64,000 nucleotides of DNA from an uncultured Cellulophaga sp. (GTDB lineage: Bacteria > Bacteroidota > Bacteroidia > Flavobacteriales > Flavobacteriaceae): contig CANLOV010000003.1 in NCBI GenBank assembly GCA_947492955.1, forward strand, positions 124,001 to 188,000. Direction: 5' to 3'. The notes below the pieces were generated by a model. It was given only the letters and a program-made list of their open reading frames with translations. It made no database searches and was not told the origin of the DNA. The position numbers and the translations under genes are program-made. The number at the start of each line of letters is the position of its first letter. Position 1 is the stretch's first letter. Shown piece after piece: positions 1 to 64,000 of this stretch.

Positions 1-2
1 TT

Positions 3-515
3 GCAGGACCTATATTTCATTATACATCAACCATAAAAAGACAAAAAACACTTTTGCTTATTGGTGTATCTTCTATTACTTTACTTTTAATATTAAGAGG
101 ATTTAATATATATGGAGAAACTTTAGCTTGGGAAGCTCATAATTCAACAATAAAATCGGTAATGTCTTTTTTAAACTATACAAAATACCCTCCATCATTA
201 CATTTTATACTACTTACTGTGGGTATTGGTATTTTACTTCTTTCTTGTTTTGAAAACATTACTAATAAATTTACCCAAATATTAAAGGTATTTGGCTCTG
301 CTCCTATGTTTTTTTATATTCTTCACCTATATACCATCCTAATAATTCATGGAATTTTAATGTCAACAATAAATAATGGTGAAATTATTAAAGTAAATAA
401 CATTTATCAGGTTTTGCTAATTTCAATAGGCTTATCTGTTTTACTATATTTTCCAACAAAAATATTCTCTAACTACAAACGCAGAAGCTCATCTAAACTA
501 ATAAAGTATTTTTAG
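3..515 (+). CDS. DUF1624/HGSNAT-like membrane acyltransferase, C-terminal part (5' end outside window)
   Basis: The reading frame is open to the left edge, so this is the 3' end of a longer gene. The TTG at 54 is only an internal codon. The visible 170 residues hold four or more hydrophobic segments. They carry the hallmarks I associate with the C-terminal part of the DUF1624/heparan-alpha-glucosaminide N-acetyltransferase-like family: an RGFNIYG stretch, then a LNYTKYPPSL loop and an FFYILHLY helix. Family members are multi-spanning inner-membrane proteins thought to acylate glycans using acyl groups from the cytoplasm; the substrate cannot be read here. It ends in a basic serine-rich tail and is followed by a strong hairpin. 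An acyltransferase-3 protein is the main alternative. Confidence 0.7.
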   Translation, partial: AGPIFHYTSTIKRQKTLLLIGVSSITLLLILRGFNIYGETLAWEAHNSTIKSVMSFLNYTKYPPSLHFILLTVGIGILLLSCFENITNKFTQILKVFGSAPMFFYILHLYTILIIHGILMSTINNGEIIKVNNIYQVLLISIGLSVLLYFPTKIFSNYKRRSSSKLIKYF

Positions 516-568
516 ACCTACTTAATCTAAGTAAATTTTTTATGTATTCCTAAAACTAAAACACATTT

Positions 569-604
569 AAGCACTGTAAAACAATTGTTTTACAGTGCTT
601 TTAT
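569..604. terminator. Bidirectional rho-independent terminator
   Basis: There is a perfect 16-bp inverted repeat with no loop (569-584 pairs with 585-600; arm begins AAGCACTGTAAAAC). It ends in T-rich sequence on the plus strand. It lies between the convergent acyltransferase (stop 515) and hydrolase (stop 661), so it can serve both. Confidence 0.8.
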
Positions 605-660
605 AATGCAATTCTATATAATCTAATACTTAATAAAAGACCTTATACTTTACGTATAGA

Positions 661-1713
661 TTAATGGCTATTGATAAATTCTATGACTTTTTCTGAAAAA
701 AGCTTAGGTTCAGTAGACATAGGGCTATGAGCAGATTTTTCAAAAATAAAAAATTGTTTATCGTTAGAGCCAAAATTATCAAAAGCTTCATAGGCAAATG
801 TTGTAGGAACTACAAGATCATATTTACCCCATAACACTATAGAAGGTAAGGTAATTTTAGACAATTGATTCGTATATGATACGTTTTGAAAAAGCCCTTG
901 TTTTTTCATTAATATATCTTGTATTTTATTACTGTTCCACCTAACTTTAGGTAAATGATCAGAAGGAACATCATCTCCATAATCAGCTTTAAAATCATTA
1001 ATAACCTTATCTTCCTCTAGTTTTGCTTCTCCTTCATGCGAAGCAGTATTTAATTTACCAAAACTCTCTAAAGTATTAGTTGGCTCTATATTTTGAACCA
1101 AATCTAGAGTGTTTCTCCAATAATCAACACTATTTCCTAAAGCTATTTGCTCATTTGCTACAGTGTTTAAGGTTATTTTATAGGCATCATAAAGCCCTTT
1201 AGGAGAATGTACACCAGCAACATCTATCCATCCAGAAAAAATGCTTTGGTTCTTTAATAAAGTTGCTGTACCTAGTGTACCTCCCCAACTATGCCCCATT
1301 AAAAATAGTTTAGAATCGTCTCCGAATTTTGCCTTAATTACCCTTCCCAAGGCTATTATATCTTCAGCCATAATATCGACACTTACCTCCTTTTCAGAGT
1401 AATTCCCTTGTGCATTGTTATGACCTCTTTGATCAAAGTAAACAACAGCGTTATTTTTTTCTATTTCTGTTCTAATAGTATTTGATCTATACTGTAATCC
1501 ACTTCCTCCTGGTCCGCCGTGCAGTATAATAAGGAATACTTTATCCGAACCGTTACCATGAATATAAGCAGGCATGTCTGCTTTTTTATGCCTCACAAAA
1601 ATGGTTTCATCTAGGCTATTTATGTTTACATCTTCTTTAGCACAAGAGAAAACAGTGAACACTAATAATATAATAGCAACTATTTTTATTTTGCTTTTAA
1701 CTATTCTTTCCAT
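661..1713 (-). CDS. Alpha/beta hydrolase lipoprotein (proline iminopeptidase-like)
   Basis: This 350-residue protein has a lipoprotein signal peptide with lipobox VFSC (Cys24), so it should be membrane-anchored outside the cytoplasm. The catalytic fold is clear: an oxyanion motif HGGPGGSG at 65-72, the FDQRGH stretch near 93-98, the nucleophile elbow GHSWGG with Ser142, a probable acid in GKYDLVVP near 298, and a histidine in SAHSP near 328. The HGGPG plus DQRG combination is typical of the proline iminopeptidase/epoxide hydrolase group (S33). The substrate is unknown. It is the last gene of a three-gene unit and begins 2 nt after the stop of its neighbour, so it is cotranscribed and probably translationally coupled. 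Confidence 0.85.
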   Translation of the reverse strand: MERIVKSKIKIVAIILLVFTVFSCAKEDVNINSLDETIFVRHKKADMPAYIHGNGSDKVFLIILHGGPGGSGLQYRSNTIRTEIEKNNAVVYFDQRGHNNAQGNYSEKEVSVDIMAEDIIALGRVIKAKFGDDSKLFLMGHSWGGTLGTATLLKNQSIFSGWIDVAGVHSPKGLYDAYKITLNTVANEQIALGNSVDYWRNTLDLVQNIEPTNTLESFGKLNTASHEGEAKLEEDKVINDFKADYGDDVPSDHLPKVRWNSNKIQDILMKKQGLFQNVSYTNQLSKITLPSIVLWGKYDLVVPTTFAYEAFDNFGSNDKQFFIFEKSAHSPMSTEPKLFSEKVIEFINSH

Positions 1714-1715
1714 AA

Positions 1716-2324
1716 TTATTTCTTTTTAAAATTAAAACGGTGACCATATTGTATAGATAAAATGTCTAATGTACCAGCATTGTAGGGTGTTCTTAATGCA
1801 TAGTTTAAGTTAAGATACCAGCCAGAACGCCTTTTTCCTTTACGGAGTCTTCCTATCCCAAAACCAACTGATGGCGCATAGTAACTTCTTCCTGGAAACT
1901 TAACTTTAGAAACCTCATCTCCTTTTACCTCAAAAGTTTCTGGTAAAAAAGAACGATAATAACCAAGTGGGTTTAGTTCTAGATTTAACTGCCATCTTTT
2001 GGGGCTTGTTCTTCGCCATATAAGCCCATAATGGGTATACAAACCATTGTCTGTTTTATTGGTAAAGTTTGTAGCATATCCTAGACTTCCATTGAATAAA
2101 AGTTGATGAGTAATTATTTTTTGCCCTCTCTTTTTTTCTTTAACCTTTTCCTTTTCTTTCCATAGGTACTCAATTCCTAAATTAAGTCCATTCTCCGAAA
2201 ATACATTACCATAGTACCCTACTTTAAACTCTGTTCTATTTAAAAAAGTAATACCATCTGCCCTACTTTGAGCTTGTAATTGTAAAGCATATATAAGCAG
2301 AAAAATAATTGTATATTTTTTCAT
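1716..2324 (-). CDS. Small secreted or outer-membrane protein of unknown function
   Basis: This 202-residue protein has a clear signal peptide ending at LQAQS (about residue 20). The rest alternates aromatic and polar residues in short beta-strand-like segments (GYYGNVF, GLNLGIEYLW, SVGFGIGRL, WYLNLNYAL) and ends in YGHRFNFKKK, which suggests a small outer-membrane beta-barrel. A basic stretch (KEKEKVKEKKRGQK) lies in one loop. I do not recognise a family. It sits between two lipoprotein alpha/beta hydrolases, with 24 and 2 nt spacing, so the three are probably one operon. Envelope location is inferred from the signal peptide; the function is unknown. Confidence 0.7.
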   Translation of the reverse strand: MKKYTIIFLLIYALQLQAQSRADGITFLNRTEFKVGYYGNVFSENGLNLGIEYLWKEKEKVKEKKRGQKIITHQLLFNGSLGYATNFTNKTDNGLYTHYGLIWRRTSPKRWQLNLELNPLGYYRSFLPETFEVKGDEVSKVKFPGRSYYAPSVGFGIGRLRKGKRRSGWYLNLNYALRTPYNAGTLDILSIQYGHRFNFKKK

Positions 2325-2348
2325 GTTTTTTTAATTAAGTGTTATTAT

Positions 2349-3278
2349 TTATAGTACTATTTCTATTCCAAAGGTCTCTTGCATTCCCTGCTCAATAAAT
2401 TCAAAAAAAGTTCCCCCATGGTCTCCTTTACCAGAAATTATACTAGCGTTTTTAGATTCTAAAAACTGAACTTCTTCGGCGGTAAGGCTCCCAAGTGCTT
2501 CGTCCGTTTCGCCATAAACGTATGTTAGTTTAGATAAATCCTCAATAGGATTCAGAAGCTCTGTATATCTGTTCATTCCCAATCCTGCAGACAACCTAAG
2601 GAGGTTTCTCTCTGTTACATCTGGGTCTGGGTCTGGTTTTATTATGGGAGTAACACCGTTATCGAACATCCCCTCCTTTCCTTCAGCAGATGCTTGCCAC
2701 AAAACATTGTCTATATCTAACCTACCTGTAATAATTAAGTATTTATCAGCGCTATCTATTCCTTTTGTTGCAATAAGTTCTTGAGTTACAAATGCACCAA
2801 ACGAAAATCCAAAAACATACACGGTTCTACCTTGCTCTTGAAAATAGGAAGCTACCTTATGAAGCATTTCTATACTTTCCATATTAAAGCTAACTGCTTT
2901 GTCTAAAGTAATATCATTACCTTTTACAATGGTAGAATCTATGGTTTGTGCTTGGTGTACGCTTACAGTTAAAAGGTCTGCCTTATTAGAAATTGCCAAA
3001 ACCAAGTCGTCTACTATAGCTGTATCAAATTTGGTACTAGGGCCGCCTGGTATCGTAATAAGTACTGTAGAAGCTTTTTCGTCTCCTTTAAAATAAATTA
3101 ACTCTTTTATTTCTTCTGATAGTTCTGTAATCGCAACCGGAGGTTCTTCCTCCATCACAGTAGGTTTGTCGTCATTGGAACAAGCGAATGTTATAATTGA
3201 TAAAAATGTGATCAAAATTACTTTTGAAATTGAATGATAATAATTGATACTTATCATTTTTAAGGATATTGTTTTCAT
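2349..3278 (-). CDS. Alpha/beta hydrolase-fold lipoprotein
   Basis: The frame is open back to 3419, but the sequence before 3278 makes no sensible signal peptide. From the ATG at 3278 (or the one at 3257) the protein begins with a lipoprotein signal ending IITFAC. The mature part has an oxyanion-like TIPGGPS, a nucleophile elbow GFSFG, a probable acid in YGETDE and a terminal histidine in GDHGG, so all elements of an alpha/beta hydrolase triad are present. It is about 309 residues from the 3278 start. It is the first gene of a unit with the secreted protein at 1716 and the second hydrolase at 661. The two hydrolases differ in sequence, so this is not a recent duplication. The substrate is unknown. 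Confidence 0.7.
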   Translation of the reverse strand: MKTISLKMISINYYHSISKVILITFLSIITFACSNDDKPTVMEEEPPVAITELSEEIKELIYFKGDEKASTVLITIPGGPSTKFDTAIVDDLVLAISNKADLLTVSVHQAQTIDSTIVKGNDITLDKAVSFNMESIEMLHKVASYFQEQGRTVYVFGFSFGAFVTQELIATKGIDSADKYLIITGRLDIDNVLWQASAEGKEGMFDNGVTPIIKPDPDPDVTERNLLRLSAGLGMNRYTELLNPIEDLSKLTYVYGETDEALGSLTAEEVQFLESKNASIISGKGDHGGTFFEFIEQGMQETFGIEIVL

Positions 3279-3419
3279 TAGTTTATGTTTTAATTTGTTA
3301 TAACCAGAAATAGTTATTAGCACTACTCTTAAAAAAGAAGTTGTAATTAATGAGATACTTATAAAATACTCAGTAATAAAACGAGTGATAATTGCAAAAT
3401 CTAGTATTGTTTTATTCAA

Positions 3420-3924
3420 CCTTTATAAGATTAATTATATATAATTATATCTCTAAAAGACAATTGAAATTTTAGATGGTTGCATAAGAGGACAGAAATA
3501 ATTAGGATAGAATATCTATTTTAACACATTAAAAAACATCTAAGCTTTAAAAAAGTTTTGAAAAACATATTAATATAAACAAAACTCCAACCAAAAATTA
3601 TTTAGTTGGAGTTAACAAATATTTAAATACATCTAATGATGTATTAAGTGATTAAAAAACTAATTTTTGAATAATAAACTTACAAATACATTAGCACCAT
3701 CTAAAGAAGCTCCTTTTTTAAAGCCATCTGCACAACAAGTTTTAAAATAAAGAAGATTATTGAGAAAACAGAAAAAGTAAATCTGGAGAAATAGTTGACA
3801 GGGTATATTCTATTGCTGTTTTAGTAAAATGATCATAAAACTAAATATTTAAATCCAGAATTTAAGATATGTAATTGGAGGGCAAGCCTAGGAATATTAC
3901 ACCCTTTATAACGATACTAATAAA
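3420..3924. other. Gene-free stretch between the hydrolase operon and fur
   Basis: About 500 bp hold no convincing gene. The stretch contains an inverted repeat at 3583-3613 (AACTCCAAC paired with GTTGGAGTT, 13-nt loop). A minus-strand frame at 3663-3809 is open but has no start codon; it may be the remains of a gene. The part next to 3420 must carry the promoter of the hydrolase operon, but I see no clear TAnnTTTG box. Confidence 0.5.
3583..3613. terminator. Inverted repeat, possible terminator
   Basis: The arms are AACTCCAAC (3583-3591) and GTTGGAGTT (3605-3613), a perfect 9-bp stem around a 13-nt loop. The T-run after it is weak. No gene ends close to it, so it may belong to a lost gene or a small RNA. 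Confidence 0.4.
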
Positions 3925-3962
3925 AAAACATTCAGGCTAAATATGTAAAACCTTATTTAGCC
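3925..3962 (-). terminator. Terminator of fur
   Basis: The arms GGCTAAATA (3935-3943) and TATTTAGCC (3954-3962) form a perfect 9-bp stem. On the minus strand the hairpin is followed within 6 nt by a run of seven T. It begins 11 nt after the fur stop codon. Confidence 0.75.
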
Positions 3963-3973
3963 AAAATAATTTT

Positions 3974-4435
3974 CTATTCTTTATTATCCTCATCATTATT
4001 TTTATTACTCGTAGCATAAAAATACAAAGAATGCTCGTTAATAGTAACTCCTAAAGTTTCTTCTATAGTTTTCTTTATTTCTTGAACTCTTGGATCAGAA
4101 AATTCTAAAATCTCACCAGTATCTGTGAGAATAATATGATCGTGCTTGCCATCAAAAAAAGATTTCTCGTAATAGGTTATATTATCCCCAAACTTATGTT
4201 TACGAACTAAACGAGATTCTAATAAAATATCTATGGTATTATACAAAGTAGCTCTACTAACTCTATAATTTTTATTCTTCATATTAACATACAAAGAATC
4301 TATATCTATGTGTTTATTAATGGTATAAATCTCCTCTAAAATAGCGTATCGTTCCGGAGTTTTCCTATGCCCATTCTCTTCTAAAAAATCGGTAAAAATT
4401 CCTTTAATAATATTAAAACTACTAACACAAGTCAT
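3974..4435 (-). CDS. fur: Fur-family metal-responsive transcriptional repressor
   Basis: This 153-residue protein has the Fur layout. The N-terminal winged helix contains [13 protein letters not shown] and the recognition region [14 protein letters not shown]. The C-terminal dimerisation half contains the metal-ligand stretch [14 protein letters not shown] and a final conserved acid. It lacks the CxxC pairs of many Fur and PerR proteins, which is common in flavobacterial versions. Fur binds Fe(II) and represses iron uptake. Here it lies directly downstream of a DUF4374 lipoprotein/TonB receptor unit and about 4 kb from a PepSY operon, which supports an iron role over zinc (Zur) or peroxide (PerR). 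A candidate Fur box lies in its own upstream region, suggesting autoregulation. The ATG at 4435 is the only sensible start. Confidence 0.88.
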
Positions 4436-4449
4436 AACCAGTTAAAAAA

Positions 4450-4468
4450 TATTTAGATTAATAAAATA
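4450..4468. promoter_or_regulatory. Candidate Fur box upstream of fur
   Basis: The sequence TATTTAGATTAATAAAATA is an imperfect palindrome 15 bp upstream of the fur ATG. Its first 13 bases recur exactly, inverted, at 8651-8663 in the divergent promoter of the iron operon. Being shared by fur and an iron-uptake promoter is the main argument for calling it a Fur site; AT-rich chance matches are the main doubt. Confidence 0.45.
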
Positions 4469-4493
4469 CACTCTCTAATACCAAAAAATAAAA

Positions 4494-5855
4494 TTATTCT
4501 TGAAGTTTTACCAACTGCGTAACTATTCCACCAGCTGTTACATTAAAGATATTAAAACTTGTATTTGTCTCTGGATTATACTCATAATACCCATTTATTC
4601 CTTCTTCTATATTAAACGTTTGAAAAAATAGGTTGCCTTCGTAATTATAGGAGTAAGGAAATCCAAAACCAGCTGTAAAAGGAATATCTTCTATCACAGT
4701 TGCAGTTTTTGCATTTAAATCTAACTTAGCCCATCTAGAATTTGCTCCGTTAATAACTAAGTTTCTAAGTTCGTTAAAATCTTCCTGTGTAGCTTGTCCA
4801 CTGGCTCTTAATTGTAATAATTCTAAAATTCTTGGGTCATCTGCTTTGGCAGAAATAGCTGCATAAGCTATACCGTTACTACCGTAAACAGTACCTGTAA
4901 CAAATTGAGAAACAATAAAATTAAACCCTAAAAAATCTACTGGATTAAAACTATAATCCGTATCAAATGAAGTACTACCAGATGGAATTTTTACAATTTG
5001 CGGCCTAGAACCTTTTGCTGCAGTAGGACCAGCTTGTCCATCTAAGCTATAAGAACCTTGGCATGTAATATAAACGTTGCCCATTTCATCTATAATATTA
5101 TTAGTTGCACCACGTGTAAAAGGGTATGTTGCTTCTGTAAGTGTAGCTGTTGACTCCCAAGAAAATGTATCTAAATTTACTACTTCAATATAAATATCAT
5201 TAGCATCATAAAATGCAGGAGTGTTTGGATTATTGGTAACCAATGGTAGAAAAACTTTGTTGTCTTGAGCTCTATAAATAATCTCAAAATAATTATTTGT
5301 TTGGTCATTAGGTTCTTTAATAGCTTTTGCATTTGGCATATCAATTTCTCTAATAAACTCCATAGTTAAGGGATTAAAAACAAAAAGTTTTTGAGTATTA
5401 CTTACTGTATATAGCGCCAACTCATTATTAATAACTTTTACTGCTTGTATATTTGTAGTAGTAACCAATGTTTTTTCTATAATTTCATTTGTTTCTTTAT
5501 CTATAGAAAACCTACTTAATCCATTACGTTCGCCATTTAATTGCCTTCCAAAAGAAAAGTTTTTATAAGTTTCAATGGGATTAAAAAGCTGAAAAGATTT
5601 ATGTTGAGTTAAATCTAAATTACCCACAGGCTTGCTTTCCAAATAGGTAGCAAAACTTGCATTTCCTGCAGAGGTAGAAGCAAATGATGATACAATAAAA
5701 CCAGAGGTTTTAAATTCTTCTTCAGATTCTTCTCTTGTGCTTTCTCCTGGTGTAAAAGTAACTTCTTTTATAACTTCATCTGGTTCACATGATAGCATTA
5801 AAAGTAAAGTTACAAATGAAAAGGTTCTAAAAATTCTTGGTAATTTATAATACAT
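4494..5855 (-). CDS. DUF4374-like lipoprotein of an iron/siderophore uptake unit
   Basis: I take the ATG at 5855 as the start. It lies just after the TonB receptor stop and gives a clean lipoprotein signal ending LMLSC (Cys23). Longer frames up to 5945 would overlap the receptor and spoil the signal. The 453-residue protein is rich in beta-strand-like segments and has no catalytic motif I can see. Its size, and its place immediately after a TonB receptor and beside fur, match the DUF4374 lipoproteins that accompany siderophore receptors in Bacteroidota, possibly as beta-propeller surface binders. The family call rests partly on context. A generic propeller-like surface lipoprotein is the alternative. 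Confidence 0.6.
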   Translation of the reverse strand: MYYKLPRIFRTFSFVTLLLMLSCEPDEVIKEVTFTPGESTREESEEEFKTSGFIVSSFASTSAGNASFATYLESKPVGNLDLTQHKSFQLFNPIETYKNFSFGRQLNGERNGLSRFSIDKETNEIIEKTLVTTTNIQAVKVINNELALYTVSNTQKLFVFNPLTMEFIREIDMPNAKAIKEPNDQTNNYFEIIYRAQDNKVFLPLVTNNPNTPAFYDANDIYIEVVNLDTFSWESTATLTEATYPFTRGATNNIIDEMGNVYITCQGSYSLDGQAGPTAAKGSRPQIVKIPSGSTSFDTDYSFNPVDFLGFNFIVSQFVTGTVYGSNGIAYAAISAKADDPRILELLQLRASGQATQEDFNELRNLVINGANSRWAKLDLNAKTATVIEDIPFTAGFGFPYSYNYEGNLFFQTFNIEEGINGYYEYNPETNTSFNIFNVTAGGIVTQLVKLQE

Positions 5856-5859
5856 TAGG

Positions 5860-8238
5860 TTAAAAATTTGATAGTTCATATATAAGTTTAAAATTGAAAT
5901 TTCTCCCCGGACGTGGGATACTAAAATTATCGAACAGCTCTTCATCTGTAATATTTACAATATTAAAAGCTGTGGTTATTTTTTTATTTAAAAAGCTTAC
6001 TGAAAACCCTGCATCTATTCTATTATTATTAGGAATAAATAAATCCGGAGAATTTTCTATGGTTTGTTCCTCACCTACAATTATAAAATTAAAAGCATCT
6101 ACATGACTATAAGCTGCATAGATATTAACATCTATATTACTATTGAATATGTTTTCTTTAGACCAATTTAATTGTGTGTTGTAAAAAAAACTAGGCGTGT
6201 TTGGGAAAGGGCTTCCTTTTAAGAAATCGTTTTGAATACCTCCGTTTGTAAATGATATAAAGTTCTTTTCAATATAACTTACATTAGTAACCCAATTAAA
6301 ATTGCTTAAAAATTTAAATTTAAGCTCTCCTTCTATGCCTTTAGCTTCTACATTTTCTGCATTAACATACTGTAAAGGAGTAACATCTGTATTTAAAAAA
6401 ATAATATTTTTTTGCTTTCTTAAAAAAGCATTTGCGGTTAAAAAAACAGAAAAGTCCTCATTAAAATTTTTAGAAAATAAAAATCCTAAATTATAATTAT
6501 CACTCTCTTCGGGTTTTATAGATGCATTACTTACTACACCTGTAGCATTACCCGCAAATTGAAATATTTCAGGAATAAGAAACCCTCTTTCATATGAAAC
6601 ACGTAAGGCTAAATCTGGAACAACTTGATATTTAATAGCCCCATTCCACCCAAAAAAATCATCTTCTAAATCTAAAATTTCGTTGCTCCTAAAATCAAGG
6701 GAAGATTGTTTAAAATTATAATATTTTGCCGTAGCTGTTAATTTTATTTTATTATCTAGATACTTCCCCTCGTACTGTAAACCAGAAATATTTTTAGTAA
6801 TTTTTTGTGTAGGAACTTCACTATACGCTATAGGATTATTTATATCAAAATCTTTAATGTCTCTTTTTTGATATGCAATAATATTACTAAGTAAAAGTTT
6901 ATGAGACGAATCTATATTGTAATTTAAAGAAGTTCTATTTACATAATTCTGTGTCTTAGTATCTACAAGTGCAGGCGAGCCATTTGTAAATTCTCCTGAA
7001 GCGTTTCTAAAAATAATATCTCCTAGCCAATTGTAAGCATTTGCTGTAGTATCTACAAATTTAATAAGCTCATGACTATAGTTAGATATTGTTTTTAATT
7101 GTAGTTTGTTCTTTAATAATGTTTTATCATATTTTACAATAACAGAAGAACTTTCACTTTCAGAAAAAGCTTCTCCTATAGCAATGTTACTAATTCTAAA
7201 AGCATTTTGCGCTTCTCTATATGCTCTTAAATAATTGAGGGATATTTGAGCATTATCGGTCCATTTTTTATTAGAGGTTCCAATAGCCATATTGGTATGT
7301 TGTAATCTATATTGGTCATGAAACCTTCTTATGTTTTGATTTTCAATTGCAACAGGGGGTGCTCCTGCTGGCAATAGAGGATTGTTAACTAATAAATCTG
7401 CTTTAAACGTGTAATCGTTATCAGAATAGTTAACACCTCCACCAACATTTAAAAAATTATCTTTTTTGTCTACTAAAGTTAAACTTAAGTCTCCTAAATG
7501 AGTGTTAAAAGAACCTAAGCTATAGGATGCCTTTAAATGGTTTGCTTTTTTATTTTCTGTTACAATATTAATACCTCCTCCTAAAGCATCTGTACTAATA
7601 TCAATTGGCAATACACCTTTGTAAACATCTACTCTTTTTATATTAGTAAGAGGTAAGGTTGCTAAATCTAATCGTGGATATAGAAATTCTAAAGGAATAC
7701 CATCTATATAAATACGTACTGCTGTACCATTAAGGCCATTTATGGAAACATCTGAATTATCTCCTAAAGAACCAGAACGACGAATACGAACTCCAGAGAT
7801 TTTATCTATTTGGTCTGTTATAATATTAGTTTGAGAAATAACATCTGTAAGTTCAAAACTACCTATGGAAATTGCCTGTTCCTTTTGCCTTGTTGATGCC
7901 TTTTTGCCAGAAACAATAACATCATCTAAATTTTCAACACTATCTTCTAATGTATCATGTAAACTTGTATTGGTATTAATTGTTACTTTTCTAGATATGG
8001 TAGTATATCCTACGGAGCTTATTTTAAGAATATAGTTTCCTGCTCTTACTTTTTTTATTTCGTAGGTACCATCTTCTTTAGAAATAGCATATTTGTTATC
8101 CCTATCTAATGTAATATTTACATATGGAATTGGTTTTCCTTCATTATCTTTAATTACACCAGAAATTGTGTACATTGACTGAGAAAATGTAAAAAAAGGT
8201 ATAAAGAGTACTAAAAAGTAAAGGTGCTTCATTATCAT
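5860..8238 (-). CDS. TonB-dependent outer-membrane receptor (probable siderophore-iron)
   Basis: This 792-residue receptor has a signal peptide (1-19, ending FFTFSQS). A carboxypeptidase-regulatory-like beta-sandwich follows at about 22-100 (SGVIKDNEGKPIPYVNITL, then the SVGYTT motif). The plug is at about 125-225 (SIGSFELTDV, DVSINGLNG, RVDVYKGVLPIDISTDALGG) and a 22-strand barrel runs to the C terminus, ending NFKLIYELSNF. The DALGGGINIVTE stretch is classic for TonB plugs. It is not SusC-like: it is shorter and has no SusD partner. Its neighbours fur, a DUF4374-like lipoprotein and a PepSY operon point to an iron-siderophore substrate. The start may be the ATG at 8238 or the one at 8232. 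The next gene follows with only 4 nt between. Confidence 0.88.
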   Translation of the reverse strand: MIMKHLYFLVLFIPFFTFSQSMYTISGVIKDNEGKPIPYVNITLDRDNKYAISKEDGTYEIKKVRAGNYILKISSVGYTTISRKVTINTNTSLHDTLEDSVENLDDVIVSGKKASTRQKEQAISIGSFELTDVISQTNIITDQIDKISGVRIRRSGSLGDNSDVSINGLNGTAVRIYIDGIPLEFLYPRLDLATLPLTNIKRVDVYKGVLPIDISTDALGGGINIVTENKKANHLKASYSLGSFNTHLGDLSLTLVDKKDNFLNVGGGVNYSDNDYTFKADLLVNNPLLPAGAPPVAIENQNIRRFHDQYRLQHTNMAIGTSNKKWTDNAQISLNYLRAYREAQNAFRISNIAIGEAFSESESSSVIVKYDKTLLKNKLQLKTISNYSHELIKFVDTTANAYNWLGDIIFRNASGEFTNGSPALVDTKTQNYVNRTSLNYNIDSSHKLLLSNIIAYQKRDIKDFDINNPIAYSEVPTQKITKNISGLQYEGKYLDNKIKLTATAKYYNFKQSSLDFRSNEILDLEDDFFGWNGAIKYQVVPDLALRVSYERGFLIPEIFQFAGNATGVVSNASIKPEESDNYNLGFLFSKNFNEDFSVFLTANAFLRKQKNIIFLNTDVTPLQYVNAENVEAKGIEGELKFKFLSNFNWVTNVSYIEKNFISFTNGGIQNDFLKGSPFPNTPSFFYNTQLNWSKENIFNSNIDVNIYAAYSHVDAFNFIIVGEEQTIENSPDLFIPNNNRIDAGFSVSFLNKKITTAFNIVNITDEELFDNFSIPRPGRNFNFKLIYELSNF

Positions 8239-8259
8239 TTAATTAAGTGTTTTTATTTT

Positions 8260-8619
8260 TTAATTTAATATCATCTGGTATTCAATTTTTTCTTCTGGAT
8301 TACTAAGGATATTGTATCCTATCTTATTATTTAATAAAAATTGAAGCTCTAACAACTCTTCTTTATTTAATATAATAGTCATATCAGTATTACACACAGG
8401 TATTGGTATTTTCCTTTTATACATAGACTTTTCATATTGTTTATCAATTTGGTCAGCATCCATATGAGTTATAAAATCTAAAAAAGAATTATAGGTATGT
8501 CGAGAAAAATCAAAACATAAATTTTTAAAAATTACCTGTATTAAATCAGAGTTTCTAAACCAATATATATATCCATTTGGAGTCGTATTTAAAATTTTAA
8601 TATTTGAGCACATAATCAT
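8260..8619 (-). CDS. DUF6686-like small protein of the iron locus
   Basis: The protein has about 119 residues. The frame runs back to a TTG at 8631, but the ATGs at 8619 or 8613 (MCSNIKIL) are likelier starts. It begins with a cysteine-containing CSNIKILNTTPNG motif. It then has an IFKNLCFDFS strand and a KRKIPIPVCNTDMTIIL segment, ending in a leucine-rich helix. The order N-terminal CxxI, F.NL...F, then RKIPIP...L.L reminds me of the flavobacterial DUF6686 family. There is no signal peptide, so it is cytoplasmic. It is the first gene of the minus-strand unit with the TonB receptor (21 nt apart) and shares its promoter region with the PepSY operon, so iron regulation is likely. The function is unknown. 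Confidence 0.65.
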   Translation of the reverse strand: MIMCSNIKILNTTPNGYIYWFRNSDLIQVIFKNLCFDFSRHTYNSFLDFITHMDADQIDKQYEKSMYKRKIPIPVCNTDMTIILNKEELLELQFLLNNKIGYNILSNPEEKIEYQMILN

Positions 8620-8642
8620 TATTTGGAACAAATCTAAACAAC

Positions 8643-8663
8643 TATTTTAAATTAATCTAAATA
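8643..8663. promoter_or_regulatory. Candidate Fur box in the divergent iron promoter
   Basis: A 21-bp imperfect palindrome with TATTT and AAATA ends around ATTAAT lies between the divergent genes starting at 8619 and 8714. Thirteen bases (8651-8663, read on the minus strand) are identical to the candidate box upstream of fur. A second half-site (AATCTAAAC) lies at about 8631-8639. Confidence 0.45.
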
Positions 8664-8677
8664 ACAATAAATTATTT

Positions 8678-8685
8678 TATATTTG
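8678..8685 (+). promoter_or_regulatory. Bacteroidota -7 promoter element for the PepSY operon
   Basis: TATATTTG matches the TAnnTTTG consensus of the Bacteroidota primary sigma factor and lies 28 nt before the ATG at 8714. No good -33 TTTG is seen, as expected if an activator or repressor dominates. The candidate Fur box ends 15 bp upstream. Confidence 0.5.
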
Positions 8686-8713
8686 CTTTGTTATTTTAAA
8701 TGAGTAATTAAAG

Positions 8714-9031
8714 ATGGGTATCGTTATATTGATTATGGGATGTTTTTTATTATATGGAAATTCAAAATATTTTCCTGAAAATCTATCTTATGTTAGAGTT
8801 CAAATAAAAAAATACCCCAAAGTAATACGTATACTGGCCTATACTCTTTTTTTAATTTCGTATACTTTTTTTTACCATCAATTAGGTTGGGGAACTGCTA
8901 TAATTGTTTTTATTATAGCACTAGTATTTTCTTTATGTATAACATTAATTGTAATTCCTATTCATAAAAGGTATGTGTATGTTATAGCTACTTTAAGCCT
9001 TTTAATTATTATTCTAGAAAACATTATATAA
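8714..9031 (+). CDS. DUF3325-like small membrane protein of a PepSY iron operon
   Basis: This 105-residue protein has a long hydrophobic first segment (used as membrane anchor), a basic loop (RVQIKKYPKVIR), two central membrane segments around QLGWGTA, and a last segment ending at the C terminus: about four helices. The LGWGTA turn and the layout resemble DUF3325, which in proteobacteria is encoded with DUF3649 and PepSY membrane proteins in iron-uptake operons. Its stop codon overlaps the next ATG by one base (TAATG), so translation is coupled. Family assignment is by pattern and context, not by search. Confidence 0.6.
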   Translation: MGIVILIMGCFLLYGNSKYFPENLSYVRVQIKKYPKVIRILAYTLFLISYTFFYHQLGWGTAIIVFIIALVFSLCITLIVIPIHKRYVYVIATLSLLIIILENII

Positions 9032-9312
9032 TGCCTGCAAATAAAAAACACTTGTCTAACTCTGGACAAAGAATTCTTAAAATTACCGCAGGTATTATTG
9101 GCGGATATATAGTTACGGTACTTTTTCATAATGCAATAGGGGGGCTTTTACAAGAAAAAGAAGGTCTTATAATTACCTCTGCTTACTCTTCTTTTATACT
9201 ATGGGCAGCTTTAATAGTTTTAGCATTTTTATCAAAAAATGGCTGGAAAATATGGGGCATATACATTTTACTCATAGTACTTTTTGTTTCGCTAATCTTT
9301 ATATCTAAATAG
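9031..9312 (+). CDS. DUF3649-like small membrane protein of a PepSY iron operon
   Basis: This 93-residue protein has a short basic N terminus, a glycine-rich first helix (KITAGIIGGYIVTVLF), a second helix (SSFILWAALIVLAFLS), the turn KNGWKIWG and a third helix. The GGY in helix one and the aromatic-basic turn before the last helix fit DUF3649, the usual partner of PepSY-type membrane reductases in proteobacterial siderophore operons. It is coupled to its neighbours: TAATG overlap upstream and 18 nt to the PepSY gene downstream. The biochemical role is unknown. Confidence 0.6.
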   Translation: MPANKKHLSNSGQRILKITAGIIGGYIVTVLFHNAIGGLLQEKEGLIITSAYSSFILWAALIVLAFLSKNGWKIWGIYILLIVLFVSLIFISK

Positions 9313-9330
9313 TACAAAAAATATATAATT

Positions 9331-10923
9331 ATGAAGCTAAAAGCCCTAAAACCTAGATTATATAATGCAATGTTTCATACTCATACTGTTTCTGGCATTG
9401 TAATAAGTTTTGCTTTATTTGTATGCTTTTATGCTGGAGCTGTAGCATTATTCATGGACGAAATATACCGATGGGAAAATCCTGAGGCTCGGTTTGAATC
9501 TCTAAGTTCTTCTAACATAGATTATGATAAAGTTTTAGAAGTTGTTCTTGTAAATAATCCTGATATAGATATTAATAAGCGTTTTAGCTTTGTTCCTCCC
9601 ACTAAAGAAAACCCTTTTATATGGTTTAACGGAAACCTAAAAACTACAGAGAATAAAGAAGCAAAACGTTTTAGTGCCTATATAAACCCTTATACTTATA
9701 AAGTAACTCCATATGAAAATCCAAAAACCCATATGGGGCGTACTATTTATGAATTGCATTATTTTAGGCAAATACCAGTCATAGGTATTTACCTGTCCGG
9801 TTTTGTTGCTTTCTTTTTTTTATTTGCCATTTTTACAGGAGTCTTAACACATTGGAAAAATATAATCACAAAATTTTATGCCTTTACTACCAAAGGAAAG
9901 TGGAAGCAAATTTGGACCAATAGTCACACTTCTTTAGGTATAATAGCTTTACCTTTTCAGTTAATCTATGCTATTACAGGAGCACTACTGGGTTTGTCCA
10001 TCCTCTTATTAGCACCAAGTGCCTTTTTAATGTTTGATGGAGATACAAACGAAATTATTAAAACTATACGACCAGATGCTGCTATTAAGTACGATAAAAA
10101 TGCAAAAAAAATTGAGCAAGGGTATAGCTTTACAGCCATTAACAAAGATATTTCTTCTAACTATCCAGATAAAAAAATTACTTTTATTTATACAGGTAAC
10201 TATGGGAAAGAAGACGGCACTGTAAATATTAGAGTAGACGATAAAAAAAGTATTACAGGAGATGGTATTTTTATTTATAGTCGTAAAAACGGAAAGCTTT
10301 TAAATGCTATAATACCAGATAAAAAAAACTATTCCAAAGGTGCTTATGGTGTTTTAATTAAACTACATTATGCTACTTATGGCGGTATTTTCTTAAAAAT
10401 TATCTATTTTATCTTAGCAATGATTACCTGCTACATTATAATAAGTGGAGTTATGATATGGCAAACAGCAAGAGATAATCCCAAATACACAGAAAAACAG
10501 CGTAGATTTCATCATATTATTACAAAAATATACTTAGCTATTTGTTTATCTATGTTTCCTACAGTAGCGCTAATTTTTATAGCCAATAAAGTTATTTCTA
10601 TGGAACTAGAGAATCGGATTATCTATGTAAATTCAATTTTCTTTTTAGGATGGTTATTATTAGCTATTATTGGATTGTTTTGGAATAATTATAAAAAGTT
10701 AAATAGAAACTACTTAATAATTGGAGGTATTCTTTCACTTGTAATACCTATACTTAATGGTATATACACAGGTGATTGGATTTGGATTAGTTTGTCTAAA
10801 GGACAATATTTAGTTGCTTCTGTAGATATTTTTTGGATATTTACAGGAATAACTGGGCTTGTTATTGCTACAAAATTGTTAAAAACAAAAATATTTCTGA
10901 ACAAGTGGGAATTAAAACATTAG
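9331..10923 (+). CDS. PepSY-domain membrane protein (PepSY_TM, putative siderophore-iron reductase)
   Basis: This 530-residue protein has the PepSY_TM architecture. Helix one contains the conserved HTHTVSGI region (about 17-24). A periplasmic PepSY region follows (KRFSAYINPYTYKV), then a second helix preceded by MGRTIYELHYFR. The third segment has NSHTSLGI before a helix. A second periplasmic part leads to LHYATYGG and four more C-terminal helices. Paired histidines at helix starts (HTH, LHY, SHTSLG, LHYATYG) are probable haem ligands. Such proteins sit in siderophore operons and are thought to reduce ferric siderophores at the inner membrane. It is the last gene of the operon; context with fur and the TonB receptor supports an iron role. 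Confidence 0.85.
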   Translation: MKLKALKPRLYNAMFHTHTVSGIVISFALFVCFYAGAVALFMDEIYRWENPEARFESLSSSNIDYDKVLEVVLVNNPDIDINKRFSFVPPTKENPFIWFNGNLKTTENKEAKRFSAYINPYTYKVTPYENPKTHMGRTIYELHYFRQIPVIGIYLSGFVAFFFLFAIFTGVLTHWKNIITKFYAFTTKGKWKQIWTNSHTSLGIIALPFQLIYAITGALLGLSILLLAPSAFLMFDGDTNEIIKTIRPDAAIKYDKNAKKIEQGYSFTAINKDISSNYPDKKITFIYTGNYGKEDGTVNIRVDDKKSITGDGIFIYSRKNGKLLNAIIPDKKNYSKGAYGVLIKLHYATYGGIFLKIIYFILAMITCYIIISGVMIWQTARDNPKYTEKQRRFHHIITKIYLAICLSMFPTVALIFIANKVISMELENRIIYVNSIFFLGWLLLAIIGLFWNNYKKLNRNYLIIGGILSLVIPILNGIYTGDWIWISLSKGQYLVASVDIFWIFTGITGLVIATKLLKTKIFLNKWELKH

Positions 10924-11098
10924 CAAAACAACATTAAAATTTAGTAATAAGCCGCTAAGACATAAAATCTCGATTACAAGGTAAATTGCTTAAAACATTT
11001 CTTTTTTTATGAATATTTATTCCTAATAATATTCAACCTGAAGCTGCAAAACAAAATTTTGTTTAACCACAACTTATTAGGTCTACACAACAAATAAC

Positions 11099-11121
11099 AA
11101 TAACAAGGGTGTTATTTTTTT
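11099..11121 (+). terminator. Rho-independent terminator
   Basis: AATAACA (11099-11105) pairs with TGTTATT (11110-11116) around AGGG, and T residues continue to 11121. It can end the PepSY operon, though it is 176 nt after the stop, or act in the leader of the adhesin gene. A perfect palindrome lies upstream at 11049-11064 (AAACAAAATTTTGTTT). Confidence 0.65.
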
Positions 11122-11128
11122 AAATTTG
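11121..11128 (+). promoter_or_regulatory. Possible -7 element for the adhesin gene
   Basis: TAAATTTG fits TAnnTTTG exactly and lies 63 nt before the ATG at 11192. It directly follows the terminator stem, so the two elements overlap. There is no clear -33 box. Confidence 0.4.
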
Positions 11129-11191
11129 AAAGAAAAGGACTACTTTTTATATTCCCCGAATGAGTAGTACATCCTTTAAATATTTTAAAGT

Positions 11192-14100
11192 ATGGACAGC
11201 TTTATTCCTAATAATAACTTACACAAAACAATAGTAAAATATAATTACTACAAATATTCTATATTATTTACTATTCTTATTCTATTTATTAATACTATAA
11301 ATGCCCAAGATTGTTCTGTAAATGCTGGTGTTTCAGAAACTATTTGTGAAAATAACTTAAGTTATACCTTATCTGGGTCTACAACAGGTTTAATGCAAAG
11401 CCTGCCAAAATGGTCGCAAATAGCAGGGCCACCTGTAATTATTAACGAGCCTACAAACCTTAATACTCCAATAACTGGTTTAGCAGGTGAAAACTCCTAT
11501 ACTTTTAGGTTAAGCGCTACTTGTAACGATGGGAGCACACAGTTCCAAGATGTAGTTATAAACACAACATCTATTACAAAAGCAACAACCAGTAATGCTA
11601 TTTTCTCGTGTCCAGATAAAAGTAAAACCATTATTATAACAGGAAACTCTCCTTTAAATAGTGGAGAAACAGGCTCATGGAGTATTGTTGGTCGTAATAA
11701 TGCTGGTGTTATTATACACGATAAAACTGCTACTAGCTCTCCAATAAGCCTTATTGATGTATATGCAGGTACTAGTATCGTAAGATGGACCATTAAAGGA
11801 CCTAAAAATTCAATAGGTCAATATTGCGAATCGTATGCTGATATTTCTATAACAAATTATGGTGGGAAAGCCATTGTTGATGCAGGACCAGATCAAAACT
11901 TAAATCACTGTTATACATTAAATCAAGAAACAAACTTAAAAGCCAGTTTTGGAGGTAACAACATTAATAACCAACAAGGAACATGGTCTTTAATTTCTGG
12001 CCCTAATATCCCAACAATAGAGGAACCAAATAACGCAAAATCTAAAATAACAAATTTAATTGCGGGTACTTATATTCTAAAGTGGACCGTAAATGGGCCA
12101 TGTGTTACAGATTCAGACACCATGTCTATAACAGTAGCTCCTGCAACACAAGAAGTCACAGATGCTAACGTACAATACAGTAATATTAAATTTTGTGATG
12201 CTAGTATAGACTCGGCCACGCTTGTAGGTGCTGTACCAGAATATACAGGAGAAACGGTGTTATGGACACAAACTTTAGGACCACCAGCAACTATAGAAAA
12301 CCCAAATAATACCACAACACAAATAACAGGTTTAGATGGCAATAGTAATTATCAATTTTCTTACCGTATTGCTAATGGTACTACAAGTTGTAGTAATACA
12401 ACAGCCGTAAATATAGAATATGCTAATGACCCATTACAAATAGTTGTAAATAATGGAGACGATATTACTCCTAACTGTGGAATAACATCTGTTGATATTC
12501 CTTATACCGAAACAGGAAATGGTAAAAATGGATATAGTATTATTAGCGGTCCTAGTACTTCTAATTTAGTGAACCCTAATGGTTTTAAAGGCATAACTAA
12601 ATCTCCTTTATCTATAAATTTTGATAAAGAAGGTACCTACACTATATTATTTAAAAGAGCTGTTACTGGTGATGTTTTAACAGGATGCGATGAGGCTACC
12701 GATGCCATTAATGTAACCATTTCTGCTATACCCACAAGAGCAAATGCTGGAACAGGGCAAACCTTATCTTGTAATGTAACAGAAACTTCTTTAACGGGTA
12801 ATATTGTATTAATAGGAACATCATTATGGTCGCAAATAGATGGCCCAAGTACTGCTACCATTACAGAACCCTATGCAAGACAAACTGCTGTTAAAAACTT
12901 AATTCCGGGTACTTATACTTTTAGGTATAATATTACTGGTGGAGGCCCATGTGATCCCCCTGCACAATCAGATGTAAAAATTATTGTACCTTCTTCTGTT
13001 ACTGTTACTTCCAATGCAGGAGCAGATCAGAACGTATGTTTTGGTTCTTCGGTACAATTAAATGCAAATATGCCTCCTAATACTAATGTAATAGGTACAT
13101 GGAGTGTTGCCTCCGTACCTTTTGGAGCTAATATTATTTTTGATGATATAAACGACCCCAATACCAAGGTTTCAGGATTAAACCTGCCAGATGAAACCTA
13201 TAATCTAAAATGGACAATAGCTAATCCTAATAACCCTATATGTCCCTATCCAGATGAAGATATCGTATCTATTAAAACAAATTCTACAGAAGGCCCTACT
13301 ATAGCTAATGCTGGTAAAGACCAATGCTTACCTAGTGGCACAAAGACAGTAACTTTAAGTGGTAATAGTACTAAATCTGATGAAACTGGCACATGGACAT
13401 CTGTACCAAGTACAGGCATTAATTTTACAGATGCTAGTAAGCATAATACCAGTGTAACCATAACCAAAGAACAGAGTTACATACTTACTTGGACTATAGA
13501 TAAATGCCAATCCTCATCTGATGATGTTGAAATTACAATAGGAAATGCCATAGCTAATGCAGGAACTGATGCTACTATATGCGCTAGCGAATATATAATG
13601 AAAGCTTCAAGTTCTAATGGAACAGGAATGTGGAGTTTAATATCTGGTCCAGGAGGGTTTATAATAGATGATGAAACCAAACCTACTGCAAAAATTAATT
13701 TTACTTTTTCTGGTCAGTACGTATTTCAATGGACGGTAACAAATGGCAGCTGTAACACCGATAGCGATTTGGTTACTTTAGATGTAGGTGTCCCTGCTAC
13801 TATTGCAACAGTAGGAGCCAATCAATCTATCTGTAATGCAAATACCACTACCCTATCTGGAAATAATTTTGATGCAAATACAGAAAGTGGCGTGTGGACA
13901 TTACTTTCTGGAGCTCCAAATACTCCTGTTATTTCAGATGTAAATAATCCAAATACTAGCATATCAAATTTGGTATCTGGCTCTTATATTTTTAGATGGA
14001 CAATCTCAGGTAACACTAATTGTACTCCTACATTTGCAGATATTACTATAAATGTTTTTACCCCTGCACATGCTGGTGAGGACCAACAATTATGCATGGC

Positions 14101-16906
14101 ATCTAACCTTATTTTAGAAGCTACATTTGGTTCTACTGGTACTTGGACGCAGGTAGATGGCCCAGGAGTAAACGAAAATACAGGAAATAAAGCTAACATA
14201 ACTCAAAATCCGCCCAATAGTAATTTGGCAGAAGTAACTATAACTCCAGGAAACACCTATGTTTTTGAATTTACTACCGATTACCCTTCCTGTACTAATA
14301 CTTCAGATACCGTAACAATAACTAGTAGTAATGGAACCATGGCTATACCAGACGCAGGTACAGACCAATTTCTTTGCAATACAGGAACAAGCACATCTAT
14401 AACTTTAAACGGTAATGAAGCAATTACTGCCGGTTTTAATACTTCGCTACCCAATAATAGTGCCTTTTGGCGATTCTCTAGTGTTCCAAACGGGAGTTTA
14501 GCTACAATAACTAACAGCTACCAACATAACAGTACTTTAAATAATCTTACAGTTCCTGGAACTTATATTTTAGAATGGAATTTTTCTACAGAAAACTGTA
14601 CAGAGGCTTCAGATGTTGTTAAAATAGAAGTATTTGAACCCTTAGAAGCTAATGCTGGTCCAAACCAAACCAATGCTTGCCAATTAAATGCTACTTTAAA
14701 TGCTGCTATACCTAAATCTGGAAATGGTGAATGGACGCTTACTGCGGATCCTTCTAACGGAGCTATTAAAATTGATAATCCAAACTCGCCCACCTCTACA
14801 TTATCTAACATTACAAGTTTAGGCACCTATGAATTAACATGGACAGTAAGCAATGGTAATTTTAATAGTGGTAGCTGTAAACCGGCATCAGACACTGTTG
14901 AAATTACTTTTACAGGAGAAATACCGAGTATAGCTGAAGCAGGATTATCACAGCAATTATGTAATGCAACCCAAAGCAGCCTTAATGCCAGTACACCACT
15001 TATTGGTACAGGAATGTGGTCTCAAACTTTAGGCCCAGGTATAACAGAAACAGGAAATAAAGCTACTATTGTAGCTATAAACAGCCCCACAACAAACATT
15101 GAAAACTTAACAACAGGTACTTACGAATTTACATGGACAAACTCTAATGGTGGATGTTCCCTTACAGATACCGCAGAAATTATTAATTATGCTGCACCTA
15201 TAAATGCAAATGCAGGTGATGACCAAACTCTTGATGAGTTTTCTATTGCAACTTTAAATGCTACCCCAGCAACAATAGGAACGGGAAAATGGACACAAAT
15301 AGCTGGACCCACAACTGCCACTTTTATTGATATAGAAAACCCAAATACAGCTGTACTTTCTACTACTGTAGGTACTTATACTTTTGAATGGACTGTAACA
15401 AATGGTGCTTGCGCAACAACATCTGATACAGTAGAAATTACTTTTAATGGTGGTGCAGATTTAGAATTAGCATCAACTGTTTTGCCTCTTATTGCTAATA
15501 AAGGAGATATTGCAACTTTTACAATAATAGTAACCAATAACAATACAAATGGTTCTGCAAATGCTAATGGTGTTGCTATAAAAAGTAATATTCCTGATGG
15601 CTACACCATAATCCCCAATAGCATAACTAATGAAGGGATATACAATACAAAAAACAATACCATAATTTGGTCTAACATAACCATCCCTAACGGAAATAAA
15701 TTAGAAATTACTTTTGATGCTACTGTAAAAGATGAAGGCACTTACGAAGTTGTTACTGAAATAGTAGCCAGTAATGAGCACGACAGAGACTCTACGGTAA
15801 ATAATAATTTAGAGGCAGAAGACGATCAAGATACTACAGGAATTGATTTAGAGTTAACCGATTTAGAATTGCACAAAGAAGCATCTATCATCGATGTAAA
15901 TATTAACGATACTGTTACTTTTTCAATAATTGTTTTTAATAATGCTGCTGTAGAAAATGGAGATGCTACAGGAGTTTCTATTGTAGATTATCTTCCAAGT
16001 GGCTATACTTTAATACCAGAAACCATTAGTAATGATGGAATTTTTAATGAAACAAATGCTACCATAACATGGAGTAATTTATCTATCCCTAATGGTAATA
16101 CATCAATACTTACTTACGATGTAATTGTAAATGCTAATGAATCTTATAAAAATAGAGTAGAAATAGTAGCTGTTAACCAAAAAGACCCGGATAGCAAACC
16201 TAATAACGATAATGGTAATCAAACCGAGGATGATGAATCTAGTGCTTATGTAGTACCTATAACCACAGATTTAGCAATTACCAAAACAGTTAATAATGCC
16301 TCTCCTAGAATAGAAGACGATATTTTATTTACAATTACGGTTAATAATATTGGAGATGCAGATGCCACAAATATTGGTATTAACGAATTAATACCCACAG
16401 GATACACCTATATTAATTCTCAAACATCTGCTGGTAATTATGATGCACTTAGTGGCTTCTGGAGTATTCCTGTGTTAGAAAGTAAAGCAATGGAAACATT
16501 AACAATTACCGTACAAGCCTTAAAAAAGGGAGAATACTTAAATACCGCCAGCCTTGCTTTTTTAGACCAATTAGATTTAAATATTTCTAATGATACCGCA
16601 ACAGCAACAGTAGCTCCTACCTGTGTAAAAGTATACAATCAATTTTCTCCAAACGATGATGGTATTAACGATTATTTTAATATTGACTGTTTAACGGGGT
16701 ATCCTAATAACTCCTTAAAAATATACGATAGATGGGGAACCATTGTATACGAAGAAAACAATTATAAAAATAACTGGAAAGGACATTCTAGCAACAATAG
16801 TATTGTTAAATCTGGAGAAATGTTACCTGTAGGCACTTATTATTATGTGCTAGATTTAGGAAACGGTTCTTCTCCTATAATAGATTGGTTATACCTAAAG
16901 CTTTAA
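11192..16906 (+). CDS. SprB-like repeat adhesin with type IX secretion type B C-terminal domain
   Basis: This is a 1904-residue cell-surface protein. A signal peptide ends near NTINAQ (about 39). About fifteen PKD/Ig-like repeats of 80-95 residues run to about 1420; the recurring signature is NAGxDQ, then TGxWxxxxGP, PNTxxxxL, and YxFxWTxTNGxC. Three DUF11-type repeats follow at about 1420-1550, 1553-1685 and 1690-1805 (DLELxK, PxGYTxI). From 1810 comes a type B T9SS sorting domain (FSPNDDGINDYF, YDRWGTIVYE, GTYYYVLDL). The protein is exported by the gliding/T9SS machinery and probably attached to or released from the cell surface. Regular cysteines in the repeats suggest disulfides. The gene for a SprF partner follows 9 nt later. 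It is shorter than classical SprB. The ligand is unknown. Confidence 0.9.
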   Translation: MDSFIPNNNLHKTIVKYNYYKYSILFTILILFINTINAQDCSVNAGVSETICENNLSYTLSGSTTGLMQSLPKWSQIAGPPVIINEPTNLNTPITGLAGENSYTFRLSATCNDGSTQFQDVVINTTSITKATTSNAIFSCPDKSKTIIITGNSPLNSGETGSWSIVGRNNAGVIIHDKTATSSPISLIDVYAGTSIVRWTIKGPKNSIGQYCESYADISITNYGGKAIVDAGPDQNLNHCYTLNQETNLKASFGGNNINNQQGTWSLISGPNIPTIEEPNNAKSKITNLIAGTYILKWTVNGPCVTDSDTMSITVAPATQEVTDANVQYSNIKFCDASIDSATLVGAVPEYTGETVLWTQTLGPPATIENPNNTTTQITGLDGNSNYQFSYRIANGTTSCSNTTAVNIEYANDPLQIVVNNGDDITPNCGITSVDIPYTETGNGKNGYSIISGPSTSNLVNPNGFKGITKSPLSINFDKEGTYTILFKRAVTGDVLTGCDEATDAINVTISAIPTRANAGTGQTLSCNVTETSLTGNIVLIGTSLWSQIDGPSTATITEPYARQTAVKNLIPGTYTFRYNITGGGPCDPPAQSDVKIIVPSSVTVTSNAGADQNVCFGSSVQLNANMPPNTNVIGTWSVASVPFGANIIFDDINDPNTKVSGLNLPDETYNLKWTIANPNNPICPYPDEDIVSIKTNSTEGPTIANAGKDQCLPSGTKTVTLSGNSTKSDETGTWTSVPSTGINFTDASKHNTSVTITKEQSYILTWTIDKCQSSSDDVEITIGNAIANAGTDATICASEYIMKASSSNGTGMWSLISGPGGFIIDDETKPTAKINFTFSGQYVFQWTVTNGSCNTDSDLVTLDVGVPATIATVGANQSICNANTTTLSGNNFDANTESGVWTLLSGAPNTPVISDVNNPNTSISNLVSGSYIFRWTISGNTNCTPTFADITINVFTPAHAGEDQQLCMASNLILEATFGSTGTWTQVDGPGVNENTGNKANITQNPPNSNLAEVTITPGNTYVFEFTTDYPSCTNTSDTVTITSSNGTMAIPDAGTDQFLCNTGTSTSITLNGNEAITAGFNTSLPNNSAFWRFSSVPNGSLATITNSYQHNSTLNNLTVPGTYILEWNFSTENCTEASDVVKIEVFEPLEANAGPNQTNACQLNATLNAAIPKSGNGEWTLTADPSNGAIKIDNPNSPTSTLSNITSLGTYELTWTVSNGNFNSGSCKPASDTVEITFTGEIPSIAEAGLSQQLCNATQSSLNASTPLIGTGMWSQTLGPGITETGNKATIVAINSPTTNIENLTTGTYEFTWTNSNGGCSLTDTAEIINYAAPINANAGDDQTLDEFSIATLNATPATIGTGKWTQIAGPTTATFIDIENPNTAVLSTTVGTYTFEWTVTNGACATTSDTVEITFNGGADLELASTVLPLIANKGDIATFTIIVTNNNTNGSANANGVAIKSNIPDGYTIIPNSITNEGIYNTKNNTIIWSNITIPNGNKLEITFDATVKDEGTYEVVTEIVASNEHDRDSTVNNNLEAEDDQDTTGIDLELTDLELHKEASIIDVNINDTVTFSIIVFNNAAVENGDATGVSIVDYLPSGYTLIPETISNDGIFNETNATITWSNLSIPNGNTSILTYDVIVNANESYKNRVEIVAVNQKDPDSKPNNDNGNQTEDDESSAYVVPITTDLAITKTVNNASPRIEDDILFTITVNNIGDADATNIGINELIPTGYTYINSQTSAGNYDALSGFWSIPVLESKAMETLTITVQALKKGEYLNTASLAFLDQLDLNISNDTATATVAPTCVKVYNQFSPNDDGINDYFNIDCLTGYPNNSLKIYDRWGTIVYEENNYKNNWKGHSSNNSIVKSGEMLPVGTYYYVLDLGNGSSPIIDWLYLKL

Positions 16907-16915
16907 TATTTCTTC

Positions 16916-17833
16916 ATGAAAAATTTAACTACATATGGTATAACACTTCTTGCAATTATGCATTATGGCTTTACATTGGCACAACAAACACCTACTTATT
17001 CTCAATATATTTACAATACAATGACCACTAACCCAGGCTATACGGGTTCTAAAGGACATTGGACTGCTTTAGCAATGCATAGATCACAATGGGTTGGTGT
17101 AAATGGTTCTCCTACTACTCAGAATTTAAGTCTTGATGGTCCTGTTAGCAATGCGGTAGGATTAGGAATACATATTTCAAATGACGCTTTAGGTCCTGTT
17201 AATGAAATTTTTACAAATATTAATTTCTCTTACTCCTTAAAAATTGATAGAGATGGAAAAAAATTATCTTTTGGATTAAAAGGTGGAGGAAGAGTTTTTA
17301 ATGTAGATTTTACAAAGGGTATTACAGAAAATCAAGATGTTACTTTTTTAACAGATATAAACAGTAAATTTTTTCCAACAATTGGTGCTGGTATTTATTA
17401 TAGCTCTCCTAAAAGTTATTTTGGAGTCTCTATTCCTAATTTTTTCTCTCAGGAATTTTATGATGCTTCTATTCAAAAAATTGAAGTAGAAAGAATTCAC
17501 TTCTTATTTATTGGCGGTGCTGTTTTTAATTTTAATAAACACATCAAATTAAAACCTTCATTTTTTATAAAAAAACCTCAAGATACTGCTACTATAGCAG
17601 ATATAGCTATGAATGCATTATTAAAAGAAACCCTAAATTTAGGAGTATCTTACAGATTTAACACCTCTATATCTTCTATACTAGGGCTACAATTAACTCC
17701 AAGATTGCATGCTGGTTATGCTTATGAAATGTCTTCTAATAACCCTAGAAATAATTTTGGAACTCACGAAATTTTTCTCAGATTCGAATTTAAATCCGAA
17801 AAGAAAACTTTTGAACCTGCTAAATTCTTCTAA
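16916..17833 (+). CDS. PorP/SprF family T9SS outer-membrane protein
   Basis: This 305-residue protein has a signal peptide ending in LAQQ. Its N-terminal mature motif PTYSQYIYNTMTTNPGYTG is the PorP/SprF hallmark, followed by RSQWVGVNGSPTTQ. The rest is a predicted beta-barrel ending NFGTHEIFLRFEF. In Flavobacterium johnsoniae, SprF is needed for surface delivery of SprB. The gene lies 9 nt after a SprB-like adhesin, so it is almost certainly the dedicated partner of that T9SS type B substrate. PorP of the core T9SS is the alternative, but other por/gld genes are absent here. Confidence 0.9.
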   Translation: MKNLTTYGITLLAIMHYGFTLAQQTPTYSQYIYNTMTTNPGYTGSKGHWTALAMHRSQWVGVNGSPTTQNLSLDGPVSNAVGLGIHISNDALGPVNEIFTNINFSYSLKIDRDGKKLSFGLKGGGRVFNVDFTKGITENQDVTFLTDINSKFFPTIGAGIYYSSPKSYFGVSIPNFFSQEFYDASIQKIEVERIHFLFIGGAVFNFNKHIKLKPSFFIKKPQDTATIADIAMNALLKETLNLGVSYRFNTSISSILGLQLTPRLHAGYAYEMSSNNPRNNFGTHEIFLRFEFKSEKKTFEPAKFF

Positions 17834-17852
17834 TTATTCTTATAGATAATTA
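17831..17852. terminator. Hairpin spanning two convergent stop codons
   Basis: TAATTAT (17831-17837) pairs with ATAATTA (17846-17852). The left arm contains the sprF-like stop and the right arm the helicase stop. The AT-only stem is weak, so termination is only a suggestion. Confidence 0.4.
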
Positions 17853-19115
17853 AGAACGTTTTCTATCTCCTGGTTTATTATTAGAGCGTTTTCTGTTATT
17901 ATTAGAGTTTCCTGTTCGTCTTCTTTGATTAGAGTTTCTAGAAGATGACTTTTTAGATTTTGATGCATTAGGGTCTGGTTTATCTACAGGTTCATACCCT
18001 TCAATAATTTCACTAGATAACTGCTGTCCTAATAATTTTTCTATCCCTTTTACATATTCTACCTCATCAATAGAAACTAAAGATAATGCTTCTCCGTTTG
18101 CTCCTGCCCTACCAGTTCTTCCTATTCTGTGTACATAATCTTCCGGAATATTAGGCAATTCGTAATTAATAACATGTGGTAATAACGGAATATCTAAACC
18201 ACGTGCAGCAATATCTGTAGCTACTAATACTCTTATAGTTCCTTTTTTAAAACCACTTAAGGCTTTTGTTCTTGCATTCTGACTTTTATTACCATGTATA
18301 GCAGCAGAAGTAATTTGTTTTTTTGCTAATTTTTCTGCTAATCTATTAGCGCCATGCTTTGTTCTCGTAAAAATTAAAACCTGATGCCAGTCCCCTTCAG
18401 AAATTAATTTAATTGTTAGCTCTGTTTTTTTACCCTTATCTACTCTATATACTTTCTGTATTACTTTTTCTGCTGTAGAATTCTCTGGAGTGGCTTCTAC
18501 CAGTACTGGATTGTTTAAAAAGCTATTTGCTAATTTCTTTATGTCTTTTGAAAAAGTTGCCGAGAATAATAAATTCTGCCTTTTAGAAGGTAGCAAGGCT
18601 AATATTTTTTTAATATCTCTAAGAAAACCCATATCTAACATACGGTCTGCCTCGTCTAAAACCAAAATCTCTATATCTTTTAAAGATAAAACCCCTTGCC
18701 CTTGTAGATCTAATAAACGTCCTGGTGTTGCCACTAAAATATCTACTCCATTTTTTAAGGCTCGTATTTGCGGATTTGCATTTACCCCTCCAAAAATAAC
18801 AATAGACTTCATATTTAAAAACTCACTATACTCCTTTACATTTTCGTATACCTGAGCTGCTAATTCCCTTGTTGGGGTTAAAACCAAAGCTCTTGGTCTT
18901 CTGCTATTGCCTAATTTATTTTCAGATAATATATGTAAAAGTGGTAACGTAAAACCTGCTGTTTTTCCTGTTCCTGTTTGTGCAGAAGCTAAAACATCTT
19001 TTCCTTGTAAAACTTCTGGAATTGCCTTCTCTTGAATTGGAGAGGGTTGTGTATATCCTTTTTTGCTAATTGCTTTTAACAAGGCATTGGACAAGCCTAA
19101 AGAATTAAATGACAT
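17850..19115 (-). CDS. DEAD-box ATP-dependent RNA helicase (RhlE-like)
   Basis: This 421-residue helicase has the full motif set: Q motif GYTQPSPIQ (20-28), Walker A AQTGTGKT (45-52), PTRELA, TPGRL, DEAD (154-157), SAT, then in the second RecA lobe ARGLDIP and [11 protein letters not shown] basic tail from about 375 is rich in serine, asparagine and arginine ([14 protein letters not shown]) and probably binds RNA. Such tails mark RhlE-type helicases, which act in ribosome assembly, RNA decay and cold adaptation. It is transcribed alone. On the minus strand a TATCTTTG element lies at 19165-19172, 49 nt before the ATG. The subfamily is inferred from tail and length. Confidence 0.92.
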
Positions 19116-19164
19116 ATATTTTGTTTAAGAAATAACTATAAACTGTCATCTCTAAATGTAATGG

Positions 19165-19172
19165 CAAAGATA
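19165..19172 (-). promoter_or_regulatory. -7 promoter element of the DEAD-box helicase gene
   Basis: TATCTTTG on the minus strand fits TAnnTTTG and implies a leader of about 40 nt. Cold-inducible helicases often have such leaders. No good -33 TTTG is seen. Confidence 0.45.
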
Positions 19173-19222
19173 CGTTGATTTTTTTCTACTACTTGTTTTC
19201 TTAGCAAAGAAAGGTATTTCAT

Positions 19223-19253
19223 AAAAAAAGCGAACCGATTTCAGTTCGCTTTT
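19223..19253 (-). terminator. Terminator of rny
   Basis: AAAAGCGAAC and GTTCGCTTTT form a 10-bp stem with an 8-nt loop. On the minus strand the hairpin is followed by a run of T. It lies 20 nt after the rny stop. Confidence 0.8.
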
Positions 19254-19273
19254 AATTCTATTTATAAACTAGT

Positions 19274-20845
19274 TTATTTAGCAACATTAACAGCTCTTGT
19301 TTCTCTAATCACTGTTACTTTTACTTGTCCTGGATAGGTCATATCTGTTTGTATTTTCTGCGAAATTTCAAATGATAATTCAGCAGCTTTATCATCTGTT
19401 ACTTTTTCACTCTCTACAATTACTCTTAACTCTCTACCTGCTTGTATAGCATATGCTTTTTGTACACCTCCAAAACCAAAAGCTATTTCTTCTAAATCTT
19501 TTAAACGTTGAATATAAGAATCTAAAACTTGTCTTCTTGCTCCAGGTCTTGCACCACTAATAGCATCACAAACTTGTACTATTGGTGATATTAGTGTTTT
19601 CATTTCTATTTCGTCATGGTGAGCTCCAATGGCATTACATACATCTGGTTTTTCACCAAATTTTTCTGCCCATTGCATTCCTAAAATAGCGTGTGGTATT
19701 TCTACTTCTGCTTCTGTATTTGGAACTTTACCAATATCGTGTAATAAACCTGCTCTCTTAGCAAGCTTAGGATTAACTCCTAACTCTGCTGCCATTACAC
19801 CACATAATTTGGCAACTTCTCTAGAGTGTTGTAATAAGTTTTGTCCGTAAGAAGAACGATATTTCATTCTACCTACTGCTTTTATTAATTCTGGATGCAA
19901 TCCATGAATTCCTAAATCTATAACAGTACGCTTTCCTATTTCTGCAATTTCTTGCTCTATTTGTTTTTCTGTTTTCTTAACAACTTCCTCTATTCTTGCT
20001 GGGTGTATACGACCGTCTGTAACTAATTTATGAAGAGATAAACGTGCTACTTCTCTACGTACAGAATCGAAACATGATAAAATAATTGCTTCTGGTGTAT
20101 CATCTACAATAATTTCTACTCCTGTAGCAGACTCTAAAGCTCTAATATTTCTACCTTCTCTACCAATAATTCTACCTTTAACATCGTCTGATTCTATATT
20201 AAAAACAGAAACGCAGTTTTCTACTGCTTCTTCTGTACCAATACGTTGTATAGTATTAATTATTATTTTCTTTGCTTCTTGTTGTGCGGTAAGCTTAGCT
20301 TCTTCTACCGTGGTTTGTATATACCCCATGGCATCACTTTTAGCGGTTGCTTTAAGCGACTCTAATAATTGTGCTTTTGCTTCATCTGCAGATAATCCAG
20401 AGATAACTTCTAATTGCTGCACTTTACTCTTGTGCAACTTATCTAACTCTGCATTTTTCTTTTCAAAATACTCTTTCTTATAATCAACATCTTTTATTTT
20501 AGAAGCTAACTGATCATTTACTTTTTTACTTTTAGAAAGCTCATTACTTATCTGAGATTCTTTATCTCTAGTGCGTTTTTCTGCTTCAGCTATTTTTTTA
20601 TCTTTATTTATAATAACCTTCTCGTGCTCTGCTTTTAGCTCTAAAAACTTTTCTTTTGCTTGGTATATTTTATCTTTCTTTATGCCTTCTCCTTCTATTT
20701 TAGCCTCTTTTAATATAGATGCTGCTTCTTTTTTAGCAGAGGCTATAGTCTTAGATGCCTTTCCTTTTTCTAGAAATTTTGCAATAACAAAGCCTATTGC
20801 TATACCTATTATTGCTGCTATTATTATAAATGTTGTATTCTCCAT
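19274..20845 (-). CDS. rny: Ribonuclease Y
   Basis: This 523-residue membrane-bound endoribonuclease starts mRNA decay. The layout is standard: one N-terminal membrane helix (5-24), a long charged coiled coil (about 30-200), a KH RNA-binding domain ([15 protein letters not shown], about 215-275), and an HD domain with HSREVAKL and the metal motif LLHDIGK, plus GAHHDE downstream. The length matches the family (about 520). It is the distal gene of the unit coiled-coil protein/zapA/6S RNA/rny. A 6S RNA lies in its upstream gap and ends in a terminator-like T run, so rny expression probably depends on readthrough or its own promoter. Confidence 0.95.
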
Positions 20846-20862
20846 AGTTTTAAATTAATTAT

Positions 20863-21032
20863 AAAAAAAAGCCCACATTAGCGAAGTTTTGTACAAACTC
20901 CAAAAAACAGGTTTAGGGCTAACAAACTGCTCAAGAATCCTTATACGAGTAAGGCCCGCTTTTACAATTTAAACTCACCCTTTTTAAACAAATTAACGTT
21001 GAGTTTGTCAAAAATTAAATACCAATGTGGGC
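20863..21032 (-). ncRNA. ssrS: 6S RNA (ssrS), between zapA and rny
   Basis: The gap between zapA and rny holds a structured RNA of about 165 nt. The ends pair perfectly: GCCCACATT and AATGTGGGC (20871-20879 with 21024-21032). An inner helix follows (ACAAACTC near 20893-20900 with GAGTTTGT near 21001-21008). The apical part has a CCTTA/TAAGG hairpin. This long rod with a central bubble is the 6S layout. On the minus strand the last arm runs into eight T, making a terminator. zapA next to ssrS is also the arrangement in proteobacteria. 6S RNA binds the sigma-70-type holoenzyme and mimics an open promoter. Strand is set by the T run and the flanking genes. Confidence 0.8.
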
Positions 21033-21069
21033 AGTAACTTTGATTTTATTTAAAAGAACTTATCTTGTA

Positions 21070-21363
21070 CTAAAGTCCAAGCTTATCATTAATTAATCCG
21101 TCTAAGGCTTTTAATCTTTCTGTAACTTTTTTAGTGTCTTCAGAACTATCTATACCTCGTTGCTCTATCTTAGACGCAAATTGTAGGGCACACATTGCCA
21201 ATACATCTTGTTTATCTCTTACAGCATAATTTTGTTCAAATTTCTTTGCCAATTGCTCAATATTTTTTGCTGCTTTCCTTAGCCCTTCTTCTTGACTAGG
21301 GTCTATTGTTAAGGGATAAACCCTATCTGCAATAGAGAGCTTTATTTTGAGCTTTTCTGCCAT
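21070..21363 (-). CDS. zapA: Cell division protein ZapA
   Basis: This 97-residue protein has the ZapA form. The N-terminal beta part holds IKLSIADRVYPLTIDPSQEEGLRKAAKNIE. A helix then carries ALQFASKIEQ and forms the dimer/tetramer coiled coil. ZapA bundles FtsZ filaments at the division ring. Length is typical (about 95-110). It follows a small coiled-coil gene by 15 nt and precedes the 6S RNA, so the three are one transcription unit driven from about 21694. Confidence 0.9.
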   Translation of the reverse strand: MAEKLKIKLSIADRVYPLTIDPSQEEGLRKAAKNIEQLAKKFEQNYAVRDKQDVLAMCALQFASKIEQRGIDSSEDTKKVTERLKALDGLINDKLGL

Positions 21364-21378
21364 AATTATTATAGAGCA

Positions 21379-21669
21379 TTATTCAGAAAGTTGAGCTATA
21401 CAATGATCTAACTCTCTAATTAATGTATTTATTTTAAGCTTAGCTTCCGTTTTATTCTTATTACTGCCTAACATCGAATTTGCAAGTTTAAGCGAATTGT
21501 ATTTCTCTTCCCATTCTTTAACAGAACTTTGAGACTCTTGTTCACTTCTTTTTACAGAAATTAATTCTTCTTTTAATTTTAAATTAGCTTGCCCAAGCAA
21601 ATCTAGCTTGTGCAACAATTTGCTAATTTTATTTTCTAAAGAATCTACAATTTCTACTAAATCACTCAT
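21379..21669 (-). CDS. Small coiled-coil protein upstream of zapA (ZapB-like)
   Basis: The protein has 96 residues from the ATG at 21669; the TTG two codons earlier is unlikely. It is almost entirely a predicted coiled coil (VDSLENKISKLLHKLDLL, then a charged middle, then a second helix ending LDHCIAQLSE). There is no signal or membrane segment. This position just before zapA is conserved in Bacteroidota. A division-ring coiled-coil role like ZapB is tempting but is inference from context; coiled coils give little sequence specificity. Confidence 0.75.
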   Translation of the reverse strand: MSDLVEIVDSLENKISKLLHKLDLLGQANLKLKEELISVKRSEQESQSSVKEWEEKYNSLKLANSMLGSNKNKTEAKLKINTLIRELDHCIAQLSE

Positions 21670-21693
21670 ATGCAAAAATCAATGCATTTTACA

Positions 21694-21725
21694 CAAAGTT
21701 AACATACCTTTAGTGACTTTACAAT
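21694..21725 (-). promoter_or_regulatory. Promoter of the coiled-coil/zapA/6S/rny unit
   Basis: On the minus strand ATTG (21722-21725) lies 20 nt before TAACTTTG (21694-21701), matching the Bacteroidota -33 TTTG / -7 TAnnTTTG pair with one mismatch. The start codon is 24 nt further downstream. Confidence 0.65.
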
Positions 21726-21916
21726 TCTTTTATCAATTATTCTTAAAGTAATACTTCAAACTTTTTTCAAATGGCTCAACTTTTGCTGTTTAACTTTTTA
21801 TATTTCTTGTTCTTAATTATTAAAAAAAGTTACAACAAAACATATTTATTACATACCCAAAAGATTTTTTTTCAATTAAACGGGTATTAATTACTTTCGT
21901 ATAACTTATACATACT

Positions 21917-23608
21917 ATGAAAAAATTATTTCTTTCTTTATTACTTCTTTTTACTATAATTTCATTTGCCCAAGAAAAATATCCAAAAGATGTTTTTAGG
22001 TCCCCTATGGATATTCCTATTATACTATCTGGAAATTTTGGAGAATTAAGATCTAATCATTTTCATTCTGGTATAGATATTAAAACACAACAAAGGCAAG
22101 GACTCCCTGTATATGCTATTGGAGATGGTTCTGTTTCTAGAATTAAAGTTTCTTTATGGGGTTATGGAAAAGCTTTATATGTTACGCATCCTAACGGCTA
22201 TACCTCTGTATATGCTCATTTACAGAAATTTGCACCTAAAATAGAAGCTTATATTAAAAAATTACAGTATCAAAAAAAATCTTATGAAGTACAGACTTTC
22301 CCTAATTATGGCGAGCTTAAATTAACTAAAGGAGAAGTTATAGCTTATACAGGAAATACGGGTGGTTCTGCAGGTCCGCATTTACATTTTGAAATTAGAA
22401 GTAGTATTAACTCTAAACCTACAAACCCATTATTTTATGGTTATAATGTAAAAGATGCTACAAAACCTACACTATTAAACCTCTATGGATATCCGCTTAC
22501 AAATAACTCACAAATGAACCAGAGTAATGATAAAGTAAAAATTAATTTTACCAAACAAGCAGATGGTTCTTTTTTAGCAGATAAAGTATATGCATCTGGT
22601 ACCATAGGTTTTGGGTTTAACGGCTATGACATGCAAGATTTAGCTGCAAACAAAAATGGTATTTATGCAGTTACGCAAACCGTTAACGGTAAAACCTACA
22701 CTGATTTTGATTTTGAAACCTTTTCTTTTAGCGAAAGTAAATACATAAATACAATGATAGACTATGAGCATTTTGGAACTCATAGACAGCGTATTTTAAA
22801 ATGTTTTAAAACAAATAGTAATAAACTTAGTATCTATAACACCTTATATAATAATGGTAAAATTTTAGTAAAAGAAGGCTTAACCTATAACGTAGAAATT
22901 ATACTAAAAGATTTAGAAAATAATATCACTAAAATTAAAATCCCTGTTGAAGGAAAAAAACAAGAATTAAAAGTGATTAAAAAAGACAACAAAACACCTA
23001 ATTATGTGGTTGCCAAAAAACCAAATAACTACGATTTAGATGGTGCTAAAGTATATTTCCCGGCGAATACTTTTTATGATGATTTTTATATTGATTTAAA
23101 AAAAGGAAAAGATACTGTTAGCATTCATAAAAGTACAGTGCCTGTACGCAAAAAATTTACAATCACTTTTAACACATCAAAATACAGTACAGAAGAGCGT
23201 AAAAAATTATTTATTGCTAGATTAGATAAAGACTTAAACCCTAGTTATGCCACCACCTATAAAAGAGGTGCTATATTTTCTACCAAAACTAAAAACTTAG
23301 GTACTTATACATTAGCAAAAGATACTATTGCGCCTGTTATTAAAGCAACTAATTTTAAAGACAAGCAGTGGCTTAATAATTATAAATATTTAACCTTAAA
23401 AATAACCGATGATTTAAGCGGTATTAACACCTATAACGTAACATTAAATGGGGAATGGATATTAGCAGAATATGAATCTAAAAAAAATACCCTTACTTAT
23501 AATTTTGACGATAAAATATTAAACAAAAAAGAATGTAATTTAAAAGTTGTTGTTACAGATAATGTTGGTAATTCTACTACTTTTACATCAACCTTTTACA
23601 GAAAATAG
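21917..23608 (+). CDS. M23-family (LytM-type) metallopeptidase
   Basis: This 563-residue protein has a signal peptide (1-18, ending ISFAQ). The M23 domain at about 35-165 has a zinc-binding HSGIDI motif, YAHLQ and the HLHFEI motif after GNTGGSAGP. All three ligand elements are present, so it is likely active on peptidoglycan cross-bridges or stem peptides. The remaining 390 residues are beta-rich and end in a C-terminal Ig-like segment. The domain combination (N-terminal M23, long beta-rich tail) is common in Bacteroidota. Neighbours 3 nt downstream are a TonB-dependent receptor and a secreted protein, all in one operon. An imperfect -7 (TTACTTTCG) lies about 20 nt upstream of the ATG. Confidence 0.88.
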   Translation: MKKLFLSLLLLFTIISFAQEKYPKDVFRSPMDIPIILSGNFGELRSNHFHSGIDIKTQQRQGLPVYAIGDGSVSRIKVSLWGYGKALYVTHPNGYTSVYAHLQKFAPKIEAYIKKLQYQKKSYEVQTFPNYGELKLTKGEVIAYTGNTGGSAGPHLHFEIRSSINSKPTNPLFYGYNVKDATKPTLLNLYGYPLTNNSQMNQSNDKVKINFTKQADGSFLADKVYASGTIGFGFNGYDMQDLAANKNGIYAVTQTVNGKTYTDFDFETFSFSESKYINTMIDYEHFGTHRQRILKCFKTNSNKLSIYNTLYNNGKILVKEGLTYNVEIILKDLENNITKIKIPVEGKKQELKVIKKDNKTPNYVVAKKPNNYDLDGAKVYFPANTFYDDFYIDLKKGKDTVSIHKSTVPVRKKFTITFNTSKYSTEERKKLFIARLDKDLNPSYATTYKRGAIFSTKTKNLGTYTLAKDTIAPVIKATNFKDKQWLNNYKYLTLKITDDLSGINTYNVTLNGEWILAEYESKKNTLTYNFDDKILNKKECNLKVVVTDNVGNSTTFTSTFYRK

Positions 23609-23611
23609 CAT

Positions 23612-26083
23612 TTGAATTATTTAAAACATATTAGCTATCTATTTTTTTTGTTTCCGTTTGTGCTAATACATGCGCAAACTGCTACTATCACTGGTATTGT
23701 ATTAGATAAAAACAATACCCCTATTAGTAATGCTACAATTACATCTAACACCAAAAACACAATTACAAATAAAGATGGATATTATCTTTTACAGATAACC
23801 GCTGATAGTGAAAATACAATTACATACTCTCATGTTAGTTATAAAAATATTGTTTTAAATAAACTTATTCTGGCTACTAACGAAATTTATGAGTTTAACC
23901 CTGTAATGAATACAAATACGGTACAGATTGATGAAATTACGGTAACAGCAAATGGGCAAAAAAAAGCCGAAAGCATTACTGCTATTTCTCCGCAAGTAGT
24001 AAGACGTATACCTGGAGCAAATGCAGGTGTAGAAAATATTTTAAAATTATTACCCGGAGTATCTTCCAACAACGAATTAAGCACCCAATATTCTGTTAGA
24101 GGTGGTAATTATGATGAAAACCTAGTATATATTAACGAAATTGAGGTTTACCGCCCTTTTCTTATTAGATCAGGACAACAAGAAGGTTTAAGTTTTGTAA
24201 ATAGTAGTATGGTGCAGAATGTAAACTTTTCTTCAGGAGGTTTTCAAGCAAAATATGGCGATAAGTTATCTTCTGTACTAGATATCACCTACAAAAAACC
24301 TATTAATTTTGGTGTACAGGTAGATGCAAGTTTACTGGGAGTTAGTAGTACTATTGAAACCTCATCAAAAAATAAAAAATTCACTAGCATTACTGGCGCT
24401 CGATATAGAAATAATAGCTTGCTGGTAAATAGCCAACAAACCAAAAGTAATTTTAATCCAACTTTTGTAGATATACAATCCTATTTAAGTTATCAATTCT
24501 CCCCAAAATTTCAATTAAATTTTCTAGGAAATATATCTGTAAACGATTATAAAAATGAACCTTTAACCAGAGAAACAAATTTTGGCACTTTAAACGACCC
24601 CAAAAAACTATTTGTTTTTTACGAAGGAAGAGAAAATAATAAATTTAACACTAATTTTGGGGCTTTAAAGGCGAATTACTTTTTAAATGAGCATACTTCT
24701 TTAAAACTAATTTCATCTATATACCATACTACAGAAGAAGAATATTCGGATGTTATTTCTCAATACGCATTAAGAGATGCTACAAGTGAAGAATTAACCG
24801 CTAACATAAACGAAATAGAACCTTCGTTTAGAGGCTTAGGTACACAATTTAGTAGAGCTAGAAACGATTTAGACGCACTTATTTTTAACCTTGAACAAAA
24901 AGGAAAACACACCTATAATAACAGTAGTATCCGTTGGGGTATTACATACACCCATGAAGATATTAGAGATCAAATACGCGAGTCTACATTTATAGACTCG
25001 GCTGGTTTTTTTATTAGACCGCCATTAGCTCAATTTACTAACAACCAACCCCAAGAACCATTTACTGCTCCTATTGAACCTTACGAGGGTACAAATGCGC
25101 AAAACTTTGTAAAAACCAATCGTTTTTCTGGTTTTCTACAATATAGCAAACAAGCAGAATGGAAAAACAATGCCATATACTACAACCTAGGTTTTAGAGC
25201 TCATCATTGGTCTATTTCTAATAAAAATAATTCTAATGTTAAACAAACTGTTTTTAGTCCAAGAGCACAATTTGCTATAAAACCAAATTGGGACAAAGAA
25301 ATGCTTTTTAGAGCAGCTGTAGGAGTTTATCATCAGCCTCCATTTTACCGAGAGCTTAGAGGTATTACTGGTACTGCTAACCTAAATGTAAAAGCACAAA
25401 AATCTATACATTTTGTACTAGGTAACGAGTATAGTTTTACGCTATGGGAAAGACCCTTTAAATTGGTAAGCGAAGCTTATTATAAAAACTTAAGCAACGT
25501 AAACCCTTATACTGTAGAAGATGTACGCATTCGTTATGCCGCAAATAATAATTCTAAAGCATACGCTTACGGAGCAGAATTACGCTTAAATGGTGCTTTT
25601 GTACCTGGAACAGAATCATGGGTAAGCATTGGCTATTTAAAAACAGAAGAAAATATAGATAATCGGGGTTATATTGCTAGGCCAACGGATCAACGACTAA
25701 AATTTGCTGTTTTATTTCAAGACTATGTACCCACTATTCCTAATTTAAAAATGTATTTAAACATGGTATATAACACAGGAGTTCCAGGTGGTTCTCCTAG
25801 TTATGCCGACCCCTATATTTTTCAGAATAGATTAAGAGATTATAAACGTGTAGATTTAGGAATTTCTCATATTTTTGTAGACTCAAAAAAACGATATCCG
25901 AAAAAGCATTGGCTACATAATTTTAAAGCATTAAGTGCAGGATTAGAAATTTTTAATTTATTTAATATACAAAACGCTATAACCAATACATGGGTTATAG
26001 ATGTAGATAGCAAACAACAGTTTGCAATACCTAATTTTATGACAACAAGAGTTTTAAATGTAAAACTTGGAATGCGATTTTAA
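23612..26083 (+). CDS. TonB-dependent receptor with carboxypeptidase-like N-terminal domain
   Basis: This 823-residue protein starts with TTG, 3 nt after the M23 stop; no ATG fits. A signal peptide ends near LIHAQ. A carboxypeptidase-regulatory-like domain follows (TGIVLDKNNTPISNATI and the SHVSYKN motif), then a plug (about 120-230) containing NILKLLPGVSSNNELS, YSVRGGNYDENL and FQAKYGDKLSSVLDI. The barrel ends NFMTTRVLNVKLGMRF, with a terminal aromatic residue. It is shorter than SusC and has no SusD. The substrate is unknown. Its place between an M23 peptidase and a small secreted protein suggests a linked envelope task. Confidence 0.88.
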   Translation: MNYLKHISYLFFLFPFVLIHAQTATITGIVLDKNNTPISNATITSNTKNTITNKDGYYLLQITADSENTITYSHVSYKNIVLNKLILATNEIYEFNPVMNTNTVQIDEITVTANGQKKAESITAISPQVVRRIPGANAGVENILKLLPGVSSNNELSTQYSVRGGNYDENLVYINEIEVYRPFLIRSGQQEGLSFVNSSMVQNVNFSSGGFQAKYGDKLSSVLDITYKKPINFGVQVDASLLGVSSTIETSSKNKKFTSITGARYRNNSLLVNSQQTKSNFNPTFVDIQSYLSYQFSPKFQLNFLGNISVNDYKNEPLTRETNFGTLNDPKKLFVFYEGRENNKFNTNFGALKANYFLNEHTSLKLISSIYHTTEEEYSDVISQYALRDATSEELTANINEIEPSFRGLGTQFSRARNDLDALIFNLEQKGKHTYNNSSIRWGITYTHEDIRDQIRESTFIDSAGFFIRPPLAQFTNNQPQEPFTAPIEPYEGTNAQNFVKTNRFSGFLQYSKQAEWKNNAIYYNLGFRAHHWSISNKNNSNVKQTVFSPRAQFAIKPNWDKEMLFRAAVGVYHQPPFYRELRGITGTANLNVKAQKSIHFVLGNEYSFTLWERPFKLVSEAYYKNLSNVNPYTVEDVRIRYAANNNSKAYAYGAELRLNGAFVPGTESWVSIGYLKTEENIDNRGYIARPTDQRLKFAVLFQDYVPTIPNLKMYLNMVYNTGVPGGSPSYADPYIFQNRLRDYKRVDLGISHIFVDSKKRYPKKHWLHNFKALSAGLEIFNLFNIQNAITNTWVIDVDSKQQFAIPNFMTTRVLNVKLGMRF

Positions 26084-26085
26084 AA

Positions 26086-26742
26086 ATGAAAAAAACTCTA
26101 TTTATTACACTATTATTCACTACTGTTTTTTTGCAGGCACAGAAAAACATTTACGAGAGTAATAAATTTAACTCCCTTAGTAAAGACCACAAAGTACTTG
26201 CTATTATTCCTTTTTTAACGAAACTAGATTTAAAAGAAAATATAAGTAACGAAGAATTAAAATCTTTGGAAGAAAAAGAAGGCTATGCTGTACAAAATGC
26301 ATTAGAGACATATTTTTCTAGAGGACGAAAAAAGAAAAAGTATGCGGTAGATTTTCAAAATATAGAAAATACCAATGCTTTATTACGTCAGCATAATATT
26401 ACCTACGAAAATATAGATATATACACCATAAAACAGCTTTGCAAAACCTTAAATGTAGATGGTATTATTAGCGGAAATTTAGACCTAAACATACTACTAT
26501 CCAAAGGAATACCTACCGATTTTAGCATTTTAGATTATTTTAATGGAAATTCAAATTATGGTAGAATTGGCATTAAAGTTAGTGATGGAAAAACAGGTAA
26601 ATTATTATGGAAGTATGAGAAAAAAATTAACAAAAAGTCTGGTAAAAACACCACTAACCTCATTGAGTTAATGATGAAACAGGCTACCAAAAAATTCCCT
26701 TACGAAAAGGAAAAAATAAAAGACAAAAAGAAAAAGAATTAA
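26086..26742 (+). CDS. Conserved secreted protein of unknown function
   Basis: This 218-residue protein has a signal peptide ending at FLQAQ. The mature part resembles a small alpha/beta periplasmic fold: a strand HKVLAIIPFLTK, a helix with ALETYFSRG, a strand KYAVDFQNI, then TIKQLCKTLNVDGIISGNLDL, and GRIGIKVSDGKTGKLLWKYE. That pattern recalls CsgG/LpoB-type proteins, where a predicted nucleotide-binding-like lobe ends in a conductance strand, but I cannot name a family. A very basic tail (KEKIKDKKKKN) follows. It begins 2 nt after the TonB receptor stop, so it is the last gene of the M23/TonB operon. Confidence 0.7.
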   Translation: MKKTLFITLLFTTVFLQAQKNIYESNKFNSLSKDHKVLAIIPFLTKLDLKENISNEELKSLEEKEGYAVQNALETYFSRGRKKKKYAVDFQNIENTNALLRQHNITYENIDIYTIKQLCKTLNVDGIISGNLDLNILLSKGIPTDFSILDYFNGNSNYGRIGIKVSDGKTGKLLWKYEKKINKKSGKNTTNLIELMMKQATKKFPYEKEKIKDKKKKN

Positions 26743-27887
26743 TTTTCTGCAAAATCTTTTAAAACAGCAACTACATAATCTAACTCTTCTTTCGTATTGT
26801 ATTTAGAAAAAGAAAAACGTAGAGATGGTTGTTCTAAATTTTCTTTAGACAAAACTTCCTCTAATACATGCGACCCTGCGCTGCTTCCAGATTGGCATGC
26901 ACTACCTTCAGAACAAGCAATTCCTTTTATATCTAAATGAAAAAGAAGCATAGATGCCTTTTTTTTATCAAAAGGTAAACGCACGCTTACTAATGTGTAG
27001 GTACTCTTATCCATAATCCCAGAACATCCATTAAATTCTACTAATGGAATTTCCTTTTGTAAACTTGCTACGAAATACGCTTTTAATTCTTTTATATAAG
27101 CCTGTTCCTTTACTATATTATTATGAGCAATAATAAAAGATGCTTCTAAACCAATAATATTATGCAAAGATTCTGTTCCTGCTCTAAAACCTCGTTCTTG
27201 TTCGCCACCAAAAATAAGAGACTTTAACATTTTATCTTTTTTAACATAAGCAAAACCAACTCCCTTGGGACCATGAAACTTATGTGCAGATACTGCTAAA
27301 AAATCTATTGGTGTTTGTTGTACATCCCAAACGTAATGCCCTACAGACTGCACGGCATCTGAATGAAATAATGCATTATTCTCTTTAACCAGCTTACATA
27401 CTGCCTCTAAATCTAAAATATTACCTATTTCATTATTTACATGCATTAGGCTTACCAACTTCTGAGTATCATCTAACTTTAATAACTGTTCTAAATGCAA
27501 CAAATTAGGATTACCATCCGCATCTAAATCTACATAGTGTAATGTGATATCAAATTCTTTTTCTAAGGCTTCTAATGTGTATAACACAGCATGGTGTTCT
27601 ATTTTAGAGGTAATAATAGTTTTTACTCCTAAATCTCTAACAGCACCTCTTAAAACCATATTATCTGCTTCTGTACCCCCAGAAGTAAATATAATTTCGG
27701 ACGGATGTGCATTTAATAATTTTGCTATCGTCTTTCTTGCTTTTTCTATAACCGTTTTCGCAGACCTACCAAAACTATGTGTAGAAGACGGGTTTCCATA
27801 AAAATCTGCTAAGACCATTTGCATTTTAGAAATAACCTCTTCTCTTACTTGTGTGGTAGCAGCATTATCTAAATACACTTTTTTCAT
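26739..27887 (-). CDS. Cysteine desulfurase (IscS/NifS family)
   Basis: This 382-residue PLP enzyme releases sulfur from cysteine for Fe-S clusters and thio-modifications. The N terminus YLDNAATTQ, the TEADN motif, the PLP lysine in SAHKFHGPKG (Lys203) and the catalytic cysteine in SEGSACQSGS (Cys331) are all present. The length fits group I (IscS/NifS, about 380-400) rather than SufS. No iscU, iscA or sufE lies nearby. Its stop overlaps the convergent secreted-protein stop by four bases (TTAA shared). Confidence 0.92.
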   Translation of the reverse strand: MKKVYLDNAATTQVREEVISKMQMVLADFYGNPSSTHSFGRSAKTVIEKARKTIAKLLNAHPSEIIFTSGGTEADNMVLRGAVRDLGVKTIITSKIEHHAVLYTLEALEKEFDITLHYVDLDADGNPNLLHLEQLLKLDDTQKLVSLMHVNNEIGNILDLEAVCKLVKENNALFHSDAVQSVGHYVWDVQQTPIDFLAVSAHKFHGPKGVGFAYVKKDKMLKSLIFGGEQERGFRAGTESLHNIIGLEASFIIAHNNIVKEQAYIKELKAYFVASLQKEIPLVEFNGCSGIMDKSTYTLVSVRLPFDKKKASMLLFHLDIKGIACSEGSACQSGSSAGSHVLEEVLSKENLEQPSLRFSFSKYNTKEELDYVVAVLKDFAEN

Positions 27888-27976
27888 AAATCAAAAATAA
27901 TTTAAATAAAGTTAATTTCTCTTAAAACTGTATAAAGCTATAGGTATATTTCTTTTATTTAATTTAAATTTGGAGC

Positions 27977-28492
27977 ATGAGACAATTTTTATTTTTTTGC
28001 TTAATCTGTTTGTTTGTATCCTGTGATGATGGTGATTTACAAATAGAAACTTTAGATTTTGACAACTCCTCTATTGATGTGTGTGCTACAGTAGCTGTAA
28101 ACACAGAAAACATCCTATTTAAAATAAATGATGATGAGGCTTTAATACTAACATTGCCTGCTAATATTCTAAAAAATGAAATAACACCAGAAGACACTCC
28201 TATTACAAGTAACGTAACAGAAAGTGGACCTTCTAAAATAACTTACCGTATTTTTTCCGATAAAGTTTCTAAAAATTATTTCTGTGATGATATTCCCCCA
28301 ATAAGTCCTACTGTAATAGATGAAATACCTGCAAAAAACGGCTCTGTAATTATAACAACAGTATTAGCTGAAGATGAAGTCTCTTTTGAACACACTATAC
28401 AATTAGACAATATAACTTTAGAAACTTCTTCTGGGTCTCGTATAACAGATTTAAGTATTAATGATTTTGGTGTAGTTACAACAAAACCTTAA
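27977..28492 (+). CDS. Small lipoprotein of unknown function
   Basis: This 171-residue protein has a lipoprotein signal peptide with lipobox LFVSC and an acidic start of the mature part (DDGDL). The rest is beta-rich with three cysteines (DVCATV, YFCDDI) and an asparagine/threonine-rich end. I do not recognise a family. It stands alone between the divergent desulfurase gene and the convergent Smr gene, whose stop lies 6 nt away. Confidence 0.7.
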   Translation: MRQFLFFCLICLFVSCDDGDLQIETLDFDNSSIDVCATVAVNTENILFKINDDEALILTLPANILKNEITPEDTPITSNVTESGPSKITYRIFSDKVSKNYFCDDIPPISPTVIDEIPAKNGSVIITTVLAEDEVSFEHTIQLDNITLETSSGSRITDLSINDFGVVTTKP

Positions 28493-28498
28493 TTATAT

Positions 28499-29041
28499 TT
28501 AACTACGATTCTGAAAAATATAAACCTCTGTGGCTCCTAGTCCATATTTTTGGTAATCTGCATCGTAATATTTTATATTATCGTATCGGTTAAAAAGATA
28601 TTTTAACTCTTCTTTAAGCACACCATCCCCTACACCATGGATAAACACTACTTTTTGTATTCTTTTACTAATCGCAAAATTTAATTGCCTTTTAGCCGTA
28701 TCTAATTGTAGATTAAGCATTTCATAATTACTGAGGCCTCTTGTAGATTTTGTTAATTTATGAAGATGTAAGTCTACTTCCATTTTTGGAGCGTTACGTT
28801 CTTTAGATTTTACAACCGTAGATTTACGTTTTTTTGGAAGTTCTTTTTCTGATTTTATTTTTGCTATTTCATAATTAGAAACCCTTAATTCTCCTGATAT
28901 TTTTACCAATTCAGAAGCACTATATTTTAGCTGAAAACCTTCATCGCTTTCTACTGTAACTTCATTTGTTGTTATATAGACTACAGTACCTATCATTACA
29001 TCATCTATAGCCTCTACGCGGTCACCTATATTAAAACTCAT
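28499..29041 (-). CDS. Smr-domain protein (DUF2027 + Smr)
   Basis: This 180-residue protein has an N-terminal SH3-like/Tudor-like stretch (RVEAIDDVMIGTVVYI, DEGFQLKYSASELVK) as in DUF2027. A basic linker follows, then a Smr domain from about residue 90: VDLHLHKL, LDTAKRQLNFAISKR, and VFIHGVGDGVLKEEL with the HGxG motif, ending in YGLGATEVYI. Smr domains nick branched or structured nucleic acid; ribosome-rescue SmrB and MutS2 are relatives. It overlaps the upstream 67-residue gene by 4 nt (ATGA), so the two are coupled. Confidence 0.88.
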   Translation of the reverse strand: MSFNIGDRVEAIDDVMIGTVVYITTNEVTVESDEGFQLKYSASELVKISGELRVSNYEIAKIKSEKELPKKRKSTVVKSKERNAPKMEVDLHLHKLTKSTRGLSNYEMLNLQLDTAKRQLNFAISKRIQKVVFIHGVGDGVLKEELKYLFNRYDNIKYYDADYQKYGLGATEVYIFQNRS

Positions 29042-29241
29042 TTTTTATGATTTGAGTTTTCTTTTAACTTATGTTCTTGTGTATTACTAGACCATACCTT
29101 TGATGTATTATAAACACCAAACATTAATAACACTATGCCTAAAATTAATGCATACTCTTTTACTTTAAACAGAGTATCACTAGCCATAATAACGGCTCCT
29201 AGAATTATCAATAAAAAATAAATGATTCGTTTCGTTTTCAT
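29038..29241 (-). CDS. Two-helix membrane protein of unknown function
   Basis: This 67-residue protein has two hydrophobic segments (IIYFLLIILGAVIMA and LILGIVLLMFGVY) and a charged C-terminal tail. It is the first gene of a two-gene unit and overlaps the Smr gene by 4 nt. No family is recognised; small two-helix proteins of this kind are common in flavobacteria. Confidence 0.65.
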   Translation of the reverse strand: MKTKRIIYFLLIILGAVIMASDTLFKVKEYALILGIVLLMFGVYNTSKVWSSNTQEHKLKENSNHKK

Positions 29242-29291
29242 TTTGCAAAAATAGTAGTATTTTTCAGCTTACAAATTAGCTTTATATAAAA

Positions 29292-29591
29292 ATGCTATTG
29301 GCTACCTATTTCTTACACATAGAAGATTATATGCTTCCTTGTTTTAATAAAAAATATTTTGGCATAGATTGTCCTGGTTGTGGTATACAAAGATCTATAG
29401 CTTTTTTATTAAAAGGAGAGTTTGTAGCAGCTTTTAAAATGTATCCTGCAATTTATACGCTTATTCTTTTATTTTCGTTTTTATTAATTAATAACTTTTA
29501 TAAAATAAAGTATTCTAATCATATCATAATAAGCCTAGCAGTTTCTTCTGTCGTTATAATATTAACCAATTATATTTTAAAATTTATTTAA
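29292..29591 (+). CDS. DUF2752 domain membrane protein
   Basis: This 99-residue protein has the DUF2752 signature: a first hydrophobic segment, then the cysteine motif FGIDCPGCGIQRSI with the conserved arginine, then a second helix with YPAIYTLILLF and a last helix at the C terminus. The CPGCGxxR motif is near-universal in the family. The function is unknown. It is the first of three plus-strand genes for small membrane proteins; the next starts 15 nt later. Confidence 0.9.
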   Translation: MLLATYFLHIEDYMLPCFNKKYFGIDCPGCGIQRSIAFLLKGEFVAAFKMYPAIYTLILLFSFLLINNFYKIKYSNHIIISLAVSSVVIILTNYILKFI

Positions 29592-29606
29592 TTTAAAAAA
29601 TCAATT

Positions 29607-29945
29607 ATGGAACAACAAAAACTACCTAATGTAACTATTGCCTTAATTTTAAGTATAGTATCTTTTTTATGCTGCTGTTGCTCTGCTGGTATTGGCGGAC
29701 TTTTATGCTCTGGAATAGCTTTATTTTTAACTAAAAAAGATGAAAAGCTATATTTGGAAAACCCAGAAGGGTATTCTAATTATAGTCAATTAAAAACAAC
29801 AAAAATTGTAGCTATTATTGGGTTAGCTTTAGCTGTTATAAGCATTATTTTATCAATATATCAAATATCTACTGCTGGAGGTTGGGATGGATATATTGAA
29901 CAACAAAAAGAAATATACGAACAACTAGGTATTCCGTTAGAATAA
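29607..29945 (+). CDS. CCC-motif membrane protein (DUF4190-like)
   Basis: This 112-residue protein has a short N-terminal amphipathic stretch (MEQQKLPNVT), then helix one with four adjacent cysteines (FLCCCCSAGIGG), a loop with TKKDEKLYLENPEGYSNY, a second helix and a short tail. The arrangement defines the Bacteroidota CCC-motif membrane proteins. The cysteines at the membrane face are candidates for S-acylation or metal binding, which is inference. A second copy follows at 30015, about 45% similar along the helix and loop. The two genes are separated by a terminator hairpin. Confidence 0.85.
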   Translation: MEQQKLPNVTIALILSIVSFLCCCCSAGIGGLLCSGIALFLTKKDEKLYLENPEGYSNYSQLKTTKIVAIIGLALAVISIILSIYQISTAGGWDGYIEQQKEIYEQLGIPLE

Positions 29946-29971
29946 AATACAAGTAGAAAACTATAAACAAA

Positions 29972-29993
29972 AACCACCTTAAAGGTGGTTTTT
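29972..29993 (+). terminator. Terminator between the two CCC-motif genes
   Basis: AACCACCTT pairs with AAGGTGGTT (29972-29990) and is followed by TTT. It lies 27 nt after the first CCC-motif stop and 22 nt before the next ATG, so the second gene may have its own start or be attenuated. Confidence 0.75.
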
Positions 29994-30014
29994 CATTAAA
30001 TATTTTAAATTACT

Positions 30015-30344
30015 ATGAATCAAGAAAAACTACCTGGAGCTGGTACAGCTCTAACCATGGGCATAATTGCAATAATCTCTGCAATATCTTGCTGCTGTAG
30101 CCCTGTGGGTTTACTGATGAGTATTATTGGACTTGTAAGCGCCAATAAAACGGAAAAAACATACCAACAAAACCCTGATGCTTATTATGGTATTGACAAT
30201 GTTCGTACTGGAAAAGTACTTTCTATCATTGGTTTAATATTATCAATATTAGCATTAATTCCTCTTATACTTTACTTTGGAGTAATTATTGCCGCAATTG
30301 GGTCTGGTGGTGGATTTGAAGAAATTCTACAAAATATAGACTAA
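30015..30344 (+). CDS. CCC-motif membrane protein, paralog of the upstream copy
   Basis: This 109-residue protein has MNQEKLPGAGTALTMG, a helix with SCCCSPVGLL, a loop with KTEKTYQQNPDAY and a second helix with GKVLSIIGLILS. Compared with the copy at 29607, the LP motif near the start, the cysteine cluster, the NP(D/E) turn and helix two are conserved, but the cysteine run is three instead of four and the tail differs. This indicates an old tandem duplication. The function is unknown. It is followed by a strong bidirectional terminator. Confidence 0.85.
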   Translation: MNQEKLPGAGTALTMGIIAIISAISCCCSPVGLLMSIIGLVSANKTEKTYQQNPDAYYGIDNVRTGKVLSIIGLILSILALIPLILYFGVIIAAIGSGGGFEEILQNID

Positions 30345-30368
30345 ACAACACATACATATATTATAAAA

Positions 30369-30401
30369 AATGCCCTAAAGTTAACTTCAGGGCATTTTTT
30401 T
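30369..30401. terminator. Bidirectional terminator, CCC-motif gene / recQ
   Basis: AATGCCCT (30369-30376) pairs with AGGGCATT (30389-30396); the loop holds AAGTTAACTT, which extends the stem. There are A residues before it and T residues after it, so it works for the convergent recQ as well. Confidence 0.85.
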
Positions 30402-30421
30402 ATACAGTTAAGTTAGATGTT

Positions 30422-32623
30422 TTAATTAGCAACTTCACTTATAAACTTAATACGATATAAACGTAATTCTTCATCTTCGTAATCACCATCAAACTCTTCT
30501 AAAGCATCTTCTATATCATCGCTTTCTGCTTCTAAAAAGTACTCGTGTATTTCTTCTTGTTGGTCTTCATCTAAAACTTCATCAACCCAATAACTTAGAT
30601 TTAATTTTGTACCACTAAATACAATATTTTCCATCTCTTTTATGAGTTCTTCTATAGTAAGCCCTTTAGCAGAAGCTATATCATCTAATGGAAGTTTACG
30701 ATCTATATTCTGAATAATATATAATTTTAAAGCCGAATTTGCTCCTGTACTTTTAACAACTAAATCGTCTGGGCGCAACACATCATTCTCCTCTACATAT
30801 TCACCTATTAATTTTATAAAAGGCTTCCCATATTTTTTAGCTTTTCCTTCTCCTACGCCATGAATATTTACTAATTCTTGTAATGTTATAGGATACTTTA
30901 AAGCCATATCTTGTAAAGACGGTTCCTGAAAAACTACAAAAGGAGGTACTCCTAACCTTTTTCCTTCTGCTTTACATAAATCTTTTAATGATTTTAATAG
31001 TTTTTCATCTGCTACACCTCCGCTAGCTTTGGCTGCACTAACAATGGCATCGTCTGCTTCCTGACTGTACACATGGTCTTTCGTCATCATAAAGGAAGTA
31101 GGATTTTCTAAATATTCCTTTCCTTTTTTAGTTAAACGTAAAATACCATATTGTTCTATCTCTTTCCTTAAAAAACCTGCAACTAAAGATTGCCTAATCA
31201 AAGCCATCCAATAGCCTTGACTGTGTTCTTTTCCAATACCAAAAAATGGCTTTTCATTTGTTTTATGAGACGATATAATAGCATTTACTTTGCCCTGTAA
31301 AACCAATACTATTTGCTTAGACTTAAATTTTTCGCTAGTTCCTTTAACAACCGTAATTAATTTTACCAAGCTACCTTTAGCTTCCTCTTTTTCTTTAGGG
31401 TTTCTGGTATTATCATCCATATCGGCACCCTCACCATTTACAGCATCAAATTCTTCACCAAAATAATGTAAAATAAATTTTCTTCTAGACATTGATGTCT
31501 CTGCGTACCCTACAATTTCTTGTAATAATGCATTCCCAATTTCTTGTTCTGCAACTGGTTTCCCAGACATAAACTTTTCTAACTTCTCTACATCTTTATA
31601 AGAATAAAAGGCAAGACAATGTCCTTCTCCTCCATCTCTTCCTGCACGTCCTGTTTCTTGGTAATAACTTTCAATACTTTTAGGTATATCGTGATGTATT
31701 ACAAAACGCACATCTGGTTTATCTATACCCATACCAAAGGCAATAGTTGCTACAACCACATCTACATCTTGCATTAAAAACATGTCTTGGTATTTAGACC
31801 TTGTTTTAGCATCAAAACCAGCATGATAAGGAACTGCACTAATACCGTTTACTTGTAGTACTTGTGCTAATTCTTCTACCTTTTTTCTACTTAAGCAATA
31901 TATAATTCCAGATTTACCTGTATTTTGTTTGATAAAACGAATTAAATCTGCTTCTATATTTTGGGTTTTAGGGCGTACTTCATAATACAAATTAGGTCTG
32001 TTAAATGAAGCTTTAAAAACTTTTGCTTCTCCTATCCCTAAATTCTTAATAATATCTTCTTGTACTTTAGGAGTTGCTGTAGCTGTAAGACCTATAATGG
32101 GTATACCTTCTCCTAATCTACCTATAATATTTTTTAAATTTCTATATTCTGGTCTAAAATCGTGTCCCCATTCCGAGATACAGTGTGCCTCATCTACTGC
32201 TACAAAAGATACTTTTACAGATTGTAAAAATTCTACATACTCATCTTTTGTTAATGATTCTGGAGCTACATATAAAAGTTTTGTTACTCCATTAATAACA
32301 TCTTCTTTTACTTGTTTAACTTCTGTTTTATTTAAAGAAGAATTTAAAACATGAGCTACACCAACTTCCGAAGAAACACCACGAATAGCATCAACCTGAT
32401 TTTTCATTAAAGCTATTAAAGGAGAAACTACAATAGCAGTACCTTCTTGCATTAATGCTGGCAGTTGATAGCATAGTGATTTTCCACCACCTGTAGGCAT
32501 AATAACAAAAGTGTTTTTGCCTTCCAATAAATTTTTGACTACTCCTTCTTGTAATCCTTTGAACTGAGAAAAACCAAAGTATTTCTTTAACGAAGCGTGT
32601 AAATCATTATCATTTATACTCAT
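30422..32623 (-). CDS. recQ: RecQ family ATP-dependent DNA helicase
   Basis: This 733-residue 3'-5' helicase acts in DNA repair and recombination. Visible elements: Walker A TGGGKS (about 44-49), DEAHCISEWGHDFRP, TATATP, and in lobe two QETGRAGRDG. A RQC/winged-helix part and an HRDC domain with LVNIHGVGEGKAKKYG follow, then an acidic C terminus (about 690-733). The zinc-binding cysteines of RecQ are replaced: the first site reads MSRRKF instead of CRRK and the CxxCxxC region reads NGEGADMDDN. It probably has a zinc-free subdomain. It is divergent from kdsD with a 214-bp gap. Confidence 0.93.
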   Translation of the reverse strand: MSINDNDLHASLKKYFGFSQFKGLQEGVVKNLLEGKNTFVIMPTGGGKSLCYQLPALMQEGTAIVVSPLIALMKNQVDAIRGVSSEVGVAHVLNSSLNKTEVKQVKEDVINGVTKLLYVAPESLTKDEYVEFLQSVKVSFVAVDEAHCISEWGHDFRPEYRNLKNIIGRLGEGIPIIGLTATATPKVQEDIIKNLGIGEAKVFKASFNRPNLYYEVRPKTQNIEADLIRFIKQNTGKSGIIYCLSRKKVEELAQVLQVNGISAVPYHAGFDAKTRSKYQDMFLMQDVDVVVATIAFGMGIDKPDVRFVIHHDIPKSIESYYQETGRAGRDGGEGHCLAFYSYKDVEKLEKFMSGKPVAEQEIGNALLQEIVGYAETSMSRRKFILHYFGEEFDAVNGEGADMDDNTRNPKEKEEAKGSLVKLITVVKGTSEKFKSKQIVLVLQGKVNAIISSHKTNEKPFFGIGKEHSQGYWMALIRQSLVAGFLRKEIEQYGILRLTKKGKEYLENPTSFMMTKDHVYSQEADDAIVSAAKASGGVADEKLLKSLKDLCKAEGKRLGVPPFVVFQEPSLQDMALKYPITLQELVNIHGVGEGKAKKYGKPFIKLIGEYVEENDVLRPDDLVVKSTGANSALKLYIIQNIDRKLPLDDIASAKGLTIEELIKEMENIVFSGTKLNLSYWVDEVLDEDQQEEIHEYFLEAESDDIEDALEEFDGDYEDEELRLYRIKFISEVAN

Positions 32624-32771
32624 CTATATCTACTATTTTTTTACATCTGCACAAATTAAATATAAGTATTTTAATATACACGTAAAACTCACATTATTAA
32701 CCAGTTTAAACGATAAAATACTTATTTCAATTCATTTTTTAATAAAACAAAAATATAAAAATAAGTTTGCG

Positions 32772-32779
32772 TAATTTTG
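32772..32779 (+). promoter_or_regulatory. -7 promoter element of kdsD
   Basis: TAATTTTG fits TAnnTTTG exactly, 58 nt before the TTG start at 32838. The -33 region shows no good TTTG. It lies in the 214-bp divergent gap between recQ and kdsD. Confidence 0.5.
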
Positions 32780-32837
32780 TTATCATTAAATATAATGTAT
32801 TCTTTTAATAATACAGCCACCTAATTCTATTATTACA

Positions 32838-33803
32838 TTGAACAATACAAAAGCTATATTAGACATAGCAAATAAGGTTATAAACACAGAAGCAGAGGCT
32901 ATTCATAACCTTTCTAAATTATTAGACGATGAATTTGCTAGTATCGTAAATTACATATTAACGTCTAAAGGAAGGGTTGTTATCTCTGGGATAGGTAAAA
33001 GCGCTATTATAGCTTCTAAAATTGTAAGCACTTTAAATTCTACGGGGACACCTGCTATTTTTATGCATGCCGCAGATGCTATTCATGGAGATTTAGGTAC
33101 TATACAAGAAAACGATATTGTTATTTGTATTTCTAACAGTGGAAACACTCCTGAAATAAAAATGTTGATTCCGCTAATAAAAAGAGGAAGCAATAAACTA
33201 ATAGGGATGACGGGTAATACCGATTCTTTCCTAGCCAAACAATCAGATTTTGTTTTAAATACACATATAGAAAAAGAAGCTTGCCCCAATAATTTAGCAC
33301 CAACTACAAGTACTACCGCACAGTTAGTTGTAGGAGATGCCTTGGCCATATCTTTATTAAAATTAAGAGGATTTAGTAGTGACGATTTTGCTAAATACCA
33401 TCCTGGTGGGTCTTTAGGTAAACGCCTTTATTTACGTGTAGGCGATATAGCTGCAAAAAATAAGCAGCCTAAAGTACACATAGATACTACCATAAAAGAA
33501 GTTATTATCGAAATTTCTAAAAACATGCTAGGTATCACTGCTGTTCTAGAAGGTGATAAAATTATAGGTGTAATTACAGATGGTGATATCCGTAGAATGC
33601 TAAACAAATACGATAATATTAGCTCTCTTAAAGCAAAAGATATAATGTCTATAAACCCTAAGACTATAGATATTGATATTTTAGCTATAAAAGCATTAGA
33701 AATAATGCAAGAAAAGGGTATTTCTCAGATACTAGCTACAAAAAATAATACTTATGCAGGTATTGTTCATTTACATAATTTAATAAGCGAAGGAATATTA
33801 TAA
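32838..33803 (+). CDS. kdsD: D-arabinose-5-phosphate isomerase (KpsF/GutQ family)
   Basis: This 321-residue enzyme converts ribulose-5-phosphate to arabinose-5-phosphate, the first step to Kdo for lipopolysaccharide. The SIS domain (about 1-185) has SGIGKSAIIASK, the ISNSGNTPEI phosphate-sugar loop and PTTSTTAQL. Then come KYHPGGSLGKRL and two CBS domains to the end. The start is TTG at 32838; no ATG is near. It overlaps tatC by one base (TAATG). The order kdsD-tatC-lptB recurs in Bacteroidota, and lptB also serves LPS export. Confidence 0.92.
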   Translation: MNNTKAILDIANKVINTEAEAIHNLSKLLDDEFASIVNYILTSKGRVVISGIGKSAIIASKIVSTLNSTGTPAIFMHAADAIHGDLGTIQENDIVICISNSGNTPEIKMLIPLIKRGSNKLIGMTGNTDSFLAKQSDFVLNTHIEKEACPNNLAPTTSTTAQLVVGDALAISLLKLRGFSSDDFAKYHPGGSLGKRLYLRVGDIAAKNKQPKVHIDTTIKEVIIEISKNMLGITAVLEGDKIIGVITDGDIRRMLNKYDNISSLKAKDIMSINPKTIDIDILAIKALEIMQEKGISQILATKNNTYAGIVHLHNLISEGIL

Positions 33804-34636
33804 TGAGTCAAAATACAAACCCCAACGAAATGTCTTTTCTAGACCATTTAGAAGAATTGAGATGGCATTTAATTCGTTCTACCTTAGCGGTTGTAATTGT
33901 AGGTTTTGTTGCTTTTTTTATGAAAGACTTTGTTTTCGACACTGTTCTTTTTGGGCCTAAAAAACCAGACTTCCCCACTTATGGCGTTTTTTGTAAATTA
34001 TCTAAACTATTAGGTTTTAGTGAAGCTTTTTGTAGTACAGAACCTATTTTTAGAGTACAAAGTAGAGTTATGGCGGGGCAGTTTTCTGCGCATATATGGA
34101 CTTCTATATGGGTAGGTTTTATTGTAGGCTTCCCATACATTCTTTACGAAATGTGGAAATTTATAAGCCCTGGGTTGTATGAAAAAGAGCGTAGAAGCTC
34201 TAAAGGCTTTATTTTTATAGCTTCCTTTTTATTTTTCTTAGGCGTTTTATTTGGATATTATATAGTAGCTCCTTTATCTATTAATTTTTTAGGAAGCTAC
34301 AGTGTTAGTAAAGAAATTTTTAACGATATAGATTTGAGTTCCTATATATCTACCGTTAGAGCATCTGTAATTGCTTGCGGGTTAATTTTTGAGTTGCCTA
34401 TTATAATTTTCTTTTTAACCAAAGTAGGGTTGGTAACTCCAGAGATTTTAAAAAAATACAGGAAAATTTCATTGGTAGTAGTACTTATACTTTCTGCTGT
34501 AATTACGCCACCAGATGTAGCAAGTCAAATTGTAGTAGCCGTACCTATTTTAATACTATATCAGATTAGTATTTATATTTCTAGATTGGTATTAAATAAG
34601 GAAGCCAAAAAATTAAAAAAACAAAAACAAGGTTAA
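33803..34636 (+). CDS. tatC: Sec-independent protein translocase TatC
   Basis: This 277-residue protein has the TatC layout: the N-terminal FLDHLEELRWHLIRS motif (about 12-26), a helix, a long first periplasmic loop, then SIWVGFIVGFPYILYEMWKFISPGL and three more helix pairs, with a basic C terminus. It transports folded twin-arginine proteins with TatA/TatE, whose genes are not in the window. The first loop is longer than in E. coli TatC, as usual in Bacteroidota. Start coupling with kdsD (TAATG) implies cotranscription. Confidence 0.93.
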   Translation: MSQNTNPNEMSFLDHLEELRWHLIRSTLAVVIVGFVAFFMKDFVFDTVLFGPKKPDFPTYGVFCKLSKLLGFSEAFCSTEPIFRVQSRVMAGQFSAHIWTSIWVGFIVGFPYILYEMWKFISPGLYEKERRSSKGFIFIASFLFFLGVLFGYYIVAPLSINFLGSYSVSKEIFNDIDLSSYISTVRASVIACGLIFELPIIIFFLTKVGLVTPEILKKYRKISLVVVLILSAVITPPDVASQIVVAVPILILYQISIYISRLVLNKEAKKLKKQKQG

Positions 34637-34653
34637 AAAATCTATAATTATTT

Positions 34654-34683
34654 CTTGTTAAGAGGTATTATAGATTAGATTTG
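34654..34683 (+). promoter_or_regulatory. Promoter of lptB
   Basis: CTTG (34654-34657) lies 18 nt before TAGATTTG (34676-34683), close to the Bacteroidota -33/-7 pair. The lptB ATG is 21 nt further downstream, so lptB may be partly uncoupled from kdsD-tatC. Confidence 0.6.
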
Positions 34684-34703
34684 AAAAATAATCAGCATAC
34701 AAA

Positions 34704-35444
34704 ATGAAGCTAAGAGCAGACAACATCATGAAGTCCTATCGAGGACGACAAGTAGTAAAAGGAATTTCATTAGAAGTAAACCAAGGAGAAATCGTTGGAT
34801 TATTAGGACCTAACGGAGCAGGAAAAACTACCTCCTTTTATATGATTGTTGGCTTAGTAAAGCCTAATGGTGGTCAGATTTACTTAGACGATATGGAAAT
34901 AACCAAGTTTCCAATGTACAAAAGAGCGCAAAATGGTATTGGTTATTTAGCACAAGAAGCTTCTGTTTTTAGAAAATTAAGTATAGAAAAAAATATCCTT
35001 AGTGTTTTACAATTAACAAAGCTGAGCAAAAAAGAACAGCAAATGAAATTAGACTCTCTTATAGATGAGTTTAGTCTTGGACATATTAGAAAAAACAGAG
35101 GGGATTTGCTTTCTGGTGGTGAACGTAGACGTACCGAAATTGCCAGAGCATTGGCTACCGACCCTAAATTTATTCTACTAGATGAGCCTTTTGCGGGTGT
35201 AGACCCTGTTGCTGTAGAAGATATACAACGTATTGTAGCACAATTAAAAGATAAAAATATTGGTATCCTTATTACCGACCATAATGTACAAGAAACCTTA
35301 GCTATTACAGAGCGCTCTTATTTAATGTTCGAAGGTGGTATACTTAAATCTGGTATTCCAGAAGACCTAGCTGCCGATGAAATGGTACGTAAAGTATACC
35401 TTGGGCAAAACTTTGAGCTACGTAAAAAGAAACTCGATTTTTAA
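34704..35444 (+). CDS. lptB: LPS export ABC transporter ATP-binding protein LptB
   Basis: This 246-residue ATPase has Walker A GPNGAGKT (about 36-43), Q-loop [12 protein letters not shown], signature [16 protein letters not shown], Walker [14 protein letters not shown] and the switch [10 protein letters not shown]. The [12 protein letters not shown] and DHNVxETL combination is specific to LptB. It powers LPS extraction from the inner membrane with LptFG. It lies downstream of kdsD-tatC. Confidence 0.95.
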
Positions 35445-35492
35445 AAAACATTGTATTATTTTTATCTTACTTAAAAGTCTAAAAGTAAGTAG

Positions 35493-36182
35493 ATGAATAA
35501 TTTTGAACTCACATTAAAAAACCCTGTTTGGCATGCTTTAGATGAAGTTCATAAAAAGTACTTAATATCATTTAATGGTGTTAAATTCTATGACCCTAAA
35601 ATTTGCCCTTTCGGAGCGTTTAAAGATGCTAGCGAAACTACTATTGCACTAAACGAATATGCCAAACTCACCGATAGCTTTTTTCTAGTTTCTGAAAAAA
35701 AAGACCCTATTTTTGATAAAGACCAAGTGGTTCTAGACCGCAAAATTGAAGGCGTACAAATGGTTCTATATAATGCTTTAGCAAATTATGAAAGTACTGA
35801 AACTATTATACCTTTAACAGAAAAGCATATAAATGAAATTTACGATTTAATATGGCTTGTTATGCCTGGTTATTACAAAAAAAGAAGCTTTGAAATGGGT
35901 GCCTATTTTGGTATTTTTAAAGACGGTAAATTGGTAGCGGTAACTGGGCAACGGATACAAACTAATAATTTTATTGAGCTTAGTGGCGTTGTTACACATC
36001 CTAACTACACTAGACGTGGGTTAGCAAAACAATTGGTTGCTCATACTACAAAAGAAGTCTTAAAAACTGGAAAAAAAGCCATCTTACATACTACAAAAGG
36101 AAACGGAGCTATTAAACTATACGAAAAATTGGGGTATACATTAACCCGAGAAATGAACTGGTGGTATTTTCATAGAAAGTAG
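35493..36182 (+). CDS. GNAT-family N-acetyltransferase (FR47-like)
   Basis: This 229-residue protein has an N-terminal part of unknown role (1-110) and a GNAT domain. GAYFGIFKDGKLVAVTGQR gives the central strand, ELSGVVTHPNYTRRGLAKQLV holds the acetyl-CoA-binding RRGLAxxL loop, and AIKLYEKLGYT is the C-terminal motif. The substrate is unknown; the FR47 type often acetylates small amines or amino acids. It follows lptB by 48 nt on the same strand and may be cotranscribed. Confidence 0.85.
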   Translation: MNNFELTLKNPVWHALDEVHKKYLISFNGVKFYDPKICPFGAFKDASETTIALNEYAKLTDSFFLVSEKKDPIFDKDQVVLDRKIEGVQMVLYNALANYESTETIIPLTEKHINEIYDLIWLVMPGYYKKRSFEMGAYFGIFKDGKLVAVTGQRIQTNNFIELSGVVTHPNYTRRGLAKQLVAHTTKEVLKTGKKAILHTTKGNGAIKLYEKLGYTLTREMNWWYFHRK

Positions 36183-36186
36183 TAAC

Positions 36187-36209
36187 ATAAACACAACTTA
36201 TATGTTTAT
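36187..36209. terminator. Weak hairpin between the GNAT gene and pssA
   Basis: ATAAACA (36187-36193) pairs with TGTTTAT (36203-36209), a 7-bp AT-rich stem in the convergent gap. There is no clear T run. Confidence 0.35.
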
Positions 36210-36259
36210 TAATACCTACAACAAAATTCTTTATTTAATATAGATTACACGTAATAATT

Positions 36260-36985
36260 CTAGTTGCCATTACTCTTTAAACTCCCTAATAAAGACATCA
36301 AAATATAAAGTAGTATAATTATAGGTATAGCTATAAATTTAGCAGTAATTATAAACACAAAACTTATGATTATAAAAATATATCGTTGCTCATTTCCCTT
36401 AAAGCTCCAATTCTTAAATTTTAAAGCAAAAAGTGCTATTTTAGAATTTAATAAATAAGCAGATAATAGCGTTACTACCAACAAAAACCACTTATTTAAA
36501 ATAATAGCATTTAAGCTATCATTAGAATGATAAAACAATATTAAAGGCAACGATAGTATTAATAAAGCATTTGCTGGTGTTGGCAAACCAACAAATGAGC
36601 TTGTTTGGTTTTCATCTATATTAAATTTAGCCAAACGATAAGCCGATGCCATAGTAATTATAAATCCTGCAAAAGGAAATATATAAACACCTTCTAAAAA
36701 CGTAGCTCCCCAACCATCTACAACAGACATGTTTAGTAGCTTATACATTACAATACCTGGAACTAAACCACTTGTAATCATATCTGCTAAAGAATCTAGC
36801 TGCAATCCTAATTCACTTTGCGCATTTAATAAACGTGCTGCTAAGCCATCAAAAAAATCAAAAAATATACCTAAAAAAACAAAAACGCAAGCTAACTCTA
36901 GCTCATTAGAGACCGCAAACACTGTTGCAATACAACCACATAAAACATTTAATAAGGTTATTAAATTAGGAATTTGTTTTTTCAT
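36260..36985 (-). CDS. pssA: CDP-diacylglycerol-serine O-phosphatidyltransferase
   Basis: The protein has 241 residues from the ATG at 36985 (a TTG three codons earlier is less likely). The CDP-alcohol phosphatidyltransferase motif is complete: DG-x2-AR-x8-G-x3-D-x3-D, seen as DGLAAR, SELG, LQLDSLAD. Six or so hydrophobic segments surround it. The enzyme makes phosphatidylserine, the precursor of phosphatidylethanolamine. The N terminus KQIPNLITLLNVLCG is typical for PssA in Bacteroidota. It is transcribed alone; an inverted repeat (ATACTATT/AATAGTAT at 37006-37028) lies upstream. Confidence 0.88.
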   Translation of the reverse strand: MKKQIPNLITLLNVLCGCIATVFAVSNELELACVFVFLGIFFDFFDGLAARLLNAQSELGLQLDSLADMITSGLVPGIVMYKLLNMSVVDGWGATFLEGVYIFPFAGFIITMASAYRLAKFNIDENQTSSFVGLPTPANALLILSLPLILFYHSNDSLNAIILNKWFLLVVTLLSAYLLNSKIALFALKFKNWSFKGNEQRYIFIIISFVFIITAKFIAIPIIILLYILMSLLGSLKSNGN

Positions 36986-37143
36986 TAGATTCAATTTTTG
37001 TAAAAATACTATTAATTAAAAATAGTATCTAAATAAGTTAAGTTTTTTATAATCATATTCTTCTGTACTTAATTTTCTTTTTATTTATTCGATATTTGTA
37101 CTACCAAGCCTAAATTAGTTTAACCATTTACAAATTTGTATGT

Positions 37144-38337
37144 ATGTTATTTAAAAAAATAGTTATAGTTCTTCTGCTTTTTTTTTCTTTAAATAGCTAT
37201 TCGCAAGAAATACAATTATCGTCACAAGCCAAAATAAGCATATTAACCTGTGGTTCTGGCCCAGAATTATACTCTAGCTTTGGACATAACGCGGTAAGGT
37301 TACAGGATTCTCTAAATGGTCTAGATATTGTTTTTGATTATGGCCGGTTTGATTTTAATACTCCAAATTTTTATTTAAAATTTACACAAGGCAAATTACT
37401 ATATGCGCTCGGAGGTTCTAAATTTCCTAATTTTTTATATGAATATGAATTGGAAAACAAATGGGTAAAAGAACAAGTTTTAGATTTAACACATAATGAA
37501 GTAATTACGCTCTTTAATTTCCTAAGGAACAATCACAAACCAGAAAACAGATATTACAAATACGATTTTTTATTTGATAATTGCGCTACAAAACTCCCTG
37601 AAATTCTAAAAAAAACTTTTGGAGACAAATTAGTTTTCAATGATTCTCATTTAAAAAACAAATACACATTTAGAGAGTTAATTCATCAAAACTTGGTATC
37701 TAACTCATGGTCTAGTTTCGGAATAGATTTAGCGCTTGGTGCAGTAATAGATAAAAAAGCTAACGCTCTACAACACTCTTTTTTGCCTAATTACGTTTTT
37801 CAACAATTTAATAACACAACTATAAACAGCAAACCCCTTGTTAAAAGAGAACGCATTATACTAGACCGTTTACCTTACGAAAACAATGTCTATTTTTTAA
37901 CTTCACCTTTATTTTGGTTTACAGTATTACTGATTTTTGTTATTGTAATTACTTATATCGATATTAAAAATAATACTAGAAATAGACGTTTAGATTTTAT
38001 CTTATTTTTTGTTACTGGTATTGCTGGTATCATCGTTTTTTTACTATGGTTTGCTACAGACCATACAGCCACAGCCAGCAATTTTAATATTCTGTGGGTG
38101 TTTCCAATAAACCTTGCTATTAGCTTTATTTTACTACGTAAAAAGTCATTACCAAAATGGGTACACTTATACATTTATTCTTTACTTGGTTTTATTGGCA
38201 TCACAATTATTTTATGGCTATTTAAATTTCAGTGCTTTTCTCCTTTAATTATACCTATATTACTAACCTTAATTGTTAGATATGTTTTTTTAATAACATT
38301 AGGTAAAAAAAATATCAAACATCAAATAAGTTTATAA
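37144..38337 (+). CDS. DUF4105 domain membrane protein
   Basis: This 397-residue protein has a signal peptide ending NSYSQ, then the DUF4105 start: ISILTCGSGPELYSSFGHNAVRLQD, with FDYGRFDF and FTQGKLLYALG following. DUF4105 has a probable papain-like/NlpC-type core with cysteine and histidine; KYDFLFDNCATKLPE supplies the conserved asparagine-cysteine. The C-terminal 150 residues hold four membrane helices. It is probably an envelope hydrolase or lipid-related enzyme, but no function is established that I know of. The next gene (ABC-F) follows 19 nt later. Confidence 0.85.
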   Translation: MLFKKIVIVLLLFFSLNSYSQEIQLSSQAKISILTCGSGPELYSSFGHNAVRLQDSLNGLDIVFDYGRFDFNTPNFYLKFTQGKLLYALGGSKFPNFLYEYELENKWVKEQVLDLTHNEVITLFNFLRNNHKPENRYYKYDFLFDNCATKLPEILKKTFGDKLVFNDSHLKNKYTFRELIHQNLVSNSWSSFGIDLALGAVIDKKANALQHSFLPNYVFQQFNNTTINSKPLVKRERIILDRLPYENNVYFLTSPLFWFTVLLIFVIVITYIDIKNNTRNRRLDFILFFVTGIAGIIVFLLWFATDHTATASNFNILWVFPINLAISFILLRKKSLPKWVHLYIYSLLGFIGITIILWLFKFQCFSPLIIPILLTLIVRYVFLITLGKKNIKHQISL

Positions 38338-38356
38338 CAGCAAAACACAATATTTA

Positions 38357-40237
38357 ATGAACCTACTATCAGTAGAAAACATAGCCAAATCTTATGGCGA
38401 AAACGTTCTTTTTTCAGATATCTCTTTTGGCATTAACAAAGGACAAAAAATTGCCCTTATTGCTAAAAACGGAAACGGAAAAACATCTATATTAAATATC
38501 TTATCTGGAGACGACTCTCCAGATGCGGGGCAAATAAATTATAGAAAAGAAATTAGAGTTTCTTTTTTATCGCAAGAACCTGTTTTAGACCCAAACCTTA
38601 CTATTGAGGAAACAATCTTTGCTGCAGACAATGAACTTTTAAGAGCAATTGCTAATTACGATAAAGCACTTGCCAACCCAGACGACCAAGATGCTTACCA
38701 AAAAGCTTTTGAAGAAATGGAACGCTATAATGCCTGGGATTTTGAAACACAATACAAGCAAATATTATCTAAATTAAAATTAGATAATATTCATTTAAAA
38801 ATTAATATTTTATCTGGTGGACAAAAGAAGCGTTTGGCTTTAGCCAATGCTCTAATAAACAAACCAGATTTATTAATATTAGATGAGCCTACCAACCATT
38901 TAGATCTAGAAATGATTGAATGGTTAGAGCAATATTTTGCCAAAGAAAACATGACCCTTTTTATGGTAACTCACGATCGTTACTTTTTAGAAAGAGTATG
39001 TAATGAAATTATAGAGTTAGATAACGGTAAATTATATCCTTACAAAGGAAATTATTCTTATTATTTAGAAAAGAAAGAAGCTCGTTTAGAACAAGAAGCC
39101 GTAGAACTACATAAATCTAAAATTCTCTTTAAAAAAGAATTAACATGGATGCGTAGGCAACCAAAAGCTAGAACTACAAAATCTAAATCTAGAATTGACG
39201 ATTTTAAAGCTATAAAAGAGAAAGCACACCAACGTAGAAACGACCACCAAGTGCAGCTAGAAATTAATATGGAGCGTATGGGAAGTAAAATTCTTGAACT
39301 TCATAAAATTTCTAAAGCCTATACAGATAAACCTATTTTAAATCAGTTCGAATATAATTTCTTAAGAGGAGAGCGTATTGGTATTATTGGCAAAAATGGA
39401 GCTGGTAAATCTACCTTTTTAAATATTATCACCGGACAAGACACTCCTGATAGCGGAAAAGTTATTGTAGGAGATACTATTAAGTTTGGTTATTACACAC
39501 AAAAAGGGATTAAAATAAAAGAAGGACAAAAAGTTATTGATGTAATTAGAGAATTTGGCGATTATATTCCTTTAAAAAAAGGAAACCAAATTTCGGCGCA
39601 ACAATTACTAGAACGTTTTATGTTCGATAGAAAAAAACAGTACGATTTTGTAGAAAAACTAAGTGGTGGCGAACGTAAAAGACTGTACTTATGTACTGTA
39701 TTAATACAAAACCCTAATTTTTTAATATTAGACGAACCTACTAATGATTTAGATATTGTAACCCTAAATGTATTAGAAAGTTTCTTATTAGATTTCCCTG
39801 GATGCCTGCTCGTAGTGTCTCACGACCGTTATTTTATGGATAAAATTGTAGATCACCTATTTGTTTTTAGAGGCGATACAGTTATAGACGATTTTCCTGG
39901 TAACTATTCCGATTTTAGAGCTTATGAAAATAGTGTAGTGATAGAAAATAGAACTGCAAAAAAAGAAAATCCAGAAAAAAAATCAGATAAAAACAGTTGG
40001 AAGAACGAAGGGAAAACAAAAAAACTATCCTTTAACGAGCAAAAAGAATACAACCAAATAGAAAAAGCAATTCAGAAACTAGAAGCAAAAAAAGTAGAGA
40101 TTCAGAATAAATTTATGGATACTACCTTATCTGGAGACGATATCGCTAATTTATCTAAAGATTTAAAAGAAGTAGAAGATAGCATAGAAATTAAAACAGA
40201 ACGTTGGTTTGAACTTTCTGCTATGATGGAAGAATAA
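38357..40237 (+). CDS. ABC-F family ATP-binding protein (Uup-like)
   Basis: This 626-residue soluble protein has two ABC domains: Walker A AKNGNGKT (first) and GKNGAGKS (second), signatures LSGGQKKRLALA and LSGGERKRLYLC, Walker B ILDEPTNHLDLE and ILDEPTNDLDI. Between the halves is the ABC-F linker with WMRRQPKARTTKSKSR. After domain two comes a coiled-coil C-terminal part (YNQIEKAIQKLEAKK). This architecture fits Uup, which binds branched DNA or ribosomes, more than EttA. No membrane part is seen. Confidence 0.9.
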   Translation: MNLLSVENIAKSYGENVLFSDISFGINKGQKIALIAKNGNGKTSILNILSGDDSPDAGQINYRKEIRVSFLSQEPVLDPNLTIEETIFAADNELLRAIANYDKALANPDDQDAYQKAFEEMERYNAWDFETQYKQILSKLKLDNIHLKINILSGGQKKRLALANALINKPDLLILDEPTNHLDLEMIEWLEQYFAKENMTLFMVTHDRYFLERVCNEIIELDNGKLYPYKGNYSYYLEKKEARLEQEAVELHKSKILFKKELTWMRRQPKARTTKSKSRIDDFKAIKEKAHQRRNDHQVQLEINMERMGSKILELHKISKAYTDKPILNQFEYNFLRGERIGIIGKNGAGKSTFLNIITGQDTPDSGKVIVGDTIKFGYYTQKGIKIKEGQKVIDVIREFGDYIPLKKGNQISAQQLLERFMFDRKKQYDFVEKLSGGERKRLYLCTVLIQNPNFLILDEPTNDLDIVTLNVLESFLLDFPGCLLVVSHDRYFMDKIVDHLFVFRGDTVIDDFPGNYSDFRAYENSVVIENRTAKKENPEKKSDKNSWKNEGKTKKLSFNEQKEYNQIEKAIQKLEAKKVEIQNKFMDTTLSGDDIANLSKDLKEVEDSIEIKTERWFELSAMMEE

Positions 40238-40259
40238 TTTTCTACAAAAATTAATTGTT

Positions 40260-40763
40260 ATGGTTTTAAAACCAAACCAACTTATAGCATATTTAAAATT
40301 TTTAATAAGCGCTACAAACCAACACGGAGTACATTCTCCTTTTGTATATGGCTTTGTTACTAAGTGTTTATATAACAAAAAAAGGTTTTCAAAAAATAAA
40401 TCAAAAAATATACTGATAAAGAGTATTGCTTATTTTAAAGCTAAAAATATACACATAGACGCTAACGATTCCGATTTAAAAAAAGAAATTTCTAATACTT
40501 TCGCAACTATTAGTTTTGATAAAAAAGCCCCAGATGCTATATATATTGATAAATTAAAAAAAAACACCTTAAATACTATTATACAAAATAAGAATTACCA
40601 CAATGATAGTTTTTTATTTATAAATAATATTAAGAACAATATAAGCCTTTGGACAACATTAATTCAACAAAAAGAAATTACTGTAAGTATTAATTTATTT
40701 TACTTTGGCATTGTATTTTTTAGACGAGAACAAGAAAAAGAACATTTTAAAATTCGGTTATAA
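40260..40763 (+). CDS. Shrunken relative of SAM-dependent methyltransferases, probably non-catalytic
   Basis: This 167-residue protein has the N-terminal motif ISATNQHGVHSPFVYGFVTKCLY and a C-terminal motif ISLWTTLIQQKEITVSINLFYFGIVFFRREQ. In flavobacterial class I methyltransferases of about 230 residues both ends are similar, but the middle holds a SAM-binding GAG motif and an acidic loop. Here the middle is short (KSIAYFKAKNIHIDAND) with no glycine-rich loop. I see no SAM site, so it may be a structural or decaying descendant. The reading frame is intact. It lies 23 nt after the ABC-F gene. Function is unknown. Confidence 0.6.
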   Translation: MVLKPNQLIAYLKFLISATNQHGVHSPFVYGFVTKCLYNKKRFSKNKSKNILIKSIAYFKAKNIHIDANDSDLKKEISNTFATISFDKKAPDAIYIDKLKKNTLNTIIQNKNYHNDSFLFINNIKNNISLWTTLIQQKEITVSINLFYFGIVFFRREQEKEHFKIRL

Positions 40764-40799
40764 AGCTTAATTTTATACAAAAGCACCAAACGAATAACA

Positions 40800-40928
40800 A
40801 TGACAGAATATCCAATTTTTATAGCCCTAGCCATTATCGGAGTTATATACATCCTATTTTCTATACGCATCAAAAAAAAATCTAGAGAAAGAAAATCTCG
40901 AAAATTTATGGATAGGGATAAGCGATAA
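40800..40928 (+). CDS. 42-residue single-helix membrane peptide
   Basis: ATG at 40800 to TAA at 40926-40928. The peptide has a short polar start (MTEYP), one helix (IFIALAIIGVIYILFSI) and a highly basic tail (RIKKKSRERKSRK, ending MDRDKR). It lies 37 nt after the methyltransferase-like gene and 47 nt before the cobalamin adenosyltransferase. The positive-inside tail predicts cytoplasmic anchoring. No function is known. Codon content and the sharp helix/basic-tail division support a real gene. Confidence 0.6.
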   Translation: MTEYPIFIALAIIGVIYILFSIRIKKKSRERKSRKFMDRDKR

Positions 40929-40975
40929 AGCTTGTAATTACCTTTAAATTAATTTAAAACTCATACATTTTAGTA

Positions 40976-41551
40976 ATGAAAATATACACTAAAACAGGCG
41001 ACAAAGGTACTACAGCACTATTCGGGGGCACCCGTGTTGCCAAACACCACATCCGTATAGATAGTTATGGTACTATAGATGAGTTAAATTCATGGCTAGG
41101 TTTATTACGTGATCAAGAAATAGGCGCTAAATACCAAGAAATACTTATAAAAATACAAGAGCAATTATTTACCGTTGGTGCAATTTTAGCTACAGACCCA
41201 GAAAAAATGATTTTAAAAAATGGGAAAGAGCGCTTAAATATTCCTAAAATAAACGAAGAAGATATTAGCTATTTAGAACAAGAAATAGATACTATGAATA
41301 ATGCTTTACCTCCAATGACGCATTTTGTTTTACCAGGAGGCCACACTACAGTATCTTATTGCCATATAGCCCGCACAATATGCCGTAGAGCAGAACGTTT
41401 AGCTACACTTTTACACGAAAACGAACCTTTCGATGCTACTGTTTTGTCATTTATTAATAGATTGTCCGACTACTTATTTGTATTAGCTAGAAAATTGTCT
41501 AATGATTTGGAGGCAAAAGAAATAAAATGGATTCCAGAGAAAAAAGACTAA
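40976..41551 (+). CDS. Cob(I)yrinic acid a,c-diamide adenosyltransferase (PduO type)
   Basis: This 191-residue enzyme transfers adenosine from ATP to cobalamin to make adenosylcobalamin. The N terminus IYTKTGDKGTTALFGGTRVAKH is the ATP-binding motif and SYGTIDELNSWLG follows. GGHTTVSYCHIARTICRRAERL carries the conserved helix with arginines. The family forms trimers. The source of cobalamin in this organism is not shown here. It precedes a DUF2795 gene, but promoter elements lie between them. Confidence 0.92.
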   Translation: MKIYTKTGDKGTTALFGGTRVAKHHIRIDSYGTIDELNSWLGLLRDQEIGAKYQEILIKIQEQLFTVGAILATDPEKMILKNGKERLNIPKINEEDISYLEQEIDTMNNALPPMTHFVLPGGHTTVSYCHIARTICRRAERLATLLHENEPFDATVLSFINRLSDYLFVLARKLSNDLEAKEIKWIPEKKD

Positions 41552-41629
41552 TAAATCCGCTATTTATTCGTTATCAAATTGTTAACTAATAAAAATTACA
41601 AAAAAATAGTCAAAATAAATGCAAAAAGT

Positions 41630-41660
41630 CTTGGCTGTTTCAGTTTAAAAATTATTTTTG
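41630..41660 (+). promoter_or_regulatory. Promoter of the DUF2795 gene
   Basis: CTTG (41630-41633) lies 19 nt before TATTTTTG (41653-41660), a good match to the Bacteroidota -33/-7 pair. The ATG at 41686 is 25 nt downstream. Confidence 0.65.
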
Positions 41661-41685
41661 CAAAAAATTAAACAAATTACAAGCA

Positions 41686-41910
41686 ATGTATTGGACATTA
41701 GAATTGGCTTCGTATTTAAGTGATGCACCTTGGCCAGCCACCAAAGATGAGTTAATAGATTATGCTATTAGAACTGGTGCGCCTCTAGAAGTTGTAGAAA
41801 ACCTTCAGTCTATGGAAGAAGAAGGCGGAGAAATTTACGAATCTATCGAGGAAATTTGGCCAGATTATCCTACCGAAGAAGATTACCTCTGGAATGAGGA
41901 TGAATATTAA
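41686..41910 (+). CDS. DUF2795 domain protein
   Basis: This 74-residue protein begins MYWTLELASYLSDAPWPATKDELIDYA, with the hydrophobic-aromatic start and PAT(K)DEL motif of DUF2795. A helix (RTGAPLEVVENLQSM) and a strongly acidic tail follow (EEIWPDYPTEEDY). There is no signal or membrane segment. The family is widespread; the function is unknown. It is monocistronic with its own promoter and terminator. Confidence 0.88.
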   Translation: MYWTLELASYLSDAPWPATKDELIDYAIRTGAPLEVVENLQSMEEEGGEIYESIEEIWPDYPTEEDYLWNEDEY

Positions 41911-41935
41911 AATATAGATTACCTATTAAATACAC

Positions 41936-41963
41936 AAAAAAGTCTCATTCGAGGCTTTTTTTT
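41936..41963 (+). terminator. Terminator of the DUF2795 gene
   Basis: AAAAAGTCTC and GAGGCTTTTT (one G-T pair) form a stem around ATTC, with a T run to 41963. It starts 25 nt after the stop. Confidence 0.8.
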
Positions 41964-42048
41964 ATGAAATTTTGGCAGTAAAGAATACGATTTTGTCAGA
42001 ACTATGGCATAACTTTAGCCCTATTATAAAAAGTGCACAATAATTGCG

Positions 42049-42081
42049 TTGTTGTTTATCTATGTAGTTAGTACACAACAA
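42049..42081 (+). promoter_or_regulatory. Inverted repeat in the secA leader
   Basis: TTGTTGT (42049-42055) pairs with ACAACAA (42075-42081) across 19 nt, ending 32 nt before the secA ATG. It could fold in the mRNA leader. In other bacteria secA is controlled by secretion state through the leader; a similar role here is a guess. Confidence 0.35.
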
Positions 42082-42113
42082 TTCGATATAAATAATATTC
42101 AAGATATATAAAT

Positions 42114-45100
42114 ATGAGTTTTTTAAATTCTGTATTAAAAGCGTTTGTAGGAGACAAGGCAAAAAAAGACGTTAAAAATTTACAGCCATTAGTAGGTAAA
42201 ATAAAAGCTTTTGAACAAGAACTAGAAAGTATTAGTAATGATGAGTTACGTAATAAAACAATAACTTTTAAAGCTACTATAAAAGAAAACTGTAAAGACG
42301 TTAATAATAAAATAGAGGCTTTACTAGAAGAAGTAAAAACATCTACAGATATTGACCGCAACGAGGAAATTTATACTCAGATAGATAAGTTAAAAGAAGA
42401 AGCTTACAAAATATCTGAAGATACATTAAATAATATTTTACCAGAAGCTTTTGCTGTGGTAAAAGAAACGGCTAAACGTTTTACCAACAACACTACAATT
42501 ACCGTTACTGCTTCTGAGTACGACAGACAACTTTCTGGAAACAATAACTATGTTAACCTAGATGGAGACAATGCCATTTGGAACAACTCTTGGGATGCCG
42601 CTGGTAAAGAAGTTACTTGGGACATGGTACACTACGATGTACAATTAATAGGTGGTATTGCATTGCACCAAGGTAAAATTGCAGAAATGCATACTGGAGA
42701 AGGTAAAACTTTAGTAGCAACACTTCCTGTGTATTTAAATGCCCTAACGGGGAACGGAGTACACTTAGTAACTGTAAACGATTACCTTGCTAAAAGGGAT
42801 AGTGCATGGATGGCTCCAATATTTCAGTTTCATGGTTTTACAATAGATTGTATAGACCATCACCAGCCAAACTCAGAAGGTAGAAAAGCAGCTTATAATG
42901 CAGATATTACTTATGGTACTAACAATGAATTTGGTTTTGATTACCTAAGAGATAATATGGCACATACGCCTGGTGATTTAGTACAGAAACCACATAACTT
43001 TGCTATCGTAGATGAGGTAGATTCTGTTTTAGTAGATGATGCCCGTACACCATTAATTATTTCTGGTCCCGTACCACAAGGAGATCGCCATGAATTTAAT
43101 GAGCTTAAACCAAAGGTTAGTGATATTGTACAGAAACAAAGGCAATACTTAACAGGCCTTTTATCAGAAGCTAAAAAACTAATTGCTTCTGGCGATACTA
43201 AAGAAGGTGCTTTTTTATTATTAAGAGTACACAGAGGTTTACCAAAAAATAAAGCTTTAATAAAATTCTTAAGTGAAGAAGGAATAAAACAACTACTTCA
43301 AAAAACAGAAGGATTTTACATGCAAGATAATAACCGAGAAATGCCAAAGGTAGATGAAGAGTTATTATTTGTAATTGATGAAAAAAACAATCAGATAGAG
43401 CTTACAGATAAAGGTGTTAATTATATATCAGGAGATAAAGACGAAGATTTCTTTATATTACCAGACATTGGTATTGAAATTGCTAAAATTGAGAACCAAA
43501 ACCTTGATATTGAAGAAGAAGCAGAACAAAAAGATATTTTATTTAAAGACTTTAGTGTTAAGAGTGAGCGTATCCATACCATGAGTCAATTACTAAAAGC
43601 ATACACTTTATTTGAGAAAGATGTAGAGTATGTTGTAATGGACAATAAAGTAATGATTGTAGACGAACAAACGGGTCGTATCATGGATGGTCGTCGTTAT
43701 TCAGATGGTTTACACCAAGCTATTGAAGCAAAGGAAAATGTAAAAATTGAAGCATTAACACAAACATTTGCTACAGTTACTCTACAAAACTACTTTAGAA
43801 TGTATGGTAAATTGGCAGGGATGACAGGTACTGCAATTACAGAAGCTGGTGAGTTCTGGGAAATATACAAACTAGATGTTGTAGAAGTACCTACCAATAG
43901 GCCTATTGCCAGAGATGACAGAAATGATTTAATCTATAAAACAAAGCGAGAAAAATATAATGCAATTATAGACGAGGTTACCAAAATATCGCAAGCTGGC
44001 AGACCTATATTAATTGGTACTACCTCTGTAGAAATATCAGAACTTTTATCTAGAATGTTAACCATTCGTAAAGTACCACACAATGTATTAAACGCTAAAT
44101 TACACAAGAAAGAAGCAGATGTAGTTGCAGAAGCTGGTAATGCAGGAGTGGTAACTATTGCAACCAATATGGCAGGTAGAGGAACTGATATTAAATTATC
44201 CAATGCTGTTAAAGATGCTGGTGGTTTAGCAATAATCGGTACTGAAAGACACGATTCTAGACGTGTAGACAGACAGTTAAGAGGTCGTTCTGGTCGTCAG
44301 GGAGACCCAGGAAGCTCTCAATTTTACGTTTCTTTAGAAGATAACCTAATGCGTTTATTTGGTTCTGATAGGGTTGCTAAAATGATGGATAAAATGGGGC
44401 TAGAAGAAGGAGAAGTTATTCAGCATTCAATGATGACTAAATCTATAGAGCGTGCGCAGAAAAAAGTAGAAGAAAATAACTTTGGGGTTCGTAAACGTTT
44501 ATTAGAATATGATGATGTAATGAATGCTCAGCGAGAAGTTGTTTATAAACGTAGAAGACACGCATTACAAGGAGAGCGCTTACAAGTAGATATTGCTAAT
44601 ATGATATATGATACTTGTGAAGTAATAGCCGATACAAATAAAGGTGCTAATGATTTCAAAAATTTTGAGTTTGAGCTTATTAAATATTTTGCAATTACAT
44701 CTCCTATATCAGAAGAAGAATTTACTAAATTAAGCAGCTCAGAAATAGCTACTAGAATATACGACACTAGCTATAGTCATTACAAAGAAAAAATGGAACG
44801 TAATGCCGCTACTGCCTTCCCTGTAATAAAAAAGGTATACGAAGACAATGGTAATAATTACGAACGTATTGTTGTTCCTTTTACAGACGGAGCAAAATCT
44901 TTAAATGTGGTTACCAATTTACAAAGCGCTTACGAAAGTAATGGTAAAGAATTAATAACTGATTTTGAAAAAAATATTAGTCTTGCCATTATTGATGATT
45001 CTTGGAAAACTCATTTACGTAAAATGGATGAGTTAAAACAATCTGTACAATTAGCTGTACACGAACAAAAAGACCCACTTTTAATCTACAAATTTGAAGC

Positions 45101-45476
45101 TTTTGAGCTTTTTAAGAGTATGATAGAGAAAGTAAACAAAGAAATAGTTTCTTTCTTATTTAAAGGTGAACTACCAACAGAGAATCCTAATGAAATACAA
45201 GAAGCTAGGAATGTTCGTAGACCTAAGGAAAATATACAAACAAGTAAAGAAGAAATTCCTAATAGTGATGAACTAGCGGCGCAAAACAGAGCTGCAGGAC
45301 AACAAACACAGGCAAGACCACAAGTAACAGAAACAATAGTTAGAGAAAAAGCCAAAATTGGCAGAAACGATAGGGTTACTATTAAAAATGTAATGTCTGG
45401 CGAAAGTAAAAGTGTTAAATACAAGCAAGCAGAGCCTTTAATTACAAAAGGAGAATGGGTGCTGATTGAGGAATAG
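42114..45476 (+). CDS. secA: Preprotein translocase ATPase SecA
   Basis: At 1120 residues this is longer than E. coli SecA (901), as usual in Bacteroidota. Motifs: MHTGEGKTLVATLP with Walker A (about 192-197), VDEVDSVLVDDARTPLIISG, TGRIMDGRRYSDGLHQA, AGRGTDIKL, and QLRGRSGRQGDPGSSQF. An insert follows the preprotein-binding region near residue 330-480. The C terminus ends VKYKQAEPLITKGEWVLIEE and lacks the zinc-binding CxCx8CH tail. SecA drives Sec-dependent export, which feeds the many signal-peptide proteins in this window. It is monocistronic with a strong terminator. Confidence 0.96.
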   Translation: MSFLNSVLKAFVGDKAKKDVKNLQPLVGKIKAFEQELESISNDELRNKTITFKATIKENCKDVNNKIEALLEEVKTSTDIDRNEEIYTQIDKLKEEAYKISEDTLNNILPEAFAVVKETAKRFTNNTTITVTASEYDRQLSGNNNYVNLDGDNAIWNNSWDAAGKEVTWDMVHYDVQLIGGIALHQGKIAEMHTGEGKTLVATLPVYLNALTGNGVHLVTVNDYLAKRDSAWMAPIFQFHGFTIDCIDHHQPNSEGRKAAYNADITYGTNNEFGFDYLRDNMAHTPGDLVQKPHNFAIVDEVDSVLVDDARTPLIISGPVPQGDRHEFNELKPKVSDIVQKQRQYLTGLLSEAKKLIASGDTKEGAFLLLRVHRGLPKNKALIKFLSEEGIKQLLQKTEGFYMQDNNREMPKVDEELLFVIDEKNNQIELTDKGVNYISGDKDEDFFILPDIGIEIAKIENQNLDIEEEAEQKDILFKDFSVKSERIHTMSQLLKAYTLFEKDVEYVVMDNKVMIVDEQTGRIMDGRRYSDGLHQAIEAKENVKIEALTQTFATVTLQNYFRMYGKLAGMTGTAITEAGEFWEIYKLDVVEVPTNRPIARDDRNDLIYKTKREKYNAIIDEVTKISQAGRPILIGTTSVEISELLSRMLTIRKVPHNVLNAKLHKKEADVVAEAGNAGVVTIATNMAGRGTDIKLSNAVKDAGGLAIIGTERHDSRRVDRQLRGRSGRQGDPGSSQFYVSLEDNLMRLFGSDRVAKMMDKMGLEEGEVIQHSMMTKSIERAQKKVEENNFGVRKRLLEYDDVMNAQREVVYKRRRHALQGERLQVDIANMIYDTCEVIADTNKGANDFKNFEFELIKYFAITSPISEEEFTKLSSSEIATRIYDTSYSHYKEKMERNAATAFPVIKKVYEDNGNNYERIVVPFTDGAKSLNVVTNLQSAYESNGKELITDFEKNISLAIIDDSWKTHLRKMDELKQSVQLAVHEQKDPLLIYKFEAFELFKSMIEKVNKEIVSFLFKGELPTENPNEIQEARNVRRPKENIQTSKEEIPNSDELAAQNRAAGQQTQARPQVTETIVREKAKIGRNDRVTIKNVMSGESKSVKYKQAEPLITKGEWVLIEE

Positions 45477-45491
45477 AAAATTTATCAAGGC

Positions 45492-45527
45492 AAAAAAAAG
45501 GGATTTATTAATAAATCCCTTTTTTTA
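45492..45527 (+). terminator. Terminator of secA
   Basis: A near-perfect palindrome: AAAGGGATTTATT pairs with AATAAATCCCTTT, with A residues before and T residues after. It starts 16 nt after the secA stop. Confidence 0.9.
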
Positions 45528-45581
45528 TTATATCCTATATTAAATTAACGTTAAAATTAATTTTATTAGACTATAAATTAA

Positions 45582-45603
45582 AATATTAAACAAGTTTAAT
45601 ATT
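45582..45603 (-). terminator. Perfect palindrome, minus-strand terminator candidate
   Basis: AATATTAAAC (45582-45591) and GTTTAATATT (45594-45603) form a 10-bp stem around two bases. On the minus strand it is followed by TTAATTTAT. No annotated minus-strand gene needs it except the tiny frame at 45622, so it supports a short minus-strand transcript. It could instead be an operator. Confidence 0.4.
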
Positions 45604-45621
45604 ATCTTGCACTTACTTTAT

Positions 45622-45687
45622 TTAAAGTGAGTTTGCCCCACAATCTTCACAAGAACAACTTTTTGCATCTATTTTACGTAGGTACAT
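45622..45687 (-). CDS. Possible 21-residue cysteine-rich peptide
   Basis: The frame encodes MYLRKIDAKSCSCEDCGANS plus L, with a CxCxxC cluster and no membrane segment. A CxCxxC cluster in such a short frame is not expected by chance from AT-rich DNA, and the downstream palindrome at 45582-45603 could end its transcript. I know of no matching family and see no strong promoter. A small RNA or a chance frame are alternatives. Confidence 0.3.
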   Translation of the reverse strand: MYLRKIDAKSCSCEDCGANSL

Positions 45688-45742
45688 AAATGTATTTTTT
45701 ATAGAATTATAAAGAAACTCCCCATTCTTTCTACTTTTTATG

Positions 45743-45757
45743 GGAAAAAATTTTTCC
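45743..45757. promoter_or_regulatory. Palindrome upstream of the histidine kinase
   Basis: GGAAAAAATTTTTCC is a 15-bp near-perfect palindrome 31 bp before the kinase ATG. It may be a regulator site or an intrinsically bent promoter segment. Confidence 0.3.
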
Positions 45758-45788
45758 GCCTAGTTATTTAGGTTTTATTAGTATTAAA

Positions 45789-46994
45789 ATGAAAAAAGAA
45801 GGTAAGTTACGCCAACAAAATAAAGATAGTATTATACTTAAAGTAAACTATTTTTCTTCAATCTCTAGTCTTGTTATGGGGGTTGCGTGTTTATTTTTAT
45901 TAGACATTTATAAAGTAATTCCGTTAGTATTTATTGCACATGCTATCATTAATTGCTGTAATGCTATACTCTATAAAAAACATAAAAAATTTGAACTTTC
46001 TTATAATATAAATTCCATCTCATCTTTAATTGGGAGTTTTATTATTATTCTTTTTAGCGGAGGTATTAATAGCCCATTTATATTTATTTTAGCCATTATT
46101 GTTTTTGCTGCGTACACAACCAATAAATTTTACGGAAAAAAATACCTGTATCTTGTTATAACAGCTGTAGTAGCCATTTTTGGTTTAAGTATATCTGGAT
46201 ACCCTATAGAAAATGTTGTTCCAGAAACCTCTAAAAGTATCTTTAGCTTTCTAAGTATTATGTATTCTGTATACATATTAGGTGCAATTTTTGGTAAAAA
46301 TTTATCTAACACACATTACAATCTATACCAAAGTAAAAAAGAATTAGAAAAACAGCACAGAGTAAAAGAAGTTTTATTAAAAGAAATACACCATAGAGTA
46401 AAAAATAACTTACAAACAGTATCTAGTTTATTAAACTTACAATCTAGAAATATTAATGATGAACAGGTAAAGTATTTAATGAAGAGTAGTCAAAATAGAG
46501 TTGTATCTATGTCTATAATTCATGAAATGCTATATATGAGAGAAGATTTTTCTAAAATTGAATATAAATCTTATGTAGAAGAATTAAGTACATACTTAAT
46601 AAATTCTATGAAAGGGATAAACAATAAAATAAAGCTTAATTTAGATATAGACGATATAAAACTAGATATAGATACAGCTATACCACTAGGTCTTTTAATT
46701 AATGAAACGGTAAGTAATTCTCTTAAATACGGAATTAAAGATGATACTGAAGGTGAAATTAATATAGCTTTAAAAAAAGGTGCTGAAAAAGACTATATTT
46801 TAAATATTGGTGATAATGGTGTTGGTCTTGCCGAAGATATCTCTTTTAGCAATACTAAAACACTAGGATTAAAGTTAATGCATAATTTAACCAGACAACT
46901 GAAAGGCTCCATTACTCAAGATAGTACCAAAAAAGGCACTAATTATTCTATAAAGTTTCAAGAAATAGGACAACCTTTCCCTTCTTTAAATTAG
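45789..46994 (+). CDS. Membrane histidine kinase (HisKA_2 type) without adjacent regulator
   Basis: This 401-residue protein has five or six N-terminal membrane helices (about 18-180), a short coiled coil (KKELEKQHRVKEVL), and a HisKA_2 phosphoacceptor region with the motif KEIHHRVKNNLQT (His about 202). The HATPase part shows the N box LINETVSNSLKYG and G1 box IGDNGVGL. The substrate-sensing domain seems to be the membrane helices themselves; no periplasmic domain is seen. This kinase type usually pairs with a response regulator of LytTR or REC-only kind, but none is encoded here. It is followed, in the opposite strand, by the secreted-peptide array. Confidence 0.88.
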   Translation: MKKEGKLRQQNKDSIILKVNYFSSISSLVMGVACLFLLDIYKVIPLVFIAHAIINCCNAILYKKHKKFELSYNINSISSLIGSFIIILFSGGINSPFIFILAIIVFAAYTTNKFYGKKYLYLVITAVVAIFGLSISGYPIENVVPETSKSIFSFLSIMYSVYILGAIFGKNLSNTHYNLYQSKKELEKQHRVKEVLLKEIHHRVKNNLQTVSSLLNLQSRNINDEQVKYLMKSSQNRVVSMSIIHEMLYMREDFSKIEYKSYVEELSTYLINSMKGINNKIKLNLDIDDIKLDIDTAIPLGLLINETVSNSLKYGIKDDTEGEINIALKKGAEKDYILNIGDNGVGLAEDISFSNTKTLGLKLMHNLTRQLKGSITQDSTKKGTNYSIKFQEIGQPFPSLN

Positions 46995-47011
46995 AAGTAA
47001 AAAAGGATTTA

Positions 47012-47125
47012 CTACTTACGAACCCTAACTCTAATTGGTTTTACCTGCTTTCTATTTTTAAACTTAGAAAGTACATATACTAATGAAACTGTAAAAAAGA
47101 CTGAAAATAAAATACTTGTTACCAT
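47012..47125 (-). CDS. 37-residue single-helix peptide coupled to the secreted-peptide gene
   Basis: ATG at 47125, only 2 nt after the stop of the gene at 47128. The peptide has one helix (TSILFSVFFTVSLVYVLS) and a basic tail (KFKNRKQVKPIRVRVRK). The 2-nt spacing predicts coupled translation with its neighbour. The other two copies of the array have no such partner. No family is known. It resembles small anchors or immunity-type peptides in shape only. Confidence 0.5.
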   Translation of the reverse strand: MVTSILFSVFFTVSLVYVLSKFKNRKQVKPIRVRVRK

Positions 47126-47127
47126 AA

Positions 47128-47352
47128 CTATGCTAATTTAGATTTACTTTTTTTAGTTGTAAAAGATAAAGCTCTATTTATTCTGTGATTCTTGTGCTTA
47201 TAAATACGAGCGATATTATTTTCTTTTTTTGTTTCTACTTTATTAAAACTAGTTGTTATACTAACTTCTTTTTCAGAAGTATTTTTAACATCTTGTGCTT
47301 TAGCACTAATTCCTAATATTAAAACAAAAAATAAGGTTGTAATTAGTTTCAT
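47128..47352 (-). CDS. Small secreted basic protein, copy A of a three-gene array
   Basis: The protein has 74 residues from the ATG at 47352; the in-frame ATG at 47364 is rejected because the two paralogs begin at the matching codon (MKLITT, MKAIIT, MKIVAT). A signal peptide ends ISAKAQ (about 20). The mature part has about 54 residues with strong positive charge: a variable acidic/threonine part, then the conserved core KENNIARIYKHKNHRINRALSF and tail TTKKSKSKLA. The core is shared with copies B and C. No family is recognised. A 37-residue peptide follows. Confidence 0.75.
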   Translation of the reverse strand: MKLITTLFFVLILGISAKAQDVKNTSEKEVSITTSFNKVETKKENNIARIYKHKNHRINRALSFTTKKSKSKLA

Positions 47353-47372
47353 GGTTGTAATCATTGGTTACT

Positions 47373-47380
47373 CAAATTTA
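47373..47380 (-). promoter_or_regulatory. -7 promoter element of copy A
   Basis: TAAATTTG on the minus strand fits TAnnTTTG and sits 20 nt before the ATG. The identical element occurs at the same distance before copy B, within TAAATTTGAGTAAC. Confidence 0.6.
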
Positions 47381-47405
47381 CTTCCCACTTCTTATTAACC
47401 AACCC

Positions 47406-47529
47406 AAAAATCGTTTAAGAACCTATATTTTTCGCTGTCTAACAAAAAAACAGATAAAGTGAATATATTATCCGACGAAGTTATTAAGTGTAAAATATAC
47501 ATCATCGATTTAATTTGTTTTTAATCGAT
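47406..47529 (-). repeat. 124-bp upstream block, copy A
   Basis: This block aligns without any gap to 47988-48111 and 48602-48725. The part from 47428 is about 86% identical to copy B by hand count. Shared features: AAAAAtCG at the gene-proximal end, TCTAACAAAAA, AGTGAATA, and an outer hairpin ATCGATT/AATCGAT (47504-47510 with 47523-47529). It begins about 26 bp upstream of the -7 element, so it is placed like an activator-binding region. Confidence 0.85.
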
Positions 47530-47709
47530 AATTATACTTTTAGATTTCTTTTAATAGAATAAAACAAATGATTGAAAGCCTTTATATTTTGTAGAAATTT
47601 TAATTACTCTATAAACGAGTAATTACTTTTATGCTATTAATAGTTAGGAAAGAAAAATATTTTTTATAATAAAACTTAATTGCTGCAGATAAAACCAATA
47701 CTATATGGT
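47530..47709. other. Gap between block A and copy B
   Basis: No gene is seen. A 9-bp hairpin TAATTACTC/GAGTAATTA lies at 47601-47625, and AAAACCA/TGGTTT at 47691-47711 overlaps the copy B stop codon. Either could end copy B transcripts; neither has a clear T run. Confidence 0.45.
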
Positions 47710-47934
47710 TTAAACTAATTTTGCTTTATTTTTTTTAGTTGCAAAAGACAAAGCTTTAATTACTCTGTAATTTTTATACTTATATAAACGAGCAACATTA
47801 TTTTCTTTTTCTAATTTTAGTTCTTTTACTTTTACCTCTTTAGTTACTTCCTTATTTAAAGAGTTTTTAATGTCCTTAGCTTGTGCTGTAATTCCTACTG
47901 ATAAAATGAATAATAAAGTTATAATTGCTTTCAT
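47710..47934 (-). CDS. Small secreted basic protein, copy B
   Basis: This 74-residue protein has a signal peptide ending ITAQAK (about 20). The mature part has a lysine/valine-rich lead (TKEVKVKELKLE), the core KENNVARLYKYKNYRVIKALSF and the tail ATKKNKAKLV. It is closest to copy C in the core and lead (KELKLEKENNVARLY shared) and close to copy A in its promoter. The conserved core and near-constant length argue for a functional secreted product rather than a decaying gene. A TAAATTTG element lies 20 nt upstream. Confidence 0.75.
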   Translation of the reverse strand: MKAIITLLFILSVGITAQAKDIKNSLNKEVTKEVKVKELKLEKENNVARLYKYKNYRVIKALSFATKKNKAKLV

Positions 47935-47954
47935 GGCTGTAAAATTTTGTTACT

Positions 47955-47962
47955 CAAATTTA
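47955..47962 (-). promoter_or_regulatory. -7 promoter element of copy B
   Basis: TAAATTTG on the minus strand, 20 nt before the ATG, at the same distance and with the same flank as in copy A. Confidence 0.6.
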
Positions 47963-47987
47963 CTTCTGTTTCCAGATTCAAAAGCTT

Positions 47988-48111
47988 AAAAACCGTTTAA
48001 AACAGCCTATTTTTCGGTATCTAACAAAAAAACAGACCAAGTGAATATTTTGCTCGATGAAATTTTTAAGTGTAAAATATACCTTATCGATTTAATATGT
48101 TTTTAATCGAT
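47988..48111 (-). repeat. 124-bp upstream block, copy B
   Basis: This is the middle of three gapless copies. The hairpin ATCGATT (48086-48092) / AATCGAT (48105-48111) is identical to that of copy A, and TTTTTCGGTATCTAACAAAA is identical to copy C. Confidence 0.85.
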
Positions 48112-48325
48112 ATCTGTGTAGATAGGTATTTAATAAAAAGCTCGCTTTAGTACTAATAATGGTATTAGCATACTTATAATTTTATAAAAAAATAGAGCAA
48201 TAAAATATATTGTTACTGTAAAAGAACTTAGTAAACAACTAACTAAAAGAATATAAAAAGGAAGGTATTTAAGTTATCTTATATGAAGATGTACGATAAC
48301 TAATAAAAAAGAGAAGATTGTACTA
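48112..48325. other. Gap between block B and copy C
   Basis: No gene is seen. AGTTATC (48272-48278) pairs with GATAACT (48295-48301), a hairpin 25 bp after the copy C stop and a weak terminator candidate. The rest is AT-rich spacer. Confidence 0.4.
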
Positions 48326-48547
48326 TTAGGCTAATTTTGCTTTATTTCTTTTTGTTCTAAAAGATAATGCTTTTGTTACTCTATAGTTTTTAAACATATA
48401 TAAACGAGCTACGTTATTTTCTTTTTCTAACTTTAATTCTTTTACATTTACTGTTGTAGCAACTTCTTCTATATTCTTTTTAATCTCTTGCGACTGTGCT
48501 GAGAGTCCTATTAAAAATGTGAATATTATTGTGGCAACGATTTTCAT
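48326..48547 (-). CDS. Small secreted basic protein, copy C
   Basis: This 73-residue protein has a signal peptide ending LSAQSQ (about 20). The mature part is EIKKNIEEVATTVNVKELKL, then the core EKENNVARLYMFKNYRVTKALSF and tail RTKRNKAKLA. It is the first gene of the array in transcription order. Its promoter is less similar to the other two: the -7 reads TTACTTTG (48569-48576) instead of TAAATTTG. Together with the lower identity of block C, this suggests that C is the oldest split. Confidence 0.75.
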   Translation of the reverse strand: MKIVATIIFTFLIGLSAQSQEIKKNIEEVATTVNVKELKLEKENNVARLYMFKNYRVTKALSFRTKRNKAKLA

Positions 48548-48601
48548 AATTACATTGTTTTGTTACAACAAAGTAATATCGAGCACAAGCATATCTTATT
48601 C

Positions 48602-48725
48602 AAAAATCGCTCAAGACCTCTTATTTTTCGGTATCTAACAAAAAGATAGGTGAAGTGAATAATTTGTCCGACAAAAGATTTTAAACCCAAATCTAACTTA
48701 ACGATTGATTGTGTTTTTAATCGGT
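48602..48725 (-). repeat. 124-bp upstream block, copy C
   Basis: About 75% identical to block B over the 102 bp from 48624 by hand count, still gapless. The outer hairpin is reduced (CGATT/AATCG). The block ends 8 bp from the stop codon of the M23 gene, so it also forms the 3' flank of that gene. Confidence 0.8.
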
Positions 48726-48733
48726 AAAAAGAA

Positions 48734-49405
48734 CTATAACTTTAATAACAAATTAGGGTTAGGGCAGTTTCTTTTATAGTATTCTATATCTTTATTAGCA
48801 GCAACCCCAGGGTAATCGCCTTTATAACTACCTATATCTTTTATAATTTGAAAATGAAGATGAGGAGCATAATTAACATTAACAGCTATTTCTCCTAAAG
48901 AGCCTAGCTCCTCTCCTTTTATATATTTCTTTCCTATATATAAACCTTTTAAAGACTCTAATGACAAATGCCCATATAGAGAATAAAAAGTAATGCCTTT
49001 AATTGTATGTTTTAAAATAATAGTAGGACCATAATCTCCTTTTGTTGCATTATTTTTAAAACTATGCATTTCTCCATCTACAGGAGTAATTACTTTAGTG
49101 GCTTCTGGCGCCCAAAAATCTAGGGCTATATGAATATTTCTTCCTGCTTTGGAGAAATTAGTATTCATTGTATATATACTACGTTGTTCTAAATAGCCTC
49201 CATAAGCTACAATAGCATTATTAGCCTTTGTTTCCTTATTTATGTATTCCTGACATATATAGGGGTCGTTTATAGCTATATTACTTATTTCTTTATTATG
49301 AATAGATAAATCTATAGGCGTGTAACTATCTAAAGAAATAGAACTGTCTAAAATACTGATTGGAGTAGCAGATAAACTATTAAGAATTTTTTCTAAAGTA
49401 TTCAC
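48734..49405 (-). CDS. M23-family metallopeptidase, no signal peptide
   Basis: This 223-residue protein has an M23 (LytM-type) domain: GRNIHIALDFWAPEATKV with the first histidine/aspartate pair, SLYGHLS, and APHLHFQI. All zinc elements appear. The N-terminal 80 residues have no signal peptide or membrane helix, so how it reaches peptidoglycan is unclear; it may act on another substrate or be cytoplasmic. M23 domains of this form without export signals also occur in non-murein contexts. It lies upstream of the secreted-peptide array on the same strand with only 9 bp to block C. Confidence 0.8.
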   Translation of the reverse strand: MNTLEKILNSLSATPISILDSSISLDSYTPIDLSIHNKEISNIAINDPYICQEYINKETKANNAIVAYGGYLEQRSIYTMNTNFSKAGRNIHIALDFWAPEATKVITPVDGEMHSFKNNATKGDYGPTIILKHTIKGITFYSLYGHLSLESLKGLYIGKKYIKGEELGSLGEIAVNVNYAPHLHFQIIKDIGSYKGDYPGVAANKDIEYYKRNCPNPNLLLKL

Positions 49406-49531
49406 TTATCAAATATAATATACCTATATAAAAAAATACAAATATTTCTTAATTTGCATTAACAACATTTTAACCATTAATTAGCGTAAGGTTTATACAG
49501 CTATGGTTACTAATACAGAAAACAAAAGATT

Positions 49532-50197
49532 ATGAATTTTTTTAAAATATCGTTAGTAGCAATTCTTATATTTTCTTCTTTCAATTGTGAGTCTAAAAAT
49601 AAAGGCAAAGACAAAATTGTATCAGAGGTAAAATTATCTGAGCAAGATTTACAAAAATATGAAACTGCATATTTTGCTAGTGGTTGTTTTTGGTGCTTAG
49701 AAGCTGTATATGAACATGTAAAAGGTGTAAAAGAAGTAATTTCTGGATATTCTGGTGGCACGGAAAAAAATCCCTCTTACGAACAAGTAGGTCGTGGTTA
49801 CACCAGCCATGCAGAAGCAGTGAAAGTTTATTACGACCCTAAAGTAATATCATTTAAAGAGTTAGTAGATGTATATTATGCATCTCATAACCCAACCACG
49901 GTTAATGGACAGGGTCCAGATTTAGGCCCGCAATATAGATCTGTTGCTTTTTATAAAAATGATAATGAAAAGAAAATTATTGAGGATTATATCGCCAAAT
50001 TAGAAAAGGAAAAAGTATATGATACCCCTATAGCCACTGAGGTAACTAAATTTTCTATTTTTTATGATGCGGAAGACTATCACCAAGATTACGAAAAATT
50101 ACATCCCAACAACCCATATATTAGAAATGTATCTGTTCCTAGATTAAATAGGTTTAAAAAGAAATTACCACACCTTTTAAAAGAAGGTAATCATTAA
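49532..50197 (+). CDS. msrA: Peptide methionine sulfoxide reductase MsrA, predicted lipoprotein
   Basis: This 221-residue protein begins with a lipoprotein signal and lipobox SFNC (Cys19). The MsrA domain starts near residue 45: YFASGCFWCLEAVY with the catalytic cysteine at 52, then GYSGG, YEQVGRG(Y)TSHAEAV, GPDLGPQYRS and HQDYEKLHPNNPY. It reduces methionine-S-sulfoxide. The envelope location is a prediction from the lipobox; it would then need an electron donor on that side of the membrane. Confidence 0.92.
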   Translation: MNFFKISLVAILIFSSFNCESKNKGKDKIVSEVKLSEQDLQKYETAYFASGCFWCLEAVYEHVKGVKEVISGYSGGTEKNPSYEQVGRGYTSHAEAVKVYYDPKVISFKELVDVYYASHNPTTVNGQGPDLGPQYRSVAFYKNDNEKKIIEDYIAKLEKEKVYDTPIATEVTKFSIFYDAEDYHQDYEKLHPNNPYIRNVSVPRLNRFKKKLPHLLKEGNH

Positions 50198-50217
50198 TAG
50201 CACAGCTATTCTTTTTA
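50196..50217 (+). terminator. Terminator of msrA
   Basis: AATAGC and GCTATT form a short stem around ACA, followed by CTTTTTAT. It begins within the stop codon. Confidence 0.65.
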
Positions 50218-50235
50218 TAAAATAAAATAGATTAA

Positions 50236-51519
50236 TTAATCCAATGCTATTGTACTATATTCTGCATTAATAGTAATAGATTTTCCTGAACTATTATTTA
50301 TATAAAAACCTTTATGCAACGTTGTATTACCTATACTTTTTGTTGCATTTAAATTTATACATGATGATGCCTTTAACTCTGAATTACTCCCATTCACTGC
50401 TATTGAACAAGGAGTTGAAGGTACCTCGCATTTAAACTCTGCGTTGTAGAGTGATACATTTAAATCTGTAAAAGCATTAGATATAGAATTTACATCTAAA
50501 GAGCCAAACTTATTTTTAATTAAAGCACTATCCATAAGATAACCTATGGTAACATCAGATGATGTAGTATCTAAAATTAAATTCTTTACTTCTATTAAAT
50601 TTACTTTTTCGGCATAATCTGCTTGTAACTTTCCATAGTTCCATTCTTGAACCGTTACTGGTGAATAAGAAGCCACAATAATTGTTTTTTCTCCGTCTAT
50701 AGCAAATGCCTGCAATTTAGAATAAGATAAAGTTGCATCTATGTTCTTTGTATTTTCTGCAAGTTTTACATTTCCATGACGTACATTCATTTTTATTTTT
50801 AAAGCCTTTGGCATTTTTATTTTAATCACCTTTTTTACTTCATAAGTGTCTTTATTAGGCATAGGATTTAATTCATTACTTCCCTGTATCTCTTGCATTT
50901 TCATTACCTCCTTCATCTTTTCCTCTACACGTATCATTTTGTCTTGTATATCCGCGTGTACTTTTTTATCAGCTTCAACATTTTTTATATAATGCTCTAT
51001 TTCTTTCTTATGAGTATCACTAAAACTCTTATCAAAATCTTGCTGCCATTTTTTTAAATATGATTCCCCTTCTTTTTTATACATTTCATAATCAAAAACT
51101 GGCATTGGCGTTGGCACAGACAATATTAATTCTGGAAAATCAGGAATTTCTACATTTAAATCATTTAGATTACATACTGCATTTATAGCAACTGGGTTCC
51201 AAACATTAGCGCAGTTAGTACTTATTTTTATTTTTTTGCTATTCCCAATTATCTCAATAAGATTTTCTTTAAAATAAGCAGCTATTTCTTCTTTAGCTAC
51301 CCCCGTAACCTCTACAATAGCTTCTACTGACACCTTGTTCTCTTTCCATGTTTCAAACACAATATCTGAACGATTAATATCTATCTCTAAAATAGTGTTA
51401 TCATTTACATTAAAACTTTCTTTATAGTTTTTCGTATGCTTTTGACAGTAAGCGTCTGCCGCTACAAAACATATAAAAAATATGATTGTATTAAATATTA
51501 TTCTATATAATTTGTTCAT
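50236..51519 (-). CDS. DUF4097-like secreted protein controlled with an ECF sigma factor
   Basis: This 427-residue protein has a signal peptide ending DAYCQ. The N-terminal part has short beta strands (FNVNDNTILEIDINRSDIVFETW), a helical charged linker (about 170-240, HKKEIEHYIKNVEADKKVH) and a C-terminal beta-helix-like repeat of short strands (LQAFAIDGEKTIIVA, FKCEVPSTPCSIAVNGSNS). This resembles DUF4097/GIN domains. It is the last gene of an ECF-sigma operon, overlapping the anti-sigma-like gene by 17 nt. Role unknown; probably an envelope-associated effector or sensor. Confidence 0.7.
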   Translation of the reverse strand: MNKLYRIIFNTIIFFICFVAADAYCQKHTKNYKESFNVNDNTILEIDINRSDIVFETWKENKVSVEAIVEVTGVAKEEIAAYFKENLIEIIGNSKKIKISTNCANVWNPVAINAVCNLNDLNVEIPDFPELILSVPTPMPVFDYEMYKKEGESYLKKWQQDFDKSFSDTHKKEIEHYIKNVEADKKVHADIQDKMIRVEEKMKEVMKMQEIQGSNELNPMPNKDTYEVKKVIKIKMPKALKIKMNVRHGNVKLAENTKNIDATLSYSKLQAFAIDGEKTIIVASYSPVTVQEWNYGKLQADYAEKVNLIEVKNLILDTTSSDVTIGYLMDSALIKNKFGSLDVNSISNAFTDLNVSLYNAEFKCEVPSTPCSIAVNGSNSELKASSCINLNATKSIGNTTLHKGFYINNSSGKSITINAEYSTIALD

Positions 51520-52078
51520 TTTTTAATGTCTTAAATTCGTTCAAGGTCTTCTTTAACTTCTGCAATAATTGCAAACGAAATTGTAAATTCTTAATAAGAG
51601 CAGAAACTGTTTGATCATTAGGACCTACTGTATTTAATTCTGTATTCAATTTTTTATATTCTTCATTTAATGTTTCTAAATGCTCCATATAACTATCTAC
51701 CAAAGTTTTGTTTTCTGAAGATACTGGCAACTGAGAAAGTTCTACATTAATAGTTGTTACATAATAATTTTCTATCCTTTTTAAATCCGGAGATAAATCT
51801 CCAAAAGAAATTACTGTTTCTTCTTCTATTTGATTATTACTATTTACAATGGTTGTATTTGTATCATTTATATTTTCCTTATTCATGAGGAAATACAAAC
51901 CCAAACCTATTATTACTAATACTGATGCAGCTACTTTAAATAAAAAATAAGAAGACTTTTTTGTTACTGGCAATTGTGACTGTAACCGCTTTTCAAAACG
52001 AGATTGGTGTCCCTTTTTCATTGTGTATTTTATACATTTGCTGTCTTTTACAAACATTTCTCTAACATCTTGTGCCAT
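51503..52078 (-). CDS. Anti-sigma-factor-like single-pass membrane protein
   Basis: This 191-residue protein has a cytoplasmic N-terminal part (1-43) with GHQSRFEKRLQ, a membrane helix (about 46-66: FLFKVAASVLVIIGLGLYFL) and a periplasmic coiled-coil part. Its place right after an ECF sigma gene, with a 17-nt overlap, indicates an anti-sigma role, though no ZAS zinc motif is present. The Bacteroidota FecR type is also not matched. Translational coupling with the sigma gene fits stoichiometric control. Confidence 0.7.
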   Translation of the reverse strand: MAQDVREMFVKDSKCIKYTMKKGHQSRFEKRLQSQLPVTKKSSYFLFKVAASVLVIIGLGLYFLMNKENINDTNTTIVNSNNQIEEETVISFGDLSPDLKRIENYYVTTINVELSQLPVSSENKTLVDSYMEHLETLNEEYKKLNTELNTVGPNDQTVSALIKNLQFRLQLLQKLKKTLNEFKTLKNEQII

Positions 52079-52607
52079 ATCTCTCCTTCTTTAATAGTTG
52101 CTTTAAATGACCTTTACCTCTTAATAACCTTGTTCTACAAGTAGTCTCTTTTATATTTAGAATTTCTGCTATTTCGCTATGATCATACCCTTCTACTAAA
52201 TATAATTGTAAAACATATTTGTACTTATCTGCTAAACTTTCAATAGCCTGCTTAACCTCATTTATAGTTATACCATCGTCTATAGTCCAATCATCGGCAT
52301 CATCACAAACTACCATATAAGTTTCATCTAACGAAACCATTTTTTCCTGTTTTGCCTTTAAAAAATCTATACTTTTATTAATTACAATCCTTTTTAACCA
52401 CGCTCCAAATGTAACTTCTCCATTAAACTGATTTATTTTCTGAAAAGCTTTTATAAAAGATTCTTGTAAAACATCTTCAGCATCATCTTCATTTTTTAAA
52501 AATCGCATTGCAACACAAAACATACCATTACAATACTGCCTGTAAAGTTTTAGTTGTGCCTTACGGTTATTAGCTTTTGCTTGCTCTACTAAATTAATCT
52601 GAAGCAT
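52062..52607 (-). CDS. ECF RNA polymerase sigma factor
   Basis: This 181-residue protein has sigma region 2 (AMRFLKNEDDAEDVLQESFIKAF; GAWLKRIVINKSID) and region 4 (KYKYVLQLYLVEGYDHSEIAEILNIKETTCRTRLLRGKGHLK), linked by an acidic loop (DDADDWTIDDG). The length is typical for ECF factors. It is the first gene of the operon with an anti-sigma-like protein and a DUF4097-like effector. The inducing signal is unknown; envelope stress or a cell-surface signal is likely from the membrane partner. Confidence 0.93.
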   Translation of the reverse strand: MLQINLVEQAKANNRKAQLKLYRQYCNGMFCVAMRFLKNEDDAEDVLQESFIKAFQKINQFNGEVTFGAWLKRIVINKSIDFLKAKQEKMVSLDETYMVVCDDADDWTIDDGITINEVKQAIESLADKYKYVLQLYLVEGYDHSEIAEILNIKETTCRTRLLRGKGHLKQLLKKERYGTRC

Positions 52608-52717
52608 TTATATATGTCTCTATTCTTAGCTTGTGGTTGTTCGTTATAAAAAGGACGACTAAAAAACTCCTATGTTGCAAAAAAGATTATTTTTATCAAA
52701 AATTTAAAAAAAATCCA

Positions 52718-53635
52718 TTGAAACAAGTTACCATAAAAAATAACTTTATAGAATTAAGTGCCATAAATTTTGGTGCTATAATTCAAAAAATAATAGTAAA
52801 AAATAAAAAAGGAGAAGATACCAATGTTGTAGTTGGCTTTAATAACCCCGAAGATTACCTAAGCAAAGATGCGGGCCGTTTTTTAGGTGCTTGTGTTGGT
52901 AGGTATGCGGGCAGAATATCAAATAACGGATTTGCTATAGGTAATACTAATTACCCTCTTAAATCTGTAGATGGAGTTCATTTACATGGAGGAGAAGAAA
53001 CGTTTGGAAAAAAATATTGGGAAGTTGCAGAAGTAAACCATGGAGATACTCCTTTTGTAAAATTCTCTTATACTAGTAAAGATTTAGAAGGCGGTTACCC
53101 TGGTAATGTAACTGTCATGGTAACTTATAAACTTGTAGGTAAAAGTTTAGAAATAATACACGAAGCTACAACAGATAAAACTACTATCATTAACCTTACC
53201 AACCATTCGTATTTTGTATTAGACGATGCTAGTAATGTTAATGACTACGATTTGGAATTGAATTGCAATCAAATTTTAGATACTTTGGATAATCTTTTAC
53301 CAACAGGTAAACTTACACCGGTTACCAATACTAAATACGATTTCTTAACTAGAAAACAGCTTAAAGAAACACGCTTAGATACTTCTTTTGTAATTAATTC
53401 TGCAAAAAAAGAAAATACAGCCGCAACAGTTTTTTCTAAAAAATCTGGAATTTCATTAGAAGTAAATACCAACCAGCCAGCCATGGTAATATATACTCCT
53501 GTAGATTTTGCTGGTATCTGTTTTGAAACTCAAAACTATCCAGATGCACCTAACCATCCTAATTTCCCTTCTAGTGTTTTAGAACCTGGAGAAACCTATA
53601 ATAACACTTCTACTTTTACTTTTGATGTATTATAA
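52718..53635 (+). CDS. galM: Aldose 1-epimerase (mutarotase)
   Basis: I place the start at the TTG at 52718 (KQVTIKNNFIELSAI follows); the frame to 52631 gives an improbable basic N terminus. The 305-residue enzyme has GRYAGRISN, the LHGG motif with the catalytic histidine region, LTNHSYFVLD with the second histidine, and GICFETQNYPDAPNHPNF near the C terminus with the catalytic glutamate upstream. It interconverts alpha and beta aldoses. The gene is divergent from the ECF operon, which ends only 110 bp away, and is followed by a strong terminator. Confidence 0.9.
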   Translation: MKQVTIKNNFIELSAINFGAIIQKIIVKNKKGEDTNVVVGFNNPEDYLSKDAGRFLGACVGRYAGRISNNGFAIGNTNYPLKSVDGVHLHGGEETFGKKYWEVAEVNHGDTPFVKFSYTSKDLEGGYPGNVTVMVTYKLVGKSLEIIHEATTDKTTIINLTNHSYFVLDDASNVNDYDLELNCNQILDTLDNLLPTGKLTPVTNTKYDFLTRKQLKETRLDTSFVINSAKKENTAATVFSKKSGISLEVNTNQPAMVIYTPVDFAGICFETQNYPDAPNHPNFPSSVLEPGETYNNTSTFTFDVL

Positions 53636-53656
53636 GTAGAATTTAATTTTAAATAT

Positions 53657-53695
53657 AAAAACACCTGAATTCTTATGTAGAACTCAGGTGTTTTT
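53657..53695 (+). terminator. Terminator of galM
   Basis: AAAACACCTGA pairs with TCAGGTGTTTT (53657-53667 with 53684-53694), followed by T. It is a strong rho-independent form 21 nt after the stop. Confidence 0.85.
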
Positions 53696-53718
53696 ACTTT
53701 AATTCGTGTTAAAAAGAT

Positions 53719-53726
53719 TAAATTTG
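53719..53726 (+). promoter_or_regulatory. -7 element of the GT2 gene
   Basis: TAAATTTG fits TAnnTTTG exactly and lies 22 nt before the ATG at 53749. The -33 region holds only CTTT, 18 nt upstream. Confidence 0.55.
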
Positions 53727-53748
53727 CACTTGTATTTAAAAACATTAA

Positions 53749-54705
53749 ATGAATCCAGTTACGAATTCACTATTATCTATCGTTGTTCCTCTTTATAATG
53801 AAGAAGATAACGTAACCTTACTTACCCAAAAAATCCATGAAAGTCTTGTTGGTTACAATTATCAGATTGTATACATCGATGATTTTTCTACGGATAAAAC
53901 ACGTAAAGTAACTAAAGCTTTAAATGATGATAAGGTTCATTTAATTGAGTTAAAGAAAAATTATGGACAAAGTTTAGCTTTGGCCGCTGGTATAGATTAT
54001 GCAGAAGGAGAATATATTATTACTATGGATGGTGATTTACAAAACGACCCTAGTGATATTCCCGAGATGTTATCTTATGCCGTTAATGATGATTACGATG
54101 TTGTAACAGGTATTCGCCAGAAAAGAAAAGATTCACTCGTAAAAAAAATACCCTCTAAAATTGCTAATTTTTTAGTACGTAGAGTTACCAAATTAAATAT
54201 TAAAGATAACGGTTGTGCACTAAAAGTTTTCACCAAAGATATAGCCAAGGAGCTTAATCTTTATGGAGAAATGCACCGTTTTATTACTTTATTAGCACAC
54301 TTAGAAGGAGCACAAATAAAACAAGTTTCTGTAAAACACCATGCCAGACACGCTGGAGTTTCTAAATACGGTTTAGAACGTGTTTTTAAAGTAGTAGCAG
54401 ATATGATGTTATTACTATTTATTCGTAAATATTTCCAAAGACCTATTCACCTATTCGGAATTTTAGGTGTATTATTAATTATGCTTGGGATTGGTGTAAA
54501 CATCTATCTTTTGGCAGTTAAACTAATGGGAGAAGACATAGGAACACGTCCGTTATTAACTGTGGGGATGATGTTTATTTTAGCGGGGATACAACTTTTT
54601 ACTATTGGTATTGTAATGGAACTTTTAATACGTACATATTACGAATCTCAAAGTAAAAGACCATATAGAGTTAAAACAGTATCTGTAGGTGGCAAATCCT
54701 CGTAA
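53749..54705 (+). CDS. Family 2 glycosyltransferase with two membrane helices (DPM1/ArnC-like)
   Basis: This 318-residue enzyme has a GT-A domain: VVPLYNEEDNV, the nucleotide-sugar motif YIDDFSTDKT, and MDGDLQNDPSDI with the metal-binding DxD. RHAGVSKYGLERV follows, then two C-terminal helices (about 232-255 and 268-292). Such proteins transfer a sugar to a polyprenyl phosphate. The next gene overlaps by 17 nt and encodes a flippase-like integral membrane protein. Together they suggest lipid-linked sugar production for glycosylation of LPS or lipid A. The donor sugar cannot be read. Confidence 0.88.
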   Translation: MNPVTNSLLSIVVPLYNEEDNVTLLTQKIHESLVGYNYQIVYIDDFSTDKTRKVTKALNDDKVHLIELKKNYGQSLALAAGIDYAEGEYIITMDGDLQNDPSDIPEMLSYAVNDDYDVVTGIRQKRKDSLVKKIPSKIANFLVRRVTKLNIKDNGCALKVFTKDIAKELNLYGEMHRFITLLAHLEGAQIKQVSVKHHARHAGVSKYGLERVFKVVADMMLLLFIRKYFQRPIHLFGILGVLLIMLGIGVNIYLLAVKLMGEDIGTRPLLTVGMMFILAGIQLFTIGIVMELLIRTYYESQSKRPYRVKTVSVGGKSS

Positions 54706-55567
54706 AAAACTTATTACTGCATTAAAAATTATTTTTAGTGTTGTGCTCATCTATTTTATTTTTTCTAAAATAAAAATAGATGATGTTTTTAACACCATAA
54801 AAACATTAAATCCATTTTATATAATATTAGCTATTCTTTTATTTATAGCTTCTAAAGTAATAGGCACATTTAGAGTTAATTTATATTTTCATGAATTAAA
54901 AGTACTGTTAACTCATAAGAGTAATCTTAAGCTATCGCTCTTAGGTATGTTTTACAACTTATTTCTTCCTGGCGGTATTGGTGGCGATGCCTACAAGGGA
55001 TATCTAATTAAAAAAAAATTTAATACTAAAACCAAAAGAATTGCTGCTGCATTAATTTTAGACCGATTAAGTGGTATGCTGCTACTATTTATTTATGCTT
55101 GCTTATTAGCTATAACACTCACGAACCTATACCCCTCTAGTGTATATAAAACATTACCTATTCTACTTATAGGTTTAAGTATTATAACTTTTTGGTTCTT
55201 AAACAAAAAGTTTTTTGATTATGTGTTTTCTATTTTCTGGAAATCCTTGGCATATTCTGCTTTTGTACAATTAGCACAATTACTAGCTGTTATTTGTATT
55301 TTAAAGTCACTTGCCATAGATACAAATACAACAGCATATTTGTTCTTGTTTTTAATATCATCTATTGTATCGGTATTACCTATTACCTTGGGTGGTATTG
55401 GCAGTAGAGAAATTACTTTTTTCTATGGTGCCACATGGCTTTCTTTAAACCAAAATACTGCCGTAAGTATCAGTATGATTTTTTTCTTAATCTCTGCACT
55501 AGTTGCTTTATTTGGTATTTATTTCCACTTTAAAAAGCCAAAATTAGACGTCATAGACAACCTATAA
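54689..55567 (+). CDS. Lysylphosphatidylglycerol-synthase-type integral membrane protein (UPF0104)
   Basis: This 292-residue protein has about eight membrane helices. The start is GTG at 54689, inside the end of the GT2 gene (17-nt overlap, coupled). Family motifs: FLPGGIGGDAYKGYLI in the loop after helix three, LDRLSGMLLLF, and the C-terminal PITLGGIGSREITFFYG. In the LPG_synthase_TM/UPF0104 family these loops are the signature. Stand-alone copies next to GT2 enzymes probably flip or bind lipid-linked sugars, which is inference from repeated co-occurrence. No synthase domain is present. Confidence 0.85.
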   Translation: MANPRKKLITALKIIFSVVLIYFIFSKIKIDDVFNTIKTLNPFYIILAILLFIASKVIGTFRVNLYFHELKVLLTHKSNLKLSLLGMFYNLFLPGGIGGDAYKGYLIKKKFNTKTKRIAAALILDRLSGMLLLFIYACLLAITLTNLYPSSVYKTLPILLIGLSIITFWFLNKKFFDYVFSIFWKSLAYSAFVQLAQLLAVICILKSLAIDTNTTAYLFLFLISSIVSVLPITLGGIGSREITFFYGATWLSLNQNTAVSISMIFFLISALVALFGIYFHFKKPKLDVIDNL

Positions 55568-55602
55568 ACTCCTATATTATTTACAAAAAGTCTTTGCGTA
55601 TA

Positions 55603-57270
55603 TTAATATATATGTATCAAATGCATCTTATTTAATACTTTATTACGAGTAGCAGAATTTAAAAATTTTGCTTGTAATCTTGTAATTCTAAATTGATCTA
55701 CAGTGTATTGCTTATCCCAATCGTAATCATTATTCCTTAACCTTTCTAATTCTGCATCGGTTACATATAACCAAAAATCTTTTTTATTTCGAATAGATTT
55801 TAAAGAACTTATTTTAAGTGGCTCTTGATTGTAAAAATCTAAAGACCAGGTATGCATAGGAGATATTTTGTAAATATTATCTACAGGTATTTTTTGTTCT
55901 TTTACAATAGCAGCCATAGACGAGCCTGCTTGGTATTTAAGTAATGACGGATAAAAATGTCCGTTTAAAACCATATTTAACAAAACAGCTGTAAGTACAG
56001 ATAAAGTAACTATTCTAAGTGAATATGCTTCCCTTTTTAAGCAGAAATAGATAACAAGCGCAAAAAGAGAAAAAAGTATAATATAATAAATATAATAACA
56101 ACTATCTTCTAACTTAAATACGTAAAATGCAATAAGTACAGATATTACAAATACCAATCCTAAAATAAAATACTGCACTCCCAATATAAATTTAATTGCT
56201 TTAGTTTTTATATATACATTTAAACTATATAAATATGACGCGGAAAGAACAGAAAATAACGGTATTGTTATATTTAAATAATGTGGCAATTTAAATTGAG
56301 CAAAACTTATAATTATAAAAATTAATGTAATTCCTCCTAATGTTAAAAACTCGTACTTAGGAATATACTGAAACTTTAATTTTAAAAATGTTTTAATTCT
56401 ACGTCCAAAAGCAATAACAGCAATAACACTCCAAGGTATAAACACCCATAAAAAAGTATGAAAAAAGAAAAAATAATCGCTACTATTTTTACCTATGCCT
56501 TCACCACTTAAACGCTCAAAACTTTGCTCCCAGAAAATAAAAAAGATCCCACTTCTATTAGATTTTCCTCTAATAACTTTCTCTGGATGCAAATCAAACT
56601 GTAAATAATAGGCATATAACATTGGCGTAATAGTAATTGCAAAAACCAATAAAGCTACTAATACACGCCAATCTATAAAGGCTTTCCATTTACGTGTATA
56701 TGCTAAATGACATAATAAAGGAAAACCAATAACTAATATTGCTATTTGCCCCTTTGTAGAAAAAGCCATTCCTGCTCCAAAAGCTCCTAAAATAATAGAA
56801 ATTAAAGTTCTATTCTCTATATACGTTGCTAATTGCCATATGGCAAAAATGGCAAAACCCGTTAATACTGCGTCTGTTCTAACATCTATATTACCTAATA
56901 CTATAGTTTGTGCCGTTAAAAAAATTAGTGCTGCTAACTTTCCTATATTAGTATTGTACAATAACTTACCTAAACCATAACAACTATACGCTGCTAAGAA
57001 AGATGCTAAAATGCCCGGTATTCTATAAGCCCAATCGTGTAAACCAAATATTTTATAGGAGATAGCTGCCAACCAATAATGCATGTGTGGCTTATCTAAA
57101 TATTCGTTAGGCCCTTTAAATAAGTTTATAAAATCGTTTTCCTGATACATTCTCATTGCCATAACAGCAAACTGCGCAGAATCATTTTCGAAAAGTGTTA
57201 CAAACATTCCTATGATGTAAACTAAAACTACTAAGAAAAGTAAAAACCAGTACCTTTTATTAGATATCAT
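55603..57270 (-). CDS. Family 39 glycosyltransferase (ArnT-like) membrane protein
   Basis: This 555-residue protein has eleven or more membrane helices and a C-terminal periplasmic part. The N terminus has FENDSAQFAVMAMRMYQENDF with the conserved acidic residues of periplasmic loop one, and the motif YLDKPHMHYWLAAISYKIFG, typical of ArnT-type GT-C enzymes. They transfer sugars from polyprenyl-phosphate donors to lipid A or other acceptors. It is cotranscribed with the PAP2 gene (4-nt overlap). The acceptor is unknown. It converges with the GT2/UPF0104 pair, which could supply the donor. Confidence 0.85.
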   Translation of the reverse strand: MISNKRYWFLLFLVVLVYIIGMFVTLFENDSAQFAVMAMRMYQENDFINLFKGPNEYLDKPHMHYWLAAISYKIFGLHDWAYRIPGILASFLAAYSCYGLGKLLYNTNIGKLAALIFLTAQTIVLGNIDVRTDAVLTGFAIFAIWQLATYIENRTLISIILGAFGAGMAFSTKGQIAILVIGFPLLCHLAYTRKWKAFIDWRVLVALLVFAITITPMLYAYYLQFDLHPEKVIRGKSNRSGIFFIFWEQSFERLSGEGIGKNSSDYFFFFHTFLWVFIPWSVIAVIAFGRRIKTFLKLKFQYIPKYEFLTLGGITLIFIIISFAQFKLPHYLNITIPLFSVLSASYLYSLNVYIKTKAIKFILGVQYFILGLVFVISVLIAFYVFKLEDSCYYIYYIILFSLFALVIYFCLKREAYSLRIVTLSVLTAVLLNMVLNGHFYPSLLKYQAGSSMAAIVKEQKIPVDNIYKISPMHTWSLDFYNQEPLKISSLKSIRNKKDFWLYVTDAELERLRNNDYDWDKQYTVDQFRITRLQAKFLNSATRNKVLNKMHLIHIY

Positions 57271-57836
57271 ATAAGAAATTTCTCGATTGCAAATATATAC
57301 AACTTAACGAATAACCAACTCAAAATCAGACCTATTAATGTACCCGTAAGTATATCTAATGGAAAATGCACTCCAATATAGACTCTACTATACGCCACTA
57401 AAAACGCCCAAAACAAAAGGAAAAACCCTATGTATTTATATTTTTTACGAAATAATATTGTAAAGAATAAGGCTACTGCAAAATGATTAGATGCGTGGGC
57501 AGAAAAATAACCAAATTTACCGCCACAACTACTTTTAACCAATCTCACTAAACCATCTAAATCGCTATCGTGACAAGGGCGTAAACGTTGTACACCATAT
57601 TTAAAAAAGTTGGCCAACTGATCTGTTGTTGTAATTAACAGCGCTATAAAAACTAGTAGTACTAATGTTTTTTTAAGTCCTAAGTTTTTATAGGACAATA
57701 AAAGCAAACCAATATACAGAGGTATCCAATTTAACTTATTAGTTACAAACATCCAGAAACCATCCCAAGTTAAACTCCCTAAGTTATTTAGAAAAAGAAA
57801 CAGTTGTTTGTCATATTTTATAATCTCTTCTAGCAT
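57267..57836 (-). CDS. PAP2-family membrane phosphatase
   Basis: This 189-residue protein has five or six helices. PAP2 signatures: KYGVQRLRPCHD (KxxxxxxRP), FSAHASNHFAVA (the phosphate-binding SxHxxxHF variant) and SRVYIGVHFPLDIL (SRxxxxxHxxxD). All catalytic residues are seen. It dephosphorylates lipid pyrophosphates or lipid A-type substrates at the periplasmic face. It lies upstream of a GT39 gene with a 4-nt overlap, so a lipid-carrier recycling or lipid A modification job is likely. Confidence 0.9.
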   Translation of the reverse strand: MLEEIIKYDKQLFLFLNNLGSLTWDGFWMFVTNKLNWIPLYIGLLLLSYKNLGLKKTLVLLVFIALLITTTDQLANFFKYGVQRLRPCHDSDLDGLVRLVKSSCGGKFGYFSAHASNHFAVALFFTILFRKKYKYIGFFLLFWAFLVAYSRVYIGVHFPLDILTGTLIGLILSWLFVKLYIFAIEKFLI

Positions 57837-57841
57837 AAAAT

Positions 57842-58069
57842 CTACTCTTCGTATCTGGCTATTTCCCTATCATAAAAAGCAGTAGCTTCCTCTATTAAAT
57901 TTTCAGCTTCAGCTTGTAATTCTGCTTCATCCTCTTTAGTAAAATCTTCTAACCATTCTACCTCATCATTCTCTAAATTTATAATGAATCTTGGGTAATC
58001 TGTATGAACAACAAATATTGCATTGGGGTAATCTGTATTATCACCTAGTAAAAATTTCGGAAATTCCAT
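57842..58069 (-). CDS. Small acidic protein of unknown function
   Basis: This 75-residue protein has no signal or helix anchor. MEFPKFLLGDNTDYPNAIFVVHTDYPRF forms strands with a repeated DYP motif, and the C-terminal half is acidic (EEATAFYDREIARYEE, likely a helix). This pattern recurs among flavobacterial proteins of this size. The gene lies 5 nt before the PAP2 gene and 25 nt after the MATE gene on the same strand, so all may be cotranscribed. Function unknown. Confidence 0.7.
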   Translation of the reverse strand: MEFPKFLLGDNTDYPNAIFVVHTDYPRFIINLENDEVEWLEDFTKEDEAELQAEAENLIEEATAFYDREIARYEE

Positions 58070-58094
58070 AGTTGTATTTTATAATTAAATGATT

Positions 58095-59465
58095 TTAGTT
58101 AACAATCATTTTCTTTGTTTCTTTATTAAATCTAATATATAACATAATAGCCGAAGCTGTTAATCCAGAGAGTAAACCTATCCATATACCTACTGTACCC
58201 AAAGAGGTGTGTATACCTAAATAATAACTAATAGGAAAGCCTATTAGCCAATAGGCTATAAAGGTAATAACCATTGGCACTTTTACATCTTGTAAACCTC
58301 GCAAAGCTCCTAAAACAACTACTTGCAATCCGTCTGAAATTTGAAAAAAGGCAGCAACTATTAATAACTGAGCTGCTAAAAAAAGTACTTCGGTATTATC
58401 TAACTGATTGGCAAGGTTATCTATATCTAAATAAAAAGTAGGTAATACTTTGTAAAAAATTAAAAATATAGCTGCAAATACTATTTCTAATAAAAAGGTT
58501 AAAAAGAATAAAGATTGTGCTATTCTACGTAATTCTTTAAAATTAAGCATTCCTTTCTGGTTACCTACACGAATCATAGCTGCAACACCAAGTCCCATAC
58601 CCACCATAAAAGTCATACTAGAAAGGTTTAAAGCTATTTGATTTGCTGCTTGTGCATTTTTACCAAGAACACCGCTAATCCATATTGTTGATGTAAAAAT
58701 AGCAACCTCAAAGAACATTTGTAATGCAGATGGATACCCAAGATTTATAATTTTTTGCATTATCGATTTCTCTATCGATTTAAAATTAAGACCTGAAATA
58801 TAGGGTTTAAATTTTTCTTTGCTTTTTAAAAGAACCCATATAAAAATAACCATAATTACTCTAGAGACTAATGTTCCTATAGCAGCACCAATGATACCCA
58901 TTTTAGGAAAACCAAAAGTTCCAAAAATTAATAAATAGTTTAAAGTAATATTCACCACATTCGCAATTACTGTTGCGTACATTGGATATTTAGTTTGCGA
59001 TAAGCCTTCTGAAAATTGTTTAAATGCCTGAAAAATAATTAAAGGAACCAAAGAAAATGCTACCAAGTTTAAATAAGGCATAGCTAATGCTACTACCTCT
59101 TGTGGCTGGTTCATATGATACATTAAGGGTCTTGCTAGTAATATAATTCCAAAAAGAATAAGCCCTAGCAAAGTACATAATATTACTCCATGCTTTAAAG
59201 CACTTCTACCCTCGTTTATTTTACCAGATGTATCTGCTTCTGCTACTAATGGAGTTATAGCAGTTGAAAAACCTATTCCTAAAGACATGGCTATAAACAC
59301 AAAACTATTTCCTAAAGAAACTGCTGCCAATTCTGCGGTACCCAATTGCCCAACCATAACATTATCTGCAAAAGCCACAAAAGTATGCCCCAACATCCCC
59401 AAAATCACTGGAAATGATAGTTTTAAGTTATACTTAAACTCTTTAGTATATTTTTTAAACAACAA
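58095..59465 (-). CDS. MATE-family multidrug efflux transporter (NorM-like)
   Basis: This 456-residue transporter has twelve helices. Family markers: SFPVILGMLGHTFVAFADNVMVGQLGTAELAAVSLGNS in helix one and the following loop, and the second-half counterpart LGYPSALQMFFEVAIFT. The start is TTG at 59465 or the next codon; there is no ATG before KYTKEF. Substrate is unknown; the family couples cations to drug or metabolite export. It precedes a small acidic-protein gene and the PAP2/GT39 unit. Confidence 0.9.
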   Translation of the reverse strand: MLFKKYTKEFKYNLKLSFPVILGMLGHTFVAFADNVMVGQLGTAELAAVSLGNSFVFIAMSLGIGFSTAITPLVAEADTSGKINEGRSALKHGVILCTLLGLILFGIILLARPLMYHMNQPQEVVALAMPYLNLVAFSLVPLIIFQAFKQFSEGLSQTKYPMYATVIANVVNITLNYLLIFGTFGFPKMGIIGAAIGTLVSRVIMVIFIWVLLKSKEKFKPYISGLNFKSIEKSIMQKIINLGYPSALQMFFEVAIFTSTIWISGVLGKNAQAANQIALNLSSMTFMVGMGLGVAAMIRVGNQKGMLNFKELRRIAQSLFFLTFLLEIVFAAIFLIFYKVLPTFYLDIDNLANQLDNTEVLFLAAQLLIVAAFFQISDGLQVVVLGALRGLQDVKVPMVITFIAYWLIGFPISYYLGIHTSLGTVGIWIGLLSGLTASAIMLYIRFNKETKKMIVN

Positions 59466-59507
59466 GGAATTTATTTTTAAGCAAAGATAAGTTTTAGCTT
59501 TATTTTT

Positions 59508-59527
59508 AGAGCTAATAAATTAGCTTC
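59508..59527. terminator. Inverted repeat between the mazG and MATE genes
   Basis: AGCTAAT (59510-59516) and ATTAGCT (59519-59525) form a perfect 7-bp stem with a 2-nt loop. The T run is absent on the minus strand, so it may be weak or regulatory. Confidence 0.4.
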
Positions 59528-59550
59528 TTTACTAGAAAAACAACCAACAA

Positions 59551-60339
59551 TTAAGCTTTCTTAGCTTCTTCCCAAAAAACATCCATTTCTGCTAATGTCA
59601 TATCTTTTAAAGATTTATTTAAGCCCTTAGCTTTAGCTTCTAAATATTGAAATCTCTTGATAAATTTTTTATTGGTTCGCTCCAAAGCATTCTCTGGGTT
59701 TATATCTAAAAAACGAGCGTAATTAACTAAAGAAAATAAAACATCTCCATATTCCGCTTCCATAGCATCTTTATTACCTGCCTTTATTTCTTCATTAAGC
59801 TCTACTAACTCTTCTTCTACTTTTTCCCATACTTGTTCTGGTTTTTCCCAATCGAAACCAACTGCGGCTACTTTATCTTGTACCCTATTTGCTTTTACTA
59901 AAGCAGGCAGCCCTTTAGGAACTCCTTCTAAGACACTTTTTTTTCCTTCTTTAAGCTTTAATTGTTCCCAATTTTGCTTTACATCTTCTTCATTCTCTAC
60001 TTTAACATCTCCATAGATATGTGGGTGTCTATGGATTAACTTATCACAGATTTCATTAGCAACATCAGCAATATCAAAAGTATTAGTTTCGGAACCTATC
60101 TTGGCATAGAAAACAATATGCAATAATACATCTCCTAACTCTTTTTTTATTTCTTCTAAATCATTATCTAAGATAGCATCCCCAAGCTCATAAGTTTCCT
60201 CTATAGTAAGATGACGCAAAGATTGCATCGTTTGCTTTTTATCCCAAGGGCACTTTTCTCTAAGCTCGTCCATTATTGTTAATAAACGGTCAAAAGCTTT
60301 TAATTGATTTTCTCTGGAAGTCATACCTATAATTTGCAC
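59551..60339 (-). CDS. mazG: Nucleoside triphosphate pyrophosphohydrolase MazG
   Basis: This 262-residue enzyme has two MazG-type helical domains. In the first: CPWDKKQTMQSLRHLTIEETYELGDAI and the metal motif LGDVLLHIVFYAKI. In the second: KVEEELVELNEEIK and YGDVLFSLVNYARF. It hydrolyses NTPs or dNTPs to monophosphates, for example to cleanse nucleotide pools or lower (p)ppGpp precursors. Length matches the family. The start is the ATG at 60339 or codon 5 (MTSREN). It is transcribed alone on the minus strand. Confidence 0.92.
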   Translation of the reverse strand: MQIIGMTSRENQLKAFDRLLTIMDELREKCPWDKKQTMQSLRHLTIEETYELGDAILDNDLEEIKKELGDVLLHIVFYAKIGSETNTFDIADVANEICDKLIHRHPHIYGDVKVENEEDVKQNWEQLKLKEGKKSVLEGVPKGLPALVKANRVQDKVAAVGFDWEKPEQVWEKVEEELVELNEEIKAGNKDAMEAEYGDVLFSLVNYARFLDINPENALERTNKKFIKRFQYLEAKAKGLNKSLKDMTLAEMDVFWEEAKKA

Positions 60340-60434
60340 AAAAATAGAAAAGTTTTATCCCAATAACATATTTATAGTACCTTAGAGACAAAATAAGTAA
60401 CAAAGCAGTTTAATTCTAAATAACATCCATAAAC

Positions 60435-61313
60435 ATGAAAGCTTTAAACATAAAATTCTTTATTTGTTTATTCATTTCCCACATTACTTTTTTAGGGTTT
60501 TCACAAGAAATTATAGAACTACTACACACAACTCAAGATGATGTTATATATGAAGGTGATGAAAAAACATATTTTTCTAAAAACTGGAACAAACCTGTAG
60601 TTTCTAATGTATCTACACCCACATTACATATTTATAGACCTTCTAAAGAAATTAATAATGGTACTTCTGTAATAATTGCACCAGGCGGAGGTTTTTATGC
60701 TCTAAGTATTGATAGTGAAGGTACAGATGTTGCCAAATGGTTAAATGAGAAGGGAATTACCGCTTTTGTTTTAAAATACAGATTAGTTCCTACAAAAAGT
60801 AATGATGCTACTGAAGAAATAAAAACAAGTTATGACGAAACAAAAGTTAAAAAAGTAGTTCCGCTTTCTGTAGAAGATGGTTTAACAGCTCTTAACTATG
60901 TACGTACCAATGCCGAAACATTAAATATTAATCCTAATAAAATTGGCTTCATGGGCTTTTCTGCCGGTGGTACTGTTACTATGGGAGTTACCTATAATTA
61001 TAATAAAAATAATAAACCCAATTTTATTGTTCCTATATATCCTTGGGTTTCTGTTCTTATAAAAAAAGAAACTCCGCAAGATGCTCCTCCAATGTTTATA
61101 GCTTGTGCCTCTAATGACGGACTTGCCTTATCTAATGTTGATTTATATAAAGATTGGATAAACGCAGGAAAAATAGCTGAGTTACATATGTATGCTAAAG
61201 GAGGCCACGGCTTTGGTATGGTAAAAAATAATTTACCTACAGATAATTGGATTCAGCGTTTTTACGAATGGACAATTGCAGAAAAAATTACAGAACCTGT
61301 AACAACAAAATAA
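60435..61313 (+). CDS. Secreted alpha/beta hydrolase (acetyl esterase-like, BD-FAE type)
   Basis: This 292-residue protein has a signal peptide ending LGFSQ. The fold shows IIAPGGGFYALSIDSEG (oxyanion and lid region), the nucleophile elbow GFSAGG, a probable acid in ASNDGLAL and the histidine in KGGHGFGM. This pattern is typical of carbohydrate esterases such as acetylxylan or feruloyl esterases (BD-FAE). It is the first of three genes for secreted carbohydrate-active enzymes (next 4 nt later). Deacetylation of an acetylated polysaccharide or of a chitin/peptidoglycan derivative is the likely role, inferred from the GH20 partner. Confidence 0.85.
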   Translation: MKALNIKFFICLFISHITFLGFSQEIIELLHTTQDDVIYEGDEKTYFSKNWNKPVVSNVSTPTLHIYRPSKEINNGTSVIIAPGGGFYALSIDSEGTDVAKWLNEKGITAFVLKYRLVPTKSNDATEEIKTSYDETKVKKVVPLSVEDGLTALNYVRTNAETLNINPNKIGFMGFSAGGTVTMGVTYNYNKNNKPNFIVPIYPWVSVLIKKETPQDAPPMFIACASNDGLALSNVDLYKDWINAGKIAELHMYAKGGHGFGMVKNNLPTDNWIQRFYEWTIAEKITEPVTTK

Positions 61314-61317
61314 TATT

Positions 61318-61971
61318 TTGAAAATTTTATTACTACTACTTTTTACTTTTATTACAACACTTGGGCATACTCAAAATTATTTAAGATTTACAGATGAAGT
61401 AAAAGCAATTCAAAAAAAGTATGACACTCTACCTTTAAACACATCAAAAGAAACTATTGTTTTTACGGGTAGTTCTAGCATTAGACTATGGCGCAATTTA
61501 TCCGAAATTTTTCCTGATTATAATATTATAAACACTGGCTTTGGTGCTTCTGTTAGCGAAGATTTACTTTTTTACACCAAAGAATTAATTCTTAATTATA
61601 AACCAAAAAAAGTTTTTATTTATGAAGGAGATAATGATGTTGCTGGCGAAAAAAAAACAAATGAAATTATAGATAACCTACAAGAGATTATTAAACTCAT
61701 AAAAAAAGAAAATAGTAACACTAAAATTATTTTAATAGCTGCTAAACCAAGTATAAAAAGATGGCATTTAAAAAAACAGTACAAAAAGCTAAATAGAAAA
61801 CAAAAACAAATAGCTAAGAAAGATACTACTATTTATTATGCTGATGTTTGGTCTATAATGCTAAAAAATAGAATGCTAAAAACAGAATTATTTTCATCTG
61901 ACGGATTACATATGAATGCTAAAGGCTATAAACTATGGCAACAGGTAATTAAAAAATACATCAATCTATAA
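61318..61971 (+). CDS. Secreted SGNH/GDSL-type hydrolase
   Basis: This 217-residue protein starts with TTG at 61318; no ATG fits. The signal peptide ends LGHTQ. SGNH blocks are present: block I FTGSSSIRLW with the nucleophile serine, block II glycine in NTGFGASVS, block III YEGDND with asparagine, and block V SDGLHMN with Asp and His. These esterases commonly deacetylate sugars or peptidoglycan. It lies between a BD-FAE-type esterase and a GH20 hexosaminidase, so acetyl removal before glycan cleavage is a reasonable inference. Confidence 0.85.
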   Translation: MKILLLLLFTFITTLGHTQNYLRFTDEVKAIQKKYDTLPLNTSKETIVFTGSSSIRLWRNLSEIFPDYNIINTGFGASVSEDLLFYTKELILNYKPKKVFIYEGDNDVAGEKKTNEIIDNLQEIIKLIKKENSNTKIILIAAKPSIKRWHLKKQYKKLNRKQKQIAKKDTTIYYADVWSIMLKNRMLKTELFSSDGLHMNAKGYKLWQQVIKKYINL

Positions 61972-61993
61972 ATAGCTTCAATATATATTAACA

Positions 61994-63592
61994 ATGTTCA
62001 AAAGAATAATACACTCTGTTTTTATACGCTCTTTACTTGTTGTAATAAGCATAGGCTTATTTGTTGCTTGTAAAGAAGAAAAAAAGAAAATAATAATTAA
62101 TTTTCCTCATACAGATTTATCTACAGAAAATTTAATCCCCAAACCATTAAAAATAATACCAACCCATAATGCTTTTGGACTTAATAAAAGTACCGTAATC
62201 TATACTTCACAGACTAATAATGGTTTTAATAAAGTTGGTTACTTTTTATCAGAAAAAATAAAACAAAAAACAGGATTAGATATTCCTGTTAACAAGACTA
62301 CTACCAATACTATTGATAAATTTATCTATATTAACAAATCTGATAGTGTAGCGCTTAAAAACAAAGAAGCTTATCAATTATACATCACAAAAGATACTAT
62401 CATAATAAACGCTAAAACTGCAGAAGGGGCATTCAGAGGCATACAAACGTTACGACAGTTAATACCTTATACTAGTAACGATACACTTACCGATTATAGA
62501 CTATGGCCCATACCTACAGGAAAAATAATAGATAGTCCTAATTATAATTATAGAGGAACTATGCTAGATGTAGCCAGACATTTTTTTAGTGTTGCCGATG
62601 TTAAAAAATACTTAGACCTTATAGCGTATTATAAAATAAATGTTTTACATCTACACCTTACAGACGACCAGGGTTGGCGAATAGAAATAAAATCTTGGCC
62701 TAAATTAACAAGCGTTGGAGGACACTCTGAAGTAGGTGGTGGTAAAGGTGGTTTTTACACACAAGAAGAATACAAAGACATTGTTTCCTACGCTGCGGAA
62801 AGACATATTTTAATTATACCAGAAATAGATATGCCGGGTCACACCAATGCGGCTTCTGTATCTTATCCTTTTTTAAATGGAAACGGAAAAACTCCTAAAC
62901 CATACACTGGTATGCGTGTTGGCTTTAGTACTTTTAACACAAAAAAAGATACTACCTATAGCTTTATTAATAATGTAGTACAAGAAATAGCTGCTATAAC
63001 TCCAGGCCCCTATTTACATATTGGCGGAGATGAAAGCCATGTTACAAAAAAAAGAGATTACCATTATTTTGTAAAAAAGGTTGAAGCTATTGTTAACAAA
63101 CATAACAAGCAAGTTATTGGTTGGGGTGAAATAATACAAGCAACAACAAACACTAGCTCCGTAGCCCAACATTGGAGAACTAAAAAAAATGCCGTAATAG
63201 CATCTAACAAAGGTTCTAAAATAATATTATCTCCTGCTAAAAATACTTATTTAGATATGAAATATGATTCATTATCTAAACATGGGTTAGATTGGGCAGG
63301 ACATATATCTGTTACCGATGCATATAATTGGGCTCCCGAAAATTATATAACAGAAATACCTAACAATGCTATTTTAGGTATTGAAGCTCCTCTATGGTCC
63401 GAAACTATAAGTACTATATCTGAATTAGAATATTTAGCCTTTCCTAGAATTATAGGGTATGCAGAATTAGGCTGGACAAATAAAGAGAATAGAGAATGGG
63501 AAAACTATAAAATTCGTTTAGCCAACCAAGTACCATATTTAAAACATATGAACGTTAATTACTATCCTTCTCCCCTAATAGAATGGAAATAA
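61994..63592 (+). CDS. GH20 beta-N-acetylhexosaminidase, predicted lipoprotein
   Basis: This 532-residue protein has a lipoprotein signal with lipobox LFVAC (about 27). A GH20b N-terminal domain (about 45-165) precedes the catalytic TIM barrel: NYRGTMLDVARHFF, LHLHLTDDQGWRIEI, IPEIDMPGHTNAA, and HIGGDESH with the catalytic Asp-Glu pair (about 344-345), then GWGEI and WGAPE-like YNWAPEN. It removes terminal GlcNAc or GalNAc from chitin oligosaccharides, glycans or murein fragments. It ends soon after the barrel and lacks long C-terminal modules. It is the last gene of a three-enzyme operon. Confidence 0.92.
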   Translation: MFKRIIHSVFIRSLLVVISIGLFVACKEEKKKIIINFPHTDLSTENLIPKPLKIIPTHNAFGLNKSTVIYTSQTNNGFNKVGYFLSEKIKQKTGLDIPVNKTTTNTIDKFIYINKSDSVALKNKEAYQLYITKDTIIINAKTAEGAFRGIQTLRQLIPYTSNDTLTDYRLWPIPTGKIIDSPNYNYRGTMLDVARHFFSVADVKKYLDLIAYYKINVLHLHLTDDQGWRIEIKSWPKLTSVGGHSEVGGGKGGFYTQEEYKDIVSYAAERHILIIPEIDMPGHTNAASVSYPFLNGNGKTPKPYTGMRVGFSTFNTKKDTTYSFINNVVQEIAAITPGPYLHIGGDESHVTKKRDYHYFVKKVEAIVNKHNKQVIGWGEIIQATTNTSSVAQHWRTKKNAVIASNKGSKIILSPAKNTYLDMKYDSLSKHGLDWAGHISVTDAYNWAPENYITEIPNNAILGIEAPLWSETISTISELEYLAFPRIIGYAELGWTNKENREWENYKIRLANQVPYLKHMNVNYYPSPLIEWK

Positions 63593-63649
63593 ATTTTCAT
63601 TAACATATTGCTTTTTTAAATTCAATTGTAACTCTATTACCGATAAACG

Positions 63650-63743
63650 GTTGAAACAATCCATTCATCTACTACAACAATCATAATTTCAACGATTTAA
63701 TTTGTATTTCAACGTATCCATACAATTTCACTAACCTTTCAAC
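63650..63743. repeat. Spaced TTTCAAC repeats upstream of the DUF6747-like gene
   Basis: TTTCAAC occurs at 63687-63693, 63707-63713 and 63737-63743, exactly 20 and 30 bp apart, with a partial TTTCAct at 63726-63732 and an inverted GTTGAAA at 63650-63656. The 10-bp multiples put the repeats on one face of DNA, like an operator array. The downstream start is at 63832. Confidence 0.5.
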
Positions 63744-63796
63744 TTTAATTTTTACCTGTTCATCAATTATATTCCCTTTAAAAATACAAGTAGTTG

Positions 63797-63804
63797 CAAC
63801 TTTG
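63797..63804 (+). promoter_or_regulatory. Imperfect -7 element before the DUF6747-like gene
   Basis: CAACTTTG differs by one base from TAnnTTTG and lies 27 nt before the ATG. Together with the repeats it may form an activator-dependent promoter. Confidence 0.4.
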
Positions 63805-63831
63805 TTCTTATAAAACCAAAGAAATATAATT

Positions 63832-64000
63832 ATGAAAACATTATTACTTGTTAAAAATATTTATTTAGAAGGATTTAAAAACTTAGGAAATTTTTTTGTA
63901 AAAAACTACTTCAAAGCATTTGCATGGTTTAGTTTTATTATGTTTGCTATGGTATTGTATGCTTTTATTTATAGAGTTTTTACAGGTTTTGTATTTGATT
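63832..64000 (+). CDS. DUF6747-like membrane protein (3' end outside window)
   Basis: The first 56 residues are visible and the frame stays open to the window edge. An amphipathic, basic stretch (MKTLLLVKNIYLEGFKNLGN) is followed by a long helix (WFSFIMFAMVLYAFIYRVF) and the start of a GF tail. The IYLEGFKN, AWF and YAFIYRVFTGF features match what I recall of the flavobacterial DUF6747 family of short membrane proteins. Upstream lie the TTTCAAC repeats. Function unknown. The total length is not visible. Confidence 0.6.
   Translation, partial: MKTLLLVKNIYLEGFKNLGNFFVKNYFKAFAWFSFIMFAMVLYAFIYRVFTGFVFD

Follow-up and report, generated by a model that had tools for sequence, protein, structure and literature searches.

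What could hold a stretch of non-coding DNA in place in front of each of three tiny tandem genes, and what do the small proteins encoded by these genes do? The question is raised by the window analysed here, 64,000 nucleotides of a contig from an uncultured Cellulophaga sp., in which copies A, B and C of a peptide gene (47128..47352, 47710..47934 and 48326..48547, all on the minus strand; 74, 74 and 73 amino acids) lie one after the other. The initial annotation had described three tandem tiny genes, each with a gapless upstream block of 124 bp, and both the coordinates and the lengths were confirmed; the mechanically called open reading frame of copy A starts four codons further out, at 47364. 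The array has as its convergent neighbour a sensor kinase gene with HisKA_2 and HATPase domains (45789..46994, plus strand) and, upstream of copy C, a syntenic M23-peptidase-like gene (48734..49405, minus strand) that probably stands outside the mechanism. The explanation that we favour, at somewhat better than even chances, is that a LytTR two-component system drives these exported tail peptides, and that phages engage the target of the peptides too.

The peptides are built of a signal-like start, a variable middle, and a conserved tail. In the 62 of 78 non-redundant proteins that our script could split, the variable middle is acidic, with a median of 32 residues and a median charge of -3, and the conserved tail is basic, with a median of 27 residues and a median charge of +9. 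The consensus of the start is MKxIxTLIFVLFxGxxAQAQ, that of the tail VARLYKFKNSRVKKALSFxTKRNKAKLA, and from this layout the peptides are probably exported. The AlphaFold2 model, mostly of low confidence (mean pLDDT 70, pTM 0.25), has a helix at the signal (residues 2-20), a short helix at residues 56-62, and a middle of low confidence, and among solved structures only non-significant matches to the chloroplast ribosomal protein L24 were returned (E 0.11 and 0.16). The comparison of dN/dS between the copies, suggested together with the initial annotation, gave its lowest values in the tail (0.13-0.36), against 0.31-0.50 for the whole gene and 0.60-1.7 for the middle, all from short sequences and some of them saturated. 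Leaderless paralogs of 53-59 amino acids have this tail as well; one lies in the own genome (G000:C1:122.9 kb), and others in five more of the fetched genomes.

A small basic tail, several copies, and an acidic middle able to neutralise the tail would all suit cationic antimicrobial or toxin-like secreted peptides, as had been suggested for this array. We consider this improbable, since cysteine is absent from the mature part of all three window copies, no immunity gene was recognised by eye, the tail is under purifying selection in the window copies, and the same tail is common to the leaderless paralogs and to the phage peptides described below.

By its sequence, the peptide family is lineage-specific and undescribed. 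Neither Pfam nor NCBIfam returned anything over the cut-off for the window copies, and the own leaderless paralog gave nothing above the Pfam cut-off either. In PADLOC, copies B and C had no match, and copy A had a weak one, to Cas8a (E 0.0019, 15.6 bits). With PHROGs also yielding weak matches at most, the original statement that no described family could be recognised stands; a literature search with general terms found no paper on these peptides. Of 299 Flavobacteriaceae genomes, 82 matched a profile of three rows at E<=0.01, counting the own genome. We call family-positive the 49 genomes with a best E<1e-6, each carrying 1-8 matches, and left uncounted the remaining 33, whose best E was 9e-4 or weaker. 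In 41 loci (40 fetched stretches of 8-20 kb and a 22-kb piece of the window) we found 102 copies, one of which is the own leaderless paralog. A contig scan of the GTDB set with the three window proteins alone returned nothing, and a deeper alignment then kept 76 loci of 316 confirmed stretches; the named hosts include Maribacter, Zobellia, Arenibacter, Cellulophaga, Eudoraea, Kriegella, Saonia, Zeaxanthinibacter, Sediminicola, and Muriicola.

Outside this lineage, the matches fade into the signal sequence. In 22 chosen neighbouring genomes, the deeper alignment found nothing below E 1e-4; weak matches (1.9e-4 to 0.1) were seen in 21 of the 22, mostly in signal-sequence columns, and a few of these reach tail columns, such as those in G250 (0.039) and G288 (0.068). 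A 23rd neighbouring genome, G057, is family-positive. A scan of 296 genomes of the order gave matches at E<=1e-4 in three that do not belong to the family, and these matches are confined to columns 1-55 of 79, which correspond to the signal sequence. Within the 41 loci, msrA (21 loci), secA (13 loci), or both are found in 29, and the kinase cluster (19), an amidohydrolase (17), the M23 gene (16), and an M14 peptidase (16) also recur; these labels were given by eye, except for the window's own kinase, M23, and MsrA genes, which were assigned with Pfam.

The blocks themselves lie on the minus strand at 47406..47529 (copy A), 47988..48111 (copy B) and 48602..48725 (copy C), each with six half-sites, and score 66.6, 68.3 and 74.5 bits with a block model that includes these three copies. 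Over the 124 bp they align gaplessly, with 103 identical positions between A and B (83%), 92 between B and C (74%) and 89 between A and C (72%), close to the 86% and 75% first counted by hand for A-B and B-C over 102 bp. The 124 bp just outward of the blocks share only 48, 37 and 35 positions (28-39%), and shuffled blocks reach a mean of 38.8 matches and a maximum of 55 (n=1000), so that the edges of the blocks are sharp and their identity is far above chance. A scan of the own genome with a block model built from sequence only found just these three blocks at E<=4.4e-18, the next match being partial (E 1.8e-3). Weak partial matches of this kind in the own genome, for example beside TsaE-like and PorX-like open reading frames (L173; named by eye), were judged to be chance.

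Across the relatives, a nearly gapless alignment of 131 columns takes in 62 of the 74 non-redundant upstream regions; the other 12 were dropped by eye. When these dropped rows were scored later, eight had a block match at E<=6.1e-4, weak or partial in two of them (L048:4516 and L048:9262), and four had none: L039, which is leaderless, L073:4541, L075:5219, and L076:1615. Beyond the alignment, the loci searched contain 10 more block-type copies, the dropped row L174 among them, and every one carries the block at E<=6e-8; one of these copies, L162, is without an obvious signal sequence. At least one block match was also present in 10 of 10 loci from relatives. Block matches with E<1e-8 in 11 family-positive and five family-negative genomes lie upstream of a family gene; the gene is degenerate in L168, and on contig C31 of G203 a strong block (2.1e-19) sits at the very end, so that the gene, if any, is off the contig. 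Five block-like matches have no family open reading frame in the fetched stretch, the strongest in G024 (L105, E 8.8e-8), followed by G258:C1 (L169, 6.3e-6), G212:C55 (L170, 1.4e-5, and L171, 5.2e-5), and G222:C15 (L172, 3.3e-4). The block model found no match upstream of the six leaderless paralogs.

The strict conservation of non-coding DNA, which had been put on a level with that of the genes, thus holds in part: the block is kept across genera, and what is kept within it is the half-sites, not every base. The initial annotation had also proposed a common regulator, and had named absence of the blocks upstream of orthologs as the sign of a recent simple duplication; the blocks do precede orthologs in many genera. 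That the array arose by simple duplication, with a promoter merely carried along and no functional block, would account for the tandem copies, and we give it practically no weight, because the block is kept in many genera and its flanks are not. A purely local duplication was rejected on the same grounds, as the family and the block occur together in many genera.

What the block looks like is a candidate operator of six half-sites arranged in pairs, in the layout of LytTR sites. In copy B, the CGs of the half-sites fall at block positions 4, 24, 57, 97 and 118; pair 1-2 repeats after 20 bp and pair 5-6 after 21 bp, sites 2 and 3 are spaced by 33, and half-sites 3 and 4 form a pair at about 21 bp on the other strand. 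The CG is present in 48, 59, 61, 59 and 62 of the 62 aligned rows at sites 1, 2, 3, 5 and 6, and half-site 4 reads CACTTnATCC in the same alignment. The motif G[AT]TNA[AG], which we take to be the LytTR half-site consensus, occupies its expected column in 51 of 62 rows at site 1 and 22 at site 2 and, on the other strand, in 32 at site 3 and 49 at site 4; sites 5 and 6 diverge from this assumed consensus, which the half-sites therefore match only partly. LytTR sites are described, in the portion of PMC6193735 consulted, as 9-bp repeats 11-13 bp apart, and the period of 20-21 bp within the paired repeats of the blocks, which are followed by a candidate promoter, falls within this published spacing, so that the LytTR layout fits the block. 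The candidate promoter is given by TAAATTTG, found on the minus strand near copy A (47373..47380) and near copy B (47955..47962). Read on the coding strand, it stands 20 nt before the ATG in both copies, in agreement with the equal spacing first noticed for promoters of this type, and is a candidate for the -7 promoter element of Bacteroidota.

Other readings of the block were tried and rejected. The CGATT/AATCG hairpin that had been placed at its outer end coincides with half-sites 1 and 2, and in 62 blocks its pairing and covariation are no better than in shuffles: 64.2% of cells pair, against 62.9 +/- 1.3 in shuffled blocks, a value reached by 96 of 500 shuffles. A structured RNA, be it a leader or a riboswitch, was likewise discarded from RNAalifold, Rfam, and the covariation compared with shuffles; RNAalifold returned only five weak pairs in the block, between half-sites 2 and 3 (-0.74 kcal/mol), and Rfam gave two matches over positions 45000-50500, both under their gathering scores. 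An integron attC or another attachment site would have to fold as a single strand, and the fold of the block is unsupported. Nearer to the gene, a dyad is observed in the last 45 nt before the ATG in many relatives, with a mean longest stem of 6.4 against 4.2 in shuffles (62 regions).

The arrangement of the copies bears on a related idea, in which gene and block together would form a module, working by recombination or insertion, that gathers cargo operons as an integron does. Other open reading frames of at least 90 aa lie within 31 of 61 adjacent pairs of family genes; these inserts are unrelated operons that differ between species, such as arsenic-type genes (L049) or a Crp-like regulator with a carboxymuconolactone decarboxylase (L071 and L061), all named by eye except for two proteins checked with Pfam. 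The genes facing the block are also divergent in 22 of 30 scorable cases. Against such a module, the other 30 pairs have nothing of that size between them, no integrase was recognised by eye among the shared gene clusters, the fold of the block is unsupported, and homologous recombination between repeats would account for the cargo, all of which makes the module very unlikely.

Which regulator may bind the block? The own genome encodes 15 LytTR domains. Among them we chose L133 (G000:C3:65070-65777), a response regulator of the receiver-LytTR type (REC-LytTR) unlinked to the array, whose receiver resembled what we take to be the receivers paired with HisKA_2 kinases. The gene of L133 adjoins that of a TPR-HisKA_2 kinase homologous to the kinase beside the array, and 14 of the 15 regulator loci fetched, all but that of G256 (L145), list a homologous kinase as their next open reading frame. 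Orthologs of the regulator with at least 78% identity occur in exactly the 49 family-positive genomes of the 299; nine of the 250 negatives have it at 56-75% identity, followed by a gap down to 43%. The kinase beside the array has six membrane helices predicted by simple hydropathy, five such stretches in two relatives and two in L071, and its ortholog (E<=1e-62) is present in 47 of the 49 positives and in six negatives. The two positives without it are G057 and G203, the latter with a contig that ends inside the array. At the cut-offs used, the own genome contains two kinase matches and one regulator match; six of 28 kinase candidates and nine of 39 regulator candidates from the first look were scored.

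The pattern is weakened by inheritance. In a SecA tree of 61 genomes, made up of 41 positives and 20 chosen negatives, seven of which were picked for having the regulator, 40 of the 41 positives fall on one side of a branch with SH-aLRT 97, and G057 lies outside. The named regulator is found in 41 of 41 positives and seven of 20 negatives of this set. Since the positives are essentially one clade, inheritance explains much of the co-retention, which does not represent many independent events. One control LytTR regulator, L125, was run for co-retention; it reaches at least 60% identity in 35 of 40 positives and in 12 of 20 chosen negatives, and does not track the family. Sequence and retention in mostly one clade thus make the link between regulator and family a suggestive one. 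With 15 LytTR domains in the own genome, any LytTR protein could bind the block, and the clade effect, together with the fact that binding by L133 is predicted from sequence, leaves a real though minor chance that another LytTR regulator, or another protein altogether, is the binder; against this, L133 is retained in exactly the family-positive genomes and the control is not.

In the mechanism that we propose around L133, a stimulus at the inner membrane would be received by the multi-helix HisKA_2 kinase beside the array, by the TPR-HisKA_2 kinase beside the regulator, or by both, and phosphate would pass to a regulator of the L133 type. This regulator would bind each block at its six phased half-sites, paired as direct repeats, and turn the copies on together. 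The peptides would then be exported and their signal sequence cleaved, and the cationic tail of about 27 residues would act on a conserved partner. The leaderless paralogs and the phage tail peptides may engage that partner, or one related to it, within the cell. Judged from sequence, the regulatory part of this explanation appears to us likely, and more so than the explanation as a whole.

The closest known relatives of such a circuit are the LytTR two-component peptide systems agr, comCDE and blp, from Gram-positives. They share with the array a small exported peptide (here predicted), a multi-helix membrane kinase nearby, a REC-LytTR regulator, and direct repeats spaced by about 21 bp in front of the promoter of the peptide gene, for which the array has a candidate. 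The array differs from them in its HisKA_2 kinase, in a regulator unlinked to the array, in having six half-sites instead of two, and in its predicted Sec-type signal sequence and nearly invariant tail; no processing or export protein like AgrB or ComA was recognised by eye among the gene clusters present in at least four of the 41 loci.

These likenesses invite the reading that the tail is an autoinducing peptide sensed by the neighbouring kinase in a positive loop, as in agr and com. The adjacent six-helix kinase, its ortholog in 47 of 49 family-positive genomes, the LytTR-type block, the several copies, and a pre-pro layout in which an acidic middle precedes the strongly basic tail (62 of 78 proteins) would all suit it. 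However, agr and com pherotypes vary, whereas the tail hardly changes from genus to genus; six of 299 genomes have the kinase but not the family, in at least one positive (L071) the kinase has two helices, and the leaderless paralogs would not fit. We therefore regard autoinduction as unlikely, if somewhat less so than an antimicrobial role.

The proposed LytTR control of an exported peptide can also be compared with the HdrRM and BrsRM LytTR Regulatory Systems, which, in the consulted portion of PMC6193735, likewise have direct repeats 11-13 bp apart upstream of their promoters, and in which a single operon encodes the regulator together with an inhibitory membrane protein. Unlike those regulators, that of the array has a receiver domain and a kinase neighbour.

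The other end of the mechanism, the tail, is where the phages come in. Three protein searches of 50,697 phage records (E<=1, 10 and 10) returned the same 15 records each and no other: eight from the Maribacter forsetii phages Molly and Colly, and seven from the Cellulophaga phages phi38:1, phi40:1 and Calle. Within these 50,697 records, the phage tail homologs are confined to phages of two host genera. With a window protein as query, only the eight Maribacter phage records are recovered (E 0.06), and the phage E-values are individually weak (best 2e-4); this host specificity and the profile scores of six phage proteins (33-57 bits) make a chance match unlikely. The tail is not universal among phages of these hosts: other Cellulophaga phages exist, Nekkels, Omtje and Ingeline being named in the consulted portion of PMC8776804, and these three are absent from the returns of the phage-record searches. 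A plasmid search at E<=1 found nothing.

The phage versions take two forms. Colly1_6 and Molly1_7, from the Mollyvirus phages, have the signal-like start, a VEVIEM stretch, and the tail, that is, the whole exported layout in phage genes, whereas the versions from Cellulophaga phages (Callevirus phi38:1 gp072 and Calle1_29) and from environmental contigs share the tail, lack the signal sequence, and are 37-50 amino acids long. As the 50,697 records gave the tail in no phages but those of the two host genera, its target may matter during marine flavobacterial infection. Whether the tail has the same target in host and phage we judge to be about an even matter. A stronger version is in our opinion doubtful. 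In it, the tail is a lineage-specific handle, exported or internal, by which a conserved target of the Maribacter-Zobellia-Cellulophaga lineage is controlled; phages unrelated to one another (Molycolviridae, the Callevirus group, and two or more other phages from the environment) would each have taken it over, one of them together with half-sites of the host's LytTR switch.

The half-sites in question lie upstream of Colly1_6 in Colly_1, where TCCGTTTAACG occurs twice, 21 bp apart, within an exact repeat of 15 nt; the longest repeat in 2000 shuffles is 12 nt. Scored with the host matrices over 12,582 positions, these repeats rank 4-5 for site 1, 8-9 for site 3, and 32-33 and 47-48 for sites 2 and 4, sites 5 and 6 being unmatched, and the full block model has no match at the phage loci. 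Should the proposal be true, the phage copy would answer to the same signal as the host array, and Bacteroidota would have a peptide control circuit with phage-borne copies. To our knowledge, the targets of most Bacteroidota LytTR regulators are unknown. Here, sequence points to one regulator along with candidates for its operator, its output, and two input kinases, which makes the circuit directly testable. The phage tails, for their part, offer a starting point for hypothetical genes of cultured phages, phi38:1 among them. PHROG 26162, a phage family without a named function that is silent on export and on the block, weakly matches host copy B and the phage members (best E 9.2e-4, worst 0.39). 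In IMG/VR, four environmental contigs carry the tail (the same tRNA layout is seen in two), and three more contigs match the isolate phages in length.

A stretch resembling the 124-bp upstream block, with an E-value of 8.8e-8 under the sequence-only block model, lies at L105:1501-1611, in a family-negative genome (G024), and no family ORF was found around it in the fetched L105 stretch. A leaderless family paralog of 57 aa, in which the conserved tail lacks a signal-like start, stands without a block in the own genome (contig C1, L039:6905-7078).

Among the block-facing neighbours, 22 of the 30 that could be scored are oriented away from the block. Unrelated operons are gathered between the family copies in the arrays of five loci (L049, L055, L061, L063, and L071), and the array kinase of the last of these, a relative's locus, is reduced to two predicted membrane helices (L071:2777-3670). 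Many non-Cellulophaga copies carry a palindrome around the presumed -7 element, within the last 45 nt 5' of the ATG, whose arms vary in sequence among species while their complementarity is kept.

The tail is also present in phage and environmental contigs. In the Maribacter phage Colly_1, TCCGTTTAACGTTTT occurs twice, 21 bp apart (L318:1990-2125), directly 5' of the phage's own exported family gene. An environmental phage contig carries a leaderless tail gene adjoining genes that, judged by eye, resemble those for GroEL and GroES (L317/L322:2888-5454). In another environmental contig, the tail gene is close to 14 tRNA genes and an ORF that, by eye, is recombinase-like (L315:796-5945), a layout similar to the one in the Cellulophaga phage phi38:1.
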